64,000 nucleotides of DNA from contig NZ_AFXZ01000047.1 in NCBI RefSeq assembly GCF_000224335.1, positions 1 through 64,000 on the forward strand, in the 5' to 3' direction. The notes beneath the pieces were generated by a model. That model saw nothing but the letters and a program-made list of their open reading frames with translations. It was not told where the DNA came from and searched no databases. The translations under genes were made by a program, and so were the position numbers. The DNA comes from Bizionia argentinensis JUB59. GTDB taxonomy: Bacteria > Bacteroidota > Bacteroidia > Flavobacteriales > Flavobacteriaceae. Shown here in pieces: positions 1 through 64,000 of the stretch (its first letter is position 1; each line of letters starts with the position of its first letter).

Positions 1-1
1 T

Positions 2-559
2 TTATTACTATGTTTAAGTTTTAGTAATACAACTAACGCACAAGATCAGTTTCTGGGGGAAGTCAGAATGTTTGCTGGTAATTATGCCCCAGTAGGATGG
101 GCTAAATGTGAAGGACAATTATTGGCGATTTCCTCAAATTCAGCTTTGTTTTCCTTACTAGGTACTAATTACGGAGGAGATGGACAAACAACATTTGGAC
201 TTCCAGATTTAAGAGGTCGAGTACCTATGCATTATGGTAATGGTCCCGGTTTATCCGCGTATGCTCAAGGACAAAGCGGGGGTTCGGAATCTAACACTTT
301 AACCGTTGCTAATTTACCAGCACATAATCATCAAGTAAATGCTGTGTTAGATGATGGAGATAGCGCTTCACCTAAATATAACTTTCCTGCTAATACAAAG
401 CTATTGGATAAAGAGTATTCAGCAAACACTTCAAATACGACAATGAATTCTAGTATGATTGGGAATACAGGTAACAATCAGCCTGTAAATAATATGCAGC
501 CGTATCAAACAGTAACGTTTATTATTGCCTTGCAAGGAATATATCCGTCACGACCATAA
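2..559 (+). CDS. Secreted tail-collar-domain protein (5' end outside window)
   Basis: This is a tail-collar fold protein of the microcystin-dependent MdpB type. The open frame runs back from the first in-window ATG (position 68) to position 2. It encodes a hydrophobic stretch, then Asn-Ala-Gln, then FLGEVRMFAGNYAP, the usual mature N-terminus of this family, so the true start and the front of a signal peptide lie upstream of the window. The collar core is visible in GWAKCEGQLL, the FSLLGTNYGGDGQTTFGLPDLRGR segment (given here only by its flanks, about residues 45-70) and the closing QPYQTVTFIIALQGIYPSRP. Such proteins share a fold with phage tail collars but are often chromosomal secreted proteins in Bacteroidota. 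No other phage gene is nearby. The function is unknown. It may be co-transcribed with the sorting-domain gene 29 bp downstream. Confidence 0.85.
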   Translation, partial: LLLCLSFSNTTNAQDQFLGEVRMFAGNYAPVGWAKCEGQLLAISSNSALFSLLGTNYGGDGQTTFGLPDLRGRVPMHYGNGPGLSAYAQGQSGGSESNTLTVANLPAHNHQVNAVLDDGDSASPKYNFPANTKLLDKEYSANTSNTTMNSSMIGNTGNNQPVNNMQPYQTVTFIIALQGIYPSRP

Positions 560-588
560 ATGAAATTTAGAAATATAAACCGAACCAA

Positions 589-1278
589 ATGAAAAAAAAC
601 TATTTATTTTTCTCGTTCTTACTGCTATCCTATTTTGGTTATTCGCAAATTACATTTAATGGCTGTCATCCGTTTTTTGATGATCAAAATTTTGTGTTTA
701 CTAATTTAGGGTTAGATACCACAGGACGGAATGTATATGAAACGAGGCCTATAGATGGTCAAGTTGATTGTGGCGGTTTGGGTACATGTGAATTTAGAAT
801 TTACTGGAATGAAAGTGAAGCGCGTTGGGAATTTATAGCTGACAGTGGTAATGGTGGCTTTTTTGAGCCTTATTTAATGTTTACCAATACTAATCCATCC
901 ACGCCAAACCCACCTAGTTTGAAACTTGGAATTTGGGTGGAAAACATAAGTCTTACAGAAGGTGGTTGCACAGGAAATTTAACAGAAGCCAATGCTGATT
1001 TTTTGGGAGATGTACAAGATTTTACTTTAGGTGTTTCTGATAACAATTTTACTAATCATATTCAATTAATACCTAATCCAGCCAAAAATATTGTTTTATT
1101 AATTGATTCTAGTAGTGAAATATTAATGCTTGAAATCTATGATATAAATGGAAAATTGCTACGTAAAGAGTCACATATAAGAGAAGGTATTGATGTTTCT
1201 AATCTGCCAAAGGGTGTGTATTTTGTAAAACTTATTGGGAAAAATTATATGCTTGTAAAAAAGCTAATTAAGGAGTGA
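589..1278 (+). CDS. T9SS type A sorting-domain protein, function unknown
   Basis: A 229-residue secreted protein. Residues 1-19 form a signal peptide (MKKNYLFFSFLLLSYFGYSQ). The last ~70 residues are a type IX secretion C-terminal domain: IQLIPNPAKN, then EIYDINGKLLRK, then the LPKGVYFVKL signature and a basic end (KKLIKE). Such proteins cross the outer membrane through the SprA translocon, which is encoded in this window, and are usually processed at or attached to the cell surface. The central part (about residues 20-150) has a few cysteines and aromatic residues, and I recognise no domain in it. It follows the collar-domain gene by 29 bp, so the two may be transcribed together. It is followed by a bidirectional terminator. 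Confidence 0.88.
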   Translation: MKKNYLFFSFLLLSYFGYSQITFNGCHPFFDDQNFVFTNLGLDTTGRNVYETRPIDGQVDCGGLGTCEFRIYWNESEARWEFIADSGNGGFFEPYLMFTNTNPSTPNPPSLKLGIWVENISLTEGGCTGNLTEANADFLGDVQDFTLGVSDNNFTNHIQLIPNPAKNIVLLIDSSSEILMLEIYDINGKLLRKESHIREGIDVSNLPKGVYFVKLIGKNYMLVKKLIKE

Positions 1279-1295
1279 AATTGAAATTTAAGCAC

Positions 1296-1330
1296 AAAAA
1301 AAACGCTAAAGTCAATTTTAGCGTTTTTTT
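1296..1330. terminator. Bidirectional Rho-independent terminator
   Basis: An 11-bp stem AAAACGCTAAA / TTTAGCGTTTT surrounds a 6-nt loop and has an A-run on the left and a T-run on the right. It can therefore terminate both the plus-strand gene ending at 1278 and the minus-strand gene ending at 1337. Confidence 0.9.
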
Positions 1331-1336
1331 TATTTC

Positions 1337-1738
1337 TTAATTTCTGCTCTTCTTTTTAGGTTTAAAACGGAAAGCGTCATTAAATTCTTTTTTAATTTTC
1401 ACAAGCGCGCGATCAGCTTCTAAACGACTTCTAAAGTTTCCAGCCCAGACTTTATAGTTGGGTGTTTCGTACACCAAAAGTAACGGGATTTTCTCAAAAG
1501 TAGCATTAAACTTACCCTTGGCTCTATCGGCTCCTGTACGATCTCCAGAATAAATTTGAATTTTATAACGGTCGGAATCGTTATTAGAAACATTCATTTC
1601 TTTCTTAATTGACAATAAAGCGTCCAATTCTGGCGATTTATTAATGGTAACAGTACCTTGTTGGGCATAAGAGAAGCTGATGCTTAATGCTAGACTTAAG
1701 GTTAATAAAGCAGTGGAATATCGGTTCAATAAATTCAT
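1337..1738 (-). CDS. SPOR-domain protein, paralogue 1
   Basis: A small exported protein of 133 residues from the ATG at 1738. An N-terminal signal peptide ends at SFSYAQQG. The C-terminal half, from DRYKIQIYSGDR to the basic tail, resembles a SPOR (sporulation-related) repeat; SPOR domains bind denuded peptidoglycan glycans. A longer frame with a TTG start at 1759 exists, but a Bacteroidota -7 box (TACATTTG) lies at 1764-1757 and would overlap that TTG, so the ATG at 1738 is the better start. It is a tandem paralogue of the next gene. The N-terminal ~70 residues and the promoter are nearly identical between the two, while the centre of the SPOR region differs strongly. The cellular role is not known. 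Confidence 0.8.
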   Translation of the reverse strand: MNLLNRYSTALLTLSLALSISFSYAQQGTVTINKSPELDALLSIKKEMNVSNNDSDRYKIQIYSGDRTGADRAKGKFNATFEKIPLLLVYETPNYKVWAGNFRSRLEADRALVKIKKEFNDAFRFKPKKKSRN

Positions 1739-1756
1739 TTTCAATAATATTTGATA

Positions 1757-1764
1757 CAAATGTA
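1757..1764 (-). promoter_or_regulatory. Bacteroidota -7 promoter box for SPOR paralogue 1
   Basis: TACATTTG on the minus strand matches the TAnnTTTG -7 consensus of the Bacteroidota primary sigma factor. It lies 18 bp upstream of the ATG at 1738. The same element sits at the same place before the paralogue. Confidence 0.6.
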
Positions 1765-1878
1765 AAAGATTATTACTTAAAAGTACTTCTTTTTAGTATA
1801 TAGAATTTGGCGTACTTATAAATTCAATGCCATTTTATAAAAAGACTTCATAAAGGCTATTTAAACAGATTTGGAGCT

Positions 1879-2280
1879 CTATTTCTTTTCCTTATTTTTA
1901 GGTTTCAAACGAAAGGCATCTCTGAATTCTTCTTTAATTTTTATTAGTGCACGATCTACCTCTAAACGGTTTCTAAAATCACCAACCCATACTTTATAAT
2001 TATTTGGATCGTATAGATCTATTACATTCCAATTTGGATAGAATACCTTAAAATGTTTGATGGCATCATCTGCACCTGCACGATCACCGGAGTAAATTTG
2101 AATTTTATAACGGTCGGAATCGTTATTAGAAACACTCATTTCTTTCTTAATTAACAATAAAGCGTCCAATTCAGACGATTTATTAATAGTAACTGTACCT
2201 TGTTGGGCGTAAGAAAAGCTAACACTTAGAGCTATGCTTAAGGTTAATAAGGTGGTGGAATATAGGTTCAATAAATTCAT
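1879..2280 (-). CDS. SPOR-domain protein, paralogue 2
   Basis: 133 residues from the ATG at 2280, with the same layout as its neighbour: signal peptide ending SFSYAQQG, a near-identical linker (TVTINKSSELDALLLIKKEM), then a SPOR-like region DRYKIQIYSGDR...NYKVWVGDFRNRLE and a lysine-rich end. The offset between the two copies is 542 bp. The segment around residues 70-95 here (HFKVFYPNWNVIDLYDPN) looks like a canonical SPOR repeat, whereas paralogue 1 has an unrelated-looking sequence at that place. The TTG start at 2301 is disfavoured because it overlaps the -7 box. The likely role is in the periplasm or cell wall, inferred only from the SPOR-like domain. Confidence 0.8.
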   Translation of the reverse strand: MNLLNLYSTTLLTLSIALSVSFSYAQQGTVTINKSSELDALLLIKKEMSVSNNDSDRYKIQIYSGDRAGADDAIKHFKVFYPNWNVIDLYDPNNYKVWVGDFRNRLEVDRALIKIKEEFRDAFRLKPKNKEKK

Positions 2281-2298
2281 TTTCAATAGTATTTGAAA

Positions 2299-2306
2299 CA
2301 AAAGTA
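2299..2306 (-). promoter_or_regulatory. Bacteroidota -7 promoter box for SPOR paralogue 2
   Basis: TACTTTTG on the minus strand fits TAnnTTTG. A TTG triplet lies 18 bp further upstream as a possible -33 element. The position relative to the ATG at 2280 matches that of paralogue 1. Confidence 0.6.
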
Positions 2307-2404
2307 AAAGATTATAACGTAAAACAACTTGCTTTTGTTATTTAGAACATCTCTAAATTACCAATTAACAGTTCTGTAACATTTCTAAAATCGACTTTAT
2401 ATGT

Positions 2405-2412
2405 TACTTTTG
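2405..2412 (+). promoter_or_regulatory. Likely promoter of the act-cox operon
   Basis: TACTTTTG fits the TAnnTTTG -7 consensus. It lies about 90 bp upstream of the actA ATG (2496) in the gap after the divergent SPOR genes. No good -33 element is visible. Confidence 0.5.
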
Positions 2413-2495
2413 CGAGAGATTTTATTATTGTATTTTTTTTCTTTTGTTAATTGAAAAAGCATACCAAAGTTTTAGAAGTTAATTCAACCAATAAT

Positions 2496-3791
2496 ATGAA
2501 ACAGGTGAATCACCGAAAATTAGGCAAGAACTTTTTACGTTTAAGTTTAGTTATTTTATTAGCATTTTCCACGTCACTTTCAGCGCAAGAGGGTGATCCA
2601 GTAACAGGTAAATCTTTATTTAATTCCAACTGTGCTGCTTGTCACCAATTAGATAAGAAGATGACAGGGCCCGCATTACGTAATGTCGAACAACGACTTG
2701 CCGATGATGAAGGTCTTGACAGAGAGTGGTTAAGTGCATGGATTCGTAATAGTTCAGCCATGATTAAGGCTGGGGATGCGTATGCCAATAAAATATTCAA
2801 TGAGTATGGCGGCGCTGCCATGACAGCTTACCCACAATTGTCTGATGATGATATTAGTGATATTTTGGCCTACACGTCGGAAGAAGCACCTGCACCACCA
2901 GCCGTTGATCTAGCCGTTGGTTCTTCTCAAGGAGGCGGAACAGATGATGCTAGTTTTTCTAATAAAATTATATTAGGTGCAATGGCTGTGCTTTTTGCAA
3001 TATTAGCCATGGCGTTAATTTTTGTAAGGCAAACATTAAACCGCTTTGCTGAAGCAAAAGGTGTTGATGTTTCTGGGCCGAAAAGAACCCCAATTTGGAA
3101 AGCATTTATTCAGAATCAATTTTTAGTGTTGGTTTCAGTAATTATACTGTTACTAGCTAGTGGTTATTTTGTATATGGCTTTTTCATGCAGATTGGTGTA
3201 GATCAAGGCTATCAACCAGTTCAGCCAATACATTATTCTCATAAAATCCACGCTGGCGATAACGGTATTGATTGTAAATACTGTCACTCATCTGCTCGTG
3301 TAAGTAAGCATTCTGGGATTCCTTCCTTAAATGTTTGTATGAATTGTCATAAATCAATTTACGAGGTTTCACCGGAAACAGCAACGGCAGAATATAGCAA
3401 AGAGTTTTACGATGGTGAAATTCAAAAGCTTTATGATGCTGTCGGTTGGGATGATGCAGAACAGAAATATACAGGTGATACACAACCAGTAAAATGGGTA
3501 CGTATACATAATTTACCAGATTTTGCTTACTTTAACCATTCACAACACGTTTCGGTAGGAGGTATTGAATGTCAAACCTGTCACGGTCCTGTTGAAGAAA
3601 TGGAAATTATGTATCAGCATGCACCGCTTACAATGGGATGGTGCATTAATTGTCACAGAGAAACGGATGTTAAGGTACAGGATAACGCATACTACACGAA
3701 AATTCATGAAGAATTATCTAAAAAATATGGTGTAGATAAGTTAACAGTAGCTCAAATGGGTGGTCTGGAATGTGGTAAGTGTCACTACTAA
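2496..3791 (+). CDS. actA: Alternative complex III subunit ActA, multiheme c-type cytochrome
   Basis: ActA carries electrons from the membrane quinol-oxidising subunits of alternative complex III to the terminal oxidase. Counted from the ATG at 2496 (431 residues), it has a signal peptide (1-30, ending SLSAQ) and a mono-heme domain with CAACH (46-50) and a candidate Met ligand in AAMTAYP. Two membrane segments follow (about 158-177 and 206-230), then a pentaheme domain with CKYCH, CMNCH, CQTCH, CINCH and a final CGKCH (426-430), one residue before the end. This gives six CXXCH sites in all. A TTG start at 2451 would add 15 residues. The ATG is preferred because it gives a compact signal peptide. 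It is the first gene of an eight-gene respiratory operon. Confidence 0.93.
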   Translation: MKQVNHRKLGKNFLRLSLVILLAFSTSLSAQEGDPVTGKSLFNSNCAACHQLDKKMTGPALRNVEQRLADDEGLDREWLSAWIRNSSAMIKAGDAYANKIFNEYGGAAMTAYPQLSDDDISDILAYTSEEAPAPPAVDLAVGSSQGGGTDDASFSNKIILGAMAVLFAILAMALIFVRQTLNRFAEAKGVDVSGPKRTPIWKAFIQNQFLVLVSVIILLLASGYFVYGFFMQIGVDQGYQPVQPIHYSHKIHAGDNGIDCKYCHSSARVSKHSGIPSLNVCMNCHKSIYEVSPETATAEYSKEFYDGEIQKLYDAVGWDDAEQKYTGDTQPVKWVRIHNLPDFAYFNHSQHVSVGGIECQTCHGPVEEMEIMYQHAPLTMGWCINCHRETDVKVQDNAYYTKIHEELSKKYGVDKLTVAQMGGLECGKCHY

Positions 3792-3853
3792 AGTCTTTTA
3801 AAAGGGATTTAAAGCTTTAAATTAATTAATAAGAAGTAATTCAATTATATAAT

Positions 3854-6800
3854 ATGTCATCAAACAAGAAATACTGGAAAAGTGTTGAAGAGCTAAACGA
3901 GAATAGCTCAATTGTTGAGGCGCTTAAACAAAACGAATTTGTTCAGGAAATACCAACAGATGATTTTTTAGGTAATAAAGAATCGTTGGAAAGCTCTAAA
4001 ACAACACGTCGTGATTTCTTAAAATATGTTGGTTTTAGTACTGCAGCTGCATCATTAGCTGCGTGTGAAGGACCAGTTATTAAATCTATACCATATGTAG
4101 TGCAACCGGAAGAAATTATTCCTGGTGTTGCAAACTACTATGCAACAACGGTTGCAGATGGTTATGATTATGCGTCTGTTTTAGTGAAAACTCGTGAAGG
4201 TCGTCCAATTAAAATTGAAAACAACAAATTAGCTGCTACCAATGGTCATGCAAATGCTAGGGTGAATGCTTCTGTTTTAGGTTTATACGACAGTATGAGA
4301 ATCCAAGGACCAATGAAAGCGGGCGAACCAATTTCATGGAGTGAATTGGATGCTGAAGTTGGACAAAAACTTACTAGTTTAAGTGGATCAGGAAAAGCTA
4401 TCGTATTGTTAACGCAAACCTTTGCGAGTCCTTCTACCTACAAATTAGTGAGCGAGTTTAAAGAGAAATTTGGAAATGTTCGTCATGTACAATATGATGC
4501 CATTTCCGAATCTGCTGCTTTAGATGCTTTTGAAGCTAATTACGGTGAGCGTGGTTTAGTGAATTACGATTTCTCTAAAGCTATGACAATCGTTTCGGTG
4601 GCTGCAGACTTTTTAGGAGATTGGCAAGGTGGCGGTTTTGATACGGGCTATGTAAAAAACAGAGTTCCAGCTAATGGAAAAATGTCGCGTCATATTCAGT
4701 TTGAATCAAACATGTCCTTAACTGGAGCTAATGCAGATACACGTATTGCTTTAACACCAAGTCAGCAAAAGGTGGCGCTTGCTAAATTATATAGTTATGT
4801 AGTTGGCGGTTCTGTTTCTGGCGATTTGCCGCAGCGTCTTAATGATGCTATTCAGAAAGCCGCTTCAGAGTTGAAAAAAGCTGGAAGTAAAGGTGTTGTT
4901 GTAACTGGTATTCAAGATGTGAATGCACAAACAGTTGTTTTAGCGATTAATGCTTACTTGAATAGTCAAGCCTTCGATACTAAAACACTAATAAAAACAA
5001 GACAAGGAAATGATAATGATGTTTCTACTTTAATTGCTGATATGAATGCAGGGAAAGTAGGTGCTATTATTATGAGTGGTGTTAATCCACTATATACATT
5101 GCCAAATGCTGGCGAATTTTCTGAAGGTTTAAAACAAACTGATCTTTCAGTTTCGTTTACCATGAAGGCAGATGAAACAGCATTGGAAGTAGAATATCAA
5201 GCTGCTGCTCCACATTATTTAGAATCTTGGGGAGATGTTGAGTTGAAAAAAGGCCATTTCGGTTTAATGCAACCAACTATTCGTCCATTATTTGATACAC
5301 GCCAGTTTCAAGAAGCGTTATTAAAGTGGACTGATAATAGCATGTCTTACCATGATTATGTGAAGCAAACTTGGAATACAAGTATTTTAGGTGGTACATC
5401 ATTTAGTCAAGCATTGCACGATGGTGTATTTGTAAATGGTTCTGCAGTTTTAGGTACTACAGAAACAGCCAATGGGGTAACAGATAAAGATAACAAAACC
5501 TGGGTTGGTGGTGTTATTGATGATGTAGCTCAAGGTATTGGTTTAAATAATAAAGAAGAGGATACATTAGGTGAAATCGCGTCAGTTTCTGGTGGCGATG
5601 CTGCTAGAAAATTAGGAGCAACATCTACATCTAATGGATTAGAATTAGCGTTATATTCAAAAACATCAATGGGTGATGGGCAACATGCAAACAACCCTTG
5701 GTTGCAAGAATTGCCTGATCCACTTACAAGAGCAACATGGGATAATTATGTTACCGTTTCTCAAGCAGATGCAACTGAACTTGGTATTAAAAACTGGAAC
5801 GTTGCTAATGGTGGATTAAACGGAAGTAATGTTGAGATTTCTGTTAACGGCGTTACTCTAACTGCTCCTGCTTTAATTCAACCTGGTCAAGCAAAAGGAT
5901 CTATTGGTTTAGCCTTTGGATTTGGACGTAGAGCTGGTTTAAAAGAAGAAATGCAAACGGGTGTAAATGCGTTTCCATTATACGCAGACTTTAGTCTATC
6001 ACAAGATAATGTTAGTATGAGTGTTGCTAGCGGTGAGCATGAATTTGCTTGTGTTCAGCTTCATAATACGCTAATGGGTCGTGGAGATATTATTAAAGAA
6101 ACTACTTTAGAAATCTTTAATACAAAAGATAAGAAGCACTGGAATGCGATGCCAATGGTGTCATTAAACCATAAGCCGACGCCAGTTACTTCGCCAGAAG
6201 TAGATTTATGGGATAGCTTTGATCGTTCTATCGGTCATCACTTTAACTTGTCTATCGACTTAAATTCATGTACAGGTTGTGGTGCTTGTGTTATTGCTTG
6301 TCATGCAGAAAACAACGTGCCGGTTGTTGGTAAAGACGAAGTACGTCGTAGTCGTGATATGCACTGGTTACGTATTGACAGATATTACTCATCTGAATCG
6401 ACCTTTACGGAAGATATTGAAAAGAAGGAAAACATTCATGGATTGTCAAGTTCATTAAATGAATTTAAAGAAATGGAGGATCCTTCCGATAATCCTCAAG
6501 TTGTTTTCCAACCAGTAATGTGTCAGCACTGTAATCACGCACCGTGTGAAACTGTATGTCCTGTGGCAGCAACATCACATGGTCGACAAGGTCAAAACCA
6601 TATGGCTTATAACCGTTGTGTTGGTACACGTTATTGTGCAAACAACTGTCCTTATAAAGTACGTCGTTTCAACTGGTTCTTATACAGTGAAAATGATGAG
6701 TTTGATTACCATATGAACGACGATTTAGGTCGTATGGTATTAAACCCAGATGTAACTGTTCGTTCACGAGGTGTTATGGAAAAATGTTCTATGTGTATTC

Positions 6801-7045
6801 AAATGACACAGAAAACTATTCTAGATGCTAAGCGTGATGGCCGCGTAATTAAAGATAGCGAATTCCAAACAGCTTGTTCTGCAGCATGTGGAACTGGAGC
6901 TATGGTTTTTGGAGACATTAACGATGAAGACAGTCAAGTTTTAGAACTTAAAGAAGATAATCGTATGTATCACTTATTAGAATACCTTGGAACAAAACCA
7001 AATGTGATGTACCAAACAAAAGTGAGAAATACAACCGAAGCATAA
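3854..7045 (+). CDS. actB: Alternative complex III subunit ActB, molybdopterin-like and Fe-S protein
   Basis: A 1063-residue iron-sulfur subunit on the periplasmic face of alternative complex III. The N-terminus has a twin-arginine motif (TTRRDFLK, Arg 52-53) and then a lipobox-like SLAAC with Cys71, suggesting Tat export and lipid anchoring. Residues ~80-750 resemble a molybdopterin oxidoreductase; in characterised ActB proteins this part carries no molybdenum cofactor. The last ~270 residues are a ferredoxin-like domain with four cysteine clusters: CTGCGACVIAC, CQHCNHAPCETVC, CVGTRYCANNC and CSMCI followed by CSAAC. The B1 and B2 parts are thus fused in one chain, as usual for this group. 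Spacing to actA and actC is short (62 and 34 bp). Confidence 0.95.
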   Translation: MSSNKKYWKSVEELNENSSIVEALKQNEFVQEIPTDDFLGNKESLESSKTTRRDFLKYVGFSTAAASLAACEGPVIKSIPYVVQPEEIIPGVANYYATTVADGYDYASVLVKTREGRPIKIENNKLAATNGHANARVNASVLGLYDSMRIQGPMKAGEPISWSELDAEVGQKLTSLSGSGKAIVLLTQTFASPSTYKLVSEFKEKFGNVRHVQYDAISESAALDAFEANYGERGLVNYDFSKAMTIVSVAADFLGDWQGGGFDTGYVKNRVPANGKMSRHIQFESNMSLTGANADTRIALTPSQQKVALAKLYSYVVGGSVSGDLPQRLNDAIQKAASELKKAGSKGVVVTGIQDVNAQTVVLAINAYLNSQAFDTKTLIKTRQGNDNDVSTLIADMNAGKVGAIIMSGVNPLYTLPNAGEFSEGLKQTDLSVSFTMKADETALEVEYQAAAPHYLESWGDVELKKGHFGLMQPTIRPLFDTRQFQEALLKWTDNSMSYHDYVKQTWNTSILGGTSFSQALHDGVFVNGSAVLGTTETANGVTDKDNKTWVGGVIDDVAQGIGLNNKEEDTLGEIASVSGGDAARKLGATSTSNGLELALYSKTSMGDGQHANNPWLQELPDPLTRATWDNYVTVSQADATELGIKNWNVANGGLNGSNVEISVNGVTLTAPALIQPGQAKGSIGLAFGFGRRAGLKEEMQTGVNAFPLYADFSLSQDNVSMSVASGEHEFACVQLHNTLMGRGDIIKETTLEIFNTKDKKHWNAMPMVSLNHKPTPVTSPEVDLWDSFDRSIGHHFNLSIDLNSCTGCGACVIACHAENNVPVVGKDEVRRSRDMHWLRIDRYYSSESTFTEDIEKKENIHGLSSSLNEFKEMEDPSDNPQVVFQPVMCQHCNHAPCETVCPVAATSHGRQGQNHMAYNRCVGTRYCANNCPYKVRRFNWFLYSENDEFDYHMNDDLGRMVLNPDVTVRSRGVMEKCSMCIQMTQKTILDAKRDGRVIKDSEFQTACSAACGTGAMVFGDINDEDSQVLELKEDNRMYHLLEYLGTKPNVMYQTKVRNTTEA

Positions 7046-7079
7046 TAAAACGAATTAAGAAAATAATTATATAAGGATT

Positions 7080-8825
7080 ATGGCGTCTCATTACGAAGCA
7101 CCTATTAGAAGACCTTTAGTTATAGGGGAAAAATCATATCACGACGTTACTGTTGATGTGGCAAGGCCTGTAGAGGGTAAGGCAAATAAATCTTGGTGGA
7201 TTGTATTTTCTATCGCACTTATCGCTTTCCTTTGGGGAGTTGGGTGTATAATATATACAGTCTCCACAGGTATTGGAACTTGGGGTTTGAATAAAACCAT
7301 AGGTTGGGCTTGGGATATTACTAACTTCGTTTGGTGGGTTGGTATTGGTCACGCAGGAACATTAATTTCTGCGGTACTTCTACTTTTCCGTCAGAAATGG
7401 AGAATGGCAATTAACCGATCTGCGGAAGCAATGACAATTTTTGCTGTTGTGCAAGCGGGTTTATTCCCAATCATCCACATGGGGCGTCCTTGGTTAGCGT
7501 ATTGGGTATTACCAATACCAAACCAATTCGGTTCGTTATGGGTTAACTTTAACTCGCCATTACTTTGGGATGTATTTGCTATTTCAACGTATTTATCGGT
7601 TTCGCTAGTTTTCTGGTGGACAGGTTTACTACCAGATTTCGCCATGATTCGTGATAGAGCAGTTAAGCCTTTTCAAAAGAAAATTTATTCTTTATTAAGT
7701 TTTGGTTGGTCAGGACGAGCTAAAGATTGGCAACGTTTTGAAGAAGTGTCTTTGGTACTTGCAGGTTTAGCAACGCCATTAGTACTTTCTGTGCATACTA
7801 TTGTATCATTTGACTTCGCAACATCGGTTATACCAGGATGGCACACCACTATTTTTCCACCATACTTTGTTGCTGGTGCAATTTTCTCTGGGTTTGCCAT
7901 GGTAAACACGCTTCTTATTATAATGAGAAAAGTGTCTAACTTAGAAGATTATATTACTGTTCAACATATTGAGTTAATGAACATCGTTATCATGCTTACG
8001 GGTTCTATTGTAGGTGTGGCTTATATTACCGAGCTGTTTATTGCTTGGTACTCTGGTGTAGAATATGAGCAATATGCGTTTTTAAACAGAGCAACTGGGC
8101 CATACTGGTGGGCTTATTGGTCCATGATGACCTTTAACGTATTCTCCCCACAGTTTATGTGGTTTAAAAAATTACGTACCAGTATTATGTTCTCTTTCTT
8201 TATCTCTATTGTGGTAAACATCGGAATGTGGTTTGAGCGTTTTGTTATTATTGCAACGTCATTACACCGTGATTACATGCCATCAGCTTGGACTATGTTC
8301 TCACCAACATTTGTAGATATTGGAATTTTTATTGGAACCATTGGATTCTTCTTCGTATTATTTTTATTATACGCTAGAACGTTCCCAGTAATTGCGCAAG
8401 CGGAGATTAAAACTATTTTAAAATCGTCAGGTGAGCGTTACAAGAGAATTAGAGATCGTGGCGACAGTTTAATGGGTACGGGAGCAGATGCTAGAACATC
8501 TGGTGTTGTTGCAACTCAACCTGTAGCGCCAAATACACCTGTTACACCTGTTGTTGATAACACGGATAGAATAAATATGCTATTAAGTAGTATTGGTAAA
8601 TTTGATCCAGCACTACAAAATGCAGATGATCTGAAGAGAATTGTTGGTATAGATGCAAATATGGAAGATGCACTTAACAGCATTGGAATCTATACATTAC
8701 TTCAGATAAGTAAATTGACAAATAACGAATACACCTTGTTAGATGAAATCACAGGTTCATTCCCTGGAAGAGCTGAAAGTGAAGACTGGTCTGGACAAGC
8801 TAAACAACTAATAAACGAAGCGTAG
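7080..8825 (+). CDS. actC: Alternative complex III subunit ActC, NrfD-like quinol-binding membrane protein
   Basis: An integral membrane subunit of the NrfD/polysulfide reductase family that forms a quinol site in alternative complex III. From about residue 40 to 445 it has some ten hydrophobic segments, including the conserved stretches TNFVWWVGIGHAGTLISAVL and WAYWSMMTFNVFSPQFMWF. At 581 residues it is longer than the transmembrane core needs. A linker rich in Thr, Val and Pro (about 470-495) leads to a C-terminal domain of ~85 residues containing DDLKRIVGIDANMEDALNSI, which reads like a helix-hairpin-helix motif. That tail is discussed as a finding. The gene ends 3 bp before actD. Confidence 0.94.
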   Translation: MASHYEAPIRRPLVIGEKSYHDVTVDVARPVEGKANKSWWIVFSIALIAFLWGVGCIIYTVSTGIGTWGLNKTIGWAWDITNFVWWVGIGHAGTLISAVLLLFRQKWRMAINRSAEAMTIFAVVQAGLFPIIHMGRPWLAYWVLPIPNQFGSLWVNFNSPLLWDVFAISTYLSVSLVFWWTGLLPDFAMIRDRAVKPFQKKIYSLLSFGWSGRAKDWQRFEEVSLVLAGLATPLVLSVHTIVSFDFATSVIPGWHTTIFPPYFVAGAIFSGFAMVNTLLIIMRKVSNLEDYITVQHIELMNIVIMLTGSIVGVAYITELFIAWYSGVEYEQYAFLNRATGPYWWAYWSMMTFNVFSPQFMWFKKLRTSIMFSFFISIVVNIGMWFERFVIIATSLHRDYMPSAWTMFSPTFVDIGIFIGTIGFFFVLFLLYARTFPVIAQAEIKTILKSSGERYKRIRDRGDSLMGTGADARTSGVVATQPVAPNTPVTPVVDNTDRINMLLSSIGKFDPALQNADDLKRIVGIDANMEDALNSIGIYTLLQISKLTNNEYTLLDEITGSFPGRAESEDWSGQAKQLINEA

Positions 8826-8828
8826 ATA

Positions 8829-9365
8829 ATGGAAACATCAAAAGTAATTCACGCTATTTATACAGACGACGATGTATTAATGTCGGCTGTTAAAAGAGTT
8901 AAAGCTGAAAAGTATCATATTGACGAAATCTTTACCCCTTTTCCAGTTCACGGACTAGATAAGGCTATGGGTTTAGCACCAACACGTTTGGCTATTACTT
9001 CCTTTATTTATGGTAGTATTGGTTTAGTGTTTTCTATATGGCTGATGAACTTTATTATGATTGAAGATTGGCCACAGGATATCGGTGGTAAACCAAGCTT
9101 TAGTTATTTAGAAAATAGTCCAGCTTTTGTACCTATAATGTTTGAGCTTACGGTTTTCTTTGCTGCCCACTTAATGGTAATTACATTTTACTTACGTAGT
9201 AAATTGTGGCCATTTAAGAAAGCTGAAAATCCAGATTTAAGAACAACAGATGACCATTTTTTAATGGAAATTTCAATTCATAATAATCAAGATGAATTGG
9301 TAAACCTATTAAAGGAAACGGGTGCAGTTGAAATAAATATTGTTGAAAAAGAAGAAGCACATTAA
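8829..9365 (+). CDS. actD: Alternative complex III subunit ActD (DUF3341)
   Basis: A 178-residue membrane subunit of alternative complex III. A soluble N-terminal domain (1-50) includes EIFTPFPVHGLDKAMGL, the hallmark of DUF3341 proteins. It is followed by two transmembrane helices (about 53-77 and 99-122) and a short soluble tail. It holds no cofactor motif; in the known structures ActD packs against ActC and ActF. It lies 3 bp after actC and its stop codon is immediately before the actE start. Confidence 0.93.
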   Translation: METSKVIHAIYTDDDVLMSAVKRVKAEKYHIDEIFTPFPVHGLDKAMGLAPTRLAITSFIYGSIGLVFSIWLMNFIMIEDWPQDIGGKPSFSYLENSPAFVPIMFELTVFFAAHLMVITFYLRSKLWPFKKAENPDLRTTDDHFLMEISIHNNQDELVNLLKETGAVEINIVEKEEAH

Positions 9366-9366
9366 T

Positions 9367-9924
9367 ATGAAGGCCTTAATAAAAATAACAATTATAGCAT
9401 TGGTATTAGTAACGATGGTATCTTGTAGTAAACAAGGAAGTCGTAACTATGAATTCATGCCAAACATGTATCAATCTGTTGGTTATGAAACATATCAGGA
9501 AACAAGCGCTTTTAGAAATGGTAAAGAAGCACAACTTCCAGTCGAAGGTTCTATTGCAAGAGGGTATATGCCTTTTGACATAGATAATACATTGGACGGT
9601 TTTAACGAAGCAAAAGCATCATTAATGAGTCCTTTGGATTCAACACAGTTAGATGGTCCTAGAGGAAAAGAATTGTACAATATTTACTGCGGAATTTGTC
9701 ATGGCCCAACAGGTGATGGTCAAGGAGTCTTGGTGAAACGTGAAAAAATTCTTGGTATACCTAGTTATTCGGACGTTGGAAGAGCAATTACTGCGGGTAG
9801 TACATATCATACTATTTATTATGGTAAAAACTCCATGGGTTCTTATGCCAACCAGTTGAATGAGGAAGAACGTTGGCAAGTAGTGGCTTATGTTTTAGAG
9901 TTAAAAGCCAATTTAGAAAAATAA
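9367..9924 (+). CDS. actE: Alternative complex III subunit ActE, mono-heme cytochrome c lipoprotein
   Basis: A 185-residue lipoprotein with one c-type heme. The ATG at 9367 is chosen because it gives a clean lipoprotein signal peptide ending in TMVSC (lipidated Cys20); a longer frame from 9340 would run into actD and add a non-signal extension. The heme site is CGICH (Cys108, Cys111, His112). A Met ligand is likely in KNSMGSYANQL, about 50 residues later. The protein sits on the periplasmic side next to ActA, and the gene is tightly packed between actD and actF. Confidence 0.94.
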   Translation: MKALIKITIIALVLVTMVSCSKQGSRNYEFMPNMYQSVGYETYQETSAFRNGKEAQLPVEGSIARGYMPFDIDNTLDGFNEAKASLMSPLDSTQLDGPRGKELYNIYCGICHGPTGDGQGVLVKREKILGIPSYSDVGRAITAGSTYHTIYYGKNSMGSYANQLNEEERWQVVAYVLELKANLEK

Positions 9925-9948
9925 GATAGATAAAGATTATATATAGAT

Positions 9949-11310
9949 ATGTACACATTCTCAAATAAATTAAAGACATTTTCTGTTGCCCTAATTATAT
10001 TAGGCCTAATAGGTGTTGTTTATGGTTTTATGACATCTCATAAATCTTTTGAAGACGTTGAAACCATGCTTGCTGCTGAAGCTTCCCACGGAGGTCATGC
10101 AGTAGAGGCTTCAGATGATTTAGCCACAACAAGTGATATGACTATGGATAGTGCTTCAGAAGGCATTACAGTTGCTAGTCATGTAAACGAGCACAAAGAA
10201 CATGTGGAGCATGTACAGCACCAAATAGCAAATAGACCTTGGTCCGCTATTTATGTTGCCGCATTTTTCTTTTTCATGATTGCTTTAGGTGTTTTAGCTT
10301 TTTATGCCGTTCAGTTTGCATCACAAGCAGGATGGTCGCCAGTGCTTTTTAGAGTTATGGAAGGTATTTCGGCTTACGTTTTACCGGGAGGTTTAATTGT
10401 TTTAGCAATTGCTGTGGGTTCTGGTATTATTGGTGATTACAATTTATTTATCTGGATGGATCCAGAGGTTGTTGCCAACGATAAAATTATTCAAAATAAA
10501 GAAAGCTGGTTAAATATTCCTTGGTTTGCAATTAGAGGTTTAATATTTATTGCAGGATGGAGTTTATACGCATATTTTGCACGTAAATTTTCTATTGCGC
10601 AAGATAATGCCGATATTAATGATAATCGTAACTTCAAAAAATCATTCCGTATTGCAGCTGGATTCCTAGTGTTTTATATCTATACGGAATCAATTATGTC
10701 TTGGGACTGGATTATGAGTGTAGATCCACACTGGTTTAGTACCTTATTTGGATGGTACTTGTTTTCAGGTATGTTTGTAAGTGGTATTACAGTAATTGCA
10801 TTGGTATCTATTTACTTAAGATCTAGAGGCTTTTTAAATTTTGTAAATGATAGCCATATACACGATTTAGCTAAATTTATGTTCGGTATGAGTATTTTCT
10901 GGACGTACTTATGGTTCTCACAGTTTATGTTAATTTGGTATTCAAATATTCCGGAAGAAGTAACATATTTTGTAACGCGTTTCCAAGATTACCAATTGCC
11001 GTTTTTAGGAATGGTTGTTTTAAACTTTGTGTTCCCTTTATTACTATTAATGAATAGTGATTATAAGCGTATGTCTTGGTTTGTGGTAATGACTGGGGTA
11101 ATTGTATTAGCGGGCCATTATATAGATATATTCGTAATGATTATGCCCGCCACAGTGGGCGATAGATGGTTTATTGGAATTCCTGAAATTAGTGCCGTTT
11201 TATTATTTGCTGGTCTATTTATGCTAGTTATCTTTACAGCCTTAACAAAAGCGCCATTATTAGCCAAAGGGAATCCGTTTATTAAAGAAAGTGAACATTT
11301 TCATTATTAA
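9949..11310 (+). CDS. actF: Alternative complex III subunit ActF, second quinol-binding membrane subunit
   Basis: A 453-residue polytopic membrane protein, paralogous to ActC in the known complexes. The first membrane segment is at about 9-28. A hydrophilic loop (30-97) carries eight histidines at 31, 47, 50, 78, 82, 85, 88 and 91. The remaining membrane segments start at about residue 99 and include the motifs IMSWDWIMSVDPHWFSTLFG and YLWFSQFMLIWYSNIPEE, typical of this family. It makes up half of the membrane core of alternative complex III. It follows actE by 24 bp and precedes coxB by 26 bp. Confidence 0.93.
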   Translation: MYTFSNKLKTFSVALIILGLIGVVYGFMTSHKSFEDVETMLAAEASHGGHAVEASDDLATTSDMTMDSASEGITVASHVNEHKEHVEHVQHQIANRPWSAIYVAAFFFFMIALGVLAFYAVQFASQAGWSPVLFRVMEGISAYVLPGGLIVLAIAVGSGIIGDYNLFIWMDPEVVANDKIIQNKESWLNIPWFAIRGLIFIAGWSLYAYFARKFSIAQDNADINDNRNFKKSFRIAAGFLVFYIYTESIMSWDWIMSVDPHWFSTLFGWYLFSGMFVSGITVIALVSIYLRSRGFLNFVNDSHIHDLAKFMFGMSIFWTYLWFSQFMLIWYSNIPEEVTYFVTRFQDYQLPFLGMVVLNFVFPLLLLMNSDYKRMSWFVVMTGVIVLAGHYIDIFVMIMPATVGDRWFIGIPEISAVLLFAGLFMLVIFTALTKAPLLAKGNPFIKESEHFHY

Positions 11311-11336
11311 AAATTAATTAAAGAAGAGAAGAGACA

Positions 11337-12404
11337 ATGACAGCTTTTTTGACAATTATAATAGTTCTTTTTATTGCTATTGCTATATGGCAAATGGTAA
11401 AAATATTTGACCTTTCGCAAGTAGGGGTTTCAAATGACCAAATAGCAAACGATAAAGACAATAAGATTAATGCATACTTAATGTTGGCTTTTTTAGTCTT
11501 CATTTATGGTATCACGATTGTTTCCCTAGTTTTCTGGGGTGATTTACCGTTGATGTCTAATGCGGCATCTGAACATGGTGCTGATGTAGATAATTTAATG
11601 ACTATCTCCATGATAGTTCTTTTTACTGTGCAAATCATTACCCAATTTCTATTACATTACTTTGCATATATCTATCGCGGTGAAAAAGGCAAAAAGGCCT
11701 TGTATTATGCTGATAATAATACGCTGGAAGCTATTTGGACCATTATTCCTGTAATTGTATTATCTGGATTAATTATTTATGGTTTATTCACTTGGACTAC
11801 CATTATGAATGTTAGTGAAGATGATGATCCGTTAATAGTGGAATTATATGCGCAACAGTTTAACTGGAAAGTGCGTTACGCCGGAAATGATAATACATTA
11901 GGAAAAGCAAACGTGCGTTTAATTAACTATGACAATGCCAACATTCTTGGTGTTGATGAAGCAGATCCAAACTCGCAAGACGATAAAATTACAACCGAAT
12001 TGCATTTACCAGTTGGAAAGCCAGTATTAATTAAAATGCGATCGCAAGACGTTTTGCACTCGGCTTATATGCCACACTTTAGAGCGCAGATGAACTGTGT
12101 ACCAGGAATGATAACCCAATTTGGATTTACACCAACGGTTACCACAGCTGATATGAGACTGACGCCGGAAATGATTGATAAAGTGGCTAACATTAACAAT
12201 ATCCGTGAGGAGAAAAGTATAGAGTTAGCAGCTAAAGGTGAAGCAGTTTTGGATCCTTATGAATTTGATTATCTAGTATTATGTAATAAAATTTGCGGTA
12301 CGTCACATTATAACATGCAAATGAAAATAGTAGTAGAGACCCAAGAGGAATATGACGCTTGGTTAGCAGAACAAAAAGAATTTAAAGATTCTTTAATTAA
12401 GTAA
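11337..12404 (+). CDS. coxB: Cytochrome c oxidase subunit II, CuA-containing
   Basis: A 355-residue subunit II of the terminal heme-copper oxidase. It accepts electrons at the binuclear CuA centre. CuA ligands are seen in DVLHSAYMPHFRAQ (histidine) and in CNKICGTSHYNM (two Cys, His, Met). Four hydrophobic segments are visible (about 1-22, 45-67, 84-110 and 133-157), two more than in the classical subunit II. About 45 residues rich in charged positions are inserted between the first His region and the cysteine motif. There is no CXXCH, so this is an aa3-type rather than a caa3-type subunit and needs an external heme donor. It lies within the act operon. Confidence 0.94.
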   Translation: MTAFLTIIIVLFIAIAIWQMVKIFDLSQVGVSNDQIANDKDNKINAYLMLAFLVFIYGITIVSLVFWGDLPLMSNAASEHGADVDNLMTISMIVLFTVQIITQFLLHYFAYIYRGEKGKKALYYADNNTLEAIWTIIPVIVLSGLIIYGLFTWTTIMNVSEDDDPLIVELYAQQFNWKVRYAGNDNTLGKANVRLINYDNANILGVDEADPNSQDDKITTELHLPVGKPVLIKMRSQDVLHSAYMPHFRAQMNCVPGMITQFGFTPTVTTADMRLTPEMIDKVANINNIREEKSIELAAKGEAVLDPYEFDYLVLCNKICGTSHYNMQMKIVVETQEEYDAWLAEQKEFKDSLIK

Positions 12405-12440
12405 TTAAGAACGGTTTTTAAAAAAAGTATATAGAAGATT

Positions 12441-14231
12441 ATGTCAACACATGTAGATACTCACGCTCTCGACGACGATCACGGACATCATCATAAGGAA
12501 ACATTTATAACTAAATATATATTTAGTCAGGATCATAAAATGATTGCCAAGCAGTACCTAATTACAGGTACTTTAATGGGAATTATAGGCGTATTAATGT
12601 CCGTTATGTTCCGTATCCAGATTGCATGGCCAGGAGAACCAAATATATTATTTGAAGCTTTACTAGGTAAATGGGCGCCAGGTGGTGTAATGGATGCAGA
12701 TATTTATTTAGCATTGGTTACCATACACGGTACCATTATGGTGTTCTTTGTATTAACAGCTGGTTTAAGTGGAACTTTCAGTAACCTGTTAATTCCCTTG
12801 CAAATTGGTGCGCGCGATATGGCGTCAGGATTTCTAAATATGGTGTCATATTGGTTATTCTTTGTTTCTAGTATATTAATGGTTGGTTCTCTATTTGTAG
12901 AGGCTGGACCTGCTGCAGCTGGTTGGACAATTTATCCACCGTTATCTGCATTACCAATGGCACAAGGAGGTTCTGGAATGGGTATGACTATCTGGTTAAT
13001 ATCTATGGCTATATTTATTGCATCCTCTTTATTAGGATCTTTAAACTATGTGGTTACAGTTATTAACTTACGTACAAAAGGTATGTCTATGACACGTTTA
13101 CCATTAACAATCTGGGCTTTCTTTGTAACGGCTATTATTGGATTGGTATCGTTTCCTGTATTATTTGCAGCTGCACTATTATTAATAATGGATAGAAGCT
13201 TTGGTACATCATTCTTCTTGTCCGATATATTTATTCAAGGTGAAGTCTTACATTATCAAGGTGGATCGCCAGTTTTATTCGAGCACTTATTTTGGTTCCT
13301 AGGGCATCCAGAAGTATATATTGTTATTCTTCCTGCCATGGGATTAGTATCCGAAATTATGGCAACCAACTCACGAAAACCTATTTTCGGTTACCGTGCT
13401 ATGATTGCTTCTATTTTGGCTATTGCATTCCTTTCAACAATTGTTTGGGGACACCATATGTTTGTATCAGGTATGAATCCATTTTTAGGATCTGTATTTA
13501 CTTTTACAACCTTATTAATTGCAATTCCATCTGCGGTAAAAGCCTTTAACTGGATTACTACAATATGGAAGGGGAATATTCAAATGAATCCCGCCATGCT
13601 ATTCGCTATTGGTTTTGTTTCTACATTTATTACTGGTGGTTTAACAGGAATTATTTTAGGAGATAGTGCTTTAGATATTAACGTGCATGATACGTATTTC
13701 GTTATTGCTCACTTCCACTTGGTTATGGGTATATCAGCATTGTATGGTATGTTCGCTGGTATTTATCACTGGTATCCAAGAATGTTTGGACGCATGATGA
13801 ATAAGAAAATGGGTTATATCCATTTCTGGATAACAGCGGTTTCTGCTTATGGGGTTTTCTTCCCAATGCACTTTATTGGAATGGCAGGTTTACCAAGACG
13901 TTACTATACAAACTCAAGTTTCCCGTTGTTTGATGATTTAGCGAACGTAAACGTTGTTATTACAGTATTTGCAATTATTGGATCAGCTATACAAATTCTT
14001 TATCTATATAACTTCTTTGTAAGTATGTTTTATGGTAAGAAAGCAGAGCAGAATCCATGGAAAGGAACAACTTTAGAATGGACAGCTCCTGTGAAGCATA
14101 TTCATGGAAACTGGCCTGGAGCAATTCCTCATGTTTACCGTTGGCCTTATGATTATAGCAAACCTGGTCATGACACCGATTTTGTTATGCAGAACGTACC
14201 TTTAAAAGAGGGTGAAGAAGAATTACATTAA
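12441..14231 (+). CDS. coxA: Cytochrome c oxidase subunit I
   Basis: The catalytic subunit, 596 residues and twelve membrane helices, which reduces oxygen and pumps protons. The heme and copper ligands are all present: VTIHGTIMVFF (low-spin heme His), WFLGHPEVYIVILP (CuB His and the cross-linked Tyr), WGHHMFVSG (two CuB His) and HDTYFVIAHFHLVMG (high-spin and low-spin heme His). The N-terminus is unusually His/Asp rich (THVDTHALDDDHGHHH), a pattern common in this family's cytoplasmic start. It is the last gene of the operon and is followed by an array of terminators. Confidence 0.97.
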   Translation: MSTHVDTHALDDDHGHHHKETFITKYIFSQDHKMIAKQYLITGTLMGIIGVLMSVMFRIQIAWPGEPNILFEALLGKWAPGGVMDADIYLALVTIHGTIMVFFVLTAGLSGTFSNLLIPLQIGARDMASGFLNMVSYWLFFVSSILMVGSLFVEAGPAAAGWTIYPPLSALPMAQGGSGMGMTIWLISMAIFIASSLLGSLNYVVTVINLRTKGMSMTRLPLTIWAFFVTAIIGLVSFPVLFAAALLLIMDRSFGTSFFLSDIFIQGEVLHYQGGSPVLFEHLFWFLGHPEVYIVILPAMGLVSEIMATNSRKPIFGYRAMIASILAIAFLSTIVWGHHMFVSGMNPFLGSVFTFTTLLIAIPSAVKAFNWITTIWKGNIQMNPAMLFAIGFVSTFITGGLTGIILGDSALDINVHDTYFVIAHFHLVMGISALYGMFAGIYHWYPRMFGRMMNKKMGYIHFWITAVSAYGVFFPMHFIGMAGLPRRYYTNSSFPLFDDLANVNVVITVFAIIGSAIQILYLYNFFVSMFYGKKAEQNPWKGTTLEWTAPVKHIHGNWPGAIPHVYRWPYDYSKPGHDTDFVMQNVPLKEGEEELH

Positions 14232-14277
14232 AATTTCCCTTTGAAAAAAGGGGTCTCGCAAAGAGATTTATAATATC

Positions 14278-14310
14278 AAAGCCTTTCTATTAATTTAGAG
14301 AGGCTTTTTT
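14278..14310 (+). terminator. Terminator hairpin, copy 1, after coxA
   Basis: The arms AAAGCCTTTCT and AGAGAGGCTTT flank an 8-nt loop and end in a T-run. Confidence 0.85.
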
Positions 14311-14396
14311 GATTATAAAGGTTACCGAATATTCTGTTTATTTGACATGCAATAAATATGATGAAGAAGTTTTTATTTGCACTTTGAACAAAATAG

Positions 14397-14416
14397 ATTC
14401 CTGCCTTCGCAGAAAT
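14397..14416. repeat. 20-bp imperfect palindrome, copy A
   Basis: The arms ATTCCTGC and GCAGAAAT surround the loop CTTC. The same arms with another loop occur at 51119-51138. This copy lies inside the terminator array. Confidence 0.75.
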
Positions 14417-14457
14417 TTGGCTGGAAAAAGGGATCTCGCAAAGATATTCATATTATC

Positions 14458-14490
14458 AAAGCCTTTCTATTAATTTAGAGAGGCTTTTTT
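14458..14490 (+). terminator. Terminator hairpin, copy 2
   Basis: The stem, loop and T-run are identical to copy 1, exactly 180 bp downstream. Confidence 0.85.
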
Positions 14491-14588
14491 GATTATAAAG
14501 ATTACCGAATTTTCTGTTTATTTGATATGCAATAAATATGATGAAGCATTTTTTGTTTTCACTTTGAATAAAAGAGATTCACAATATC

Positions 14589-14619
14589 AAAGCCTTTCTA
14601 TTAAATTAGAAAGGCTTTT
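14589..14619 (+). terminator. Terminator hairpin, copy 3
   Basis: The same hairpin with a perfect 11-bp stem: AAAGCCTTTCT pairs with AGAAAGGCTTT. A short T-run follows. Confidence 0.8.
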
Positions 14620-14652
14620 CTGTTTTTTGATAAAAATGTATAGCACACTTCG

Positions 14653-14660
14653 TATATTTG
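14653..14660 (+). promoter_or_regulatory. Likely ruvB promoter
   Basis: TATATTTG fits the TAnnTTTG -7 box. A TTTG lies 23 bp upstream (14626-14629), a little further than the usual 19. It predicts a leader of about 110 nt before ruvB. Confidence 0.55.
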
Positions 14661-14754
14661 TTTGAATAGAGATAACCTATGAGAGTGTTCAAGAAGTACC
14701 TTTATATTTAAAGAATATATTCGAATCTATTTTTAAATCGAATAGAATAAAAAG

Positions 14755-14774
14755 ATTCCCACTTTTGTGGGAAG
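14755..14774. repeat. 20-bp palindrome, copy B, abutting the ruvB start
   Basis: TTCCCAC and GTGGGAA pair around a TTTT loop, within the same 8-4-8 layout as the other copies. It ends 5 bp before the ruvB ATG, where a ribosome would bind. Confidence 0.75.
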
Positions 14775-14779
14775 TAAAC

Positions 14780-15802
14780 ATGAACGAAAATCTAGATCCA
14801 ACAAACGAAAATTTTTCTCCGGAAGAAAACGATGTCGAGAAACAATTAAGACCTTTATCTTTTGACGATTTTACAGGCCAAGAACAAATATTGGAGAATC
14901 TTAAAATATTTGTACAAGCTGCAAATGGTCGAGAAGAGGCTTTAGATCATACCTTATTTCATGGACCACCAGGATTAGGAAAAACTACTTTGGCTCATAT
15001 TCTCGCAAGCGAGTTAGGCGTGAGCATAAAAGTTACCTCTGGGCCTGTTTTAGATAAACCAGGGGATTTGGCTGGGTTGCTTACCAATTTGGAAGAACGT
15101 GACGTTTTGTTTATTGATGAAATCCATAGATTAAGTCCCATTGTGGAGGAGTATTTGTACTCTGCGATGGAAGATTATAAAATTGATATCATGATCGAAT
15201 CTGGACCAAATGCTAGGACCGTTCAGATTAATTTAAATCCTTTTACGTTAATTGGGGCTACAACACGCTCTGGATTATTAACAGCACCAATGCGTGCGCG
15301 TTTTGGAATTCAAAGTCGTTTACAATATTATAACACGGAATTACTAACAACTATCGTTCAACGGAGTTCAGATATTCTAAATGTTCCTATTTCTATGGAA
15401 GCAGCGGTAGAAATTGCAGGAAGAAGTAGGGGAACGCCTCGTATTGCCAATGCATTACTGCGTCGCGTACGGGATTTTGCACAAATAAAAGGTAATGGTA
15501 ATATTGATATTAAAATTGCACGCTTCGCTTTAGAAGCGCTTAATGTGGACGCTCACGGTTTGGATGAAATGGATAATAAAATTTTAACCACTATTATTGA
15601 TAAATTTAAAGGCGGTCCTGTAGGATTGAATACCGTTGCAACTGCCGTTAGTGAAAGTGCCGAAACCATTGAAGAGGTATATGAACCATTTTTAATCCAA
15701 CAAGGATTTATTATGCGTACACCGCGAGGTCGTGAAGTTACGGATCTTGCCTATAAACATTTAGGCCGGGTAAAAGGACCAACGCAAAGTGGTTTGTTTT
15801 AA
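14780..15802 (+). CDS. ruvB: Holliday junction branch migration helicase RuvB
   Basis: RuvB is the AAA+ motor that drives branch migration of Holliday junctions with RuvA. It has 340 residues from the ATG at 14780. A TTG at 14765 is in frame but lies inside the palindrome, so it is rejected. Walker A is GPPGLGKTT, Walker B is LFIDEIHRL, sensor 1 is GATTRSG, and the arginine-finger region is MRARFG. The C-terminal winged helix ends [20 protein letters not shown]. The N-terminus carries ~20 acidic residues before the conserved [11 protein letters not shown]. ruvA lies 4.8 kb downstream rather than next to it, and no ruvC is seen in the window. Confidence 0.97.
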
Positions 15803-15874
15803 AGGCGCATTTGTTCAGCCTTAACAAAGGATCACAAATTTGTCATAAATTGTAATGTAATCCCTATTTTAAAT

Positions 15875-17209
15875 TTGAAAGCTAAAAGTCAAATACCAAC
15901 TGTTCCATTAATTAGATTTATAAGAAATTCATTAGAAATTCTTAAAAACCCTTTGCCATTTCATCATAAAAATTTTACGGAACAGGGTGATATTTTTAGA
16001 TTAAAAATTGGCTTTAAAAATAGTGTCGTTTTTATTCGCGATGCTGCTTTTGCAGAATATGTTCTTCAAAAGAACCAAAAAAACTATAAGAAATCTAAAA
16101 TTCAAACGGTAGATTTAGTAAAATACGTTGGAAAAGGATTATTAACGGCAGAAGGCGAGCACTGGAAAAGACAGCGTAAACTTATTCAGCCTGCTTTTCA
16201 TAAAAAACAATTAGAAAATCTATTAGACAGTATAAAAAATGCCATTGTTTTAGAACTTCAAAAAATTACGGCAGAAACAAAAATTAATGTATTTCCTATT
16301 CTAAACGATTTGGCTTTTCAAACGGTTGTTAAATCTTTGTTCAGCAGTGCTGCCAATCAAGAAGATATTAATCGCTTGCAATATATTACCGAAGACGCTC
16401 AAAAAATGTTGGTCAGAGAATTGCGCCAACCATATTTGGGTTGGTGGTTTAAATTTGGAGGGGAAATTGAAAAGCATTTAAAATTAACGCGTGAAGCACG
16501 AGACATTTTAAAGCGGATTGTGAATGAACGTCGTGCTTCTGAAGTAAAAGAAAACGATTTGCTAGATATGCTGTTGGATGCCAAATATGATGATGGTTCA
16601 GCAATGGAAGAGGAACAGCTAATAGATGAAATTTTAATTCTCTTTACCGCTGGACATGAAACCACATCCAATGCACTCACATTCACATCTCAACTATTAG
16701 CATTGCATCCAGAGTGGCAAGATGAAATTTATAAGGAACGCCTCGAAATAAAAGAGGAAAGTGACGACTTGATGGATTTGGTTACAAAATCTAAAGTTTG
16801 TCAGCAAGTTATAGAAGAAGCTATGCGTTTATATCCGCCTGTTTATTTTATAGACCGGGTTAATATCGAGCCAGACCATTTTAGTGGTTTAGATTTTGAA
16901 GCTGAATCGAATCTTTTATTTTCTATCTACGAAATTCACCGTCATGCTGATTTATGGGAGCAGCCTAATGAGTTTTTGCCAGAACGTTTTGCGGAAGGCA
17001 GTCGAAAATTCTCATCCCAATATTTCCCATTTGGAGCTGGGCCACGAAAGTGCATAGGAAATAACTTCGCCATGTTTGAAATGATTATTGCCGTTTCAGA
17101 ATTGGTGTCAACCTATAAAATTCAACCTAATTTTAAAACTATTGAAGTCACGCCGTTAATAGCTTTAAAACCTAAAAATGCATTTTTGACTTTTATAAAA
17201 AGGAAGTAA
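15875..17209 (+). CDS. Cytochrome P450
   Basis: A 444-residue heme-thiolate monooxygenase. The signatures are the I-helix oxygen-binding motif [13 protein letters not shown], the K-helix ExxR within EEAMRLYPP, and the heme loop [16 protein letters not shown], whose Cys ligates the iron. There is no transmembrane anchor or fused reductase, so it needs separate redox partners. None is adjacent, and the substrate cannot be read from the sequence. Translation appears to start at TTG 15875: no ATG occurs before the conserved core, and the sequence from [15 protein letters not shown] on is the usual N-terminus. Its stop overlaps the start of queG by one base, which suggests translational coupling. 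Confidence 0.93.
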
Positions 17210-18135
17210 TGATAAACAACAAGGCTAAATACACCGCACTGATTAAAGCCGAAGCTAAACGACTTGGTTTTTTATCCTGTGGTATTAGTCCGGCAGGGTT
17301 TTTAGAGGAAGAAGCGCCACGATTGGAAAATTGGCTTAATAAGAATATGAATGGTGAAATGTCCTATATGGAAAACCATTTTGATAAACGATTAGACCCT
17401 ACTAAATTAGTGGAAGGTTCTAAAAGTGTGGTTTCGCTTTTGCTAAATTATTATCCTGAAGAAACGCAACAAAACGAAACCTATAAATTGTCTAAATACG
17501 CGTACGGAACCGATTATCATTTCGTTATAAAAGATAAATTAAAATCACTTTTACAAACTATTCAAGATGAAATAGGCGAAGTTGGTGGTCGTGCTTTTGT
17601 AGATTCTGCGCCCGTTTTAGATAAAGCTTGGGCATCAAAATCTGGTTTAGGATGGGTAGGAAAGCACACGTTACTGTTATCACAACAATCAGGCTCGTTT
17701 CATTTTATTGCCGAATTAATTATCGATTTAGAATTAGAATACGATTCTATAACAACCGATCATTGTGGAACATGCACCAAATGCATTGACGCCTGTCCAA
17801 CCAATGCCATTGCGGAACCTTATGTCGTAGATGGTAGTAAATGTATTTCCTATTTTACTATAGAATTAAAGGATAATATTCCCACCGAATTTAAAGGCCA
17901 GATTGAAGATTGGATGTTTGGCTGTGATATTTGTCAAGATGTTTGTCCATGGAATCGTTTTTCAAAAGCACATAGCGAACCGCTTTTTAATCCACATCCC
18001 GACTTATTGGAAATGACTAAAAAGGATTGGGAAGAAATAACCGAAGACACTTTTAAAAAAGTATTTAAAAAATCGGCAGTAAAACGCACCAAATTCGCAG
18101 GATTAACTCGGAATATTGATTTCATAAAAGGATAG
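17209..18135 (+). CDS. queG: Epoxyqueuosine reductase QueG
   Basis: QueG reduces epoxyqueuosine to queuosine at the tRNA wobble position, using cobalamin and two 4Fe-4S clusters. This 308-residue protein has the two ferredoxin-type motifs [12 protein letters not shown] and [10 protein letters not shown] and the conserved catalytic-region segment [15 protein letters not shown] followed by [10 protein letters not shown]. The C-terminal HEAT-like extension of the longest QueG forms is absent; the chain ends soon after the second cluster, as in many Bacteroidota. It starts on the ATG overlapping the P450 stop codon (TAATG). Confidence 0.95.
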
Positions 18136-18186
18136 AAATTCTAAAAGTCTTCACGCTTTTTCCTGTCATTTTGTGTTGTAAAAATG

Positions 18187-18194
18187 TATATTTG
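18187..18194 (+). promoter_or_regulatory. Likely maeB promoter
   Basis: TATATTTG fits TAnnTTTG, 25 bp before the maeB ATG. No -33 element lies at the usual distance. The 12-mer TATATTTGTTTG is identical to that at the ruvB promoter. Confidence 0.55.
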
Positions 18195-18219
18195 TTTGTC
18201 TTAATAAACAGATATATAA

Positions 18220-20502
18220 ATGAGCAAACAAAGCAGAAGAAGAGAGGCATTAGTGTATCACGCGAAACCTACACCTGGAAAGATAAAAGTTGTACCAACT
18301 AAAAAATACGCTAGTCAGCGTGATTTATCGTTAGCATATTCACCAGGAGTTGCTGAGCCTTGCCTTGAAATTGAAAAAGACAAAGACAATGTTTATAAAT
18401 ATACAGCCAAAGGAAATTTAGTTGCGGTTATTACCAACGGAACAGCCGTTTTAGGTCTTGGAAATATTGGTCCTGAAGCATCTAAACCAGTTATGGAGGG
18501 CAAAGGTTTGCTTTTTAAAATATTTGCAGATATTGATGTTTTCGATATTGAAGTGGATACCGAAGATGTTGAAATATTCATTCAAACCGTAAAAATGATT
18601 GCCCCAACTTTTGGTGGTATCAATTTAGAAGATATTAAGGCGCCGGAAGCTTTTGAAATAGAACGCCGACTAAAAGAAGAATTGGATATTCCGGTTATGC
18701 ACGATGATCAACACGGAACAGCTATTATTTCAGCTGCAGCTTTATTAAACGCTTTAGAATTAGCTGAAAAAGATATTAAAGATGCGCGAATAGTTGTTAG
18801 TGGTGCAGGTGCTGCCGCTATTTCTTGCTCACGTTTATACCAAGCTTTTGGTGCCACGCGTGAAAACATGGTAATGCTAGATAGTAAAGGTGTTATTCGT
18901 CAAGATCGCGATAATTTAACACCCGAAAAAGCAGAGTTTGCAACCCATAGAGATATTACAACCATTGAAGATGCAATGAATAATGCCGATGTATTTATCG
19001 GGTTATCTACGTCTGATATCGTATCGCCAAGCATGTTATTAACCATGGCCGATAATCCGATCGTTTTTGCAATGGCAAATCCGGATCCAGAAATTGAATA
19101 TGAGTTAGCCGTTGCTACCAGAAAGGATTTAATTATGGCTACTGGCCGAAGTGATCATCCTAACCAAGTAAACAACGTTTTAGGATTTCCTTATATCTTT
19201 AGAGGTGCTTTAGACGTTCGTGCTACGAAAATTAATGAAGAAATGAAAAAGGCGGCAGTTATAGCCTTGGCTAATTTAGCCAAAGAGCCTGTGCCAGAAC
19301 AAGTAAATATAGCTTATGATGAAACACGCCTAACCTTTGGTCGTGAGTATATTATTCCAAAACCTTTTGATCCACGATTGATTTCAAAAATCCCGCCTGC
19401 AGTTGCCAAAGCAGCTATTGAAAGTGGTGTGGCAAAACATCCAATTACAGATTGGGATAAATATGAAAACGAGCTTTTAGAACGTTCAGGTTCTGATAAT
19501 AAAATGGTGCGTCTGCTTTTAAATCGCGCCAAGTTAAATCCAAAACGCGTTGTTTACACAGAAGCAGATCATTTAGACGTATTGAAAGCAGCTCAAATTG
19601 CACATGATGAAGGTATTGCACTTCCTATTTTATTAGGTCGTCGCGATGTTATTGAACGCCTAAAGCTTGAGATTGAATTTGATGCAGAGGTTCCAATTAT
19701 CGATCCAAAATCGGATGAAGAAGAAGAACGTAAAAATGCATATGCTAAAGTATATTGGCAGCAACGTCAACGCAAAGGAATTACCCTGTTTTCAGCAGAG
19801 AAAATGATGCGTGAGCGAAATTATTTTGCAGCTATGATGGTCCATGAAGGCGATGCAGATGCCTTAATTTCAGGTTTTTCACAGAGCTATCCTTTGGTTG
19901 TAAAACCGATGCTGGAAGTTATTGGTCTGGCTCCTGGCTCTACGCGTGTGGCTACAACCAATCTAATGATGACCGAACGTGGCCCGTTATTCTTAAGTGA
20001 TACGGCTATAAATATCAATCCATCAGCTACCGATTTAATGAAAATAGCTCAAATGACGGCTGGTGTGGTTAAAATGTTTGGAATGGAACCAGTTATGGCT
20101 ATGATTTCATATTCTAACTTTGGTTCTTCAAAAAATCAAACAGCCACTAAAGTTCGTGAAGCGGTTGCGTATTTACATCAAAGACACCCTGATTTATTAG
20201 TGGATGGCGAATTACAATCCGATTTCGCCTTAAACAGGGAAATGCTTGAAGATGCCTTCCCTTTTTCTAAACTAGCAGGAAAGAAAGTAAATACCTTAAT
20301 TTTTCCGAATTTAGAGTCGGCAAATATTACTTACAAACTTCTAAAAGAATTGAATCAAGCAGATTCTATTGGACCAATCATGATGGGAATGCGCAAGCCT
20401 GTACATATTTTACAATTAGATGCCAGTGTGGACGAAATTGTAAATATGACTGCAATTGCAGTAATTGATGCCCAACTAAAAGAGAAATTAGCAGATCTTT
20501 AA
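18220..20502 (+). CDS. maeB: NADP-dependent malic enzyme with phosphotransacetylase-like domain
   Basis: A 760-residue cytosolic enzyme that decarboxylates malate to pyruvate and makes NAD(P)H. The malic domain comes first ([29 protein letters not shown]), then the nucleotide-binding fold with [14 protein letters not shown]. From about residue 430 a phosphate acetyl/butyryltransferase-like domain follows ([20 protein letters not shown]). In MaeB-type enzymes that domain is regulatory and binds acetyl-CoA. The length is normal for the two-domain form. It is a single gene between queG and ruvA with its own promoter. Confidence 0.95.
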
Positions 20503-20527
20503 AACGTGTATTCAGTTAGCAAACAGC

Positions 20528-20557
20528 TTTGATTTGGAAATAATTTTATTACATTTG
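20528..20557 (+). promoter_or_regulatory. ruvA-sprA promoter
   Basis: TTTG (20528-20531), an 18-bp spacer and TACATTTG (20550-20557) form a good Bacteroidota promoter 22 bp before the ruvA start. It probably also drives sprA, which starts 6 bp after ruvA. Confidence 0.7.
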
Positions 20558-20579
20558 AGAGTTAAAATAATGTTAATTA

Positions 20580-21161
20580 ATGATTACACATATTCAAGGA
20601 AGACTTGTTGAAAAAAAGCCAACAGACGTTGTTATAGATTGCAACGGTGTTGGCTATCATTTAAATATATCACTTCATACTTTTTCGCAAATACCAGATA
20701 GCGAAAACCTTAAGTTGTATACACACCTTCAGGTAAAGGAAGACTCGCATACGTTGTTTGGGTTTTCAACGCTTGCTGAACGCGAAATTTTCCGTTTACT
20801 CATATCAGTTAGTGGTATTGGTTCAAGTATAGCCAGGACTATGTTATCCTCTTTAACACCTGTACAGGTGCGTGAAGGAATAGCGCTTGGTGATGTTGCC
20901 TTAATTCAATCCGTTAAAGGAATTGGCGCAAAAACGGCTCAACGCGTTATTTTAGATTTGAAAGATAAAATTTTGAAAGTCTACGATATTGATGAAAATT
21001 CTACAACGCAAAGCAATACAAATAAAGATGAAGCGTTATCGGCTTTAGAGGTTTTAGGTTTCTCCAAGAAACAATCAGAACGCGTGGTAGACAAGTTTTT
21101 AACTCAAGAGCCACAAGCGGATGTCGAAACCATAATAAAGCAAGCGTTAAAAAATTTATAA
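20580..21161 (+). CDS. ruvA: Holliday junction DNA helicase subunit RuvA
   Basis: RuvA binds Holliday junctions as a tetramer and loads RuvB. The 193-residue protein has the OB-fold domain I (1-62, starting MITHIQGRLVEKKPTDVVID), the two helix-hairpin-helix motifs of domain II (LISVSGIGSSIARTMLS and IQSVKGIGAKTAQRVILDLK), a linker rich in Asn, Thr and Ser, and the RuvB-binding domain III (DEALSALEVLGFSKKQSE). Next to it is sprA, and the ruvA-sprA-gcvH order is common in flavobacteria as far as I recall. Confidence 0.97.
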   Translation: MITHIQGRLVEKKPTDVVIDCNGVGYHLNISLHTFSQIPDSENLKLYTHLQVKEDSHTLFGFSTLAEREIFRLLISVSGIGSSIARTMLSSLTPVQVREGIALGDVALIQSVKGIGAKTAQRVILDLKDKILKVYDIDENSTTQSNTNKDEALSALEVLGFSKKQSERVVDKFLTQEPQADVETIIKQALKNL

Positions 21162-21167
21162 TAGATT

Positions 21168-24100
21168 TTGAATACAACCAATCCTAATTTATTAAAAACC
21201 TTAAAAAATCAAGTACTTGTTGCTGGTGCCTTACTTTTTTCAGTGTTGGTTTGGTCGCAAACAGAGCCTGTTGAGCAAGATACAACAAAAACCGGTTTTA
21301 ATTTTGGCAATATGCAAATGCCAAATCCGTCTAGTATTGTATCTAAATATAAATACGACCCTATAACAGATCGCTATATTTATACGGAAACTATTGGCGA
21401 GTTTAATATTAATTATCCCATAATTTTAACGCCTAAAGAATATCAAGATTTAATTGTAAAGCAAGGTGTGCAATCTTATTACAAGCAAAAAATTGATGCT
21501 TTCGATGGAAAAAAGGAAGGTAGTGATGAAGGTCAGAAGAATTTATTACCGGAGTTTTATGTCAATTCAGGCTTCTTTGAAACTATTTTCGGAAGTGATA
21601 CTATTGAAGTCATTCCTCAAGGTTCCGTAGAAATGGATTTGGGTATCTTGTTTACTAAACAAGATAATCCTGCTTTCTCACCCAGAAACAGAAGTAGTTT
21701 TACATTCGATTTTGATCAGCGTATAAGTTTAAGCTTGCTAGGTAAAGTGGGAACACGACTACAAGTAACGGCTAATTATGATACACAATCTACTTTCGAT
21801 TTTCAAAATTTAATAAAATTAGAATACACACCAACTGAAGATGATATTATTCAGAAAATTGAAGTTGGTAACGTTAGTATGCCTTTAAATAGTTCTTTAA
21901 TTACTGGAGCTCAAAGTTTATTTGGTGTTAAAACACAGTTGCAGTTTGGTAAAACAACCATTACAGGTGTGTTTTCTGAACAGAAATCCGACAGGCGAAC
22001 GGTTATTGCTCAAGGTGGTGGAACGTTGGAAGAGTTTGATTTTTTTGCAAGAGATTATGATGAAAACCGTCACTTTTTCCTAGCACACTATTTTAGAGAT
22101 AATTATGATACGGCTTTGGCAAATTATCCGCATATCTTTTCCAATGTGCAAATTACACGCGTTGAAGTTTGGGTAACTAATAAAACTAACCGAACAGAAA
22201 ACGTTAGAAATATTGTGGCACTTCAGGATTTAGGAGAGTCAAACTCAAACCCATCGGCGAATAATATTTTGCTAAACCCTGTTCCTCCGGGATTTTTAAA
22301 TGCAGGCCCAAATGCTTATCCAGATAACAAGAATAACGATTTTAACCCGACAACTATTGGTTCGGGTTCAATTTTAAATAAAAGTATTAGAGATATTGCC
22401 ACCGCACAACAAGGTTTTGGAAGTTTATCTGGTGCCGTTAGTGAAGGTTCTGATTATGCAAAATTAGAAAATGCTCGTAAATTAACAGAAGGTCAGGAGT
22501 TTACCTTGAATACGCAATTAGGATATATTTCTTTAAATCAACGTTTAAATAACGATGAAGTTGTTGCGGTTGCATTTCAATATACGGTTGGTGGAAAAGT
22601 TTATCAAGTGGGAGAGTTCGCAAATGGAGGCGTGGACCCAACTGGCGTAGATACTTCTGGACCAATAACAACTGTTACCAACAACACCCTTGTTTTGAAA
22701 TTATTAAAGAGTCCGATTACAAATGTGCAACAGCCTATTTGGGACTTAATGATGAAGAATATTTATGACACAGGGGCCTACCAATTAAGTAGGGAAGATT
22801 TCAAATTGAATATTTTTTATAACGAAGCATCACCAGTTAACTTTATTACACCTGTTTCTGGCACACCTTTTCCGCAGTTTGAAGGAAATCCAATAAGCGA
22901 AACAACTTTACTACGGCTATTTAATTTTGATAGACTAAACTTTAATAATGACCCGCAAAAAAATGGTGATGGGTTTTTCGATTTTGTTCCTGGAATAACT
23001 GTCTTACCGCAAAATGGTAAAATTGTTTTTACCAAAGTCGAGCCGTTTGGTCAGTATTTATTTGAAACTTTATCATTAGCCAATTCTGAAGATTATACCA
23101 ATACAGCAACTTATAACGACAATCAGAAAAAATACGTTTATGATGTATTGTATAAGCAAACGAAGTCGGCGGCTTTAGAAGAGTCTGATAAGAATAAATT
23201 TAAAATAAAAGGGCGTTACAAATCCGAGGGTGGCGACGGTATTCCTATTGGTGCATTTAATGTACCACGTGGGTCTGTTACAGTTACAGCGGGTGGTAGA
23301 ACGTTAGTGGAAGGTGTAGATTACACCGTAAACTATCAAGCGGGAACGGTTCAGATTTTAGATGAATCTTTGAAGGCGTCTAATACACCAATTCAGGTTT
23401 CGACAGAAAATAATGCTGTTTTCGGACAGCAAACCAAGCGTTTTACTGGTGTAAATGTTGAACATAAATTTAATGAAAACTTTGTACTTGGAGGAACATG
23501 GTTGCACCTTAATGAACGGCCAATTACACAAAAAGCTAATTATAGTCAGGAACCTATTAATAACCATATTTTCGGATTTAATGGAAATTATTCCACCGAA
23601 GTACCGTTTTTAACACGTTTGGCTAATAAGCTTCCCAATATTGATACAGACGTTATGTCTAATTTATCGGTACGTGGTGAGTTTGCTTATTTAGCACCAG
23701 GGTCTCCAAAAGGAACTGACTTTGAAGGCGAAGCAACAACTTATGTGGACGACTTTGAAGGTTCTCAAAGTAATATTGACTTAAAATCTCCGCAATCTTG
23801 GTTTTTATCAAGTAGACCTCGTGGTATAAACGCTAATAATGACGATCAAAACGGCATAGAGCAAGGTTTCGATCGCGCCCTACTAAACTGGTACACTATT
23901 GATCCTATTTTTTACAGCAATAGAAGTCCAAGTGGAATTACCGATGATGATATTTCTAATTTATATACCAGTCGCGTATTTATAAATGAATTATTTCCAG
24001 GTCAAGATATTGCGCAAGGTCAAAGTACGGTTTTATACACTTTGGATTTAGCATATTATCCAGAAGAACGTGGTCCTTATAACTTTCAAACCTCTAATGT

Positions 24101-27100
24101 TGTTATTCCAGATAATCAACTAACCAATCCAGCAAATAGCTGGGGAGGTATAACAAGAGGTTTAACGTCTACCGATTTTGAACAGGCAAACGTGGAATAT
24201 ATTGAGTTTTGGTTACAAGACCCATTTCAAGAAAACCAGACGAATCCAGGTGGAAAGTTGGTATTTAATTTAGGTAATATTTCCGAGGATGTTGTTAAGG
24301 ATGGTCGTAAACTCTATGAAAATGGTCTGCCTGTCGATGGAAATGTTTTAGGTGTTTTACCACAATCTACCTCTTGGGGTGCTGCATATCCGCAAAATCA
24401 ATCACTTATTTATGCTTTTGATACCACTGGACAGGAGCGAGACAATCAAGATGTTGGTTATGATGGTTTAAGTGATTCCGACGAACGAATTGTTTTTCCA
24501 AATTATGGTATGTTAGACGATCCTTCAAACGATAACTACACTTATTTTTTAAATACGGATGGCGATATTTTTCAGCGTTACAAAAACTATAACGGTGTAG
24601 AAGGAAACTCGCCAGATACATTTTCAGATACAAATCGTGGTTCAACATCACAACCGGATGTGGAAGATGTAAACCGGGATAACACCATGAATACTATAGA
24701 TAGTTACTATGAGTATGAATTGGATATTACTCCAAGTGATTTAAATATCAACAACCCATACATTGTTGATATTAAAGAAAATCAAATAAGAACTTTACCA
24801 AACGGACAAACAGTTACACCAAAATGGTATCAGTTTAGAATTCCGGTTGACGATGTTGCAAAAACATCTATTGGTGGTATTTCCGATTTACGTTCGGTTC
24901 GTTTTGCAAGAATGTACTTAAAGCAATTTACAGAGCAAACCATCATGCGTTTTGGTACTTTAGATTTAGTACGAAGTGAATGGAGACGCTATTCAAAAAC
25001 ATTAGATGTGGATTTAGGTGATCCATCATTGGATAATACGGATTTTTCTGTAGGTGTAATCAGTACCTTAAAAAATGACGGCAGTTACCAGTCGCCACCA
25101 GGAGTAGATCCAGAAGAATTGTATAATAACAATACGGTTATCAGACAGAACGAGCAATCTTTATTGTTAGATGTTTGTGATTTAGAGTCTGAAGATGGTC
25201 GTGCAGTTTTTAAGAATATTAATGTGGATATGCGTCAATATAAACGTTTACGCATGTATATGCACGCCGAGGAAGGTTCGCAGCCTGGTTTAAATGACGA
25301 CGACTTATTTGGATATATTAGAATGGGTAACGATTTAACCCAAAACTATTACGAAATTATGGTGCCTCTTAAAGTATCGCAAGGACTGTCAAAAGAAGCG
25401 CTATGGCCAGAAGCAAACCAAGTAAATATACCATTAAAAGTATTACAAGAAATTAAATCTAAAGCTATTGCAGCTGGAAATATTAGTAGTAATAACCCAA
25501 CTTACTATGATGTTATAAGAGACCAATTAACAGAAAACCCCGTAAATCAATACGATCCATTGCCTGTTGGATTATCGGATTCCGATCAATTTCATCGAGT
25601 GGCTATTGTTGGTAATCCAAACTTTGGGGATATACGAACCTTAATGGTTGGTGTAAAAAACAGAGCGTCTGTTAGTAAATGTGCGGTACTTTGGATAAAC
25701 GAATTACGACTATCAGATATGGATAGTGAAGGTGGTTGGGCAGCTGTTTTAAGTATGGATTCTAATATTGCCGATTTTGCAAGTATAAGTGCAACTGGAA
25801 GAAAAAGTACTGCAGGATTTGGAAGTATCGAGCAAGGTCCAGAGGAGCGCAGCCGTGAAGATGTACAACAGTATGACGTGGTTACTAATGTAAATGTAGG
25901 GCAGTTGCTACCTGAAAAATGGGGTGTTCAAATTCCGTTTAATTACGGTGTAGGTGAAGAAAAAATTACGCCGCGATTTGATGAGTTTTATCGCGATATT
26001 GAATTGCAGACGCAGTTAGATAATAACGTAAACCAAGACTCTATATTAAATGTCAACGAAAATTATACCAAGCGTAAGAGTATTAATTTTATTGGAGTTC
26101 GAAAAATTAGAACAGGCGAATCTGCGCCGCGTTTCTATGATGTGGAAAACTTCACCCTTAATTATTCATATAATAAAGTAGAACATCGTGATTTTGAAAT
26201 AGAAAATGCTGTTGATAAAAATCTGCGAACAGGGGTCAATTATGCCTATAATTTTGCGCCATTAAATATAGAGCCATTCAAGAAAAATGATTCTTTGTTT
26301 ACAAGTAAGTATTGGAAACTATTAAAGGATTTTAATTTCAATCCGCTACCTGCAAGTTTTACTGTTAACTCTAATATAAATAGACAGTTTAATAAACAGA
26401 AATTTAGAGAAATTGATTTGGGAGGAGCCAATATTGGGCTTGAGGAATTATATAGACGAAATTATACATTTGACTTTGGTTACACGGTGAATTATAATTT
26501 AACCAAGGCATTATCCATGAATTTCACAGCATCCAATGTAAATATTGTTCGAAATTATTTTAAAAATAATATTAGGAATGGTGAACAAGATGCAAGTTTA
26601 GATGTTTGGGATGGATTCTTCGATTTTGGAGATCCAAACACCCAATATCAACAATTAGGTGTGAATTACGAAATTCCTATAAATAAAATACCAACTTTTG
26701 CCTTTCTGGATGCAACATATTCTTATAGTGGAGAATTTCAATGGCAAAAAGGATCTGATTTATTGGGAGATTTAGACGTAAACGGTATCACTTATGATTT
26801 AGGAAACGTCATCTCTAATGCCAATCAGCATAATTTGAATACCACCTTAAATATGAGTAAATTTTATAATCATATTGGGTTAAAAAAGAAATCGGTTAAA
26901 AGAAATACGGCTTCACGAAATGCTAAAAGAACGCCAACACCACCTGGAGCCGAAGATCTTCAAATTGCAGAGAAGCCAAAGGGAGCTGAAAAAATATCTA
27001 AAAATAGCGCAGGAACCAAACTTTTAAATACGGGAATTGATATAGTTACAGCCGTAAAACGAATTCAATTTAATTACGCAGAAACCAGCGGAACATATTT

Positions 27101-28376
27101 GCCAGGTTACTTGCAAACACCTGGATTTGTTGGAACTTTAAAGCCCACAACAGCTTTTACTTTTGGTAGCCAAAATGATGTTCGTGATATGGCGGCAAGA
27201 CGTGGTTGGTTAACCATGTATCCGGATTTTAATGATCAGTATCGTGTTAATAAAACACGTCAGTTTGATTATTCGGCAAATATAGAGCCCTTTAAAGATT
27301 TAAAGATTGATGTTGTAGGAAATAGAATGTATGCGGAAAACTTTACAGAAAACTACCGTGTAAACGATTTAGGTAGTCGCTATGAATATGAATCGCTTAC
27401 ACCAAATTCTTTTGGAAACTTTAATATTTCAACCATACTAATAAAAACGGCATTTAGTCAAAGTAATGAAATTCAGTCTCAAACATTTAATGAATTTAGA
27501 TCAAACCGTATAAAAGTTGCAAACCGATTAGCGCAAGGCTACTACGGTGGTAATTCATATCCTTTAGATGCGGAAGGTTATCCAGTTGGCTTTGGTAAAA
27601 ACAACCAAGCTGTGTTGTTGCCGTCATTTTTATCAGCCTATTCAGGGCAGAACGCTGAAAAGGTTTCTTTAGGCGCTTTCCGTGATATACCTATTCCAAA
27701 CTGGGATGTTAAATATACCGGTTTAATGAATGTAAAATGGTTTAAGAGTAAGTTTAAGCGTTTTTCCATTGTTCATGGGTATCGCTCTAATTATACTATT
27801 AATCAATTCCGCTCTAATTTAGATTATGACGTTGAAAACCCTTCAGCAGTAGATCAAAGTGGAAATTATAAAAATGAAAATCTATATAGTAATATTAACT
27901 TAAGTGAAATGTTTAGTCCACTTTTCCGGATTGATATGGAAATGAAAAGCTCCATTAAAATCCTATTAGAAATGAAAAAAGATCGTTTGTTATCCTTGAG
28001 TTTTGATAATAATTTAATGACCGAAATTCAGGGTAATGAATATATTATTGGAATGGGATATCGGATAAAAGATGTCCGTATTAAATCTAAATTAGCCGGT
28101 CCTAAAAAGCGTATAGTGAGTGATTTAAATATAAAGGCTGATATTTCGGTTCGTGATAATAAAACAATCATTCGCTACTTGGATTTAGAAAATAATCAAG
28201 TAACATCTGGTCAGACAATTTGGTCGCTAAAGTTTTCGACCGATTATTCCTTTAGTAAAAACTTAACCGGTATTTTCTATTTTGATTATGCCTTTTCAGA
28301 GTACGCTATTTCAACGGCATTTCCACAAACAACTATACGTTCTGGAATCACTCTCCGATATACTTTTGGTAATTAA
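21168..28376 (+). CDS. sprA: Type IX secretion translocon and gliding protein SprA
   Basis: SprA is the giant outer-membrane beta-barrel through which type IX substrates leave the cell; it is needed for gliding in Flavobacterium. The protein has 2402 residues. It begins at TTG 21168, 6 bp after ruvA, with a signal peptide ending SVLVWSQ. Family marks are the early YKYDPITDRYIYTETIGEF segment, the repeated SprA-N type block around residues 700-760 (GAFNVPRGSVTVTAGGRTLV), and long stretches of alternating polar and aromatic residues ending TIRSGITLRYTFGN. The length is typical (about 2300-2500). It would export the sorting-domain protein at 589-1278. gcvH follows with its own promoter. Confidence 0.96.
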   Translation: MNTTNPNLLKTLKNQVLVAGALLFSVLVWSQTEPVEQDTTKTGFNFGNMQMPNPSSIVSKYKYDPITDRYIYTETIGEFNINYPIILTPKEYQDLIVKQGVQSYYKQKIDAFDGKKEGSDEGQKNLLPEFYVNSGFFETIFGSDTIEVIPQGSVEMDLGILFTKQDNPAFSPRNRSSFTFDFDQRISLSLLGKVGTRLQVTANYDTQSTFDFQNLIKLEYTPTEDDIIQKIEVGNVSMPLNSSLITGAQSLFGVKTQLQFGKTTITGVFSEQKSDRRTVIAQGGGTLEEFDFFARDYDENRHFFLAHYFRDNYDTALANYPHIFSNVQITRVEVWVTNKTNRTENVRNIVALQDLGESNSNPSANNILLNPVPPGFLNAGPNAYPDNKNNDFNPTTIGSGSILNKSIRDIATAQQGFGSLSGAVSEGSDYAKLENARKLTEGQEFTLNTQLGYISLNQRLNNDEVVAVAFQYTVGGKVYQVGEFANGGVDPTGVDTSGPITTVTNNTLVLKLLKSPITNVQQPIWDLMMKNIYDTGAYQLSREDFKLNIFYNEASPVNFITPVSGTPFPQFEGNPISETTLLRLFNFDRLNFNNDPQKNGDGFFDFVPGITVLPQNGKIVFTKVEPFGQYLFETLSLANSEDYTNTATYNDNQKKYVYDVLYKQTKSAALEESDKNKFKIKGRYKSEGGDGIPIGAFNVPRGSVTVTAGGRTLVEGVDYTVNYQAGTVQILDESLKASNTPIQVSTENNAVFGQQTKRFTGVNVEHKFNENFVLGGTWLHLNERPITQKANYSQEPINNHIFGFNGNYSTEVPFLTRLANKLPNIDTDVMSNLSVRGEFAYLAPGSPKGTDFEGEATTYVDDFEGSQSNIDLKSPQSWFLSSRPRGINANNDDQNGIEQGFDRALLNWYTIDPIFYSNRSPSGITDDDISNLYTSRVFINELFPGQDIAQGQSTVLYTLDLAYYPEERGPYNFQTSNVVIPDNQLTNPANSWGGITRGLTSTDFEQANVEYIEFWLQDPFQENQTNPGGKLVFNLGNISEDVVKDGRKLYENGLPVDGNVLGVLPQSTSWGAAYPQNQSLIYAFDTTGQERDNQDVGYDGLSDSDERIVFPNYGMLDDPSNDNYTYFLNTDGDIFQRYKNYNGVEGNSPDTFSDTNRGSTSQPDVEDVNRDNTMNTIDSYYEYELDITPSDLNINNPYIVDIKENQIRTLPNGQTVTPKWYQFRIPVDDVAKTSIGGISDLRSVRFARMYLKQFTEQTIMRFGTLDLVRSEWRRYSKTLDVDLGDPSLDNTDFSVGVISTLKNDGSYQSPPGVDPEELYNNNTVIRQNEQSLLLDVCDLESEDGRAVFKNINVDMRQYKRLRMYMHAEEGSQPGLNDDDLFGYIRMGNDLTQNYYEIMVPLKVSQGLSKEALWPEANQVNIPLKVLQEIKSKAIAAGNISSNNPTYYDVIRDQLTENPVNQYDPLPVGLSDSDQFHRVAIVGNPNFGDIRTLMVGVKNRASVSKCAVLWINELRLSDMDSEGGWAAVLSMDSNIADFASISATGRKSTAGFGSIEQGPEERSREDVQQYDVVTNVNVGQLLPEKWGVQIPFNYGVGEEKITPRFDEFYRDIELQTQLDNNVNQDSILNVNENYTKRKSINFIGVRKIRTGESAPRFYDVENFTLNYSYNKVEHRDFEIENAVDKNLRTGVNYAYNFAPLNIEPFKKNDSLFTSKYWKLLKDFNFNPLPASFTVNSNINRQFNKQKFREIDLGGANIGLEELYRRNYTFDFGYTVNYNLTKALSMNFTASNVNIVRNYFKNNIRNGEQDASLDVWDGFFDFGDPNTQYQQLGVNYEIPINKIPTFAFLDATYSYSGEFQWQKGSDLLGDLDVNGITYDLGNVISNANQHNLNTTLNMSKFYNHIGLKKKSVKRNTASRNAKRTPTPPGAEDLQIAEKPKGAEKISKNSAGTKLLNTGIDIVTAVKRIQFNYAETSGTYLPGYLQTPGFVGTLKPTTAFTFGSQNDVRDMAARRGWLTMYPDFNDQYRVNKTRQFDYSANIEPFKDLKIDVVGNRMYAENFTENYRVNDLGSRYEYESLTPNSFGNFNISTILIKTAFSQSNEIQSQTFNEFRSNRIKVANRLAQGYYGGNSYPLDAEGYPVGFGKNNQAVLLPSFLSAYSGQNAEKVSLGAFRDIPIPNWDVKYTGLMNVKWFKSKFKRFSIVHGYRSNYTINQFRSNLDYDVENPSAVDQSGNYKNENLYSNINLSEMFSPLFRIDMEMKSSIKILLEMKKDRLLSLSFDNNLMTEIQGNEYIIGMGYRIKDVRIKSKLAGPKKRIVSDLNIKADISVRDNKTIIRYLDLENNQVTSGQTIWSLKFSTDYSFSKNLTGIFYFDYAFSEYAISTAFPQTTIRSGITLRYTFGN

Positions 28377-28386
28377 GAGTTATTAG

Positions 28387-28417
28387 TTTGAAAATATGAA
28401 ACGAATAAATACATTTG
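28387..28417 (+). promoter_or_regulatory. gcvH promoter
   Basis: TTTG (28387-28390), exactly 19 bp, then TACATTTG (28410-28417) is a textbook Bacteroidota promoter 17 bp before the gcvH ATG. Confidence 0.8.
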
Positions 28418-28433
28418 TAAAAAATATATAAAC

Positions 28434-28814
28434 ATGAATATTCCAGCTGAATTAAAATATACAAAAGATCACGAATGGGTAAAACTAGAAGGTGATGTAG
28501 TAATTGTAGGTATTACTGATTTCGCTCAAAGTGAATTAGGTGATATCGTTTACGTAGAAGTTGAAACTGTAGATGAGACTTTAGATGCAGACGAAATTTT
28601 TGGATCTGTAGAAGCCGTTAAAACTGTATCTGACTTATTTTTACCAATTTCTGGTGAAATCATCGAGTTTAACGAAGCACTTGAAGATGCTCCAGAATTA
28701 GTAAACAGCGATCCTTATGGTGAGGGTTGGATGATTAAAATCAAATGTTCGGACGTATCAGATGTGGCTAAACTAATGTCTGCAGACGATTATAAAGAAT
28801 TAGTGGGTGCTTAA
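28434..28814 (+). CDS. gcvH: Glycine cleavage system H protein
   Basis: GcvH is the lipoyl carrier that shuttles the aminomethyl group between the P, T and L proteins of glycine cleavage. It has 126 residues, the normal length. The lipoylated lysine is Lys63 in [14 protein letters not shown], and the start is [13 protein letters not shown] as expected. The other gcv genes are not nearby. Its last codons overlap the start of the VanZ-like gene by 8 bp. Confidence 0.97.
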
Positions 28815-29184
28815 AAAACACACCTTATTAATTTCTATAGCTTATACGATATCGTTACTAGCGGTTAGTTTAATAAGGTTGGATTTTAGTGAGATTGAAA
28901 CTATAATACCATCATTTGCAGACAAAGTATTTCATTTTGGTGCATATGGGGTTTTAACTGGAGTTTGGTTTTATACCTTTAATTATAGGTATAATATGTC
29001 CAGAATTAAAGCTTTGTTAATTATTTCTACTGCGTGTATTGCGTTTGGTATAATTATTGAAGTCTTACAAAAAGAATTAACAAACACGCGTTATTTTGAT
29101 TGGTATGATATATTAGCCAATGTGGGAGGTGTACTTTTAGCCACTTACTTAGTGCTCTTTTTCAAAAAATCTGACGTTAAATAA
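28807..29184 (+). CDS. VanZ-like family membrane protein
   Basis: A 125-residue inner-membrane protein with four hydrophobic helices (about 8-22, 37-55, 68-86 and 100-119). It has the VanZ-like features: a conserved [12 protein letters not shown] motif at the end of the first loop and [20 protein letters not shown] at the last helix. VanZ relatives are linked to glycopeptide tolerance in enterococci, but the function of this short form is unknown. It starts with GTG inside the end of gcvH, so it is likely made by translational coupling. Confidence 0.8.
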
Positions 29185-29248
29185 TATTAATCGTTTGTTT
29201 CATAACCATTTTTTTGGTTATTTAGCAGGCAGTAATAAATCTATAACT

Positions 29249-29968
29249 ATGGAACCTAAAAAAAACCCGAAAGCAAACGTTGGCAGAAACAGTTCATTGT
29301 TCTTTGCTATTGGTTTAGCATTAATGTTGTTTTTAACAAATTATGCTATCAATTATAAAACCTATGATAAAGAATTGATTGATATCGGTACTTTGGATAT
29401 GGGTGACGAATTAGAAGAAGAAGTTCCAATTACTGAAACCATTGCTACACCGCCACCACCGCCACCGCCACCAGCAGCACCGGAAATAATTGAAATTGTT
29501 GAGGATGATGAAGAGATTGAAGAAACAGTAATCGAGTCAACTGAAACAAGTCAGGAAGAAGAGATTATTGAAATTGAAGAGGTTCAAGTAGAAGAGATAG
29601 CAGAATTAGAGGAGGTTCCTTTTGCAGTTATCGAAAACGTTCCAGTTTTTCCAGGTTGTGAAAAAGGGAACAACGAAGATAAAAAGAACTGTATGAATGA
29701 GAAATTGAGAGATTTCATTGGTAAAAAGTTCAATACAGATTTAGCTCAGGAATTAGGTCTATCAGGTATCCAGCAAATCCGTGTATTCTTTAAAATTGAT
29801 AAAAATGGGGATATTGTAGATGTTCAAGCACGAGCTCCGCACCCAAGTTTAGAGAAAGAAGCTAGGCGTGTTATTGGTTTATTGCCTAAAATGCAGCCTG
29901 GAAAACAAAGAGGAAAAGCCGTAAGAGTTCCTTACTTTTTACCTATAAAGTTCCAAGTCCAAGACTAA
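29249..29968 (+). CDS. tonB: TonB energy transducer
   Basis: TonB passes proton-motive force from the inner membrane (ExbB/ExbD) to outer-membrane transporters. From the ATG at 29249 it has 239 residues: a short cytoplasmic start (MEPKKNPKAN), one membrane anchor (16-34), a run of eight prolines (67-74), a very acidic linker rich in Glu and Ile (78-130), and the C-terminal TonB domain beginning VIENVPVFPGCE. That domain includes EKEARRVIGLLPKMQPGKQ and ends FLPIKFQVQD. An in-frame start at 29195 would add 18 residues before the anchor and overlaps a hairpin, so I prefer 29249. No exbB or exbD is in the window. Confidence 0.92.
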   Translation: MEPKKNPKANVGRNSSLFFAIGLALMLFLTNYAINYKTYDKELIDIGTLDMGDELEEEVPITETIATPPPPPPPPAAPEIIEIVEDDEEIEETVIESTETSQEEEIIEIEEVQVEEIAELEEVPFAVIENVPVFPGCEKGNNEDKKNCMNEKLRDFIGKKFNTDLAQELGLSGIQQIRVFFKIDKNGDIVDVQARAPHPSLEKEARRVIGLLPKMQPGKQRGKAVRVPYFLPIKFQVQD

Positions 29969-29997
29969 ATAAAAAATACGCTTTTATATAAAATTAG

Positions 29998-30030
29998 AAT
30001 CCCGATACGTTTTAGTATCGGGATTTTTTA
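29998..30030 (+). terminator. Terminator after tonB
   Basis: A perfect 11-bp stem, AATCCCGATAC with GTATCGGGATT around a 6-nt loop, followed by a T-run. The remaining ~200 bp before remB shows no clear feature except a weak -7-like TATCTTTC at 30203-30210. Confidence 0.92.
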
Positions 30031-30232
30031 TTTTAGTCATTTATTGTCTTATAAATGTTGGTGTTTAGGTCTTATAAAACAGGAAGACATTCAGTGTATT
30101 TCCTTTTTTAAACAGGCAACGTTGGCGTATTTAAAAAAGTAAATCAGTGCCGTCAAGCTGGTTTTGTTAAATGATTTTTTATGCGTGTTATTAAAAAAAT
30201 AGTATCTTTCAAATGCCTAAAATTCTTTATAA

Positions 30233-32341
30233 ATGAATAAAAAGAACCTCCTTACCTTTTTGCTTCTTTTAGTTCAAATTGTTTTGTTCGCGCAAGACAA
30301 CAAATATTATGAGAAACCACCTGTGTTTCCGGAATGTGAATTGGTTGAGCTTTCGGGCTTACAAGTTTGTTTTGATAATCGTGTTTTTGATATAGTTTTT
30401 AATTCCTTTAAGATTCCTGATGTCGTTTCGATAGATAATTACAAAGGTGAAGTGGTTATTTTATTCGAAGTGGATAAAGAAGGTGTCTTTCGTGTTATTT
30501 ATGTTGATGCGTTGTATTCAGAATTAAAAGATGAAGCACGACGTGTTTTTGAAGTCTTTCCAAAAATCAAACCCGCTACTTATAATGGGAATCCAACTTT
30601 TAAGCAATATTCATTTGCCTTAAAAATTCCTTTAATTAAACAAACGGATCCAACAACTAAAGATTTAGCAATTAATCGAGAGCTAGCAGAATTAGAGCGC
30701 GGAGCCCGGCAAGAGTACGATAGTGTAAATACGAAACTAAAACCGTTTTCTAATAAAGAATATACCAGTCAGTTAAATATTCCTTTTACGCATGAGTTTT
30801 ATTCCCGATTTGGTAAAAATATGAACCTTGTTGGAACTAATAGTCATACTAGCTCTAAACCGTTTTTATATGAAGATGTTTCATCATATTATAACTTTGA
30901 AGCTGAAAAGGAAGCGCTAGCTAAAACAACGTCAACATTTACTGGTAGAAAACTATGGAATGAACGTTTTGTTCGGGTAGAAGGTGAAGATTATTGGTTT
31001 ACTATAGATCCCATTTTCGATTTACAAATTGGAAAGGATTTGGATGCGGATTTTAGTTATACATTCAACAACACACGTGGTGTTAATATCCAGGGAGGAT
31101 TGGGTAAGAAATTTAGTTTTTACGCGTCGGTTTTTGAAAGTCAAGGACGTTTTGCGGAATATTATAATCAATATGCCGAATCTATAAAAGCAAAGGATGA
31201 AGTTGCTGTTGTGCCTGGACGTGGTATAGCAAAACGTTTTAAAGACGATGCATACGATTATCCTGCTGCTGAAGCGTATTTGTCGTTTACGCCAGTTAAT
31301 TACTTTAATGTACAGTTTGGACAAGGAAAAAACTTTATTGGAGATGGACATCGGTCGCTATTTACGAGTGATGTAGCAAGTCCGAATCCCTTTTTAAAGT
31401 TAAATACAACATTTTGGAAAATTAAATATACCAACACATGGATGTGGCTTAAAGATTCAAGACGGGATGTTATTGATCCTGAAGGCGCGTATTTAACAAA
31501 ATACATGGCAACGCATTACTTAAGTTGGAATGCTACGAAACGGTTAAATATTGGTTTTTTCGAATCTGTAATTTGGGCAAAATCAGATAATCGCGGTTTC
31601 GATGTTAGTTATTTAAACCCTATTATTTTTTATCGTGCTATCGAATTTGAAACGGGACAGAAATCTGGAAATGCGGTTATGGGAATGTCCGCTAAATATA
31701 AATTGAGTGACGAAATAAATGTTTACGGACAATTTATTTTAGACGAATTCTCATTATCGGATATCACGGGAGGCGAAAAAAGCTGGAAAAACAAATATGG
31801 TTATCAATTAGGTGCTAAATATTACGATGCTTTTAAGATTAAAAACTTGATGATTCAGGCAGAATATAACCGTGTACGTCCATATACTTATTCTCATAAT
31901 ACGGTTGTACTTAATTATGGGCACAACAATCAGAGCATGGCACATTTATGGGGAGCCAATTTTAGTGAGTTTATTCTTATAGGTCGCTACCATTATGAAC
32001 GGTGGTTTGGGAATGCTAAATTAGTAATGGGCAAGCGTGGATTAGATTTTAATGATGGTACTGATAACTTTAGTTATGGTGGAGATATTTATCGTAGTTA
32101 TGGGGAACGACCTTATGATAAAGGTGTTACAGTTGGGCAAGGAAATCAAGCCACGACATTTTTCGCCAATCTACAAGCGGGCTACTTAATTAATCCGGCA
32201 ACTAATTTGAAAATATTTGGCGATATTACTTTCCGAGATTTTAATCCAGATACAGTAAATGCGACTACGTTTAAATCAAATACGGTGTGGTTTAATTTAG
32301 GAATTCGTACTGATTTATTTAATTGGTATTTTGATTTGTAA
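30233..32341 (+). CDS. remB: Gliding motility protein RemB-like; TonB-C-like domain plus Wzi-type barrel
   Basis: A 702-residue outer-membrane protein. The signal peptide ends LFAQDNK (about residue 21). Residues ~28-140 read like a TonB C-terminal domain: PPVFPECE, VVILFEVDKEGVFRVIYVDA and DEARRVFEVFPKIKPATYNG. From about 180 to the end there is a beta-barrel of the capsule-assembly Wzi kind, with many alternating aromatic strands (for example YFNVQFGQGKNFIGDGHRSL) and a terminal aromatic residue pair FDL. The combination and length match RemB of flavobacteria, an outer-membrane protein that supports gliding. The assignment is from recall, not alignment. It sits between tonB and the heme O synthase gene. 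Confidence 0.68.
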   Translation: MNKKNLLTFLLLLVQIVLFAQDNKYYEKPPVFPECELVELSGLQVCFDNRVFDIVFNSFKIPDVVSIDNYKGEVVILFEVDKEGVFRVIYVDALYSELKDEARRVFEVFPKIKPATYNGNPTFKQYSFALKIPLIKQTDPTTKDLAINRELAELERGARQEYDSVNTKLKPFSNKEYTSQLNIPFTHEFYSRFGKNMNLVGTNSHTSSKPFLYEDVSSYYNFEAEKEALAKTTSTFTGRKLWNERFVRVEGEDYWFTIDPIFDLQIGKDLDADFSYTFNNTRGVNIQGGLGKKFSFYASVFESQGRFAEYYNQYAESIKAKDEVAVVPGRGIAKRFKDDAYDYPAAEAYLSFTPVNYFNVQFGQGKNFIGDGHRSLFTSDVASPNPFLKLNTTFWKIKYTNTWMWLKDSRRDVIDPEGAYLTKYMATHYLSWNATKRLNIGFFESVIWAKSDNRGFDVSYLNPIIFYRAIEFETGQKSGNAVMGMSAKYKLSDEINVYGQFILDEFSLSDITGGEKSWKNKYGYQLGAKYYDAFKIKNLMIQAEYNRVRPYTYSHNTVVLNYGHNNQSMAHLWGANFSEFILIGRYHYERWFGNAKLVMGKRGLDFNDGTDNFSYGGDIYRSYGERPYDKGVTVGQGNQATTFFANLQAGYLINPATNLKIFGDITFRDFNPDTVNATTFKSNTVWFNLGIRTDLFNWYFDL

Positions 32342-32365
32342 AATTAACTTTTCAAAGTATCTTTG
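32335..32365 (+). promoter_or_regulatory. ctaB promoter
   Basis: TTTG (32335-32338), 19 bp, TATCTTTG (32358-32365). The -33 element lies inside the last codons of remB. Confidence 0.78.
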
Positions 32366-32401
32366 CAATCGCAATAAACGCGTAAAAAGCAAACCATTAC
32401 T

Positions 32402-33295
32402 TTGAGTAAGCAAGCCACGTTCTCAGTTAAACATTCTTTAGTTTCTGATTTTAAAGAAATCACGAAAATGCGCTTATCATTAAGCGTTGTTTTTTCTTCA
32501 ATGGCAGGTTATCTCTTGGGTGCTGAAATTGTCGATTTTTCTATTCTTATTTTACTAGCTTTCGGTGGTTATTTTATGGTAGGTGCTTCTAATATTTTTA
32601 ATCAAATTATTGAAAAAGATTTGGATTCCTTAATGGATCGCACCAAAAACAGACCTATTCCCGCTGGACGTATATCTGTAACTAACGCGTTCGCTATGGG
32701 ATGTGTCTTTACTGTTTTTGGTATTGGTATTTTGTATTTTATTAATCAGCAAACAGCTATGTTTGCCGCCATATCTATATTTTTATATACCTGTGTTTAT
32801 ACGCCATTAAAAACAAAAACACCATTGTCCGTTTTTGTTGGTGCTATTCCAGGTGCTATTCCCTTTATGTTGGGTTGGGTAGCTGCTACTAATAATTTTG
32901 GTATTGAAGCTGGAACTCTTTTTGCTATTCAGTTTTTCTGGCAATTCCCGCACTTTTGGGCTATCGGATGGTTTCTATTTGATGACTATAAAAAAGGCGG
33001 CTTCTTTATGTTGCCAACAGGGAAACAAGATCGAGGGACGGCTAAACAAGTTATAATGTACTCCATTTGGACTTTATTAGTGTCTATTGTTCCAGCTTTC
33101 GGATTTACAGGTAGATTACAATTGTCTATTGTAGCATCAGTAATAGTTTTTTTGCTTGGATTAGGTATGTTGTATTACGCTATTCAGCTCTATAAAAAAA
33201 TGACGGTTCTATCAGCAAGACATCTTATGTTGGTGAGCGTAATTTATATCACATTATTACAAATAATCTACGTTGTAGATAAATTTATTAGATAA
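32402..33295 (+). CDS. ctaB: Protoheme IX farnesyltransferase (heme O synthase)
   Basis: A membrane prenyltransferase of the UbiA superfamily that farnesylates heme B to heme O, the precursor of heme A for the aa3 oxidase. It has 297 residues and about eight helices. The first Asp-rich motif is NQIIEKDLDSLMDRTKNRP and the second region is DDYKKGGFFMLP; the conserved HFWAIGWF precedes it. It begins at TTG 32402, about 30 nt after the predicted transcription start. It ends 2 bp before a subunit III gene, so heme supply and oxidase subunits are co-expressed. Confidence 0.95.
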   Translation: MSKQATFSVKHSLVSDFKEITKMRLSLSVVFSSMAGYLLGAEIVDFSILILLAFGGYFMVGASNIFNQIIEKDLDSLMDRTKNRPIPAGRISVTNAFAMGCVFTVFGIGILYFINQQTAMFAAISIFLYTCVYTPLKTKTPLSVFVGAIPGAIPFMLGWVAATNNFGIEAGTLFAIQFFWQFPHFWAIGWFLFDDYKKGGFFMLPTGKQDRGTAKQVIMYSIWTLLVSIVPAFGFTGRLQLSIVASVIVFLLGLGMLYYAIQLYKKMTVLSARHLMLVSVIYITLLQIIYVVDKFIR

Positions 33296-33297
33296 CC

Positions 33298-33879
33298 ATG
33301 GATTTAACCCAAGGAACTTTAGAAGAGAAAAGAGGCAGAGCAAAAAAAATGATGCTTTGGTTTGGTATATTGTCACTAATTATGTCTTTTGCAGGCTGGA
33401 CAAGTGCGTTTGTAGTTAGTAGCACGCGACCAGATTGGGCAACAGATTTTCAATTACCACAAGCATTTATTTATAGTACAATTGTTATTTTAATTAGCAG
33501 CATGACGATTTGGATGGCCAAACGGAGCATGTCGCAAAGTAACAGGCAAATGACGACGGTTTGGTTATTAACAACCTTTGTTTTGGGTATTGCATTTATA
33601 TCTACCCAGTTTATGGGTTTTCAACAAATTATAGATTTGGGTTATAATTTCACGGGACCAACCAGTAATGTTACCATGAGTTATATTTATTTGATAGCAG
33701 TGGTGCATATTATTCACGTGGCGGTTGGATTATTTAGCTTGTTGGTTGTAATTTATAATCATTTTAAACAAAAGTATACAGCCAACCAAATGTTGGGCTT
33801 AGAGTTAATCGCAACATACTGGCATTTTGTAGATTTACTTTGGGTCTATCTCTTTTTATTCCTATATTTCGTGGGGTAA
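33298..33879 (+). CDS. Cytochrome c oxidase subunit III (short form)
   Basis: A 193-residue subunit III-like protein of the heme-copper oxidase with five membrane helices. It starts MDLTQGTLEEKRGRAKKM, common for Bacteroidota subunit III, and ends with the family signature ATYWHFVDLLWVYLFLFLYF. It lies directly after ctaB (2 bp). A second, longer subunit III follows 137 bp downstream, so the locus has two. Confidence 0.92.
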   Translation: MDLTQGTLEEKRGRAKKMMLWFGILSLIMSFAGWTSAFVVSSTRPDWATDFQLPQAFIYSTIVILISSMTIWMAKRSMSQSNRQMTTVWLLTTFVLGIAFISTQFMGFQQIIDLGYNFTGPTSNVTMSYIYLIAVVHIIHVAVGLFSLLVVIYNHFKQKYTANQMLGLELIATYWHFVDLLWVYLFLFLYFVG

Positions 33880-33980
33880 AATTGACGCTTAAACATACCA
33901 ACAAAAACACCTATTATTTAATATGCGCTATATGTTTCTAAAATATAGTAGTGGATATTTCTTTAAAAAGATAAATTGAT

Positions 33981-33988
33981 TATTTTTG
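33981..33988 (+). promoter_or_regulatory. Likely promoter of the second subunit III gene
   Basis: TATTTTTG fits the -7 box, 28 bp before the ATG at 34017. The -33 element is poor. Confidence 0.5.
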
Positions 33989-34016
33989 TACAACTTTTAT
34001 TAACTAAATCTGACAT

Positions 34017-34997
34017 ATGAGTACTACAGTTGTAAAAACTGGAACCGAAGGTAAAACCTGGGGAGGCGGAAACGAACCTCTAAAAGCAAGTTATGGTAAA
34101 ATGATGATGTGGTTTTTTATCGTATCGGATGCCTTGACGTTTTCAGGATTTTTAGCAGCCTATGGCTTTTCCAGATTTAAATTTAGTCAATCGTGGCCAA
34201 TTGCCGATGACGTATTTACCCACGTACCTTTCTTACATGGGCAAGAGTTACCAATGATTTACGTAGCGTTCATGACGTTCATTTTAATCATGTCGTCTGT
34301 TACAATGGTTTTAGCCGTGGATGCTGGTCACCATATGAATAAAGCTAAAGTAACACTATACATGTTTTTAACCGTTATAGGTGGTGTTATATTCTTAAGC
34401 TCTCAAGCTTGGGAGTGGTCAACATTCATAAAAGGTGATTATGGTGCTGTTGGAACTCATGGTGGAAACATTATCCATTTTGTTGATACAGATGGTAATC
34501 GTGTTGCGCTAAAAGATTTTGCAACAGCAGAAGCTTCGGCACGTGAGAGACATGAAAGTAAAAAGGGGATTTGGTTTACAAGTGAGACCTCGCTTCCAAG
34601 TTTTACTTTTAACGAAGTTGTAAAAGGTTTTGAAGCCAATCCAAACTTATTGGTTCAGACGACTTATTCAGACGAAAATGGCAAAAAAATCATTTTATCT
34701 AGAAGCAAGTCATTAAACGAATTAAAAACCAAAGGGAAAAATGTAGTAGAAGGTGCTAACCTTATTCAAAATGAATATGGTCCACCACTATTCGCAGACT
34801 TCTTCTTCTTTATTACAGGATTCCACGGATTTCACGTATCGATTGGAGTTATGTTAAATATAATCGTATTCTTTAACGTCATAGTAGGAACCTACGAACG
34901 CAGGGGAAGTTACGAAATGGTTGAGAAAGTTGGTCTTTATTGGCACTTTGTAGATTTAGTATGGGTATTCGTATTCACTTTCTTCTACCTTGTTTAA
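34017..34997 (+). CDS. Cytochrome c oxidase subunit III (long form with insert)
   Basis: A 326-residue subunit III. The N-terminal and C-terminal halves have the usual helices (GKMMMWFFIVSDALTFSGFL and the ending GLYWHFVDLVWVFVFTFFYL). Between SSQAWEWSTFIKG (about residue 138) and FADFFFFITGFHGFHVSIGV (about 262) there is a hydrophilic insert of ~120 residues, predicted to lie outside the membrane. It is probably the main structural subunit III, with the shorter one upstream in an auxiliary role, but this is inference. It is followed by subunit IV after 21 bp. Confidence 0.92.
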   Translation: MSTTVVKTGTEGKTWGGGNEPLKASYGKMMMWFFIVSDALTFSGFLAAYGFSRFKFSQSWPIADDVFTHVPFLHGQELPMIYVAFMTFILIMSSVTMVLAVDAGHHMNKAKVTLYMFLTVIGGVIFLSSQAWEWSTFIKGDYGAVGTHGGNIIHFVDTDGNRVALKDFATAEASARERHESKKGIWFTSETSLPSFTFNEVVKGFEANPNLLVQTTYSDENGKKIILSRSKSLNELKTKGKNVVEGANLIQNEYGPPLFADFFFFITGFHGFHVSIGVMLNIIVFFNVIVGTYERRGSYEMVEKVGLYWHFVDLVWVFVFTFFYLV

Positions 34998-35018
34998 TTA
35001 TAGATAATACAGTTAAAA

Positions 35019-35399
35019 ATGGCAGACGCACATAATTTAGAAATATTTAGAGGTTTAGTGAAATTCAAATCTAATACTCAAAAAATTTGGGGAGTTTTAA
35101 TTTTACTTACCATTGTTACAGCAGTAGAAGTAGTTTTAGGTATTTATAAACCTGGGATTTTAATGGGTAATGTTCTAGGGATGAGTATTCTGAACTGGAT
35201 TTTTATTATTCTAACCATCGTAAAAGCTTATTATATTACTTGGGACTTCATGCATATGCGTGATGAAACCGCAGCATTTAGGCGTATGGCTATATGGACA
35301 GGCGTTTTCTTAATCTCCTATCTTATTTTTATATTACTTCAAGAAGGTGATTATATAGGAGATGTGTTTGCAAATGGTTTTGTAAAACAAGATTTTTAA
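35019..35399 (+). CDS. Cytochrome c oxidase subunit IV family protein
   Basis: A 126-residue membrane protein with three helices (about 21-42, 48-70 and 86-108). The prokaryotic subunit IV pattern is visible in WGVLILLTIVTAVEVVLGI and KAYYITWDFMHMRDE. Such small subunits stabilise the oxidase and have no redox centre. It lies behind the long subunit III and ends 19 bp before a strong terminator. Confidence 0.9.
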   Translation: MADAHNLEIFRGLVKFKSNTQKIWGVLILLTIVTAVEVVLGIYKPGILMGNVLGMSILNWIFIILTIVKAYYITWDFMHMRDETAAFRRMAIWTGVFLISYLIFILLQEGDYIGDVFANGFVKQDF

Positions 35400-35417
35400 A
35401 TCAGTTAAATATTCTAC

Positions 35418-35447
35418 AAAAGGCGGTTTTTTAAACCGCCTTTTTTT
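35418..35447 (+). terminator. Terminator after subunit IV
   Basis: An 11-bp perfect stem, AAAGGCGGTTT with AAACCGCCTTT around a 3-nt loop, and a T-run. The T-run merges into the next gene's putative -7 box. Confidence 0.93.
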
Positions 35448-35454
35448 ATTTTTG
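35447..35454 (+). promoter_or_regulatory. Putative -7 box fused to the terminator T-tract
   Basis: TATTTTTG ends 4 bp before the ATG at 35459. If used, the mRNA would be leaderless or nearly so. No -33 element is visible, and a T-tract makes chance matches more likely. Confidence 0.4.
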
Positions 35455-35458
35455 CACT

Positions 35459-36169
35459 ATGAGAACAAAGCAGATAAAAAGGAATGTTATTTTAGGGGTT
35501 TTATTCTTATTACCAGTCATGTTTGTTCTGGTATTATCCCTTTCAGAGGACAACTACAATCCTCTTGAAATAATTAATGAGAACGTCGTTGAGCTTCCCA
35601 AAAACGATAAAGGCATTAAATTAGACGAGCATATTACTGTTCTAGCTTTTTTCGGTAAAAAGCCTATGGAAATGGCAACTTCCGCTTCTAACTTAAAAGA
35701 ATTGGTCTATCAGAAGTTTAAAGGTTTTAAAAAATTTCAAATTGTGGTGTTAGTACCTTTCGGTACAGAGGAAGAATCCGAAATCTTATTTAAAGAAATT
35801 GCACGTTATGAAGATTTGCGCTTTTGGCATTTTGTTCATGCAGATGAAGAAGCAATTAAGAAAACTTTTAATGGCTTAAAAGCATCTTTTAGCCTCTCTA
35901 ACAACTTAGCTACTGATAATGTGTTTATTATTGATACGGATCGCCATCAACGTGGTCGATTAGATGATCGAAGCGATAAAGAAAGAGAGAATAATAAACC
36001 AGCCTATTCATTGGATGCTTATAACTCTATTCAAGTATCTATTATTAAAAATAAAATGAGTTCCGAGGATTTACGAGTCCTTTTTACTGAATATCGCCAA
36101 AAGCGTAAAGGTAATTTCGATTCGGAAACACGTCGGGCTAATGAATTAAAACCTTCAAGTCATGAGTAA
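35459..36169 (+). CDS. SCO-like membrane-anchored protein without cysteines, function unknown
   Basis: A 236-residue protein with an N-terminal membrane anchor (about 9-28) and a periplasmic domain. The sequence reads like a thioredoxin/SCO fold: HITVLAFFGKKPMEMATSAS where SCO proteins carry CxxxC, an alpha-beta run (KFQIVVLVPFGTEEESE), and NVFIIDTDRHQRGRLDD near the SCO beta-hairpin. No cysteine occurs in the whole chain, so it cannot bind copper by CxxxC or act as a thiol reductase. It overlaps the true SCO1 gene by 8 bp, which points to joint function in oxidase assembly. The fold assignment is an inference from pattern. Confidence 0.7.
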   Translation: MRTKQIKRNVILGVLFLLPVMFVLVLSLSEDNYNPLEIINENVVELPKNDKGIKLDEHITVLAFFGKKPMEMATSASNLKELVYQKFKGFKKFQIVVLVPFGTEEESEILFKEIARYEDLRFWHFVHADEEAIKKTFNGLKASFSLSNNLATDNVFIIDTDRHQRGRLDDRSDKERENNKPAYSLDAYNSIQVSIIKNKMSSEDLRVLFTEYRQKRKGNFDSETRRANELKPSSHE

Positions 36170-36917
36170 GAAAACTAGTTATTCGTATGTAGGCATTGCC
36201 TTTGTTATATTAGTGTTTGGAATATGGTTTATACCTAGAATTGTAGATCGCATTACCAAAGGAGATACAGTTAGAAACGACAACCGAAGTGAGCAGGTTT
36301 CTAAATCCGATTTTTCTGTAGACGAAACGGCCCCTTTGGACTTTATAAATATCAATGGTACACCTAAAAAGGTGCCTTCTTTTAGTTTTACCAATCAGGA
36401 TGGTGAAACGATTACAGAAAAAGATTATGAGGGTAAAGTGTATGTGGTTGAATTCTTTTTTACAACCTGTCCAACAATTTGCCCAAGAATGAATAAAAAT
36501 TTGGTGCAGATTCAAAATAAATTTGAAGGTTATGAAAATTTCGGTGTGGCATCTTTTACCATTATGCCAAAAACTGATACACCTGAGGTTTTAAAAGCTT
36601 ATGCTGAAGAGTATGGAATTACCAATCCAAATTGGAATTTATTAACGGGTGATCAAGATGCTATTTTCGAATTGGCTAATATTGGATTTAATATCTTTGT
36701 GGGTGAAGAAGAAACGGAGGAAGCTGGTTTTGAACATTCAGGGAATTTCGCTTTAATTGATAAAAATGGCTTTGTACGTTCTAGACAAGATCATTTTGGT
36801 AATCCTAAAATTTTCTATTCAGGAATTATTAGTGAAGCCGAAAAATATGATGAGGATGGACAAGAGCAAGAAATTAGTATGCTAAAAGAGGATATCGCTA
36901 AATTGTTGAAAGAATAA
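36162..36917 (+). CDS. SCO1/SenC copper chaperone
   Basis: SCO proteins deliver copper to, or reduce, the CuA site of subunit II. This one has 251 residues: an N-terminal membrane anchor (about 8-30) and a thioredoxin-like domain with the copper motif FFFTTCPTICPRMNKNL (Cys103 and Cys107) and the distal histidine ligand in GFEHSGNF (His192). The closing region FVRSRQDHFGNP is typical. It sits in a group with oxidase and assembly genes, overlapping both neighbours by a few bases. Confidence 0.94.
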   Translation: MSKKTSYSYVGIAFVILVFGIWFIPRIVDRITKGDTVRNDNRSEQVSKSDFSVDETAPLDFININGTPKKVPSFSFTNQDGETITEKDYEGKVYVVEFFFTTCPTICPRMNKNLVQIQNKFEGYENFGVASFTIMPKTDTPEVLKAYAEEYGITNPNWNLLTGDQDAIFELANIGFNIFVGEEETEEAGFEHSGNFALIDKNGFVRSRQDHFGNPKIFYSGIISEAEKYDEDGQEQEISMLKEDIAKLLKE

Positions 36918-37447
36918 TGAACTCAAACGTACAAGCAGAACAGAAATATAACAAATGGATTATTATCCTGTCTGTGGTTATTCCTATCGTAGTAGCCGTT
37001 CTTTTTGGTGTTAAAATACCGAATGTAGAGCCGCTTACATTTTTACCGCCAATTTATGCAACAATTAATGCCTTTACTGCTTTGGTTTTAGTTGCAAGCT
37101 TTTTAGCAATTACCAATGGCAAACGAAAATTACATGAAAAGTTAATGAAGCTTGCTATTATGCTTTCCGTGGCATTTTTAGCTATGTATGTGGCGTATCA
37201 TATGACAAGCGATTCTACAAAATACGGTGGAGAAGGTGTTATTAAATATGTGTATTATGTTATTTTACTTTTACATATAGTTTTGTCAATCGTAGTTATT
37301 CCTTTTGTATTAATAACTTATGTTCGTGCTATTACTAATAATATTGAGCGTCATAAAACGATAGCGCGCATAACCTTTCCATTATGGTTATTTGTTGCGG
37401 TTTCTGGTGTTGTGGTATTTATTATGATTTCACCATACTACGCTTAA
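36917..37447 (+). CDS. DUF420 membrane protein, probable oxidase assembly factor
   Basis: A 176-residue inner-membrane protein with five helices (about 14-32, 40-62, 75-92, 105-130 and 150-172). It contains the DUF420 pattern of conserved histidines, HEKLMKLAIMLSVAFLAMYV and HIVLSIVVIPFVLITYVRA followed by RHKTIARIT. DUF420 relatives such as CtaM in Staphylococcus are required for heme A oxidase maturation. It starts on the stop codon of SCO1 (1-bp overlap). Confidence 0.88.
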   Translation: MNSNVQAEQKYNKWIIILSVVIPIVVAVLFGVKIPNVEPLTFLPPIYATINAFTALVLVASFLAITNGKRKLHEKLMKLAIMLSVAFLAMYVAYHMTSDSTKYGGEGVIKYVYYVILLLHIVLSIVVIPFVLITYVRAITNNIERHKTIARITFPLWLFVAVSGVVVFIMISPYYA

Positions 37448-37496
37448 TATGCAAATGATGGTGCAAGTTTAATCGATTATAGTTTAATTTTTAATT

Positions 37497-37724
37497 ATGA
37501 AAAAAGCAATTATTCTTACCCTAATTATAACACTCTTTTATGTTATTCCTGCTGAAGCACAGTGCGCCATGTGTCGCGCCGTTTTAGAAACTGAAGAAGG
37601 TCAAGGACAAGCTAAAGGTATTAATAATGGTATTGTATACTTAATGGCGGTACCGTATGTTTTAGTTGGTGGTATAGGTTTATTTATTTTTCGCAGTTTT
37701 AGGACTAAAAAGGATAAAAACTAA
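37497..37724 (+). CDS. Small exported CxxC membrane protein, function unknown
   Basis: 75 residues: a signal-peptide-like start (MKKAIILTLIITLFYVIPAEA), then QCAMCRAVLETEEGQGQAKG with a CxxC pair, then one membrane helix (about 46-64) and a basic tail. I do not recognise a named family. The CxxC just after the cleavage site, and its place behind SCO1 and DUF420, suggest a metal or thiol role in oxidase assembly. This is an inference only. Confidence 0.7.
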   Translation: MKKAIILTLIITLFYVIPAEAQCAMCRAVLETEEGQGQAKGINNGIVYLMAVPYVLVGGIGLFIFRSFRTKKDKN

Positions 37725-37913
37725 AACAACTGATGTTTAGAGGTTTTATTTTATTTATTTTTTAAAGATGGCATTATGTCAGAATTTGATAAATAGCGAT
37801 TTCTAATAAATTCTTAATCAAATTATTCGTGATTTTAAGACAATAACCTGTTAAAAACCAATTATTTGTAAAAGTTTTAACACATTTCGAAAAACCATCG
37901 TTTAAAATATATC

Positions 37914-37921
37914 TACATTTG
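37914..37921 (+). promoter_or_regulatory. Likely promoter of the ABC exporter operon
   Basis: TACATTTG fits the -7 box, about 67 bp before the ATP-binding protein start. The -33 element is weak. The rest of the 263-bp gap (37725-37987) shows nothing definite. Confidence 0.55.
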
Positions 37922-37987
37922 GTGTAACAATTAGTTGTTTTGCAAGTCTTACTTGTAGAATAGAATTTAAACCAACCAAAGTAGATT

Positions 37988-38689
37988 ATGTTATCAATCA
38001 GCAAACTGCACAAATCCTATCCAATAGGTGACTCAAGTTTACATGTTTTAAAAGGTATTGATCTTTCTGTTGAAGAGGGTGAAATGGTCGCTATTATGGG
38101 TTCATCTGGATCAGGTAAATCTACATTGTTAAATATAATTGGTATGCTAGATGAAGCCGATGAAGGTGAATATATTCTAGACGGCGTGCCTATTAAAAAT
38201 CTTACCGAGAAAAAAGCAGCTATTTATAGAAACAAGTTTTTAGGATTTATTTTTCAATCCTTTAATCTAATTAATTATAAAAACGCCATTGATAATGTTG
38301 CATTGCCATTATACTATCAAGGTTTAAAACGTGCAGAACGTTTGGAATTAGCTATGTTTCATTTAGAAAAAGTAGGTTTAGCCAATTGGGCAAAGCATTT
38401 ACCAAACGAATTGTCAGGTGGACAAAAACAACGTGTAGCAATTGCGCGAGCTTTAGCTGCAAATCCTAAATTATTACTCGCCGATGAACCTACAGGAGCA
38501 CTTGATACCACAACGTCTTATGAGATTATGGCTTTTATTCAGCAGTTAAACGATGAAGGAAAGACTATTCTTATGGTTACACACGAAGAGGATATAGCCA
38601 ATATGTGTAAACGTATTGTACGTTTAAAAGATGGTGTTATTATAGAAGATGAGTTTGTAGAACAAGTAAGAGCCGAACAATATGTTTGA
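37988..38689 (+). CDS. ABC transporter ATP-binding protein, MacB/LolD type
   Basis: A 233-residue cytosolic ATPase. Walker A is GSSGSGKST, the signature is LSGGQKQR, Walker B is LLLADEPTGALD, the H-loop His is in MVTHEEDIA, and the Q-loop is in GFIFQSFNLI. The layout LHVLKGIDLSVEEGEMVAIMG is that of the MacB/LolD branch. With the two FtsX-type permeases, HlyD adaptor and TolC channel downstream it makes a tripartite export pump driven by ATP. The substrate is unknown. It overlaps the first permease by 8 bp. Confidence 0.95.
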   Translation: MLSISKLHKSYPIGDSSLHVLKGIDLSVEEGEMVAIMGSSGSGKSTLLNIIGMLDEADEGEYILDGVPIKNLTEKKAAIYRNKFLGFIFQSFNLINYKNAIDNVALPLYYQGLKRAERLELAMFHLEKVGLANWAKHLPNELSGGQKQRVAIARALAANPKLLLADEPTGALDTTTSYEIMAFIQQLNDEGKTILMVTHEEDIANMCKRIVRLKDGVIIEDEFVEQVRAEQYV

Positions 38690-39911
38690 TATAGACCTTT
38701 GGCGTGAAATATTTCAAAGTATTAATAAAAACCGAACGCGAAGTTTACTCTCGGGATTTACAGTAGCCTTTGCTATCTTATTATTTGCCATTCTTTTTGG
38801 TTTAGCAAATGGTTTACAGAATACGTTTTCGAAAGCCTTTAATGACGATGCCAATAATGCCATTATGATTTATTCGGGAATGACTTCCAAAGCGAATAAG
38901 GGACTTCAGGCTGGCAGACGTATTCAATTTAAAAACGAGGATTATCAATATTTAAAAGAGGAATATAATGACAAAGTTCAATATATAACCTCACGCGTTT
39001 ATAGAAATGTAACCGCTACATTTCAAAATGAAAAAAGTACTTATTCCGTTGTAGCCGTTCATCCCGATCATCAATATTTAGAAAAAACTATGATCGATCA
39101 AGGACGCTATATCAATGAAATGGATGTTAGCCAGCATACCAAAGTTGTTGTTATCGGTCGACTGGTTGAAGAAGATTTGTTTCCAAAAACATTCGCTTTA
39201 GGAAAGTACATTAACCTAGACGGTATTGCTTATAAAGTAGTGGGCGTTTTCTCGGATGATGGTGGCGATAATGAAGAACGTTATATTTTTATGCCTATTT
39301 CTACAGCACAACGCTTATATGGGAATAATGATTATATCGATCAGATAAACCTGACCTATAAACCGGATATGAGCTATGATCAAGCCATTGCTTTTGGTAG
39401 GACATTGACGACTAAAATGAAAGATCGTTTTGATATAGCTGAAACAGATCAACGGGGTATTCGAATTCAGAATATGGCGGAAGGAACCAAACAAGTAGAG
39501 CAAATGACAACAGCTTTAGGTTTTATTATTCTAGTTATTGGTTTTGGAACCTTAACAGCTGGTATAGTTGGTATTAGTAATATTATGATTTTTATTGTAA
39601 AAGAGCGTACCAAAGAAATCGGAATTCGAAAAGCATTAGGTGCAACACCGAGATCTATTGTTTCGATTATTTTAATAGAATCTATTTTAATTACAGCCAT
39701 TGCTGGTTATGTGGGCTTATTACTCGGTATGGGGATTTTAAAATTGGCTGCGCCGACATTGGAAACCTATTTTATTACCGATCCAAGTGTACAGCCCTCA
39801 TTAATAATTGCCGCAACCGTTACATTGATTGTAGCAGGCGGAATTGCGGGCTACTTGCCAGCAAAAAAAGCATCACAAATCAAACCTATTGTAGCACTAA
39901 GAGACGACTAA
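38682..39911 (+). CDS. ABC transporter permease, MacB-like, copy 1
   Basis: A 409-residue permease with the MacB/FtsX topology: a first helix (about 20-42), a large periplasmic MacB-type core domain (about 45-275), and three C-terminal helices. Family motifs are VKERTKEIGIRKALGATPRSI and the ending LPAKKASQIKPIVALRDD. It is paralogous to the next gene, and the two probably form a heterodimer. Confidence 0.93.
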   Translation: MFDIDLWREIFQSINKNRTRSLLSGFTVAFAILLFAILFGLANGLQNTFSKAFNDDANNAIMIYSGMTSKANKGLQAGRRIQFKNEDYQYLKEEYNDKVQYITSRVYRNVTATFQNEKSTYSVVAVHPDHQYLEKTMIDQGRYINEMDVSQHTKVVVIGRLVEEDLFPKTFALGKYINLDGIAYKVVGVFSDDGGDNEERYIFMPISTAQRLYGNNDYIDQINLTYKPDMSYDQAIAFGRTLTTKMKDRFDIAETDQRGIRIQNMAEGTKQVEQMTTALGFIILVIGFGTLTAGIVGISNIMIFIVKERTKEIGIRKALGATPRSIVSIILIESILITAIAGYVGLLLGMGILKLAAPTLETYFITDPSVQPSLIIAATVTLIVAGGIAGYLPAKKASQIKPIVALRDD

Positions 39912-39912
39912 T

Positions 39913-41157
39913 ATGTTTAAATTTTTAACAGCGAGAGATACTTGGCAAGAGGTTTTTGATAGTCTTAGTAAAAACAAACTACGATCTATTTTAACCATGG
40001 TGGGCGTATGGTGGGGTATTTTACTACTTATTGGTCTATTGGGTTCTGCCCGGGGACTTGAAAACTCATTTAACCGTTTGTTTGGCGATTTTGCCACGAA
40101 CAGTGTGTTTGTTTGGGCACAAAGTACCAGTAAGCCTTTTAAAGGTTTTCAAGAGGGGAAACGCGTTCAGCTAACGTTATCTGATGCTAAAAAGATAGAG
40201 GAAAACGTAGAAGGTATCGAATTTGTTGTGCCAAGAAGTCAGAGTCAAGCACTAGTGATTCGTAATTTTTTATCTGGTAACTTTAGTATTAATGGTGATT
40301 ATCCGTTGCTTGATAAAGTTCAGAAGAAGAAGTTAATTCACGGCCGTTTTATCAATCAAAATGATATTGATGGTAATAAAAAAATGGCAGTGATATCGGA
40401 AAGTGTGTATAAGCAACTTTTTGAAAAAGATGAAATGGCCATTGGCGAGTTGATTCAAATAAACAGTATGAACTTTAAAGTGATTGGTGTTTTTGAAGAT
40501 GGTAATATGAGTATGGGACCATCCTCTGATATGCACATTCCTTTTACAACGTTTCAGCAAATTTATAATCGCGGCGAAAACATCAATTGGATGATGATTA
40601 CTGGTAACCCAGAATACGATATCACCCAAATTGAAGAAGACGCCAAGCTCATTTTACGAAACTTAAACCAAGTTCACCCTGAAGATAAACGTGCCTTTGG
40701 AAGTTTTAATTTAGGAAAGGAATTTGCAAAAATAACAGGCTTTCTTGTCGGGATGCAATTTCTAACCTGGTTTGTTGGTATAGCCACGCTTATAGCAGGT
40801 GTTTTTGCCATTGGTAATATTTTATTAATTACTGTAAAAGAGCGTACCAAAGAAATTGGTGTACGGCGCGCATTAGGTGCTACACCTTATGAGATAAAAC
40901 GTCAGATTTTATTAGAAGCAGTTTTTATTACTCTAGTAGCTGGTTTTTTTGGAATTATAAGTGGCGGTTGGATACTGATTTTTCTAGACGCTGCTTTTGG
41001 GCAAGGTCCCGATGCGGCTATTGTAAATGCATCCGTATCTATTACAGTCGTATTTGTAGCACTCCTAATACTTGTTGTTTTAGGAACTTTAATCGGACTT
41101 ATTCCCGCCATTAAAGCCACAAGTGTCAAACCAATTGATGCTTTACGCGAAGAATAA
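39913..41157 (+). CDS. ABC transporter permease, MacB-like, copy 2
   Basis: A 414-residue paralogue of the previous permease, starting 1 bp after it. It has the same architecture: KLRSILTMVGVWWGILLLIG as first helix, a periplasmic domain, and VKERTKEIGVRRALGATPYE in the coupling region, ending IPAIKATSVKPIDALREE. A 59-bp gap separates it from the adaptor gene, without a clear promoter. Confidence 0.93.
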   Translation: MFKFLTARDTWQEVFDSLSKNKLRSILTMVGVWWGILLLIGLLGSARGLENSFNRLFGDFATNSVFVWAQSTSKPFKGFQEGKRVQLTLSDAKKIEENVEGIEFVVPRSQSQALVIRNFLSGNFSINGDYPLLDKVQKKKLIHGRFINQNDIDGNKKMAVISESVYKQLFEKDEMAIGELIQINSMNFKVIGVFEDGNMSMGPSSDMHIPFTTFQQIYNRGENINWMMITGNPEYDITQIEEDAKLILRNLNQVHPEDKRAFGSFNLGKEFAKITGFLVGMQFLTWFVGIATLIAGVFAIGNILLITVKERTKEIGVRRALGATPYEIKRQILLEAVFITLVAGFFGIISGGWILIFLDAAFGQGPDAAIVNASVSITVVFVALLILVVLGTLIGLIPAIKATSVKPIDALREE

Positions 41158-41216
41158 AACCTAGAAATTGATATATAAACAGACCATTGACCAATTAAAA
41201 ATAATAAAACAATCAA

Positions 41217-42326
41217 ATGAATAAAGCAGTAAAAATCATCATTGGCATAGTAGTATTAGTACTATTTGTTTGGGTAATTAAGTATTTTAAAGACTCAAAT
41301 TCCAAAGCTATTGAAGAGTTTAAAGTAGAAACACCGTTTTTTACCTCTATCAAAACAAAAGTAGTAGCAACTGGGAAATTAAATCCAGAGGAAGAAATTG
41401 AATTAAAACCACAAATTTCAGGTATCGTAGATAAAATTGCGGTCTTGGAAGGTGATATTGTAAAGAAAGGCGATTTAATTGCGAAAATTCGCGTCGTACC
41501 AAATGAGCAAAGTTTGGTAAGCGCTAGAAGTCGTATTAATACGGCCCAATTATCTTACGATAATTCAAAAACTCTTTATGACAGGAATAAATCGCTTTTT
41601 GATAAAGGTGTAATTTCTAAACAAGATTTCGAAAACAGCGAATTGTCGTTAAATCAATCTAACGAATCATTACGTCAGGCACAAAACGATTTTCAAATTA
41701 TCAGACAAGGATCGTTATCAGGAGGAAGCTCTGCAAATACCAATATTGTTGCACAAATTTCAGGAACGGTTTTAGAAATTCCTATTCGTGAAGGTGACCA
41801 AGTTATTGAAAGTAATAACTTTAACGCCGGAACAACGATTGCAACTATTGCAGATATGAGCAAAATGATTTTTGAAGGTAAAGTAGATGAATCGGAAGTT
41901 GGAAAACTAGAGGAAGGTAAAGATATAATTGTCATTTTAGGCGCGATTAATCAGAAACAATTTCCTTCAAAATTAACATTTGTAGCCCCAAAAGGTATTG
42001 AAGAAAATGGCGCGGTACAATTTGTAATTAAAGCTGATGTGGATGTTGAAGATTCAACAAAAATCAGAGCTGGATATAGTGCCAATGCCGAAATTGAAAT
42101 GGAAAGCAAGGATAGTGTAATGGTTGTAAAAGAAGCATTATTGCAGTTTAACAGATTCACTGAAAAGCCTTATGTAGAAGTACAAAAAGCGGATGGTTCT
42201 TTTGAAGAAAAATATGTGGAACTAGGTATTTCTGATGGTATTAATGTGGAGATTACCGATGGTGTAACGGAAACAGATAAAATAAAAGTTTGGAACAAAG
42301 CTAAAGAAGATAACAATGATGATTAA
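41217..42326 (+). CDS. Periplasmic adaptor (HlyD/MFP family)
   Basis: A 369-residue membrane-fusion protein with an N-terminal anchor (about 5-22). It has a lipoyl-like half (GKLNPEEEIELKPQISGIVD), a coiled-coil hairpin (about 95-155), the second lipoyl half (AQISGTVLEIPIREGDQVIE) and beta-barrel domains. It would link the MacB-like permeases with the TolC channel encoded right after it, whose start it overlaps by 11 bp. Confidence 0.93.
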   Translation: MNKAVKIIIGIVVLVLFVWVIKYFKDSNSKAIEEFKVETPFFTSIKTKVVATGKLNPEEEIELKPQISGIVDKIAVLEGDIVKKGDLIAKIRVVPNEQSLVSARSRINTAQLSYDNSKTLYDRNKSLFDKGVISKQDFENSELSLNQSNESLRQAQNDFQIIRQGSLSGGSSANTNIVAQISGTVLEIPIREGDQVIESNNFNAGTTIATIADMSKMIFEGKVDESEVGKLEEGKDIIVILGAINQKQFPSKLTFVAPKGIEENGAVQFVIKADVDVEDSTKIRAGYSANAEIEMESKDSVMVVKEALLQFNRFTEKPYVEVQKADGSFEEKYVELGISDGINVEITDGVTETDKIKVWNKAKEDNNDD

Positions 42327-43704
42327 TTTTAATAAATTACTTACCCTCACATTTTTCACTGTCGGATTTTCTGTTAGTCTATTTGCTCAAGAAAAAGTTT
42401 GGACCTTACAAGAAAGTGTAGATTACGCCCTGGAAAATAACATTAGAGTTAAACAAACAGCGCTAGACACGGAAATTGCCGATCAAAATTTGGTGACCGC
42501 ACGTGGAAATTTTTTACCGAATTTAAATGGAAGTGCCTCTCAAAACTGGAACTTCGGCTCATTTATTAGTCAAGACGGTACGCGAGTAGCTAGAGATTCT
42601 AGAGGAAACAGCTTTGGACTAAACACTGGCGTAACCCTATTTAATGGATTTCGGAACACCAGTGTTTTTAAACAGGCTAAATTAGGTATTGAATCAAGTC
42701 AGTTACAATTAGATATTTTAAAAGATAACATTTCTTTAAATGTAGTAAACCAATATTTGAATATTCTTTTGAATAAAGAAAATTTAAAAGTGGCGACGGA
42801 GCAAATCCTTATTTCTGAAAAACAAGTTAATCGCATAACAGAATTGGTAGATTCAGGCGTTCGCCCAAGAGCCGATCTGTATGAAGTTCAAGCACAATTG
42901 GCAAGTGACCAAGAGCGTTTAATCAACGCAGAAAATAGTGTGGATTTGGCTGTTTTAGCCCTAGCACAGCTATTGCAGGTTTCTCATGATGGATTTGAGG
43001 TAGAAAGTATAGAATTAAATATTCCGTCCGTTATGATTCAAGGAAAGAGTACAGATGATATTTATGAATATGCGGTTCAAAACAGACCGGAAATTAAACA
43101 AGCAGAGTTAAGTATTGAAAACGCGCAATTAGATGTAGACATAGCTAAAAGCGCTTTTTATCCTACTTTAAGTTTTGGTGCCGGTTTAGGAACTTCATAT
43201 CAGCATTTTCAAGGTCAAAACGACACACGTGTCGTGTTTCCAGATCCATCCGATCCTACTAACTTTGCAGTGCTACCCAACGGTTTCGGACAGCAATTTG
43301 AAGATAATTTAGGATACAATTTAGGTTTTAATTTAAATATCCCTATTTTTAACGGGTTCCAAACCAAAGCAAATGTAAACCGTGCAGTTATTAATAGTAA
43401 AAAAATTGCTTATTCGCTAGAACAAGAAAAGCAAGATTTACGTACTAGTATAGAGCAAGCATACGCTGACGCTAAAGCTGCTTTTAAACAATTTGAGGCT
43501 TCTCAAACATCATTAGAAGCCCAAAACGAATCGTTTAATAATGCACAGGAAAGTTATAATTTTGGTGTGATGAATGCTTTTGAACTCGAACAAGTTCGAA
43601 ACCGCTATACAAATGCACAAGCCAATTTAATTAACGCTAAATATAACTTTGTATTTAAAACGAAAGTATTAGATTTCTATTTAGGAATCCCTTTAACAGA
43701 ATAA
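42316..43704 (+). CDS. TolC family outer-membrane channel
   Basis: A 462-residue outer-membrane efflux protein with a signal peptide ending SVSLFAQ. It has the two internal repeats expected of TolC: the first begins WTLQESVDYALENNIRVKQ and the second, at about residue 240, RPEIKQAELSIENAQLDV. Both are followed by long helical stretches, and FNFGVMNAFELEQVRNRY-like text marks the end (residue pattern YNFGVMNAFELEQ). It closes the export operon. Confidence 0.94.
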   Translation: MMINFNKLLTLTFFTVGFSVSLFAQEKVWTLQESVDYALENNIRVKQTALDTEIADQNLVTARGNFLPNLNGSASQNWNFGSFISQDGTRVARDSRGNSFGLNTGVTLFNGFRNTSVFKQAKLGIESSQLQLDILKDNISLNVVNQYLNILLNKENLKVATEQILISEKQVNRITELVDSGVRPRADLYEVQAQLASDQERLINAENSVDLAVLALAQLLQVSHDGFEVESIELNIPSVMIQGKSTDDIYEYAVQNRPEIKQAELSIENAQLDVDIAKSAFYPTLSFGAGLGTSYQHFQGQNDTRVVFPDPSDPTNFAVLPNGFGQQFEDNLGYNLGFNLNIPIFNGFQTKANVNRAVINSKKIAYSLEQEKQDLRTSIEQAYADAKAAFKQFEASQTSLEAQNESFNNAQESYNFGVMNAFELEQVRNRYTNAQANLINAKYNFVFKTKVLDFYLGIPLTE

Positions 43705-43708
43705 CGCC

Positions 43709-44386
43709 GTGGCCATAATATTAAGTATAGAAACAGCAACAACCAATTGTTCGGTCTCTCTTTCAAAAGAAGGAGAGATTTTTGCTTTAAAAGAAGATTA
43801 TAATAATAGTTTTTCTCATGCAGAGCGCTTGCATGTATTTATTGACGATATTCTTAAGGAAAATCAAATCGATAAATCGGAAATTAAAGCCATAGCCGTC
43901 AGTAAAGGTCCTGGATCTTATACAGGATTGCGTATTGGAGTATCTGCAGCTAAAGGCCTTTGTTTTGCCTTAGACATTCCTTTAATAAGTGTTTCCACTT
44001 TAGAAGCCTTAGCACATCAGGTTCAAATAGAAGAAGGGTTTATTATTCCCATGTTGGATGCTAGGCGCATGGAAGTATATGCGGATGTTTTTAATGCACA
44101 GTATAAATCGGTAAGAGGTATAAAAGCGGAAGTTTTAGATGAAATGTCTTATGCTGAATATCTAGAAAATAATATGGTTTATTTTATAGGAAATGGCGTT
44201 GCAAAAACAAAAATTCTTATCCAACATAAACATGCCAATTTTGTAGAAAATAAATTGCCTTCGGCTAAACAAATGGGCGCCTTAGCTTATTATAAGTACA
44301 AAAAAAGCGACACTGAAGATGTCGCTTATTTTGAGCCTTATTACTTAAAAGATTTTGTGGCTTTAAAGCCTAAACCTAAATTATAA
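43709..44386 (+). CDS. tsaB: tRNA threonylcarbamoyladenosine biosynthesis protein TsaB
   Basis: TsaB is the scaffold partner of TsaD in making the universal t6A37 tRNA modification. It has 225 residues and starts at GTG 43709, 4 bp after tolC. The ASKHA-fold start LSIETATTNCSVSLSKEG and the motif AVSKGPGSYTGLRIGVSAAKGL are diagnostic. Its last 80 bp hold a hairpin that looks like the terminator of the convergent mscS gene. Only one base separates the two stop codons. Confidence 0.95.
   Translation: MAIILSIETATTNCSVSLSKEGEIFALKEDYNNSFSHAERLHVFIDDILKENQIDKSEIKAIAVSKGPGSYTGLRIGVSAAKGLCFALDIPLISVSTLEALAHQVQIEEGFIIPMLDARRMEVYADVFNAQYKSVRGIKAEVLDEMSYAEYLENNMVYFIGNGVAKTKILIQHKHANFVENKLPSAKQMGALAYYKYKKSDTEDVAYFEPYYLKDFVALKPKPKL
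44301..44327 (-). terminator. mscS terminator inside the tsaB coding sequence
   Basis: An 8-bp stem AAGCGACA/TGTCGCTT with a 7-nt loop is followed on the minus strand by six T. It lies ~60 nt past the mscS stop, antisense to codons near the end of tsaB. Confidence 0.65.
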
Positions 44387-44387
44387 T

Positions 44388-45206
44388 TTATCCTTCTTTA
44401 TGTATTTCAACTTGATGTGGATAAGGAATATCAATACCAGCCGCATCTAGTGCTTCTTTGGTTTGCTCAATAACATCGAATTTTACAGTCCAATAATCTT
44501 CTTTTTTAACCCACGCACGTGTGAAAAAATTGATAGAACTATCCGCTAATTCCGAGACGTTTACGGCTGTAGCTGGATCTTTTAATACTAATGGATGCGA
44601 ATTAATAACGCCAAAAAGAACCTCTTTAGTTTTCTTAATATCTGAATCGTAACCAACCCCAAACGTGAAATCTACACGACGTGTATCTTCTACGCTGTAA
44701 TTAACAATATTCCCATTTGAAAGTGCGCCATTTGGGATAATTACTTCTTTATTATCTGTTGTATTAAGTTTGGTTGTGAAAATTTGAATTTCTTTTACCG
44801 TACCACTTTGTCCTTGTGCTTCAATAAAATCGCCAATTTTAATGGGTTTAAAAATCATTAAAAGAATTCCGCCGGCAAAATTCCCTAAAGAACCTTGCAG
44901 TGCTAAGCCAATTGCTAAACCAGCAGCTGCAATAATAGCGGCAAATTGTGTTGTGGGAACCCCTAATGTTCCCAATAAGGTTATAACTAATAAGATTTTT
45001 AGAAGGGCATTAATTAAATTTATAAGAAATTTTTGAAGACTTAATTCATAATCTCGGTTCTCCATTATTTTAGTAGCGCCTCTTGCAATTTTTTTAATAA
45101 CCCAAGAACCTACAATCCAAATGGCAATAGCTGCAATAACTTTTAAACCATAAGTGGTTCCAAAAACTATTGCTTGATCGATCCAGTAATCCAAATTTTT
45201 ATCCAT
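44388..45206 (-). CDS. Small-conductance mechanosensitive channel, MscS family
   Basis: A 272-residue channel that releases solutes on osmotic downshock. It has three N-terminal helices (about 18-38, 60-85 and 90-110). The pore helix pattern is AAAGLAIGLALQGSLGNFAGG, which is the Gly/Ala-rich TM3 of MscS. The cytoplasmic beta domain begins KPIKIGDFIEAQGQSG, and the end is PYPHQVEIHKEG. The length is typical. It is a single minus-strand gene. Confidence 0.94.
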   Translation of the reverse strand: MDKNLDYWIDQAIVFGTTYGLKVIAAIAIWIVGSWVIKKIARGATKIMENRDYELSLQKFLINLINALLKILLVITLLGTLGVPTTQFAAIIAAAGLAIGLALQGSLGNFAGGILLMIFKPIKIGDFIEAQGQSGTVKEIQIFTTKLNTTDNKEVIIPNGALSNGNIVNYSVEDTRRVDFTFGVGYDSDIKKTKEVLFGVINSHPLVLKDPATAVNVSELADSSINFFTRAWVKKEDYWTVKFDVIEQTKEALDAAGIDIPYPHQVEIHKEG

Positions 45207-45238
45207 AAAATATATAATGTGTGATTTTAAGTAAGATG

Positions 45239-45246
45239 CAAATTTA
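45239..45246 (-). promoter_or_regulatory. Likely mscS promoter
   Basis: TAAATTTG on the minus strand, 32 bp before the mscS ATG, fits the -7 box. The 319-bp gap to dodecin (45207-45525) otherwise holds only the dodecin terminator and AT-rich sequence. Confidence 0.5.
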
Positions 45247-45473
45247 CATATTATCTCACCGTTCTAAAAATTATAGAAATATTAATGGAAATGAAATAGG
45301 ATCATATTACTAAATTTAACTTTAATTTAGAATAATTGGAGGTGTTTAATAATGTAATTATTTAAATATAGTATTAATATAATAATGGAAAAAGACTAAA
45401 TCGGGATTCAATGAGATCAATTCCAAATTTTAGATTTGTTTTAAAAGCTTTATAATGAAGAAATAAGTCATAA

Positions 45474-45502
45474 AAAAAAACGCTCTGCATGGAGCGTTTT
45501 TT
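45474..45502 (-). terminator. Terminator after the dodecin gene
   Basis: CGCTC and GAGCG pair around TGCATG and are extended by A/T pairs. On the minus strand nine T follow. Confidence 0.85.
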
Positions 45503-45525
45503 ATAAATTACTTATGCTTTATAAA

Positions 45526-45726
45526 TTAACTAACCTCGAAGGTTATTTTTAAATTAACCCGGAACTCGGTTACATTATCACCATTCACAATGGCGCTTTG
45601 TTCTTTAATATAAACTGAACGAATGTTTTTTACGGTTTTCGATGCTTCCTTAACTGCTTTTCTGGTGGCATCTTCCCAGCTTTTTTCTGAATTTGCTAAT
45701 ACTTCAATAACTTTTAGAATGGCCAT
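45526..45726 (-). CDS. Dodecin family protein
   Basis: A 66-residue protein. Dodecins assemble into hollow dodecamers that bind flavins between subunits and buffer free flavin. The start AILKVIEVLANSEKSWEDAT, the central VKNIRSVYIKEQ and the end FRVNLKITFEV match the family over its whole length. The flavin-stacking Trp is the one in EKSWEDA. It lies alone on the minus strand, downstream of the NifU-type gene. Confidence 0.93.
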   Translation of the reverse strand: MAILKVIEVLANSEKSWEDATRKAVKEASKTVKNIRSVYIKEQSAIVNGDNVTEFRVNLKITFEVS

Positions 45727-45783
45727 AATGATTTTATTTTTATAATTTAGCTTAAGTTACTAAAAAATTTATTAAAAATAAAA

Positions 45784-46686
45784 CTAGCCATTTATAGCTT
45801 CAACAGTTTCTACACGACCTTTTAGCATTTCTTTTAGCATGTTTTCAATTCCATTTTTAAGAGTAATTGTGGACGATGGACAACCACTACAGGCACCTTG
45901 TAAAATAACTTTAACCGTTTTCGTGTCCGGATTATAGGATTCAAATTGAATATTACCGCCATCGCTGGCAACAGCAGGTTTAATATATTCTTCTAAAATT
46001 GTAATAATTTCTTTTGATGTATCATCAAGAGTCTCATAAGTTGCATCTAATTTTTCTGATGTCCTATTGGATTCTTGTTGTGCTTTAGCAGAAACAATTT
46101 CTTTACCGTTTTCAATAAATGATCTTATATACTCACGCACTTCCATGGTAATGGTTTCCCATTCCGCCATATCATATTTGGTTACAGAAACGTAATTGTC
46201 TTCTATAAAAACACTTTTCACAAAAGGAAAGTGGAATAATTCTGTAGCCAATGGCGATAATTTCGCTTCATCAATAGACGTAAACTCATAGGTAGCCGTT
46301 ACCAATTTTTTGTTGGCTATAAATTTAATTACAGCTGGGTTTGGTGTGCTTTCTGCATAAACAGTTATAGGTGATTTCTTTACTGTTGTGGTTTCTTTTA
46401 CAGCTTTGGCGCCAGAGTTTAAGTAGTCCTTAATTTGCTCGGCAACTTCTTCTTGAACATCGGACCACTCAACAATATCAAAGCGCTCAATAGCAATAAA
46501 ATTGCTAGAGATATACACTTTTTTTACAAAGGGCAGTTGAAATAATTGCTGTGCTAAAGGAGAGTTTTTCGCTTCGTCAATATTACTAAATTCAAAGCTT
46601 TGGTGGTTGGTAATAAACTGATTAAGTTCAAATTTAACAATCGTTTTATTGGAGGTTTCTTGAATGGAAACTGTATATAGAGTCAT
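45784..46686 (-). CDS. Nfu-type iron-sulfur carrier with duplicated N-terminal domain
   Basis: A 300-residue protein that carries or delivers Fe-S clusters. It has two tandem copies of the Nfu N-terminal domain, about residues 1-95 (FSNIDEAKNSPLAQQLFQLP) and 107-200 (FTSIDEAKLSPLATELFHFP). The NifU C-terminal domain follows (about 225-300), with the cluster-binding motif GACSGCPSSTITLK (Cys266 and Cys269). Usual Nfu proteins have a single N-terminal domain. The dodecin gene lies 57 bp downstream and may share its transcript. Confidence 0.9.
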   Translation of the reverse strand: MTLYTVSIQETSNKTIVKFELNQFITNHQSFEFSNIDEAKNSPLAQQLFQLPFVKKVYISSNFIAIERFDIVEWSDVQEEVAEQIKDYLNSGAKAVKETTTVKKSPITVYAESTPNPAVIKFIANKKLVTATYEFTSIDEAKLSPLATELFHFPFVKSVFIEDNYVSVTKYDMAEWETITMEVREYIRSFIENGKEIVSAKAQQESNRTSEKLDATYETLDDTSKEIITILEEYIKPAVASDGGNIQFESYNPDTKTVKVILQGACSGCPSSTITLKNGIENMLKEMLKGRVETVEAING

Positions 46687-46914
46687 GGTAAATATATTTT
46701 ACGTAAAAATACTAAAACAAAACTACAGATATCCATATATTTGAGTTTTAACATTGAATTACAATTGCTAATAGAAGTCATGTAAATTAATTATAAGCCT
46801 TAATCATTTAACTGAGAAATAAAAATTGATTTTTATTATCTTATTATGAAATGCAAGTTTATACAAGGATTATTATGATTCGAAATGTCAGTAATCCATC
46901 CTGAAAAATATATT

Positions 46915-47919
46915 ATGACAATGAAAAGGTTTTTTTTAATAGCCGCTGTTGCCTTTTTTACGCAATTTGGACACGCTCAAGAGGGTTTGCCTGTTTATTC
47001 TGATTATTTAACAGATAATTATTATTTAATTCACCCGTCTATGGCTGGTGTTGCTAATTGTGCCAAAATCCGTATGACAGGTAGACAGCAATGGTTTGGA
47101 CATGAAAATGCTCCCAAGTTGTTAACCGTGAGTGCCAATGGTAGAATTGGCGATTCTAATTCTGGAATTGGTGCTATATTTTATACGGATAAAAACGGAT
47201 TTCATTCACAAAATGGTGCTTATTTAACCTATGCGCATCATTTATTGTTTTCTAGAAATGAAGTCGATTTAAATATGTTGTCTTTCGGTTTAAGTGTTGG
47301 AGCTATTCAATATAAACTGGATGAAACCGCTTTTTTAAATGAACTGCCTGATCGTCTTATTTCGGGTATCGCGCAAAGTTCAACTAATTTTAATATCGAT
47401 TTCGGATTTTCATATTTCTTATATAATTTCTACGCGCATGCTACGGTTAAAAACATGTTGAATAACGAAGGGATTAATAATGATATTGAAATCACTAATA
47501 ATTTAAGACGCTATTTGTTTTCTACCGGAATTGTTTTAGGCAAGTTTGGTAGCGAGTGGAGTTATGAGCCGTCAATAATGTTCCAATATAAAGATGCTAC
47601 TAAAGAATCTTCTATCGACATCAACGCTAAAGTGTATAAAGAAATGGATTTTGGTAAAGTTTGGGGTGGATTATCCTATCGTCGTAGTTTAGATGGAGCA
47701 GAGTTTAGGGAAACTAATGGTAGTATTTCAAGCCAGAAATTACAATATGTTTCACCATTGGTGGGTGTTACATTTGAAGAATTTATGGTGGCATATACGT
47801 ATTCATACCAATCGAATTCCGTAGTATTTAATAATGGTGGTTTTCATCAAATTACTTTAGGATATAATTTTGCTTGTAGAAAAGAGCGCTACCAATGCAA
47901 ATGTCCTGCGGTTAATTAA
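46915..47919 (+). CDS. PorP/SprF family type IX secretion outer-membrane protein
   Basis: A beta-barrel protein of 334 residues from the ATG at 46915; a second ATG at 46921 and a longer frame from 46885 are alternatives. The signal peptide ends FGHAQ. The PorP/SprF hallmark follows at once: LPVYSDYLTDNYYLIHPSMA and GVANCAKIRMTGRQQW. These proteins help secrete or anchor type B sorting-domain substrates, usually encoded just upstream. Here the upstream gene is unrelated and on the other strand, so it is an orphan copy. The end carries an unusual Cys-rich tail, CRKERYQCKCPAVN. Confidence 0.92.
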   Translation: MTMKRFFLIAAVAFFTQFGHAQEGLPVYSDYLTDNYYLIHPSMAGVANCAKIRMTGRQQWFGHENAPKLLTVSANGRIGDSNSGIGAIFYTDKNGFHSQNGAYLTYAHHLLFSRNEVDLNMLSFGLSVGAIQYKLDETAFLNELPDRLISGIAQSSTNFNIDFGFSYFLYNFYAHATVKNMLNNEGINNDIEITNNLRRYLFSTGIVLGKFGSEWSYEPSIMFQYKDATKESSIDINAKVYKEMDFGKVWGGLSYRRSLDGAEFRETNGSISSQKLQYVSPLVGVTFEEFMVAYTYSYQSNSVVFNNGGFHQITLGYNFACRKERYQCKCPAVN

Positions 47920-47942
47920 TAGAGAAGAAATAAATAATTTAG

Positions 47943-47969
47943 AAACTCGGAATAAATTTTCGAGTTTTT
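47943..47969 (+). terminator. Terminator after the PorP/SprF gene
   Basis: AAACTCG and CGAGTTT pair around an 11-nt partly paired loop, followed by a T-run. I see no clear element in the rest of the 231-bp gap up to 48150. Confidence 0.75.
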
Positions 47970-48150
47970 TTATACTGTTCAATTTCGTTTATAGAAAAAT
48001 ATGAATGCGTATTCAGTGCGTTTTCTTTCGTGAAAAGCCTTTTCGAGTTTGTATACGTATCATTTTGATAAGTAACCAGACTTAAATTCATAAAGGCACA
48101 TTTTATTTTACCGCAGAAAGTATGTAAGTTTATGCTAGCAAATAAGATAA

Positions 48151-50316
48151 ATGAAACTCTTAATAACTTTTATAATGTTTCTCTTTGTGTGTGTGATTCC
48201 ATATAGGGTTTTTTCACAGGAAACACCAACTTACAACAACCAGCAAACGCCTTCCTTTATTGTTCGAGGTTCGGTTTACGATGCCGAATTTCATAGAGCC
48301 ATTCCAAATGTAAATATTGAAGTTAGTGGAGGCGCTTATACAACTACTAATTTGTCTGGTGACTTCAGAATTCAAGTCAAAAAAGGCGATGAATTGGTTG
48401 TAAAACATAAAGATTTTAAAACTGTTTATTACACCGTAAAAGATAATAGTCGCATTAAGATTGAAGTTCGTGCTAATCAAGACGCTTCCCAAGCGCCAAA
48501 AAGAAATCGAGGTTTGTCGTTTCAAGCGGCTGTAGACTCTTCTAAATACTACTTGAAAACAGATATTGAAAAGAGTCTTCAATTTATTACTGAAGGGCTT
48601 TCTAAAAGTCAATCTACCAAGGATAAATCTGAAGTGTATACAGTACTGGGAGATATTTATGTGTACTGGAAACAATACGATTTAGCGATTTCCAATTATA
48701 GCATTAGTTTACAAAATTTGCCATTGGCAATTGTTCAATTAAAATTAGCCAAGGCTTATAGGTACAATAAAAACTACCAGGAAAGTCTCTCGATTTATAA
48801 GAGCATTACCGAAGACGAATTAAGCAATAGGCAGCATGTTTTTTTGCATGAAGGATTGGGAGACACTTACTACGCCATGCAAGACTTTCAAAAGGCTTTA
48901 AAAGCTTACAATGTGGCATTAGAAAAAGCAGTTAAACACCAAATGACACCTAAAAAAACCGATTTAACCTCTAAAATTGCACAAACTTATAGCGAATCTG
49001 GTAGTGAGAAAGAAGCCGGAGATTATTTTAATAATGCTATGGAATTGGCTTTAGAAGAAACCGAATCACGATCTGTTGAAGAGAAAGTGAAAGTGGCCGA
49101 TTTTAAAAATAGAAGTCAAAATTTTTCTGATGAAATTAAGCTCCGTAAACAAGCTATTCAGGATATTCAAGGCATTGAAATGGATTCTGCTATTGGTATT
49201 GAAAGCGCGCTAACGGTTCAGAAGCAAAATTATAAAATTGGAAATGCTTATTACTTAAAGAAGGATTATGATAGTGCAAAATCGTATTTAGAAAAAAGTA
49301 TAAATGAAGCTAACGCTAAAAATGATTTAGTCGTTGCTAAAGATGCCAAACGTAAACTATCCGAGGTGTATAGTAGCTCTGGGGAATATAATAAAGCTTT
49401 AGAAACCTATAAGGAGTATACAGATTTGGTGGAAACACTTTATATAAAAAAAGAACAAGAAATTATCCAAGCAGCGCGCTTTAGTAAAGAAATTGCTGAA
49501 AAGCAGAACCGTATTACTAGTTTGGAGTCCGAAAGACAATTATCAGAAAGTAAATATCAATTAACATCTGAACGCAACAAGCGTCAGCAGCTTATTATTT
49601 ATTCTTTAATCGGTGGATTACTGTTATTGCTGATAACCGCTTATTTTATGTATAAATACATTAAACAGCAACGTTTGGCTAATAATTTACTTGCTTTAAA
49701 GTCCTTGCGAAGTCAGATGAATCCACATTTTATTTTTAATGCTTTAAATTCGGTGAATAGCTTTATAGCTTCCAATGATGAACGAACGGCGAATCGGTAT
49801 TTGTCCGATTTCTCTCAACTTATGCGGTCTGTTTTAGAGAATAGTGAAGCAGATTTTATCCCTTTAGAAAAAGAAATCGCTTTATTGGAATTGTATACGA
49901 AGTTAGAACATTTTCGCTTTCAAGATAAATTCGATTACGAGATATCGGTTTCAAGTGAGGTAGTGGTTTCCGATTTTCAAATTCCACCAATGCTGTTACA
50001 ACCTTACATAGAAAACGCTGTGTGGCATGGTTTACGTTACAAAATTACCAAAGGTATATTAACCATAGCAATTGCTAAAAAAAGTGACACAGAGATTACC
50101 ATTACAATTTCAGATAATGGCATTGGCCGTGAACGTTCTAGAGCTTTAAAAACGGATAATCAGAAAAAGCATAGCTCGCAAGGCATGAGTAATATTAAAA
50201 AACGCGTGACTATTTTAAATGAAATGTATCAGGATAAAGTAGACGTTACTATTTCAGATTTTCAAGATTCGGAAGATACCGGAACACAGGTCTTGGTGAC
50301 TTTGAAAAAGGATTGA
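48151..50316 (+). CDS. LytS-type sensor histidine kinase with TPR region
   Basis: A 721-residue membrane kinase. After a signal peptide (ending YRVFSQ) comes a CarboxypepD_reg-like beta domain (about 35-105: FIVRGSVYDAEFHRAIPNVN). Several tetratricopeptide repeats follow (about 125-440), then a coiled coil (about 440-480) and one membrane helix (about 485-505). The cytoplasmic His_kinase domain has LRSQMNPHFIFNALNSVNSF with the phosphorylated His526, the N-box ENAVWHGLRY and the G-box DNGIGRERS. The response regulator follows after 64 bp and is surely its partner. The signal is unknown. Confidence 0.94.
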   Translation: MKLLITFIMFLFVCVIPYRVFSQETPTYNNQQTPSFIVRGSVYDAEFHRAIPNVNIEVSGGAYTTTNLSGDFRIQVKKGDELVVKHKDFKTVYYTVKDNSRIKIEVRANQDASQAPKRNRGLSFQAAVDSSKYYLKTDIEKSLQFITEGLSKSQSTKDKSEVYTVLGDIYVYWKQYDLAISNYSISLQNLPLAIVQLKLAKAYRYNKNYQESLSIYKSITEDELSNRQHVFLHEGLGDTYYAMQDFQKALKAYNVALEKAVKHQMTPKKTDLTSKIAQTYSESGSEKEAGDYFNNAMELALEETESRSVEEKVKVADFKNRSQNFSDEIKLRKQAIQDIQGIEMDSAIGIESALTVQKQNYKIGNAYYLKKDYDSAKSYLEKSINEANAKNDLVVAKDAKRKLSEVYSSSGEYNKALETYKEYTDLVETLYIKKEQEIIQAARFSKEIAEKQNRITSLESERQLSESKYQLTSERNKRQQLIIYSLIGGLLLLLITAYFMYKYIKQQRLANNLLALKSLRSQMNPHFIFNALNSVNSFIASNDERTANRYLSDFSQLMRSVLENSEADFIPLEKEIALLELYTKLEHFRFQDKFDYEISVSSEVVVSDFQIPPMLLQPYIENAVWHGLRYKITKGILTIAIAKKSDTEITITISDNGIGRERSRALKTDNQKKHSSQGMSNIKKRVTILNEMYQDKVDVTISDFQDSEDTGTQVLVTLKKD

Positions 50317-50354
50317 ATTTAAATCTTTAAAAAAGGTACTAATTATAAAGAGAG

Positions 50355-50374
50355 ATTCCTATGAAAGCAGGAAT
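50355..50374. repeat. 20-bp palindrome, copy C, before the lytTR gene
   Basis: ATTCCT and AGGAAT are perfect arms at the ends of a 20-bp element. It ends 6 bp before the regulator's ATG. Confidence 0.7.
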
Positions 50375-50380
50375 AAAAAT

Positions 50381-51115
50381 ATGAAACTAAAAGCTATAAT
50401 AGTAGAGGACGAACAAACGAGCCGCGATATTTTAAGAAATTATCTTACCAAATATTGTCCGAATATTGATGTTTTAGGTGAAGCTGAAAATGTAGAAGAG
50501 GCCTTAGTCTTAATAAGAAATAATGAACTTGATTTGGTGTTTTTGGATGTTGAAATGCCTTATGGCAATGCTTTCGATTTGTTAGAAAAAGTAGGTGATA
50601 TTAATTTTGAAACTATATTCGTTACCGCTTACAATCAATATGCTTTAGAAGCTTTGAATGCACATGCATCTTATTATTTAATGAAACCGATTTCTATAGA
50701 TGAACTCATTAAATCGGTTGATTATGTTACCGAAATAAGAAAGAAAGAATCCGCGCTTCAAGATCAAGTTCTGGTGCCGAAAATAAATGTGATTGCAGGA
50801 AAAATAACCATTCCACAGCAAGATGGTTTTGAGATCATTAACACAGCTGATATTTTATATTGCAAAGCTGATGATAATTACACCGAAATTTATCTTAATA
50901 ATGATAAAAGGAAAGTCGTGAGTAAAACCTTAAAGCACTTTGAAGATATATTAAAAGATGGTCATTTTTCAAGAGTTCATAAATCTTATTTAGTTAATGT
51001 CAATGAAATAGTAAAGTACGTAAAAGGGAAGGGTGGAAGTGTAGTGTTGAGTAATGGCAAACAAGTAAGTGTTTCAGCTTCTAGGAAATCGGATTTATTA
51101 GCTTTTTTTAAGTAA
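50381..51115 (+). CDS. LytTR-family response regulator
   Basis: A 244-residue DNA-binding regulator. The receiver domain (1-120) has the acidic pocket VEDEQTS, the phospho-acceptor Asp56 in LDLVFLDVEMP, the conserved Thr in FVTAYNQYALEAL and Lys in YYLMKPISIDEL. The LytTR DNA-binding domain (about 140-244) includes DILYCKADDNYTEIYL and HFSRVHKSYLVN. It pairs with the kinase upstream. A 20-bp palindrome sits on either side of the gene. Confidence 0.95.
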   Translation: MKLKAIIVEDEQTSRDILRNYLTKYCPNIDVLGEAENVEEALVLIRNNELDLVFLDVEMPYGNAFDLLEKVGDINFETIFVTAYNQYALEALNAHASYYLMKPISIDELIKSVDYVTEIRKKESALQDQVLVPKINVIAGKITIPQQDGFEIINTADILYCKADDNYTEIYLNNDKRKVVSKTLKHFEDILKDGHFSRVHKSYLVNVNEIVKYVKGKGGSVVLSNGKQVSVSASRKSDLLAFFK

Positions 51116-51118
51116 CTA

Positions 51119-51138
51119 ATTCCTGCGTAGGCAGAAAT
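51119..51138. repeat. 20-bp palindrome, copy D, after the lytTR gene
   Basis: ATTCCTGC and GCAGAAAT flank GTAG; the arms are identical to copy A at 14397. It starts 4 bp after the regulator's stop codon. Confidence 0.75.
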
Positions 51139-51201
51139 CTCATATGCTATTAAAAATATTACAATCAATCTAGCAAAGATCGTAACGCATTTATAACGTA
51201 G

Positions 51202-51275
51202 TGAGAAATCTATCAAGCTTAATTTCTCATCCTTTCAATTAGGTTTCTATTTAGCTTAACCTGACAATTTGAAAG
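51202..51275 (+). other. Two adjacent stem-loops in the gap after lytTR
   Basis: TGAGAAAT (51202-51209) pairs with ATTTCTCA (51222-51229). Just after, CTTTCAA (51232-51238) pairs with TTGAAAG (51269-51275), with an inner AGGTT/AACCT. No T-run follows, so they are not terminators. They occupy part of the 274-bp gap before the carbonic anhydrase gene. Confidence 0.45.
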
Positions 51276-51389
51276 CGCTCAATGTTAAGGAATCTTATTG
51301 AAGTTCTCAAAAACAATCCTTAAAAATAGCTTTACATTAGCAAAACATAAATTAAATTTCAAAACACAAATTTTCAAAAACATAAAATC

Positions 51390-51905
51390 ATGCCCATTAT
51401 AAAATCAGTAAACGGAAAATCACCGCAAATACCAGAAGATTGCTTTATAGCCGAAAATGCCACAATTGTTGGCGATGTTACCATGGGAGCAACTTGCAGT
51501 GTTTGGTTTAACGCTGTAATTAGAGGCGATGTGCACTTTATTAAAATGGGAAATAAGGTGAATATTCAAGATGGTGCTGTTATTCATGCTACGTATCAAA
51601 AATCGCCTACCACTATTGGGAACAACGTGTCTATTGGACATAATGCCATAGTACATGGTTGTACTATTCACGACAACGTTTTAATTGGAATGGGAAGTAT
51701 TGTAATGGACGATTGTATTATTGAGAGTAACAGTATTGTTGCTGCAGGTGCCGTTTTAACTAAAAACACGCACATTAAAACTGGTAGTATTTATGCGGGT
51801 GTACCTGCTAAAAAGGTAAAAGATATTAGTGAGGAGTTGATTTCTGGAGAAATACATCGAATTGCCGAAAACTACGTTGCGTATTCAAGTTGGTTTAAAG
51901 AATAG
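51390..51905 (+). CDS. Gamma-carbonic anhydrase family protein
   Basis: A 171-residue left-handed beta-helix trimer protein. Hexapeptide repeats run through most of the chain. The metal-binding region is visible in RGDVHFIKMGNKVNIQDGAVIHA and SIGHNAIVHGCTI, giving the three-histidine pattern of gamma-carbonic anhydrases (His in VIHA, IGHN and VHG). Related proteins (YrdA, PaaY, CaiE) have other roles, so enzymatic activity is not certain. It converges with murI; only 4 bp separate the two genes. Confidence 0.9.
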   Translation: MPIIKSVNGKSPQIPEDCFIAENATIVGDVTMGATCSVWFNAVIRGDVHFIKMGNKVNIQDGAVIHATYQKSPTTIGNNVSIGHNAIVHGCTIHDNVLIGMGSIVMDDCIIESNSIVAAGAVLTKNTHIKTGSIYAGVPAKKVKDISEELISGEIHRIAENYVAYSSWFKE

Positions 51906-51909
51906 ATAG

Positions 51910-52695
51910 CTAAAAGTCTAAATAGGAGATGTGATCTTTATAAGCATCGCCTAAAATTTGTGATATTACTTGTGTGTCTGCATTGGTGTAGAAATGCGTT
52001 TCTGGTTTTTTACCAGAAATATTCAATAGCTTGTTTTTATTTAAAATAAGCTCGGTTTGTTTGGCGACTGCTCGCCCAGAATCAATAATTTTAACCTCTT
52101 TCGGGAGTATTTTTAATAACTGCGGCATTAAATAGGGGTAATGCGTACAGCCTAATACCAAGTAATCAATATTAGCTTGTATCATAGGTTGTAAATATAG
52201 TTTAAGCAATGTGGTCATTTCAACCGAATCTAATTTTCCTGACTCAATGAGCTGGACAATACCTTCCCCTTCTTGTTCTATGACCCGAATCTTATCATTA
52301 TACAAATCTGTTGTTTGGTGAAATAATTCACTAGATAAGGTGCCTCGAGTAGCCAGTATGCCAATGGCTTTAGTTTTGGTGTTAAGGGCTGCAGGCTTAA
52401 TAGCAGGTTCTATACCAATAAGAGGGATGTTAAAGCGCTCTCGTAAAACTTTAATAGCACTAGTTGTGGCAGTATTACAAGCTACAACTATGAGTTTGCA
52501 GTTTTTCGAAATAAGATACTCTGTATTCTTAATACTTAACTCAATAATTTCTTGCTGCGTTTTAGTCCCGTATGGCGAGTTTTTACTATCGGCTAGATAC
52601 AAAGTATGCTCATTGGGCAAACGTAAATGTAGCTCATTCCAAATGGACGTGCCGCCAACACCAGAATCAAATATGCCAATAGGTTTTGTACTCAT
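51910..52695 (-). CDS. murI: Glutamate racemase
   Basis: MurI makes D-glutamate for peptidoglycan. It has 261 residues. The catalytic cysteines are in VACNTATTSA and LGCTHYPYL, and the N-terminal motif is GIFDSGVGGTSIWNEL with the catalytic Asp; ADSKNSPYGTK follows. The length is normal. It is the last gene of the minus-strand envelope block and is separated from ompH by a terminator, behind which lies a putative -7 box 4 bp from this start codon. Confidence 0.96.
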   Translation of the reverse strand: MSTKPIGIFDSGVGGTSIWNELHLRLPNEHTLYLADSKNSPYGTKTQQEIIELSIKNTEYLISKNCKLIVVACNTATTSAIKVLRERFNIPLIGIEPAIKPAALNTKTKAIGILATRGTLSSELFHQTTDLYNDKIRVIEQEGEGIVQLIESGKLDSVEMTTLLKLYLQPMIQANIDYLVLGCTHYPYLMPQLLKILPKEVKIIDSGRAVAKQTELILNKNKLLNISGKKPETHFYTNADTQVISQILGDAYKDHISYLDF

Positions 52696-52699
52696 ATAC

Positions 52700-52707
52700 C
52701 AAAAATA
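52700..52707 (-). promoter_or_regulatory. Putative murI -7 box next to the start codon
   Basis: TATTTTTG on the minus strand ends 4 bp before the murI ATG and continues from the terminator's T-run, the same layout as at 35447-35459. Confidence 0.4.
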
Positions 52708-52708
52708 A

Positions 52709-52735
52709 AAAAGCCACTTGATATAAGTGGCTTTT
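52709..52735 (-). terminator. Terminator after ompH
   Basis: AAAAGCCACTT pairs with AAGTGGCTTTT around a 5-nt loop. On the minus strand it ends in a T-run, 23 bp after the ompH stop. Confidence 0.88.
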
Positions 52736-52757
52736 TAAAGATTATTTTTAAGAAAGA

Positions 52758-53267
52758 TTAGATGCCTAATTGTTTCTTAACATCGTCTAATAGGTTTTTA
52801 CCGTCGGCCATGATAACACCACCACCTTGAGTAGAGTCTAAAACATATTTGAAACCTTGAGCTCTCGCTACTTTTAAAATAGCTGCTTTTGCTTTTTCAG
52901 TAATAGGCTTTAATAAGTCTACTTCTTTCTTTTGCATATCTTGTTGAGCAGTACTACGGTATTGTTGGATATTTTGTTCCATAGTTTGAACTTCAACCAT
53001 ACGCTTTTGGTTTTCTTCATCCGTTTTAGTACTCGCTTCAGCTTCGTATTGCTTCATTTTATTTTGATACTCAGTACCCATTGCTCTGATGTCAGCTTCA
53101 TAGGTTTTTCCAAGTTTTTCCATTTCAGATTGTGCTGTTGCCATTTCCGGCATAGATTTAATTAAGTCTTGGGTGTTAATGTGCGCAACTTTATCTTGAG
53201 CTTGAGTGAAACTTGTTGCTCCAATGAATAAGGCTGCTGCAAATAAAAGGGTCTTGAAATTTTTCAT
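52758..53267 (-). CDS. OmpH/Skp-family periplasmic chaperone, short copy
   Basis: A 169-residue periplasmic protein of the Skp/OmpH family that escorts outer-membrane proteins. The signal peptide ends TSFTQAQ. The mature start VAHINTQDLIKSMPEMATAQ is typical, followed by a long coiled-coil region (about 40-125) and the family's C-terminal strand (GFKYVLDSTQGGGVI). It is the second of two ompH genes downstream of bamA. Confidence 0.94.
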   Translation of the reverse strand: MKNFKTLLFAAALFIGATSFTQAQDKVAHINTQDLIKSMPEMATAQSEMEKLGKTYEADIRAMGTEYQNKMKQYEAEASTKTDEENQKRMVEVQTMEQNIQQYRSTAQQDMQKKEVDLLKPITEKAKAAILKVARAQGFKYVLDSTQGGGVIMADGKNLLDDVKKQLGI

Positions 53268-53323
53268 TTTAAAAATAGTATTAATGTGTGTTATAAATTT
53301 AATTTACTAATTGTTTTTCGCCA

Positions 53324-54340
53324 TCAATCGTCTTCAGGCGTTTCTTCATTTTTGTTATTCCTAGCGTTTTCACGCTCTTCTTTTGCACGTTGTCTTTCTA
53401 ATAAAATACGCTGTTTACGTTCTTCTAATTCTTGTTTTCTTTGATCGCGATCTTCTATTTTTTCTTGTCGGCGTTCTTCTGCTATTTGTTCCGGCGTTTT
53501 AGACTCTATATTACTCTGTTTTTTATTGTCTTGCTTTACAGTTGTTTCAACAGGCTCATCTTCGTCAGCATTTGTATCTTGATCGCGAGTATTTACGCGT
53601 TCTTCTCGTGCTGCATTCCTAGAATCGATAATACTATCCCGACGTTTTTGAGCAGCTAATTTACGCGCTTCACGCTCTTTTAAAATACCTTGTCTACGGC
53701 TGTCATCTTCCTTTTCTCTAGCCTCTTGCTCTTCGTTAACTTCTATAACTAGGTCCTCACTTTCTGCAGCGCGCTTTTCTGCTTTCGACGTGGCTTGAGT
53801 ACGTTTGGACGTTCTTGTTAAGCTTCTGATTACTTGTTCGCTAAAATCGTATCGTTTTGCTGAATAAAGCATCACGACATCGGCAGATTTGTCAAATACA
53901 AAATCGTACTTCTGTTTTTCTGCGATATCTTGAACTGCTGCAAAAATTTGATCTTGAATGGGTTGGATTAATTGTTTCTTTTGAATCATTAAGTCGCCAT
54001 TCGGACCAAAACGTTTTTGCTGATAATCTAGAATTTCAGTTTCTTCAAAAGTAATATCTTCCTCGCGCTCTGTAATCAGCTCTTTAGTTAAAAGTACTTT
54101 TTCATTACTTAAGTCTTTACGCTTTTGCTCAATACCTCCTAGTTGTTGCTCAATTTCACTTTTCCACTTTTGAACTTTCGATTCTAATTGTGAGGTTGCT
54201 TGTTGATATTCAGGTACGTTTTCAAGTATGTATTCTGTGTCTATATAACCGATTCTTACACCACGTTGTGCAAAACTGGATATGCTTAGCATGAATACGG
54301 TCGCCAATAAAAAAAGAACTTTTAATTGTATCTGTTTCAT
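53324..54340 (-). CDS. OmpH/Skp-family protein with long charged tail
   Basis: A 338-residue protein. Residues 1-25 are a signal peptide (ending ISSFAQ), and 26-180 form an Skp-like domain (RIGYIDTEYILENVPEYQQA and YDFVFDKSADVVMLYSAKRY). The remaining ~150 residues are a highly charged, probably disordered or helical tail, rich in Arg, Glu, Lys, Asp and Gln with several EERRQEK-type runs. Standard OmpH proteins end near residue 180. It lies between bamA and the second ompH gene and is presumably an outer-membrane protein chaperone. Confidence 0.92.
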   Translation of the reverse strand: MKQIQLKVLFLLATVFMLSISSFAQRGVRIGYIDTEYILENVPEYQQATSQLESKVQKWKSEIEQQLGGIEQKRKDLSNEKVLLTKELITEREEDITFEETEILDYQQKRFGPNGDLMIQKKQLIQPIQDQIFAAVQDIAEKQKYDFVFDKSADVVMLYSAKRYDFSEQVIRSLTRTSKRTQATSKAEKRAAESEDLVIEVNEEQEAREKEDDSRRQGILKEREARKLAAQKRRDSIIDSRNAAREERVNTRDQDTNADEDEPVETTVKQDNKKQSNIESKTPEQIAEERRQEKIEDRDQRKQELEERKQRILLERQRAKEERENARNNKNEETPEDD

Positions 54341-54501
54341 ATTTTATAATTTATGACATGTAAACTCTAAAACGACAGATATTTTAAATTATTCTATCCT
54401 TTTTTGAATTGCTGATTTCAAAATTAGGAATTTTAATTTGAAAACAATTTAAATCGGGATTTAAATAATTAATTATGTTAATAGAAAATACCGTGCCAAA
54501 C

Positions 54502-57102
54502 TTAAAATTGTTGACCAATAATAAAGTGAGGCTCCCATCCATTTGCTTTCGTTTCTCCAGGAAGCGAATCAAAACCATAACCAAAATCAATACCTAATAA
54601 ACCAAATGCTGGCATAAAAATACGCACACCTACACCACTAGATCTATATAAATTGAATGGGTTATAATCTTTAAAATCATTATATGATACACCACCTTCA
54701 ACAAATCCTAAAACAAATATTTTAGCAGATTGACTCATACTTATAGGATAACGTAGTTCCATAGAGAACTTGTTATAAATAGTACCACCATCATTAGTTG
54801 TGAAATTCTGATCATCTACAGGCTGTAAAGATTGATTTGGATACCCACGAAGCGCAATGGCTTCACGACCATCTAAACTATAACTTCCTAATCCATCACC
54901 TCCCATAAAGAAACGTTCGAAAGGAATAACACCTCTAGCTTGATTATATGCGCCAAGAAAACCGAACTCTACACTCGATTTTACCACGAGCTTATCAACT
55001 AAATTGATATACCAATCACCCTTCATATTAATTTTATAGAATTCTAACCACTTATAACGTTCTTGATCAATATTACCAACTTGTTTTGCGGCTTGGTTTC
55101 TAATGATTTGAGAATTGTTAGGATCAGCTTGTACCTCCAACCATTGATCACGCTCTACTATAAGTTGATCGTAGTCCACGCCGTTAACTAGTGAGTACGG
55201 TAAAGATAGTTTAGCACTTACGCTAAAGTTAGATCCTCCCGTAGGGAAAACAGGATCGTTAAAGGTGTTATTTCTAGTTAAGCCAATTGTATAGGCCAGG
55301 TTATTTGAATAACCATCACCAAACGTAAATAACCCAGTATTGTAGTTTTTTAAATTATAATGTTGGAAACTTACTGCTTGAGATAAGGTAAAATAGTCAT
55401 CAGGCACTGTTAAACGTTTTGCTAAACCTACTGTTACACCGGTAATATTAAATCGTTTGTCTCTATCAGCATTCCCTGTTCTAGGCTCGTATAAAAATTG
55501 TGCCGAGTGAGAAATTGAAGTTGAAAACTGAACAGGTTTTTTACCGCCCATCCAAGGTTCTGTAAACGAGAAACTATAGGTTTGGTAAAAACGACTTGCT
55601 TGTAAACGCAAGGCTAATTTTTGACCATCACCACGAGGTACTGGCTTATAAGCATCCGTATTAAAAATGTTTTTTAATGAGAAGTTGTTAAATGATAACC
55701 CTAAAGTACCAATAAAACCACCACCGCCATAACCACCTTGCAGCTCTACTTGGCTAGACCCAGTTTCAACTACGCCATACTCTAAATCAATAGTACCTTC
55801 GTTAGGGTTTGGGTTGTTAAAGTTGGTTGCCATCTGTTCGGCATCAAAATACCCTAGTTGACTTAATTCACGAATGGTACGCATAACATTAGCTTTACTA
55901 TACAATTGTCCCGGTCTAGTGTGTAACTCACGGTATATAACGCGGTCATTAGTAACATCATTACCCACTACTGAAACACTATTAAAATAGACAGGCTTAC
56001 CTTCAGAAATTCTAATTTCCATATCAATAACATTACCAACTGTATTTGTTTCTACCGGATTAATTGTAGAAAATAAATAACCGTTGTTTTGATATAGGTT
56101 GGTAATATCTACAGCGTCAGGTTTAGTGTGGTCTGCAATACGTTTCTCTAAAAGTACGCCGTTATAAATATCGCCTTTATTAATTCGAAGAATTCGTTTT
56201 AATTGTTCGTCGTTATAAATAGTATTTCCAATAAATGATATATCACCAAAATAATATAATTCACCTTCTTCTACTGTAATATCAATAGCAATATTTTTAT
56301 TATCAATGTGCGTTATAGAATCTGATATGACACGAGCATCACGATAGCCGTTCTCCTTAAATTTGTCTATAACACTTTCTAAATCTTCTTTATAATCAGC
56401 TTTTATGTATTTGGAACGTTTTAAAATACGAATGAAACTTTTCTGTTTCGTATTCTTCATGGCTTTTCTCAACTTCGAGTCAGCAATAGCTTCGTTTCCA
56501 TTGAAATTAATTTCGCTCACTTTTACTTTTTTGCCTTTATCAATGCTTAAAGACATATTAACAGCTGCACGATTGATAGAATCTTGAACCTCTGTTGTTG
56601 TAATAATAACTTTGGTGTTATAAAAACCATCCTTTTGGTATTTATTAGTCAAGTAGTTTTTGGTGGTCGTTATAAGGTTTTCAGTTACTTTTACACCTTC
56701 CTGTAAATTATTTTCGGAAATAATGTCTTTCTTTTTAGATTTCTTAATTCCTTCTATTTCCAAAGTCTTTAATTGCGGTAAATCAAATAGGCGAATTTCA
56801 AGAAATGCCGCATTGTCTTCGGTTTTTAAAAGATATATGTTAATATCTCTGAATAAATTAGATTTCCAAAGTTTACGAATGGCTTCACTAATTTTATCTC
56901 CTGGAATAATAATTTCTTCACCTTTTCGAAGTCCCGAATAGGTTACAATAGTTTGAGCACTAAAATGCGTATCACCTGTAACGGAAATATCACCCACGGT
57001 GTATTTCTTGCCTGTTGGCGCCGGTTGTAACTCCTGTGCTTGAGTGTTTGAACTGCTTACTAAAAATAAAAAAGTAAATACTGCTGCTATATAAGTTTTC
57101 AA
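54502..57102 (-). CDS. bamA: Outer-membrane assembly factor BamA
   Basis: BamA inserts beta-barrel proteins into the outer membrane. It has 866 residues from a TTG at 57102, which gives a compact signal peptide (KTYIAAVFTFLF, ending NTQAQ). A GTG at 57129 and starts further upstream are in frame, but those would overlap uppS. POTRA domains fill residues ~35-430 (KYTVGDISVTGDTHFSAQTI, YYFGDISFIGNTIYNDEQLK). The barrel follows, with the conserved FFMGGDGLGSYSLDGREAIALRG-type loop 6 (given in part; VRGF-like core LRGY), ending PHFIIGQQF with a terminal Phe. It is preceded by uppS and followed by two ompH genes. Confidence 0.93.
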   Translation of the reverse strand: MKTYIAAVFTFLFLVSSSNTQAQELQPAPTGKKYTVGDISVTGDTHFSAQTIVTYSGLRKGEEIIIPGDKISEAIRKLWKSNLFRDINIYLLKTEDNAAFLEIRLFDLPQLKTLEIEGIKKSKKKDIISENNLQEGVKVTENLITTTKNYLTNKYQKDGFYNTKVIITTTEVQDSINRAAVNMSLSIDKGKKVKVSEINFNGNEAIADSKLRKAMKNTKQKSFIRILKRSKYIKADYKEDLESVIDKFKENGYRDARVISDSITHIDNKNIAIDITVEEGELYYFGDISFIGNTIYNDEQLKRILRINKGDIYNGVLLEKRIADHTKPDAVDITNLYQNNGYLFSTINPVETNTVGNVIDMEIRISEGKPVYFNSVSVVGNDVTNDRVIYRELHTRPGQLYSKANVMRTIRELSQLGYFDAEQMATNFNNPNPNEGTIDLEYGVVETGSSQVELQGGYGGGGFIGTLGLSFNNFSLKNIFNTDAYKPVPRGDGQKLALRLQASRFYQTYSFSFTEPWMGGKKPVQFSTSISHSAQFLYEPRTGNADRDKRFNITGVTVGLAKRLTVPDDYFTLSQAVSFQHYNLKNYNTGLFTFGDGYSNNLAYTIGLTRNNTFNDPVFPTGGSNFSVSAKLSLPYSLVNGVDYDQLIVERDQWLEVQADPNNSQIIRNQAAKQVGNIDQERYKWLEFYKINMKGDWYINLVDKLVVKSSVEFGFLGAYNQARGVIPFERFFMGGDGLGSYSLDGREAIALRGYPNQSLQPVDDQNFTTNDGGTIYNKFSMELRYPISMSQSAKIFVLGFVEGGVSYNDFKDYNPFNLYRSSGVGVRIFMPAFGLLGIDFGYGFDSLPGETKANGWEPHFIIGQQF

Positions 57103-57112
57103 TGATGTGATA

Positions 57113-57853
57113 TTAATGGAGTTGTTCACTTGTTTTCCCAAATCGTCGTTCTCTTTTTTGATATTCAATAATTGCTTCATACAAATGGTCCTTGGTGAAA
57201 TCGGGCCAAAGCACTTTTGTAAAATAAAATTCAGCGTATGCAATTTGCCATAACAGGAAATTACTAATGCGCTGCTCACCACTGGTTCTAATAAGCAAAT
57301 CTACGTCTGGTAAATTTTGCGTGTAAAGATGCTCATTTATAACTGATTCATCAATATTTTCTAGAGAAATTATATTATTTTTAACTTTAAGACTTATTTC
57401 TTTAACCGTATTTATTAATTCTTCGCGTGAGCCGTAACTCAATGCTAGCGTTAAACACATGCGTTTGTTGCCTTTAGTCTTATCTATAACTTCTAGTAAT
57501 TCGCTATGTGCTTTTTTGGGTAATGATTCCAAACAGCCAATAGCAGTTAAACGAATATCGTGTTTTTGAAGTGTTTTGATTTCTTTTTTTAAGGAAGAAA
57601 CCAAAAGTTTCATAAGTGTTTTTACTTCCAGTTTCGGGCGATTCCAATTTTCGGTTGAAAACGCGTAAAGGGTTAAGTTTTCAATACCCAGTTCAGCAGC
57701 TGTTTCAACAGTTTCTCTAACCGATTTGGTCCCGTTTTCATGACCAATACTTCGTAAAAATCCTTTCTGTTTTGCCCAACGTCCGTTGCCATCCATAATT
57801 ATGGCAATGTGTTTAGGTAGATAGTCGGTATGTATAGTGTCTTTTAAATTCAC
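57113..57853 (-). CDS. uppS: Isoprenyl (undecaprenyl) diphosphate synthase
   Basis: A cis-prenyltransferase that makes the C55 lipid carrier for cell-wall synthesis. From the GTG at 57853 it has 246 residues, the family norm. Longer frames would overlap the DUF6089 gene. The catalytic motif is HIAIIMDGNGRWAKQKG (Asp21), followed by GHENGTKSVRETV, LTLYAFSTENWNRP and the C-terminal DLLIRTSGEQRISNFLLWQI. It starts 2 bp after the DUF6089 stop and ends 10 bp before the bamA start. Confidence 0.96.
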   Translation of the reverse strand: MNLKDTIHTDYLPKHIAIIMDGNGRWAKQKGFLRSIGHENGTKSVRETVETAAELGIENLTLYAFSTENWNRPKLEVKTLMKLLVSSLKKEIKTLQKHDIRLTAIGCLESLPKKAHSELLEVIDKTKGNKRMCLTLALSYGSREELINTVKEISLKVKNNIISLENIDESVINEHLYTQNLPDVDLLIRTSGEQRISNFLLWQIAYAEFYFTKVLWPDFTKDHLYEAIIEYQKRERRFGKTSEQLH

Positions 57854-57855
57854 GG

Positions 57856-58545
57856 TTAAAATATGCAGAAACACGGTTTTCTGCCAAATGTATAGGTTAA
57901 GGTAATGCCTGTAAACATATACCAATCGTTGTTGTTTGTGTTACCAAAAGCTGATGATGCATTGGCGTCGTAATTTGGAACACTGCCATCCAATTCATCC
58001 GAAAAAGTATAACGGGCACCAATTTCTGCAGCAATAATAAAATTTCCTAAAGCATTAGTTTTAAAACCCAAAACCATAGGAATACCATAAGCGTAGCTCG
58101 AGGTGTTTCCGTCTCTTATTTGTCCGTTTTTAAGGATTTGAAAGTTGTCATGATAAGCAACAGATAATCCAGAGTATATATAAGGTGTAGCTTTTAAACG
58201 GTCGTCATGTAAATCCCAGTCGAAAAAAGTAAATTCTAAACCCACGGAAGCTTCAATAATATCATTTTTAAAACTGAAATCTCGCTCTTGACGTCTTGGG
58301 TCATCAGATTTTAAATCTCTTCCTTCTAGTTCAGTATATATTACAGATGCTCTAAAAGCATGTCTCGGACTTCTATTCCATTTATAAATAGCACCAACTG
58401 CTGGTTTATTAGGCGCTATGTACTTGGTGCTACCAACATCTCCAATAAAATTACTGCCGCCAAGAAATACACCGATTTCATGGGTTTGTGCTTGGCAGAA
58501 GTGACTGCTTAAAATTAGTAAGAGTACGGTGGTTAAATACCTCAT
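57856..58545 (-). CDS. DUF6089 family outer-membrane beta-barrel protein
   Basis: A 229-residue outer-membrane protein. The signal peptide ends SSHFCQAQ. The mature part starts THEIGVFLGGSNFIGDVGST, which is typical of DUF6089, and alternates polar and aromatic residues through to FTGITLTYTFGRKPCFC. The function is unknown. Its position upstream of uppS and bamA suggests a link to envelope biogenesis. Confidence 0.9.
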   Translation of the reverse strand: MRYLTTVLLLILSSHFCQAQTHEIGVFLGGSNFIGDVGSTKYIAPNKPAVGAIYKWNRSPRHAFRASVIYTELEGRDLKSDDPRRQERDFSFKNDIIEASVGLEFTFFDWDLHDDRLKATPYIYSGLSVAYHDNFQILKNGQIRDGNTSSYAYGIPMVLGFKTNALGNFIIAAEIGARYTFSDELDGSVPNYDANASSAFGNTNNNDWYMFTGITLTYTFGRKPCFCIF

Positions 58546-58562
58546 AAACGTTCAAAAGTTTG

Positions 58563-58570
58563 CAAATATA
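58563..58570 (-). promoter_or_regulatory. Promoter of the DUF6089-uppS-bamA group
   Basis: TATATTTG on the minus strand with TTG 22 bp upstream (58593-58595), 17 bp before the DUF6089 ATG. Confidence 0.6.
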
Positions 58571-58645
58571 ATAAACTATGATTAGCCTATAACAATTTGA
58601 TTCAAAATGTATTTCAATTAAACTGATTTTAAATAAAATTATTGT

Positions 58646-59527
58646 TTAATTACGTTTGTCTTCTCCCCAAAGTAGTTTTTTTCTTAAGGTATCTAAAAAG
58701 CTTTCTTCTAATAATTCTATCATTTTTATCGTGAATGGTGCTTTTTTAATAGTAATAATTGTCTCGTTGGATAAGGTAGTAATTCTAGAATCTAATGAGA
58801 CTAAAAAGTTGTCTTCCCTGCCATTTACTTTTAACTTAACTTCCGTTGAATCCTTTACTACTAAAGGACGCGCGCTTAAATTATGAGGGGAAATAGGAGT
58901 GATGACAAGGCTATTGGTATCAGGCGTAATTACTGGTCCACCACAGCTTAACGAATAACCTGTTGAACCGGTTGGTGTGGAAACAATCAGTCCGTCGCTC
59001 CAGTAGGATGTTAAATATTCATCATTTAATCGGGTTTCAACCGAAATCATGGAAGTCGTGTTTTTCCGACTAACAGCTATTTCGTTTAAAGCAAAGTTGT
59101 AGGTGTCGAATGCTGAAACTTTCGGAAACGTATCAATAACTAATAAATGGCGCTCCGATATTCTATAAGCTTTATTAAAAATCGCATCTAATGATGGAAT
59201 AATCAGTTGGTTTTGTATAGTTGCTAAAAAACCTAACCTACCAGTGTTAACACCAATTACGGGAATGTTTAAATCGTGAACATATGTTACAGCCCTTAGA
59301 ATAGTGCCATCGCCACCGATGCTGATCAGTAAATCGAAGCTCGGATCTAAAGTATCGGTGATCTTGGTGAAATTGAATTCTGAAGGTTTTTTTTCTTGAA
59401 TTTTCTCATTAAACTCGGCTATTAGAAAAACTGAAACGCCTTCTCTATTATTTAAATAATGTAAAATAACAACCAGTGCTTCTTCAGTATTAGAATTAAA
59501 GGCTTGACCAAAAATGGCTATTTTCAT
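58646..59527 (-). CDS. nadK: NAD kinase
   Basis: NadK phosphorylates NAD to NADP. It has 293 residues. The signature LISIGGDGTILRAVTYVHD and the second conserved region STPTGSTGYSLSCGGPVI are present, with NTGRLGFLA in between. The length is normal. It is 4 bp downstream of the CBS-domain gene, with which it is probably co-transcribed. Confidence 0.97.
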   Translation of the reverse strand: MKIAIFGQAFNSNTEEALVVILHYLNNREGVSVFLIAEFNEKIQEKKPSEFNFTKITDTLDPSFDLLISIGGDGTILRAVTYVHDLNIPVIGVNTGRLGFLATIQNQLIIPSLDAIFNKAYRISERHLLVIDTFPKVSAFDTYNFALNEIAVSRKNTTSMISVETRLNDEYLTSYWSDGLIVSTPTGSTGYSLSCGGPVITPDTNSLVITPISPHNLSARPLVVKDSTEVKLKVNGREDNFLVSLDSRITTLSNETIITIKKAPFTIKMIELLEESFLDTLRKKLLWGEDKRN

Positions 59528-59531
59528 TGAA

Positions 59532-60191
59532 TTATATATTTAAGTACTTATTTAAATAGTCAGATCGGTCTTTTAGGCTCTGCATATAACTGTCCTCTTC
59601 ATGACCTGAAATAATATTATAACTGTAACGTCTAAAAGTTTGCATGATATCATTAAGTCCAGTATTCCCAATTTTTAAGGTAACTTGAACCAAATCCATC
59701 TCGGATTTTGAAATAAATGCACCCAATAATTTTCCGTTGTTAGATTCTACAATTTGACTTATTTCACTAAAGGAATAATCAATCAGTCCTTTTTCAATAA
59801 CCAAAATACCGCCAGCTTCAGCAAAAAATGGCGTTTCATTAAACAAGCCTATAACATCATTTAATTCATAATATCCTTTATAGTTGTTGCTAATGTCTAG
59901 AATAGGCATGATATTGCTGTTGTTTTGGGCAAAAGCCTCGAGTACATCCAGCCAATTAGTGTCGTCTCGAACAAAAAAGCCTTCAATAGCATGTGTTTGA
60001 TCGGCAATTATTTCTTGTTTTTCAAAACAATAAACGTCTGTTTCAGACATACACCCCAAGTATAAACCATCGGCGGTCTGAATTGGAATATGGGAATACG
60101 TTAGCTGATTAAATAGCATTTGTAAATCACCAATTTTATCGGTGCTGAACAAAGGCTTTATATCGTTAATAACAAATTCATGTAAATTCAT
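59532..60191 (-). CDS. CBS-domain protein
   Basis: A 219-residue cytosolic protein with a pair of CBS motifs in the N-terminal ~125 residues (TYSHIPIQTADGLYLGCMSE and NSNIMPILDISNNYKGYYEL). The C-terminal part (EAGGILVIEKGLIDYSFSEI onward) resembles an ACT-like regulatory fold. CBS pairs bind adenosine nucleotides, so a sensing role next to nadK is plausible but inferred. It is divergent from pdxJ. Confidence 0.85.
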   Translation of the reverse strand: MNLHEFVINDIKPLFSTDKIGDLQMLFNQLTYSHIPIQTADGLYLGCMSETDVYCFEKQEIIADQTHAIEGFFVRDDTNWLDVLEAFAQNNSNIMPILDISNNYKGYYELNDVIGLFNETPFFAEAGGILVIEKGLIDYSFSEISQIVESNNGKLLGAFISKSEMDLVQVTLKIGNTGLNDIMQTFRRYSYNIISGHEEDSYMQSLKDRSDYLNKYLNI

Positions 60192-60253
60192 ATTGTGTTT
60201 TTTGTTATTTGCAAATTAATTAAAAAATACTATAATACCGGTAGTTGAGTTTG

Positions 60254-60261
60254 TATTTTTG
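60254..60261 (+). promoter_or_regulatory. Likely pdxJ promoter
   Basis: TATTTTTG fits the -7 box, 19 bp before the pdxJ ATG. No -33 element is visible at the usual distance. Confidence 0.5.
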
Positions 60262-60280
60262 TAAATCAAATGTATAGGAA

Positions 60281-60994
60281 ATGACAAAGCTAAGTGTAAA
60301 TATAAATAAGATTGCAACTTTACGAAATTCGCGAGGTGGCGATTTACCAAATGTAGTTCAATTTGCAAAAGATGTGCAGCGTTTTGGTGCAGAAGGAGTT
60401 ACTATTCACCCAAGACCTGATGAGCGTCATATTCGGTACCAGGATGCATACGATTTAAAGCCCGAAGTGTACACGGAATATAATATTGAAGGCAATCCAA
60501 TTGATAAATTTATGGCAATGGTTTTAGAAATAAAGCCAACGCAAGTTACTCTAGTGCCCGATTCGGTGGATGCACTTACCAGTAATGCCGGTTGGGATAC
60601 CGTAAAACATAAAGGTTTTTTAATTGAAGTGATTCAGGAATTCAAAAATAACGGAATTCGTACCTCTATTTTTGTCGATCCTGTTTTAAAGCAAATTGAA
60701 GGCGCCAAAGAAACAGGTACTGATCGGATTGAATTGTACACCGAAGCTTTTGCAGATGAATATAATTTAGGAAATAAAAAAGGCATTTTGCCATACACCG
60801 AATGTGCAGATTTAGCCGATAGTCTAGGTTTAGGGATTAATGCTGGTCACGACCTATCATTGGATAACATTCAGTTTTTTAAAGAAAATATGCCTAACTT
60901 ATTGGAAGTTTCTATCGGTCATGCATTGATTTCAGAAAGTCTGTATTTAGGGGTGGAAAATGTAATTCAAATGTATTTGCAGAAACTGAAATAA
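60281..60994 (+). CDS. pdxJ: Pyridoxine 5'-phosphate synthase
   Basis: PdxJ condenses 1-deoxyxylulose 5-phosphate with 3-amino-2-oxopropyl phosphate to pyridoxine 5'-phosphate in vitamin B6 synthesis. It has 237 residues in a TIM barrel. Conserved stretches are LSVNINKIATLRNSRGGDLP, GVTIHPRPDERHIRYQD, VTLVPDS and GLGINAGHDLSLDN. The length is typical. Confidence 0.97.
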   Translation: MTKLSVNINKIATLRNSRGGDLPNVVQFAKDVQRFGAEGVTIHPRPDERHIRYQDAYDLKPEVYTEYNIEGNPIDKFMAMVLEIKPTQVTLVPDSVDALTSNAGWDTVKHKGFLIEVIQEFKNNGIRTSIFVDPVLKQIEGAKETGTDRIELYTEAFADEYNLGNKKGILPYTECADLADSLGLGINAGHDLSLDNIQFFKENMPNLLEVSIGHALISESLYLGVENVIQMYLQKLK

Positions 60995-61044
60995 GTTTGC
61001 CATTGGCAGTTTAGTAAAATATTAATAAAAATAGTAGTGCATTC

Positions 61045-61821
61045 GTGAAAAATTCAAACAAATTATATTCTAATATTATTGGTAAAGGGAAACCTTTTAT
61101 TATTCTCCATGGTTTTTTAGGCATGGGTGATAATTGGAAAAGTCTAGGAAGTCAGTTTGCCGAGAAAGGCTATGAAGTACATTTAGTAGATCAGCGTAAT
61201 CATGGACGTAGTTTTCATGACTCCGATTTTAGTTATGATGTTTTATCAGCCGATTTAAAAAACTATTGTGATACACATAACTTATCTAGTGTAGTGCTTT
61301 TAGGGCATTCAATGGGTGGGAAAACGGCCATGTTATTTGCGGCTCAGTTTCCAGAGATGGTTTCTAAATTACTGATTGCCGATATTTCACCTCGTTTTTA
61401 TCCAATACATCATGATGCGATTTTAGAAGGTTTAGGTCAACTAGATTTTTCCGAATTAAAAAGTCGCGGAGCTGCCGATAAGGTCATGGCAAAATATGTA
61501 TCCGATGTTGGAACTCGCCAGTTTTTACTTAAAAACCTATATTGGAAAGAAAAAGGACAACTTGCTTTACGTATGAATTTAGAAGTTTTAACCGATAGAG
61601 TCGAGGAAGTTGGCGATCCGCTTCCGGCTTTCGCTAAATTTGAAGGCGATACCTTATTTTTACGTGGCGATAAATCTGAATATATTAGCAGCCAAGACGA
61701 AGAGATTATTAACGCGCATTTTCCAAAAGCGAATATTGTAACCATTTCAAATGCAGGACATTGGTTGCATGCCGAAAACCCCGAAGAATTTTATGAAGCT
61801 GTGATGACATTTTTGTCTTAA
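61045..61821 (+). CDS. Alpha/beta hydrolase, YbfF-like esterase
   Basis: A 258-residue hydrolase. The oxyanion-side motif is IILHGFLGMGDNW, the nucleophile Ser is in GHSMGGKTA, the Asp is probably in FLRGDKSEYI, and the His is in NAGHWLHAENPEEF. The layout VDQRNHGRS is common to the YbfF/BioH-type esterases. The substrate is unknown. It starts at GTG 61045. Confidence 0.9.
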   Translation: MKNSNKLYSNIIGKGKPFIILHGFLGMGDNWKSLGSQFAEKGYEVHLVDQRNHGRSFHDSDFSYDVLSADLKNYCDTHNLSSVVLLGHSMGGKTAMLFAAQFPEMVSKLLIADISPRFYPIHHDAILEGLGQLDFSELKSRGAADKVMAKYVSDVGTRQFLLKNLYWKEKGQLALRMNLEVLTDRVEEVGDPLPAFAKFEGDTLFLRGDKSEYISSQDEEIINAHFPKANIVTISNAGHWLHAENPEEFYEAVMTFLS

Positions 61822-61856
61822 GTCACATGTATAATAACCTTCAAAATAAATAAACT

Positions 61857-62204
61857 ATGAAACTTATTATTAAATTGTTATTAACAGCGTTAGCTGTTGT
61901 TTTACTTGCTGAAATTTTACCAGGCATTCAAGTTGCAAGTTATACAACGGCTATCCTTGTTGCTATTGTTTTAGCTTTACTTAATCTAATTGTTAGACCA
62001 ATATTAATCTTTTTAACACTGCCAGCAACCATTATAACGCTTGGTTTATTTCTGTTTGTAATAAATGCCTGTATAATTTTATTAGCTGGTAATTTAATAG
62101 CTGGTTTTGCCGTATCTAGTTTTTGGACTGCTTTATTTTTCAGCATTCTTTTAACCATTTTACAGTCTATTTTTTATTCAATTTTAGGTGAGGATAAAGC
62201 GTAA
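61857..62204 (+). CDS. Small four-helix membrane protein (phage holin family 4 type)
   Basis: A 115-residue protein, nearly all hydrophobic, with four helices. The family (PF04020, 'mycobacterial 4 TMS phage holin') is recognised by LALLNLIVRPILIFLTLPAT and LGLFLFVINACIILLAG. It is a widespread chromosomal membrane protein. The holin name does not imply a prophage, and nothing phage-like is around it. Confidence 0.88.
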   Translation: MKLIIKLLLTALAVVLLAEILPGIQVASYTTAILVAIVLALLNLIVRPILIFLTLPATIITLGLFLFVINACIILLAGNLIAGFAVSSFWTALFFSILLTILQSIFYSILGEDKA

Positions 62205-62302
62205 ATATCTATAATCCTTTAACATTTCAAAATAATTGAAATCCGTTAGCCCTACTGAAAATCAGTACAAATAAACGAGTGAAACACAATACGTTAAAAA
62301 AC

Positions 62303-62333
62303 TTTGTTGGCTTGTAAAAAAATAGTATTTTTG
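62303..62333 (+). promoter_or_regulatory. Trigger factor promoter
   Basis: TTTG (62303-62306), exactly 19 bp, TATTTTTG (62326-62333), 26 bp before the ATG. Confidence 0.82.
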
Positions 62334-62359
62334 CACTCCAATTTTTATCACATAATACA

Positions 62360-63688
62360 ATGAATATTACAAGAGAAAATATTGATGCATTAAATGCTGT
62401 AGTTAAAGTAGATATCGCTAAAGAAGATTATAGCGCTAAAGTTGAAAAAATATTAATAGATTATCGTAAAACTGCAAACATTCCTGGTTTTAGAAAAGGC
62501 CATGTGCCAATGGGGATGGTTAAAAAACAATACGGTAAATCGATATTGGTAGATGAGGTTAATAAACTACTTCAAAGTGCATTAAATAAGTATTTAGCTG
62601 AAGAAAAATTAGACGTTTTAGGTAATCCTTTACCAAAACCACAAGATGATTTAGATTGGGATGCAGATGTATTGTCGTTTGAATTTGAATTAGGTTTAGC
62701 GCCAGAATTTGAAGTAAATTTATCGCCTAAAAAAGCGATTATCGATTATAATATTACCGCTGGTGATAAAATGATTGATGATCAAATTTTAAACGTTCAA
62801 AAGCAATATGGGAAATTAATATCTTCGGATGTTGTTGCTAAAGAATCTGAAATTACTGGTGTTTATAAAAATGAAGAACGTGAAATTGAAAACACAGTAA
62901 CATTAACACTTGATAAATTTGAAGGGAAAGCGACAGCTAAGAAATTTATTGGTGCTAAAGTTGGTGACGTTATTACATTAAACACAAAAGCCTTATATGT
63001 TGATGATCACGATTTAATGGAAGCATTAAAAGTTCCTCATGACGATATTCACGATTTAGATATTGAGGTAACGTTTACTATTACTGAAATTAACGAACGT
63101 GAATTAGCAGAATTAAACCAAGAGTTATTTGATAAACTATTTGGTGAAGGTGTTGCAAAATCTTTAGAGGACGTCAAAGAAAAAATTAAAGAAGATGCTG
63201 AAAAGCAATTCAAACAACAATCTGAACAAAAATTACTAAATGACGTTACAGAACATTTAGTTGAAAATACTAAATTCGATTTACCAGCAGCATTCCTGCA
63301 AAAATGGATGCAAACTGCAGGTGAAAAAGAATTAACCGAAGCTCAAGCTCAAGAAGAATACGCGAAATCGGAAAAAAGTTTACGTTATCAATTAATTGAA
63401 GGTAAATTAATCACCGACAATAAGATTAAAGTAAGCATGGATGATATTAAAGATCAATCCAAGCAAATGATTAAAGCCCAAATGGCACAGTTTGGTCAGT
63501 TAAATCCTTCGGATAAGGAATTGGAAGATATTGCGGCACGTGTATTAGGAAATGAAGATGAAGCACGTCGTATTTCGGAACAAATTGTAAGTCAGAAGTT
63601 ATTAGCGCTTTATAAGGAAAAAGCAAATATTAAAACAAAAGATATTACTTACGAAGACTTTGTAAAAGAAGTTTACGGCGACAAATAA
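62360..63688 (+). CDS. tig: Trigger factor (ribosome-associated chaperone)
   Basis: Trigger factor binds nascent chains at the ribosome exit. It has 442 residues. The ribosome-binding tail is ADYRK-like with the signature IPGFRKGHVPMGMVKKQYG (GFRKG). The central region (about 150-240) is diverged from the canonical FKBP-type prolyl isomerase, as is common in Bacteroidota. The C-terminal chaperone arms are helix rich. clpP follows, the usual tig-clpP association. Confidence 0.95.
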   Translation: MNITRENIDALNAVVKVDIAKEDYSAKVEKILIDYRKTANIPGFRKGHVPMGMVKKQYGKSILVDEVNKLLQSALNKYLAEEKLDVLGNPLPKPQDDLDWDADVLSFEFELGLAPEFEVNLSPKKAIIDYNITAGDKMIDDQILNVQKQYGKLISSDVVAKESEITGVYKNEEREIENTVTLTLDKFEGKATAKKFIGAKVGDVITLNTKALYVDDHDLMEALKVPHDDIHDLDIEVTFTITEINERELAELNQELFDKLFGEGVAKSLEDVKEKIKEDAEKQFKQQSEQKLLNDVTEHLVENTKFDLPAAFLQKWMQTAGEKELTEAQAQEEYAKSEKSLRYQLIEGKLITDNKIKVSMDDIKDQSKQMIKAQMAQFGQLNPSDKELEDIAARVLGNEDEARRISEQIVSQKLLALYKEKANIKTKDITYEDFVKEVYGDK

Positions 63689-63766
63689 GCGGGTTTACCA
63701 CATTTATTAAAGGTATATTAAGCTTGTATAAGCAATATCAACTTTTAAAGAATAAATCCTTATATT

Positions 63767-63804
63767 TAGGCGTTGAAATAATTAGTTTCAACGCCTATTT
63801 TTTT
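63767..63804 (+). terminator. Terminator after tig
   Basis: A 12-bp perfect stem, TAGGCGTTGAAA with TTTCAACGCCTA around a 7-nt loop, and seven T. Confidence 0.94.
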
Positions 63805-63840
63805 GAGTGACTTTTTATTAAAAAACCATTCGCAAACGTC

Positions 63841-63870
63841 TTGACATTAGTCAGGATTTTAACCTATAAA
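63841..63870 (+). promoter_or_regulatory. Sigma70-like promoter before clpP
   Basis: TTGACA, 18 bp, TATAAA: an element of the enterobacterial kind rather than TTTG/TAnnTTTG. It overlaps a small inverted repeat, TGAC-ATTA-GTCA. Confidence 0.4.
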
Positions 63871-63883
63871 ATTTAGAATTACA

Positions 63884-64000
63884 ATGAATTACGCAAATGA
63901 ATTTGAGAAATTCGCTATAAAAGATCAAGGCATCAGCAGTACATATTACGATAAAATCATCAGTCATATGTATCCAAGTAATTTAACGCCAAACATTATT
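63884..64000 (+). CDS. clpP: ATP-dependent Clp protease proteolytic subunit (3' end outside window)
   Basis: Only the first 39 codons are in the window. MNYANEFEKFAIKDQGISST and YYDKIISHMYPSNLTPNII match the N-terminus of flavobacterial ClpP, the serine peptidase that works with ClpX. The catalytic residues lie beyond the edge. The tig-clpP order supports the call. It is separated from tig by a terminator and so has its own promoter. Confidence 0.85.
   Translation, partial: MNYANEFEKFAIKDQGISSTYYDKIISHMYPSNLTPNII

Follow-up and report, generated by a model that had tools for sequence, protein, structure and literature searches.

A TonB C-terminal-type domain on RemB, a putative Wzi-like outer-membrane barrel of Flavobacteriaceae

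Introduction

How does a protein expected in the outer membrane come to carry a domain of the kind that ends TonB, and what would such a domain do there? The question is raised by remB of Bizionia argentinensis JUB59, which directly follows a tonB gene in the stretch of 64,000 nucleotides analysed here (contig NZ_AFXZ01000047.1, positions 1 to 64,000; henceforth, the window). A first-pass annotation had proposed that the two neighbours share a domain, on an inner-membrane anchor in TonB and on an outer-membrane barrel in RemB, that RemB captured this domain from tonB, and that it may provide a periplasmic link to energy transfer during gliding.

Here, we examine these proposals by comparing sequences, predicted structures and gene order. 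The explanation that we prefer, and to which we give about an even chance of holding as a whole, combines a TonB-type domain, a linker and a Wzi-like barrel with a single early gain of the domain, a donor other than the neighbouring gene and a function as a periplasmic strand-binding adaptor. Within the open-licence literature, we found no description of a TonB domain in RemB, nor of a Wzi fold, and a TonB-type domain on a known kind of barrel is a combination that we did not find described there.

The remB locus

The gene row of the window, all of it on the forward strand, reads sprA, gcvH, vanZ-like gene, tonB, remB. The T9SS outer-membrane translocon gene sprA (21168..28376) matches NCBIfam TIGR04189 with 2772 bits; gcvH (28434..28814), named from sequence reading alone, is syntenic among Flavobacteriaceae loci; the vanZ-like gene (28807..29184) matches Pfam PF04892 with 31.8 bits; and tonB1 (29249..29968; 239 aa) matches Pfam TonB_C (PF03544) with 34.6 bits. 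The start of tonB1 was reset to the ATG at codon 19 of a TTG open reading frame (29195-29968), which is the probable start; the resulting 239 aa match the length of relatives (238-254 aa where complete). The C-terminal domain of TonB1 (29624..29965) is placed by Pfam, BLASTP and hhalign. Three genes occupy the interval from sprA to remB, in agreement with the locus tags of F. johnsoniae, for which a table in PMC4910214 lists sprA as Fjoh_1653 and remB as Fjoh_1657. By this shared locus with Fjoh_1657 the window gene is remB, a name known here by position.

A terminator-like hairpin (29996..30027, forward strand) lies 3' of tonB1, and the stretch around it (29972-30050) matches the one that follows tonB1 in relatives. 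Ahead of remB, a conserved block (30174..30212, forward strand) matches the corresponding stretch of congeners. Between these two conserved matches is a stretch (30051..30173, no strand assigned) at the position occupied by tonB2 in four of five congeners; it holds nothing recognisable, and tonB2 is absent between tonB1 and remB when window positions 29969-30232 are set against congeners. By this comparison, the window is judged to have lost tonB2. The gene, common in relatives, is missing with the terminator and the remB-proximal block both retained. The sequence TTATTAA-AAAAATAGTATCTTTCA, 22-45 bases 5' of remB, is almost invariant across seven relatives. A scan for sigma-70-type promoters gave no site in 30174-30212, and this block would probably be remB's own promoter, of a type other than the sigma-70 one scanned for.

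The gene remB (30233..32341; 702 aa) begins, again on the forward strand, with a putative signal peptide of about residues 1-21 (30233..30295), assigned by eye from a hydrophobic N-terminus that ends in AQ and resembles a cleavable signal peptide, with a modelled helix at residues 3-18. It is followed by the TonB C-terminal-type domain (residues ~26-135; 30308..30637), a fast-evolving linker (residues 136-178; 30638..30766) with a helix predicted at residues 149-168 with low confidence, and a helical part plus outer-membrane beta-barrel of the Wzi/AlgE type (residues 179-702; 30767..32338).

The domain shared by TonB and RemB

BLASTP, hhalign, an HMM built from TonBs only and fold comparison all agree that TonB and RemB share a domain, as the first-pass annotation had noticed, and the stretches that it quoted from the two proteins are both located in the sequence. 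BLASTP aligns TonB 150-252 with RemB 30-131 over 104 columns (42.0 bits, E 1e-8, 27% identity), and the Smith-Waterman score of TonB against the RemB domain is 109, the maximum among 2000 shuffles of the RemB domain being 60. The HMM comparison of both domains, named at the outset as a way to check the idea, gives a significant match over 106 columns (hhalign, 99.0%, E 8.3e-18). The domain lies in the interval first proposed for it, 30314-30650, with an extent that proved slightly wider on the 5' side (about 30308-30637).

Of 129 barrel frames, the TonB-only HMM, with no RemB inside, recognises the domain in 113 (window copy, i-E 8e-17); the 16 that it misses are precisely those of non-Flavobacteriaceae. 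Its members came from a search seeded with both window domains, and Pfam therefore serves as the independent check: at E <= 1, PF03544 is found in 14 of the 20 RemBs aligned, with 5.6e-5 as the best value; the window copy belongs to the 20 but not to the 14. By itself, the window RemB has no Pfam or NCBIfam match at E <= 10, and hence falls below the Pfam gathering score.

Modelled alone (pLDDT 91.7), the RemB domain has the order alpha-beta-beta-alpha-beta. The structure closest to this model is 6i97_D, TonB bound to FoxA (Z 8.2, 2.4 A, 87 residues), followed by TolA (Z 7.8) and H. pylori TonB (Z 7.5); the top 22 structural neighbours are all domains of TonB, TolA or FusB, ahead of any other protein (Z 4.4 at best). 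Foldseek E-values are modest (best 1.4e-3). On this model, we assign the TonB C-terminal fold to the RemB domain. Fold comparison was needed because sequence-only searches of solved structures are weak here: the RemB domain profile reached no TonB chain at E <= 10, its matches being taken as chance, and the TonB1 profile itself reached TonB/HasB chains at E 0.33-0.51 only, ranked under likely chance matches.

Mean pairwise identity in 20 RemBs is 0.51 for the domain, 0.64 for the barrel and 0.26 for the linker; that is, the domain changes faster than the barrel and far slower than the linker. Residues invariant in the 20 include P30, C35, C46, G72 and G84. The beta-3 strand is kept, Q103 and Y104 being invariant across the 35 sequences of the domain alignment, and the neighbouring loop, PGKQRGxPV as conserved in TonBs, reads PATYNGNPT in RemB.

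A Wzi-like barrel

The full-length model of RemB is of moderate to poor quality (mean pLDDT 62) and uninformative on how domain and barrel are arranged, yet it is clearly a barrel. AlgE and OprD-type porins fill the first Foldseek rows, and Wzi is absent among the best 50; after realignment with VIA-align, Wzi (2ynk) ranks first (Z 21.1, 3.9 A, 348 residues), with AlgE next at 17.9. The alignment with Wzi starts at residue 180, so it includes the helical part ahead of the barrel. Together, the full model, the Foldseek rows and the Wzi realignment uphold the earlier view of RemB as an outer-membrane barrel, and the C-terminal part is predicted to have the Wzi fold. Profile searches are silent on it: the RemB profile found no barrel among solved-structure sequences, no Pfam or NCBIfam model covers the barrel in the proteins scanned, and Pfam Wzi matches neither the window RemB (E <= 10), nor the 20 aligned RemBs (E <= 1), nor eight homologues from outside the family (E <= 10). 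Passages of PMC9601211 describe Wzi as anchoring the capsule, with a helical bundle on its periplasmic side.

Distribution of the barrel and gain of the domain

Barrel homologues are present in 137 of 149 genomes drawn from the class (E <= 1e-8), and a search with the barrel alone matches 121 of 199 Flavobacteriaceae genomes (E <= 1e-20). The domain is found in 155 of the 156 fetched Flavobacteriaceae barrel frames (113/113 and 42/43). Loci of several genomes were fetched repeatedly, and distinct proteins were therefore counted as well: 129 of 130 distinct Flavobacteriaceae RemBs over 480 aa carry the domain. Outside the family, all 59 barrel frames (16 and 43) lack it, two of them losing their start to the end of the fetched DNA. 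Most Flavobacteriaceae loci were found with a full-length RemB query, which favours domain-bearing copies, the barrel alone having been the query only in the class draw (149 genomes) and the family search (199 genomes). The barrel-only search agrees with the counts: its listed whole-barrel frames are 686-772 aa, except for one of 548 aa (G309).

The sole domain-less RemB found in the family, L315 (G309:C12:85500-92300), has no sprA or tonB in its fetched DNA. A tree of 63 barrel sequences, of which 28 have the domain and 35 lack it, made by a quick method and with one short row dropped, requires just one change and shows L315 as sister to all domain-bearing RemBs (SH-aLRT 99 and 94). The domain would most simply have been gained once, early in Flavobacteriaceae, on an older family of domain-less barrels; such a gain is far likelier than many losses because domain-less homologues span many other families of the class. 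That RemB gained a TonB-type domain, as the idea of capture implies, is thus borne out by the counts and the barrel tree, in the form of a single gain. Tandem pairs of barrel genes occur outside Flavobacteriaceae (L240-L243, L247, L258).

The gene context of the domain-less barrels was taken from 16 loci outside Flavobacteriaceae (L039-L054), two of which (L051, L054) were left out of the scan of preceding genes. The gene directly 5' of the barrel codes for a glycosyltransferase or a CapD-like protein in 11 of the 14 loci scanned, namely glycosyltransferases of group 1 (three) and family 4 (four) and four Polysacc_synt_2 matches, which we take to be CapD-like. In the other three, this gene codes for a hexapeptide transferase (two loci) or, on the opposite strand, for an RNA methyltransferase (one locus). 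No sprA, gcvH or tonB was found in the 16 loci within the fetched DNA (up to ~4.5 kb upstream). Early-branching Flavobacteriaceae loci have a gene of ~190 aa ahead of remB, and the one copy scanned (L316) is a hexapeptide transferase. It seems that a polysaccharide-associated barrel moved beside sprA in Flavobacteriaceae and gained its domain, in either order. Genes for DeoC/LacD-type aldolases lie between the sprA/tonB genes and remB in three loci (L316, L317, L083), the aldolase region of L083 also holding two aldehyde dehydrogenase frames. A ctaB homologue is found 3' of the domain-less barrel gene in L044, L046, L048 and L053, and likewise 3' of the window remB.

The donor of the domain

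The simplest source would be the gene next door: a copy of the domain that ends the adjacent, sprA-linked TonB, or the tandem TonB2, would have been fused to remB in place. The genes adjoin, two tandem tonBs precede remB in 27 of 32 Flavobacteriaceae loci (in one of these, L068, the second frame has just 136 aa) and one does in four, and tonB1 is the best match of the domain in its own genome, narrowly (33.2 bits; second TonB, 32.1). In the remaining locus (L083), sprA and remB are ~6.5 kb apart, with sprA upstream and other genes in the interval. Across 80 named loci, assigned to the family by record title (two titles reading just 'Bacteroidia bacterium' and two 'Flavobacteriales bacterium'), the fetched DNA has two tonBs in 68, one in ten and none in two. 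Against this proximity stand loci in which remB is apart from tonB (L317, L319 and L322, with none in the fetched DNA) and the domain sequences themselves. The majority consensus of tonB1 and tonB2 reads 'CM...KFN-T' with a two-residue insertion, which is also present in a group of longer TonB_C proteins (some of them BlaR1/M56), whereas RemB has a 'CF...NFKVP' form and no insertion; 'CF', an 'NFxxP'-like stretch and the lack of the insertion recur in other TonBs, outside TonBs and short proteins. The lowest profile scores for RemB come from tonB1 (49.6 bits) and tonB2 (49.4 bits), against 60.8 for outside TonBs, 61.9 for longer insertion-bearing proteins and 77.9 for short proteins, in a comparison that favours generic profiles; rows of L127 and L130 were left out of the motif and profile comparison.

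Phylogeny, which the first-pass annotation had named as the check on this point, gives a divided answer. RemB domains do form one clade in the three bootstrap trees (100/99, 100/98 and 100/100), but this clade falls inside tonB2 in one tree and outside it in two; the branch that leads to the RemB clade is very long (1.4-2.2 changes per site), and its position shifts with sampling. A quick tree (L057-L059 rows left out) and the tree without short proteins put RemB near or inside tonB2, the latter tree placing it inside; this tree was built after removal of 21 loci, of every short ('solo') row and of 12 rows with long branches. A first tree with short proteins, made without 10 rows and without any row of 29 loci, joins RemB to L122 and six short domains (82/74). 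In the best-sampled tree, to which early-branching RemBs were added and from which a further set was left out, RemB joins five short TonB_C proteins and L085 (86/94), and tonB1, tonB2 and some longer TonB_C proteins form a clade (99/99) that does not contain it. These five short proteins begin, by eye, with a signal-peptide-like stretch. No placement tried is rejected by an AU test (p 0.48, 0.34, 0.23), and the test on the best-sampled tree says little on RemB, since its constraint kept intact a class that one short TonB_C row splits in the free tree.

In these analyses 'solo' denotes TonB_C frames under 180 aa, and 'M56' is a label for TonB_C proteins over 300 aa: among seven so labelled and scanned, Pfam M56 is present in L118, L108, L091 and L095, MORN_2 in L148, and neither in L085 and L122. 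One to three TonB_C domains are carried by each of the proteins at L118, L126, L095 and L091, with a BlaR1/M56 peptidase domain in L118, L095 and L091, the last of which belongs to the window's own genome.

With the missing insertion and the grouping with short TonB_C proteins in the best-sampled tree, the proposed capture from the adjacent tonB does not fare well: we regard a fusion of the present neighbour's domain as quite unlikely. The motifs, the missing insertion and the best-sampled tree point to a TonB_C gene with 'CF/NFxxP' motifs as the probable donor, which may have encoded a short, exported TonB_C protein standing alone. Another possible donor is an older tonB of that other class, linked to sprA, because several remB-less Flavobacteriaceae (such as L266 and L267) have this form beside sprA. 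A strict coupling of remB to the tonB1/tonB2 class finds no support, since this class also stands next to sprA in the remB-less genomes G021 and G027 (91 and 88% complete).

Possible functions of the domain

We propose that the N-terminal domain of RemB, which would lie in the periplasm, acts as a strand-binding adaptor on the Wzi-like barrel. Its C-terminal beta strand would pair with an extended peptide of a partner, in the manner of TonB and the TonB box, and this pairing would tether the barrel to another envelope complex; candidate partners are a TonB-dependent receptor, a T9SS or gliding component and polysaccharide export proteins. Passages of PMC12204202 describe the TonB domain as binding its target through strand addition. 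The TonB_C module looks like a general binder that was reused. A loop conserved in TonBs is changed in RemB, and therefore the partner, and even the binding mode, may differ. RemB would not be an energy transducer itself, since nothing would anchor it to the ExbB/ExbD motor: as an outer-membrane protein it presumably lacks an inner-membrane anchor, and the TonB-like proline-rich spacer that can be read in TonB1 is absent from RemB. A RemB that is itself motor-driven is unlikely.

A link between the domain and gliding energy, as raised by the first-pass annotation, is possible. In its explicit form, the domain would pair with the TonB C-terminal domain or join the Ton/GldLM motor chain, and the barrel would be pulled or gated by the proton motive force during gliding. 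The TonB-type fold, the adjoining tonB and sprA genes and the listing of RemB among motility genes in a table of PMC4910214 speak for such coupling, but the spacer is missing and the anchor not expected, the domain is retained where tonB is not adjacent, the TonB-conserved loop is altered, and gliding genes persist where remB does not. The barrel-only search gave no match in 16 of 49 Flavobacteriaceae genomes, and SprA and GldJ are kept above the cut-off in 15 of these 16 (the sixteenth, G008, is 80% complete); we consider energy coupling improbable. The same 15 genomes led us to reject the general rule that RemB belongs to the T9SS core. A passive module, which would steady the barrel as a periplasmic plug, through a chaperone-like role or through contact with peptidoglycan and would bind no partner strand, would also suit the changed loop, and TonB_C domains occur on BlaR1/M56 proteins (up to three), on a MORN protein and as short stand-alone proteins, so that the module is mobile and Ton function is not implied; retention in 129 of 130 RemBs, with the invariant beta-3 residues Q103 and Y104, suggests instead a specific contact, and we hold a passive role to be unlikely. 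A bolder version of the adaptor, in which RemB is the outer-membrane-side counterpart of TonB and its domain clasps T9SS/gliding or Ton peptides, linking surface polysaccharide to the moving or energised envelope, is a long shot.

The preferred reading of RemB, as a Wzi-like polysaccharide barrel with a once-gained TonB-type periplasmic domain, makes its role testable. It would also make TonB_C a mobile binding module able to sit on an outer-membrane protein, and the default reading of TonB_C matches as energy transducers is unwarranted.

Comparison with known systems

Fold and alpha-beta-beta-alpha-beta order are common to the RemB domain, as modelled, and the TonB C-terminal domain (PF03544; P. 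aeruginosa TonB, 6i97; E. coli TonB, 1xx3), and a Cys pair is common to the RemB domain and the TonBs of these bacteria. The two differ in placement, the RemB domain being N-terminal on a barrel and that of TonB C-terminal on an anchored spacer; the GKQRG loop of TonB is lost in RemB, and the window RemB escapes Pfam. BlaR1/M56 proteins with TonB_C carry the same module in the same bacteria, but they are peptidases with the domain at the C-terminus. M56/BlaR1 proteins reside in the inner membrane.

RemB of F. johnsoniae (Fjoh_1657) is encoded in the same place as the window remB, separated from sprA by three locus tags, and is listed in a table of PMC4910214 as adhesin-like and under T9SS secretion. 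Compared with that listing, the window RemB reads as an integral barrel, and it has no T9SS sorting-domain match in NCBIfam. Models for such sorting domains are presumably included in that library.

The capsule lectin Wzi of E. coli (2ynk) aligns with RemB over the barrel and the preceding helical part, at 13% identity. Unlike Wzi, RemB has an additional TonB-type domain, and any carbohydrate binding by RemB is putative; RemB homologues outside the family mostly sit behind polysaccharide genes, in keeping with Wzi.
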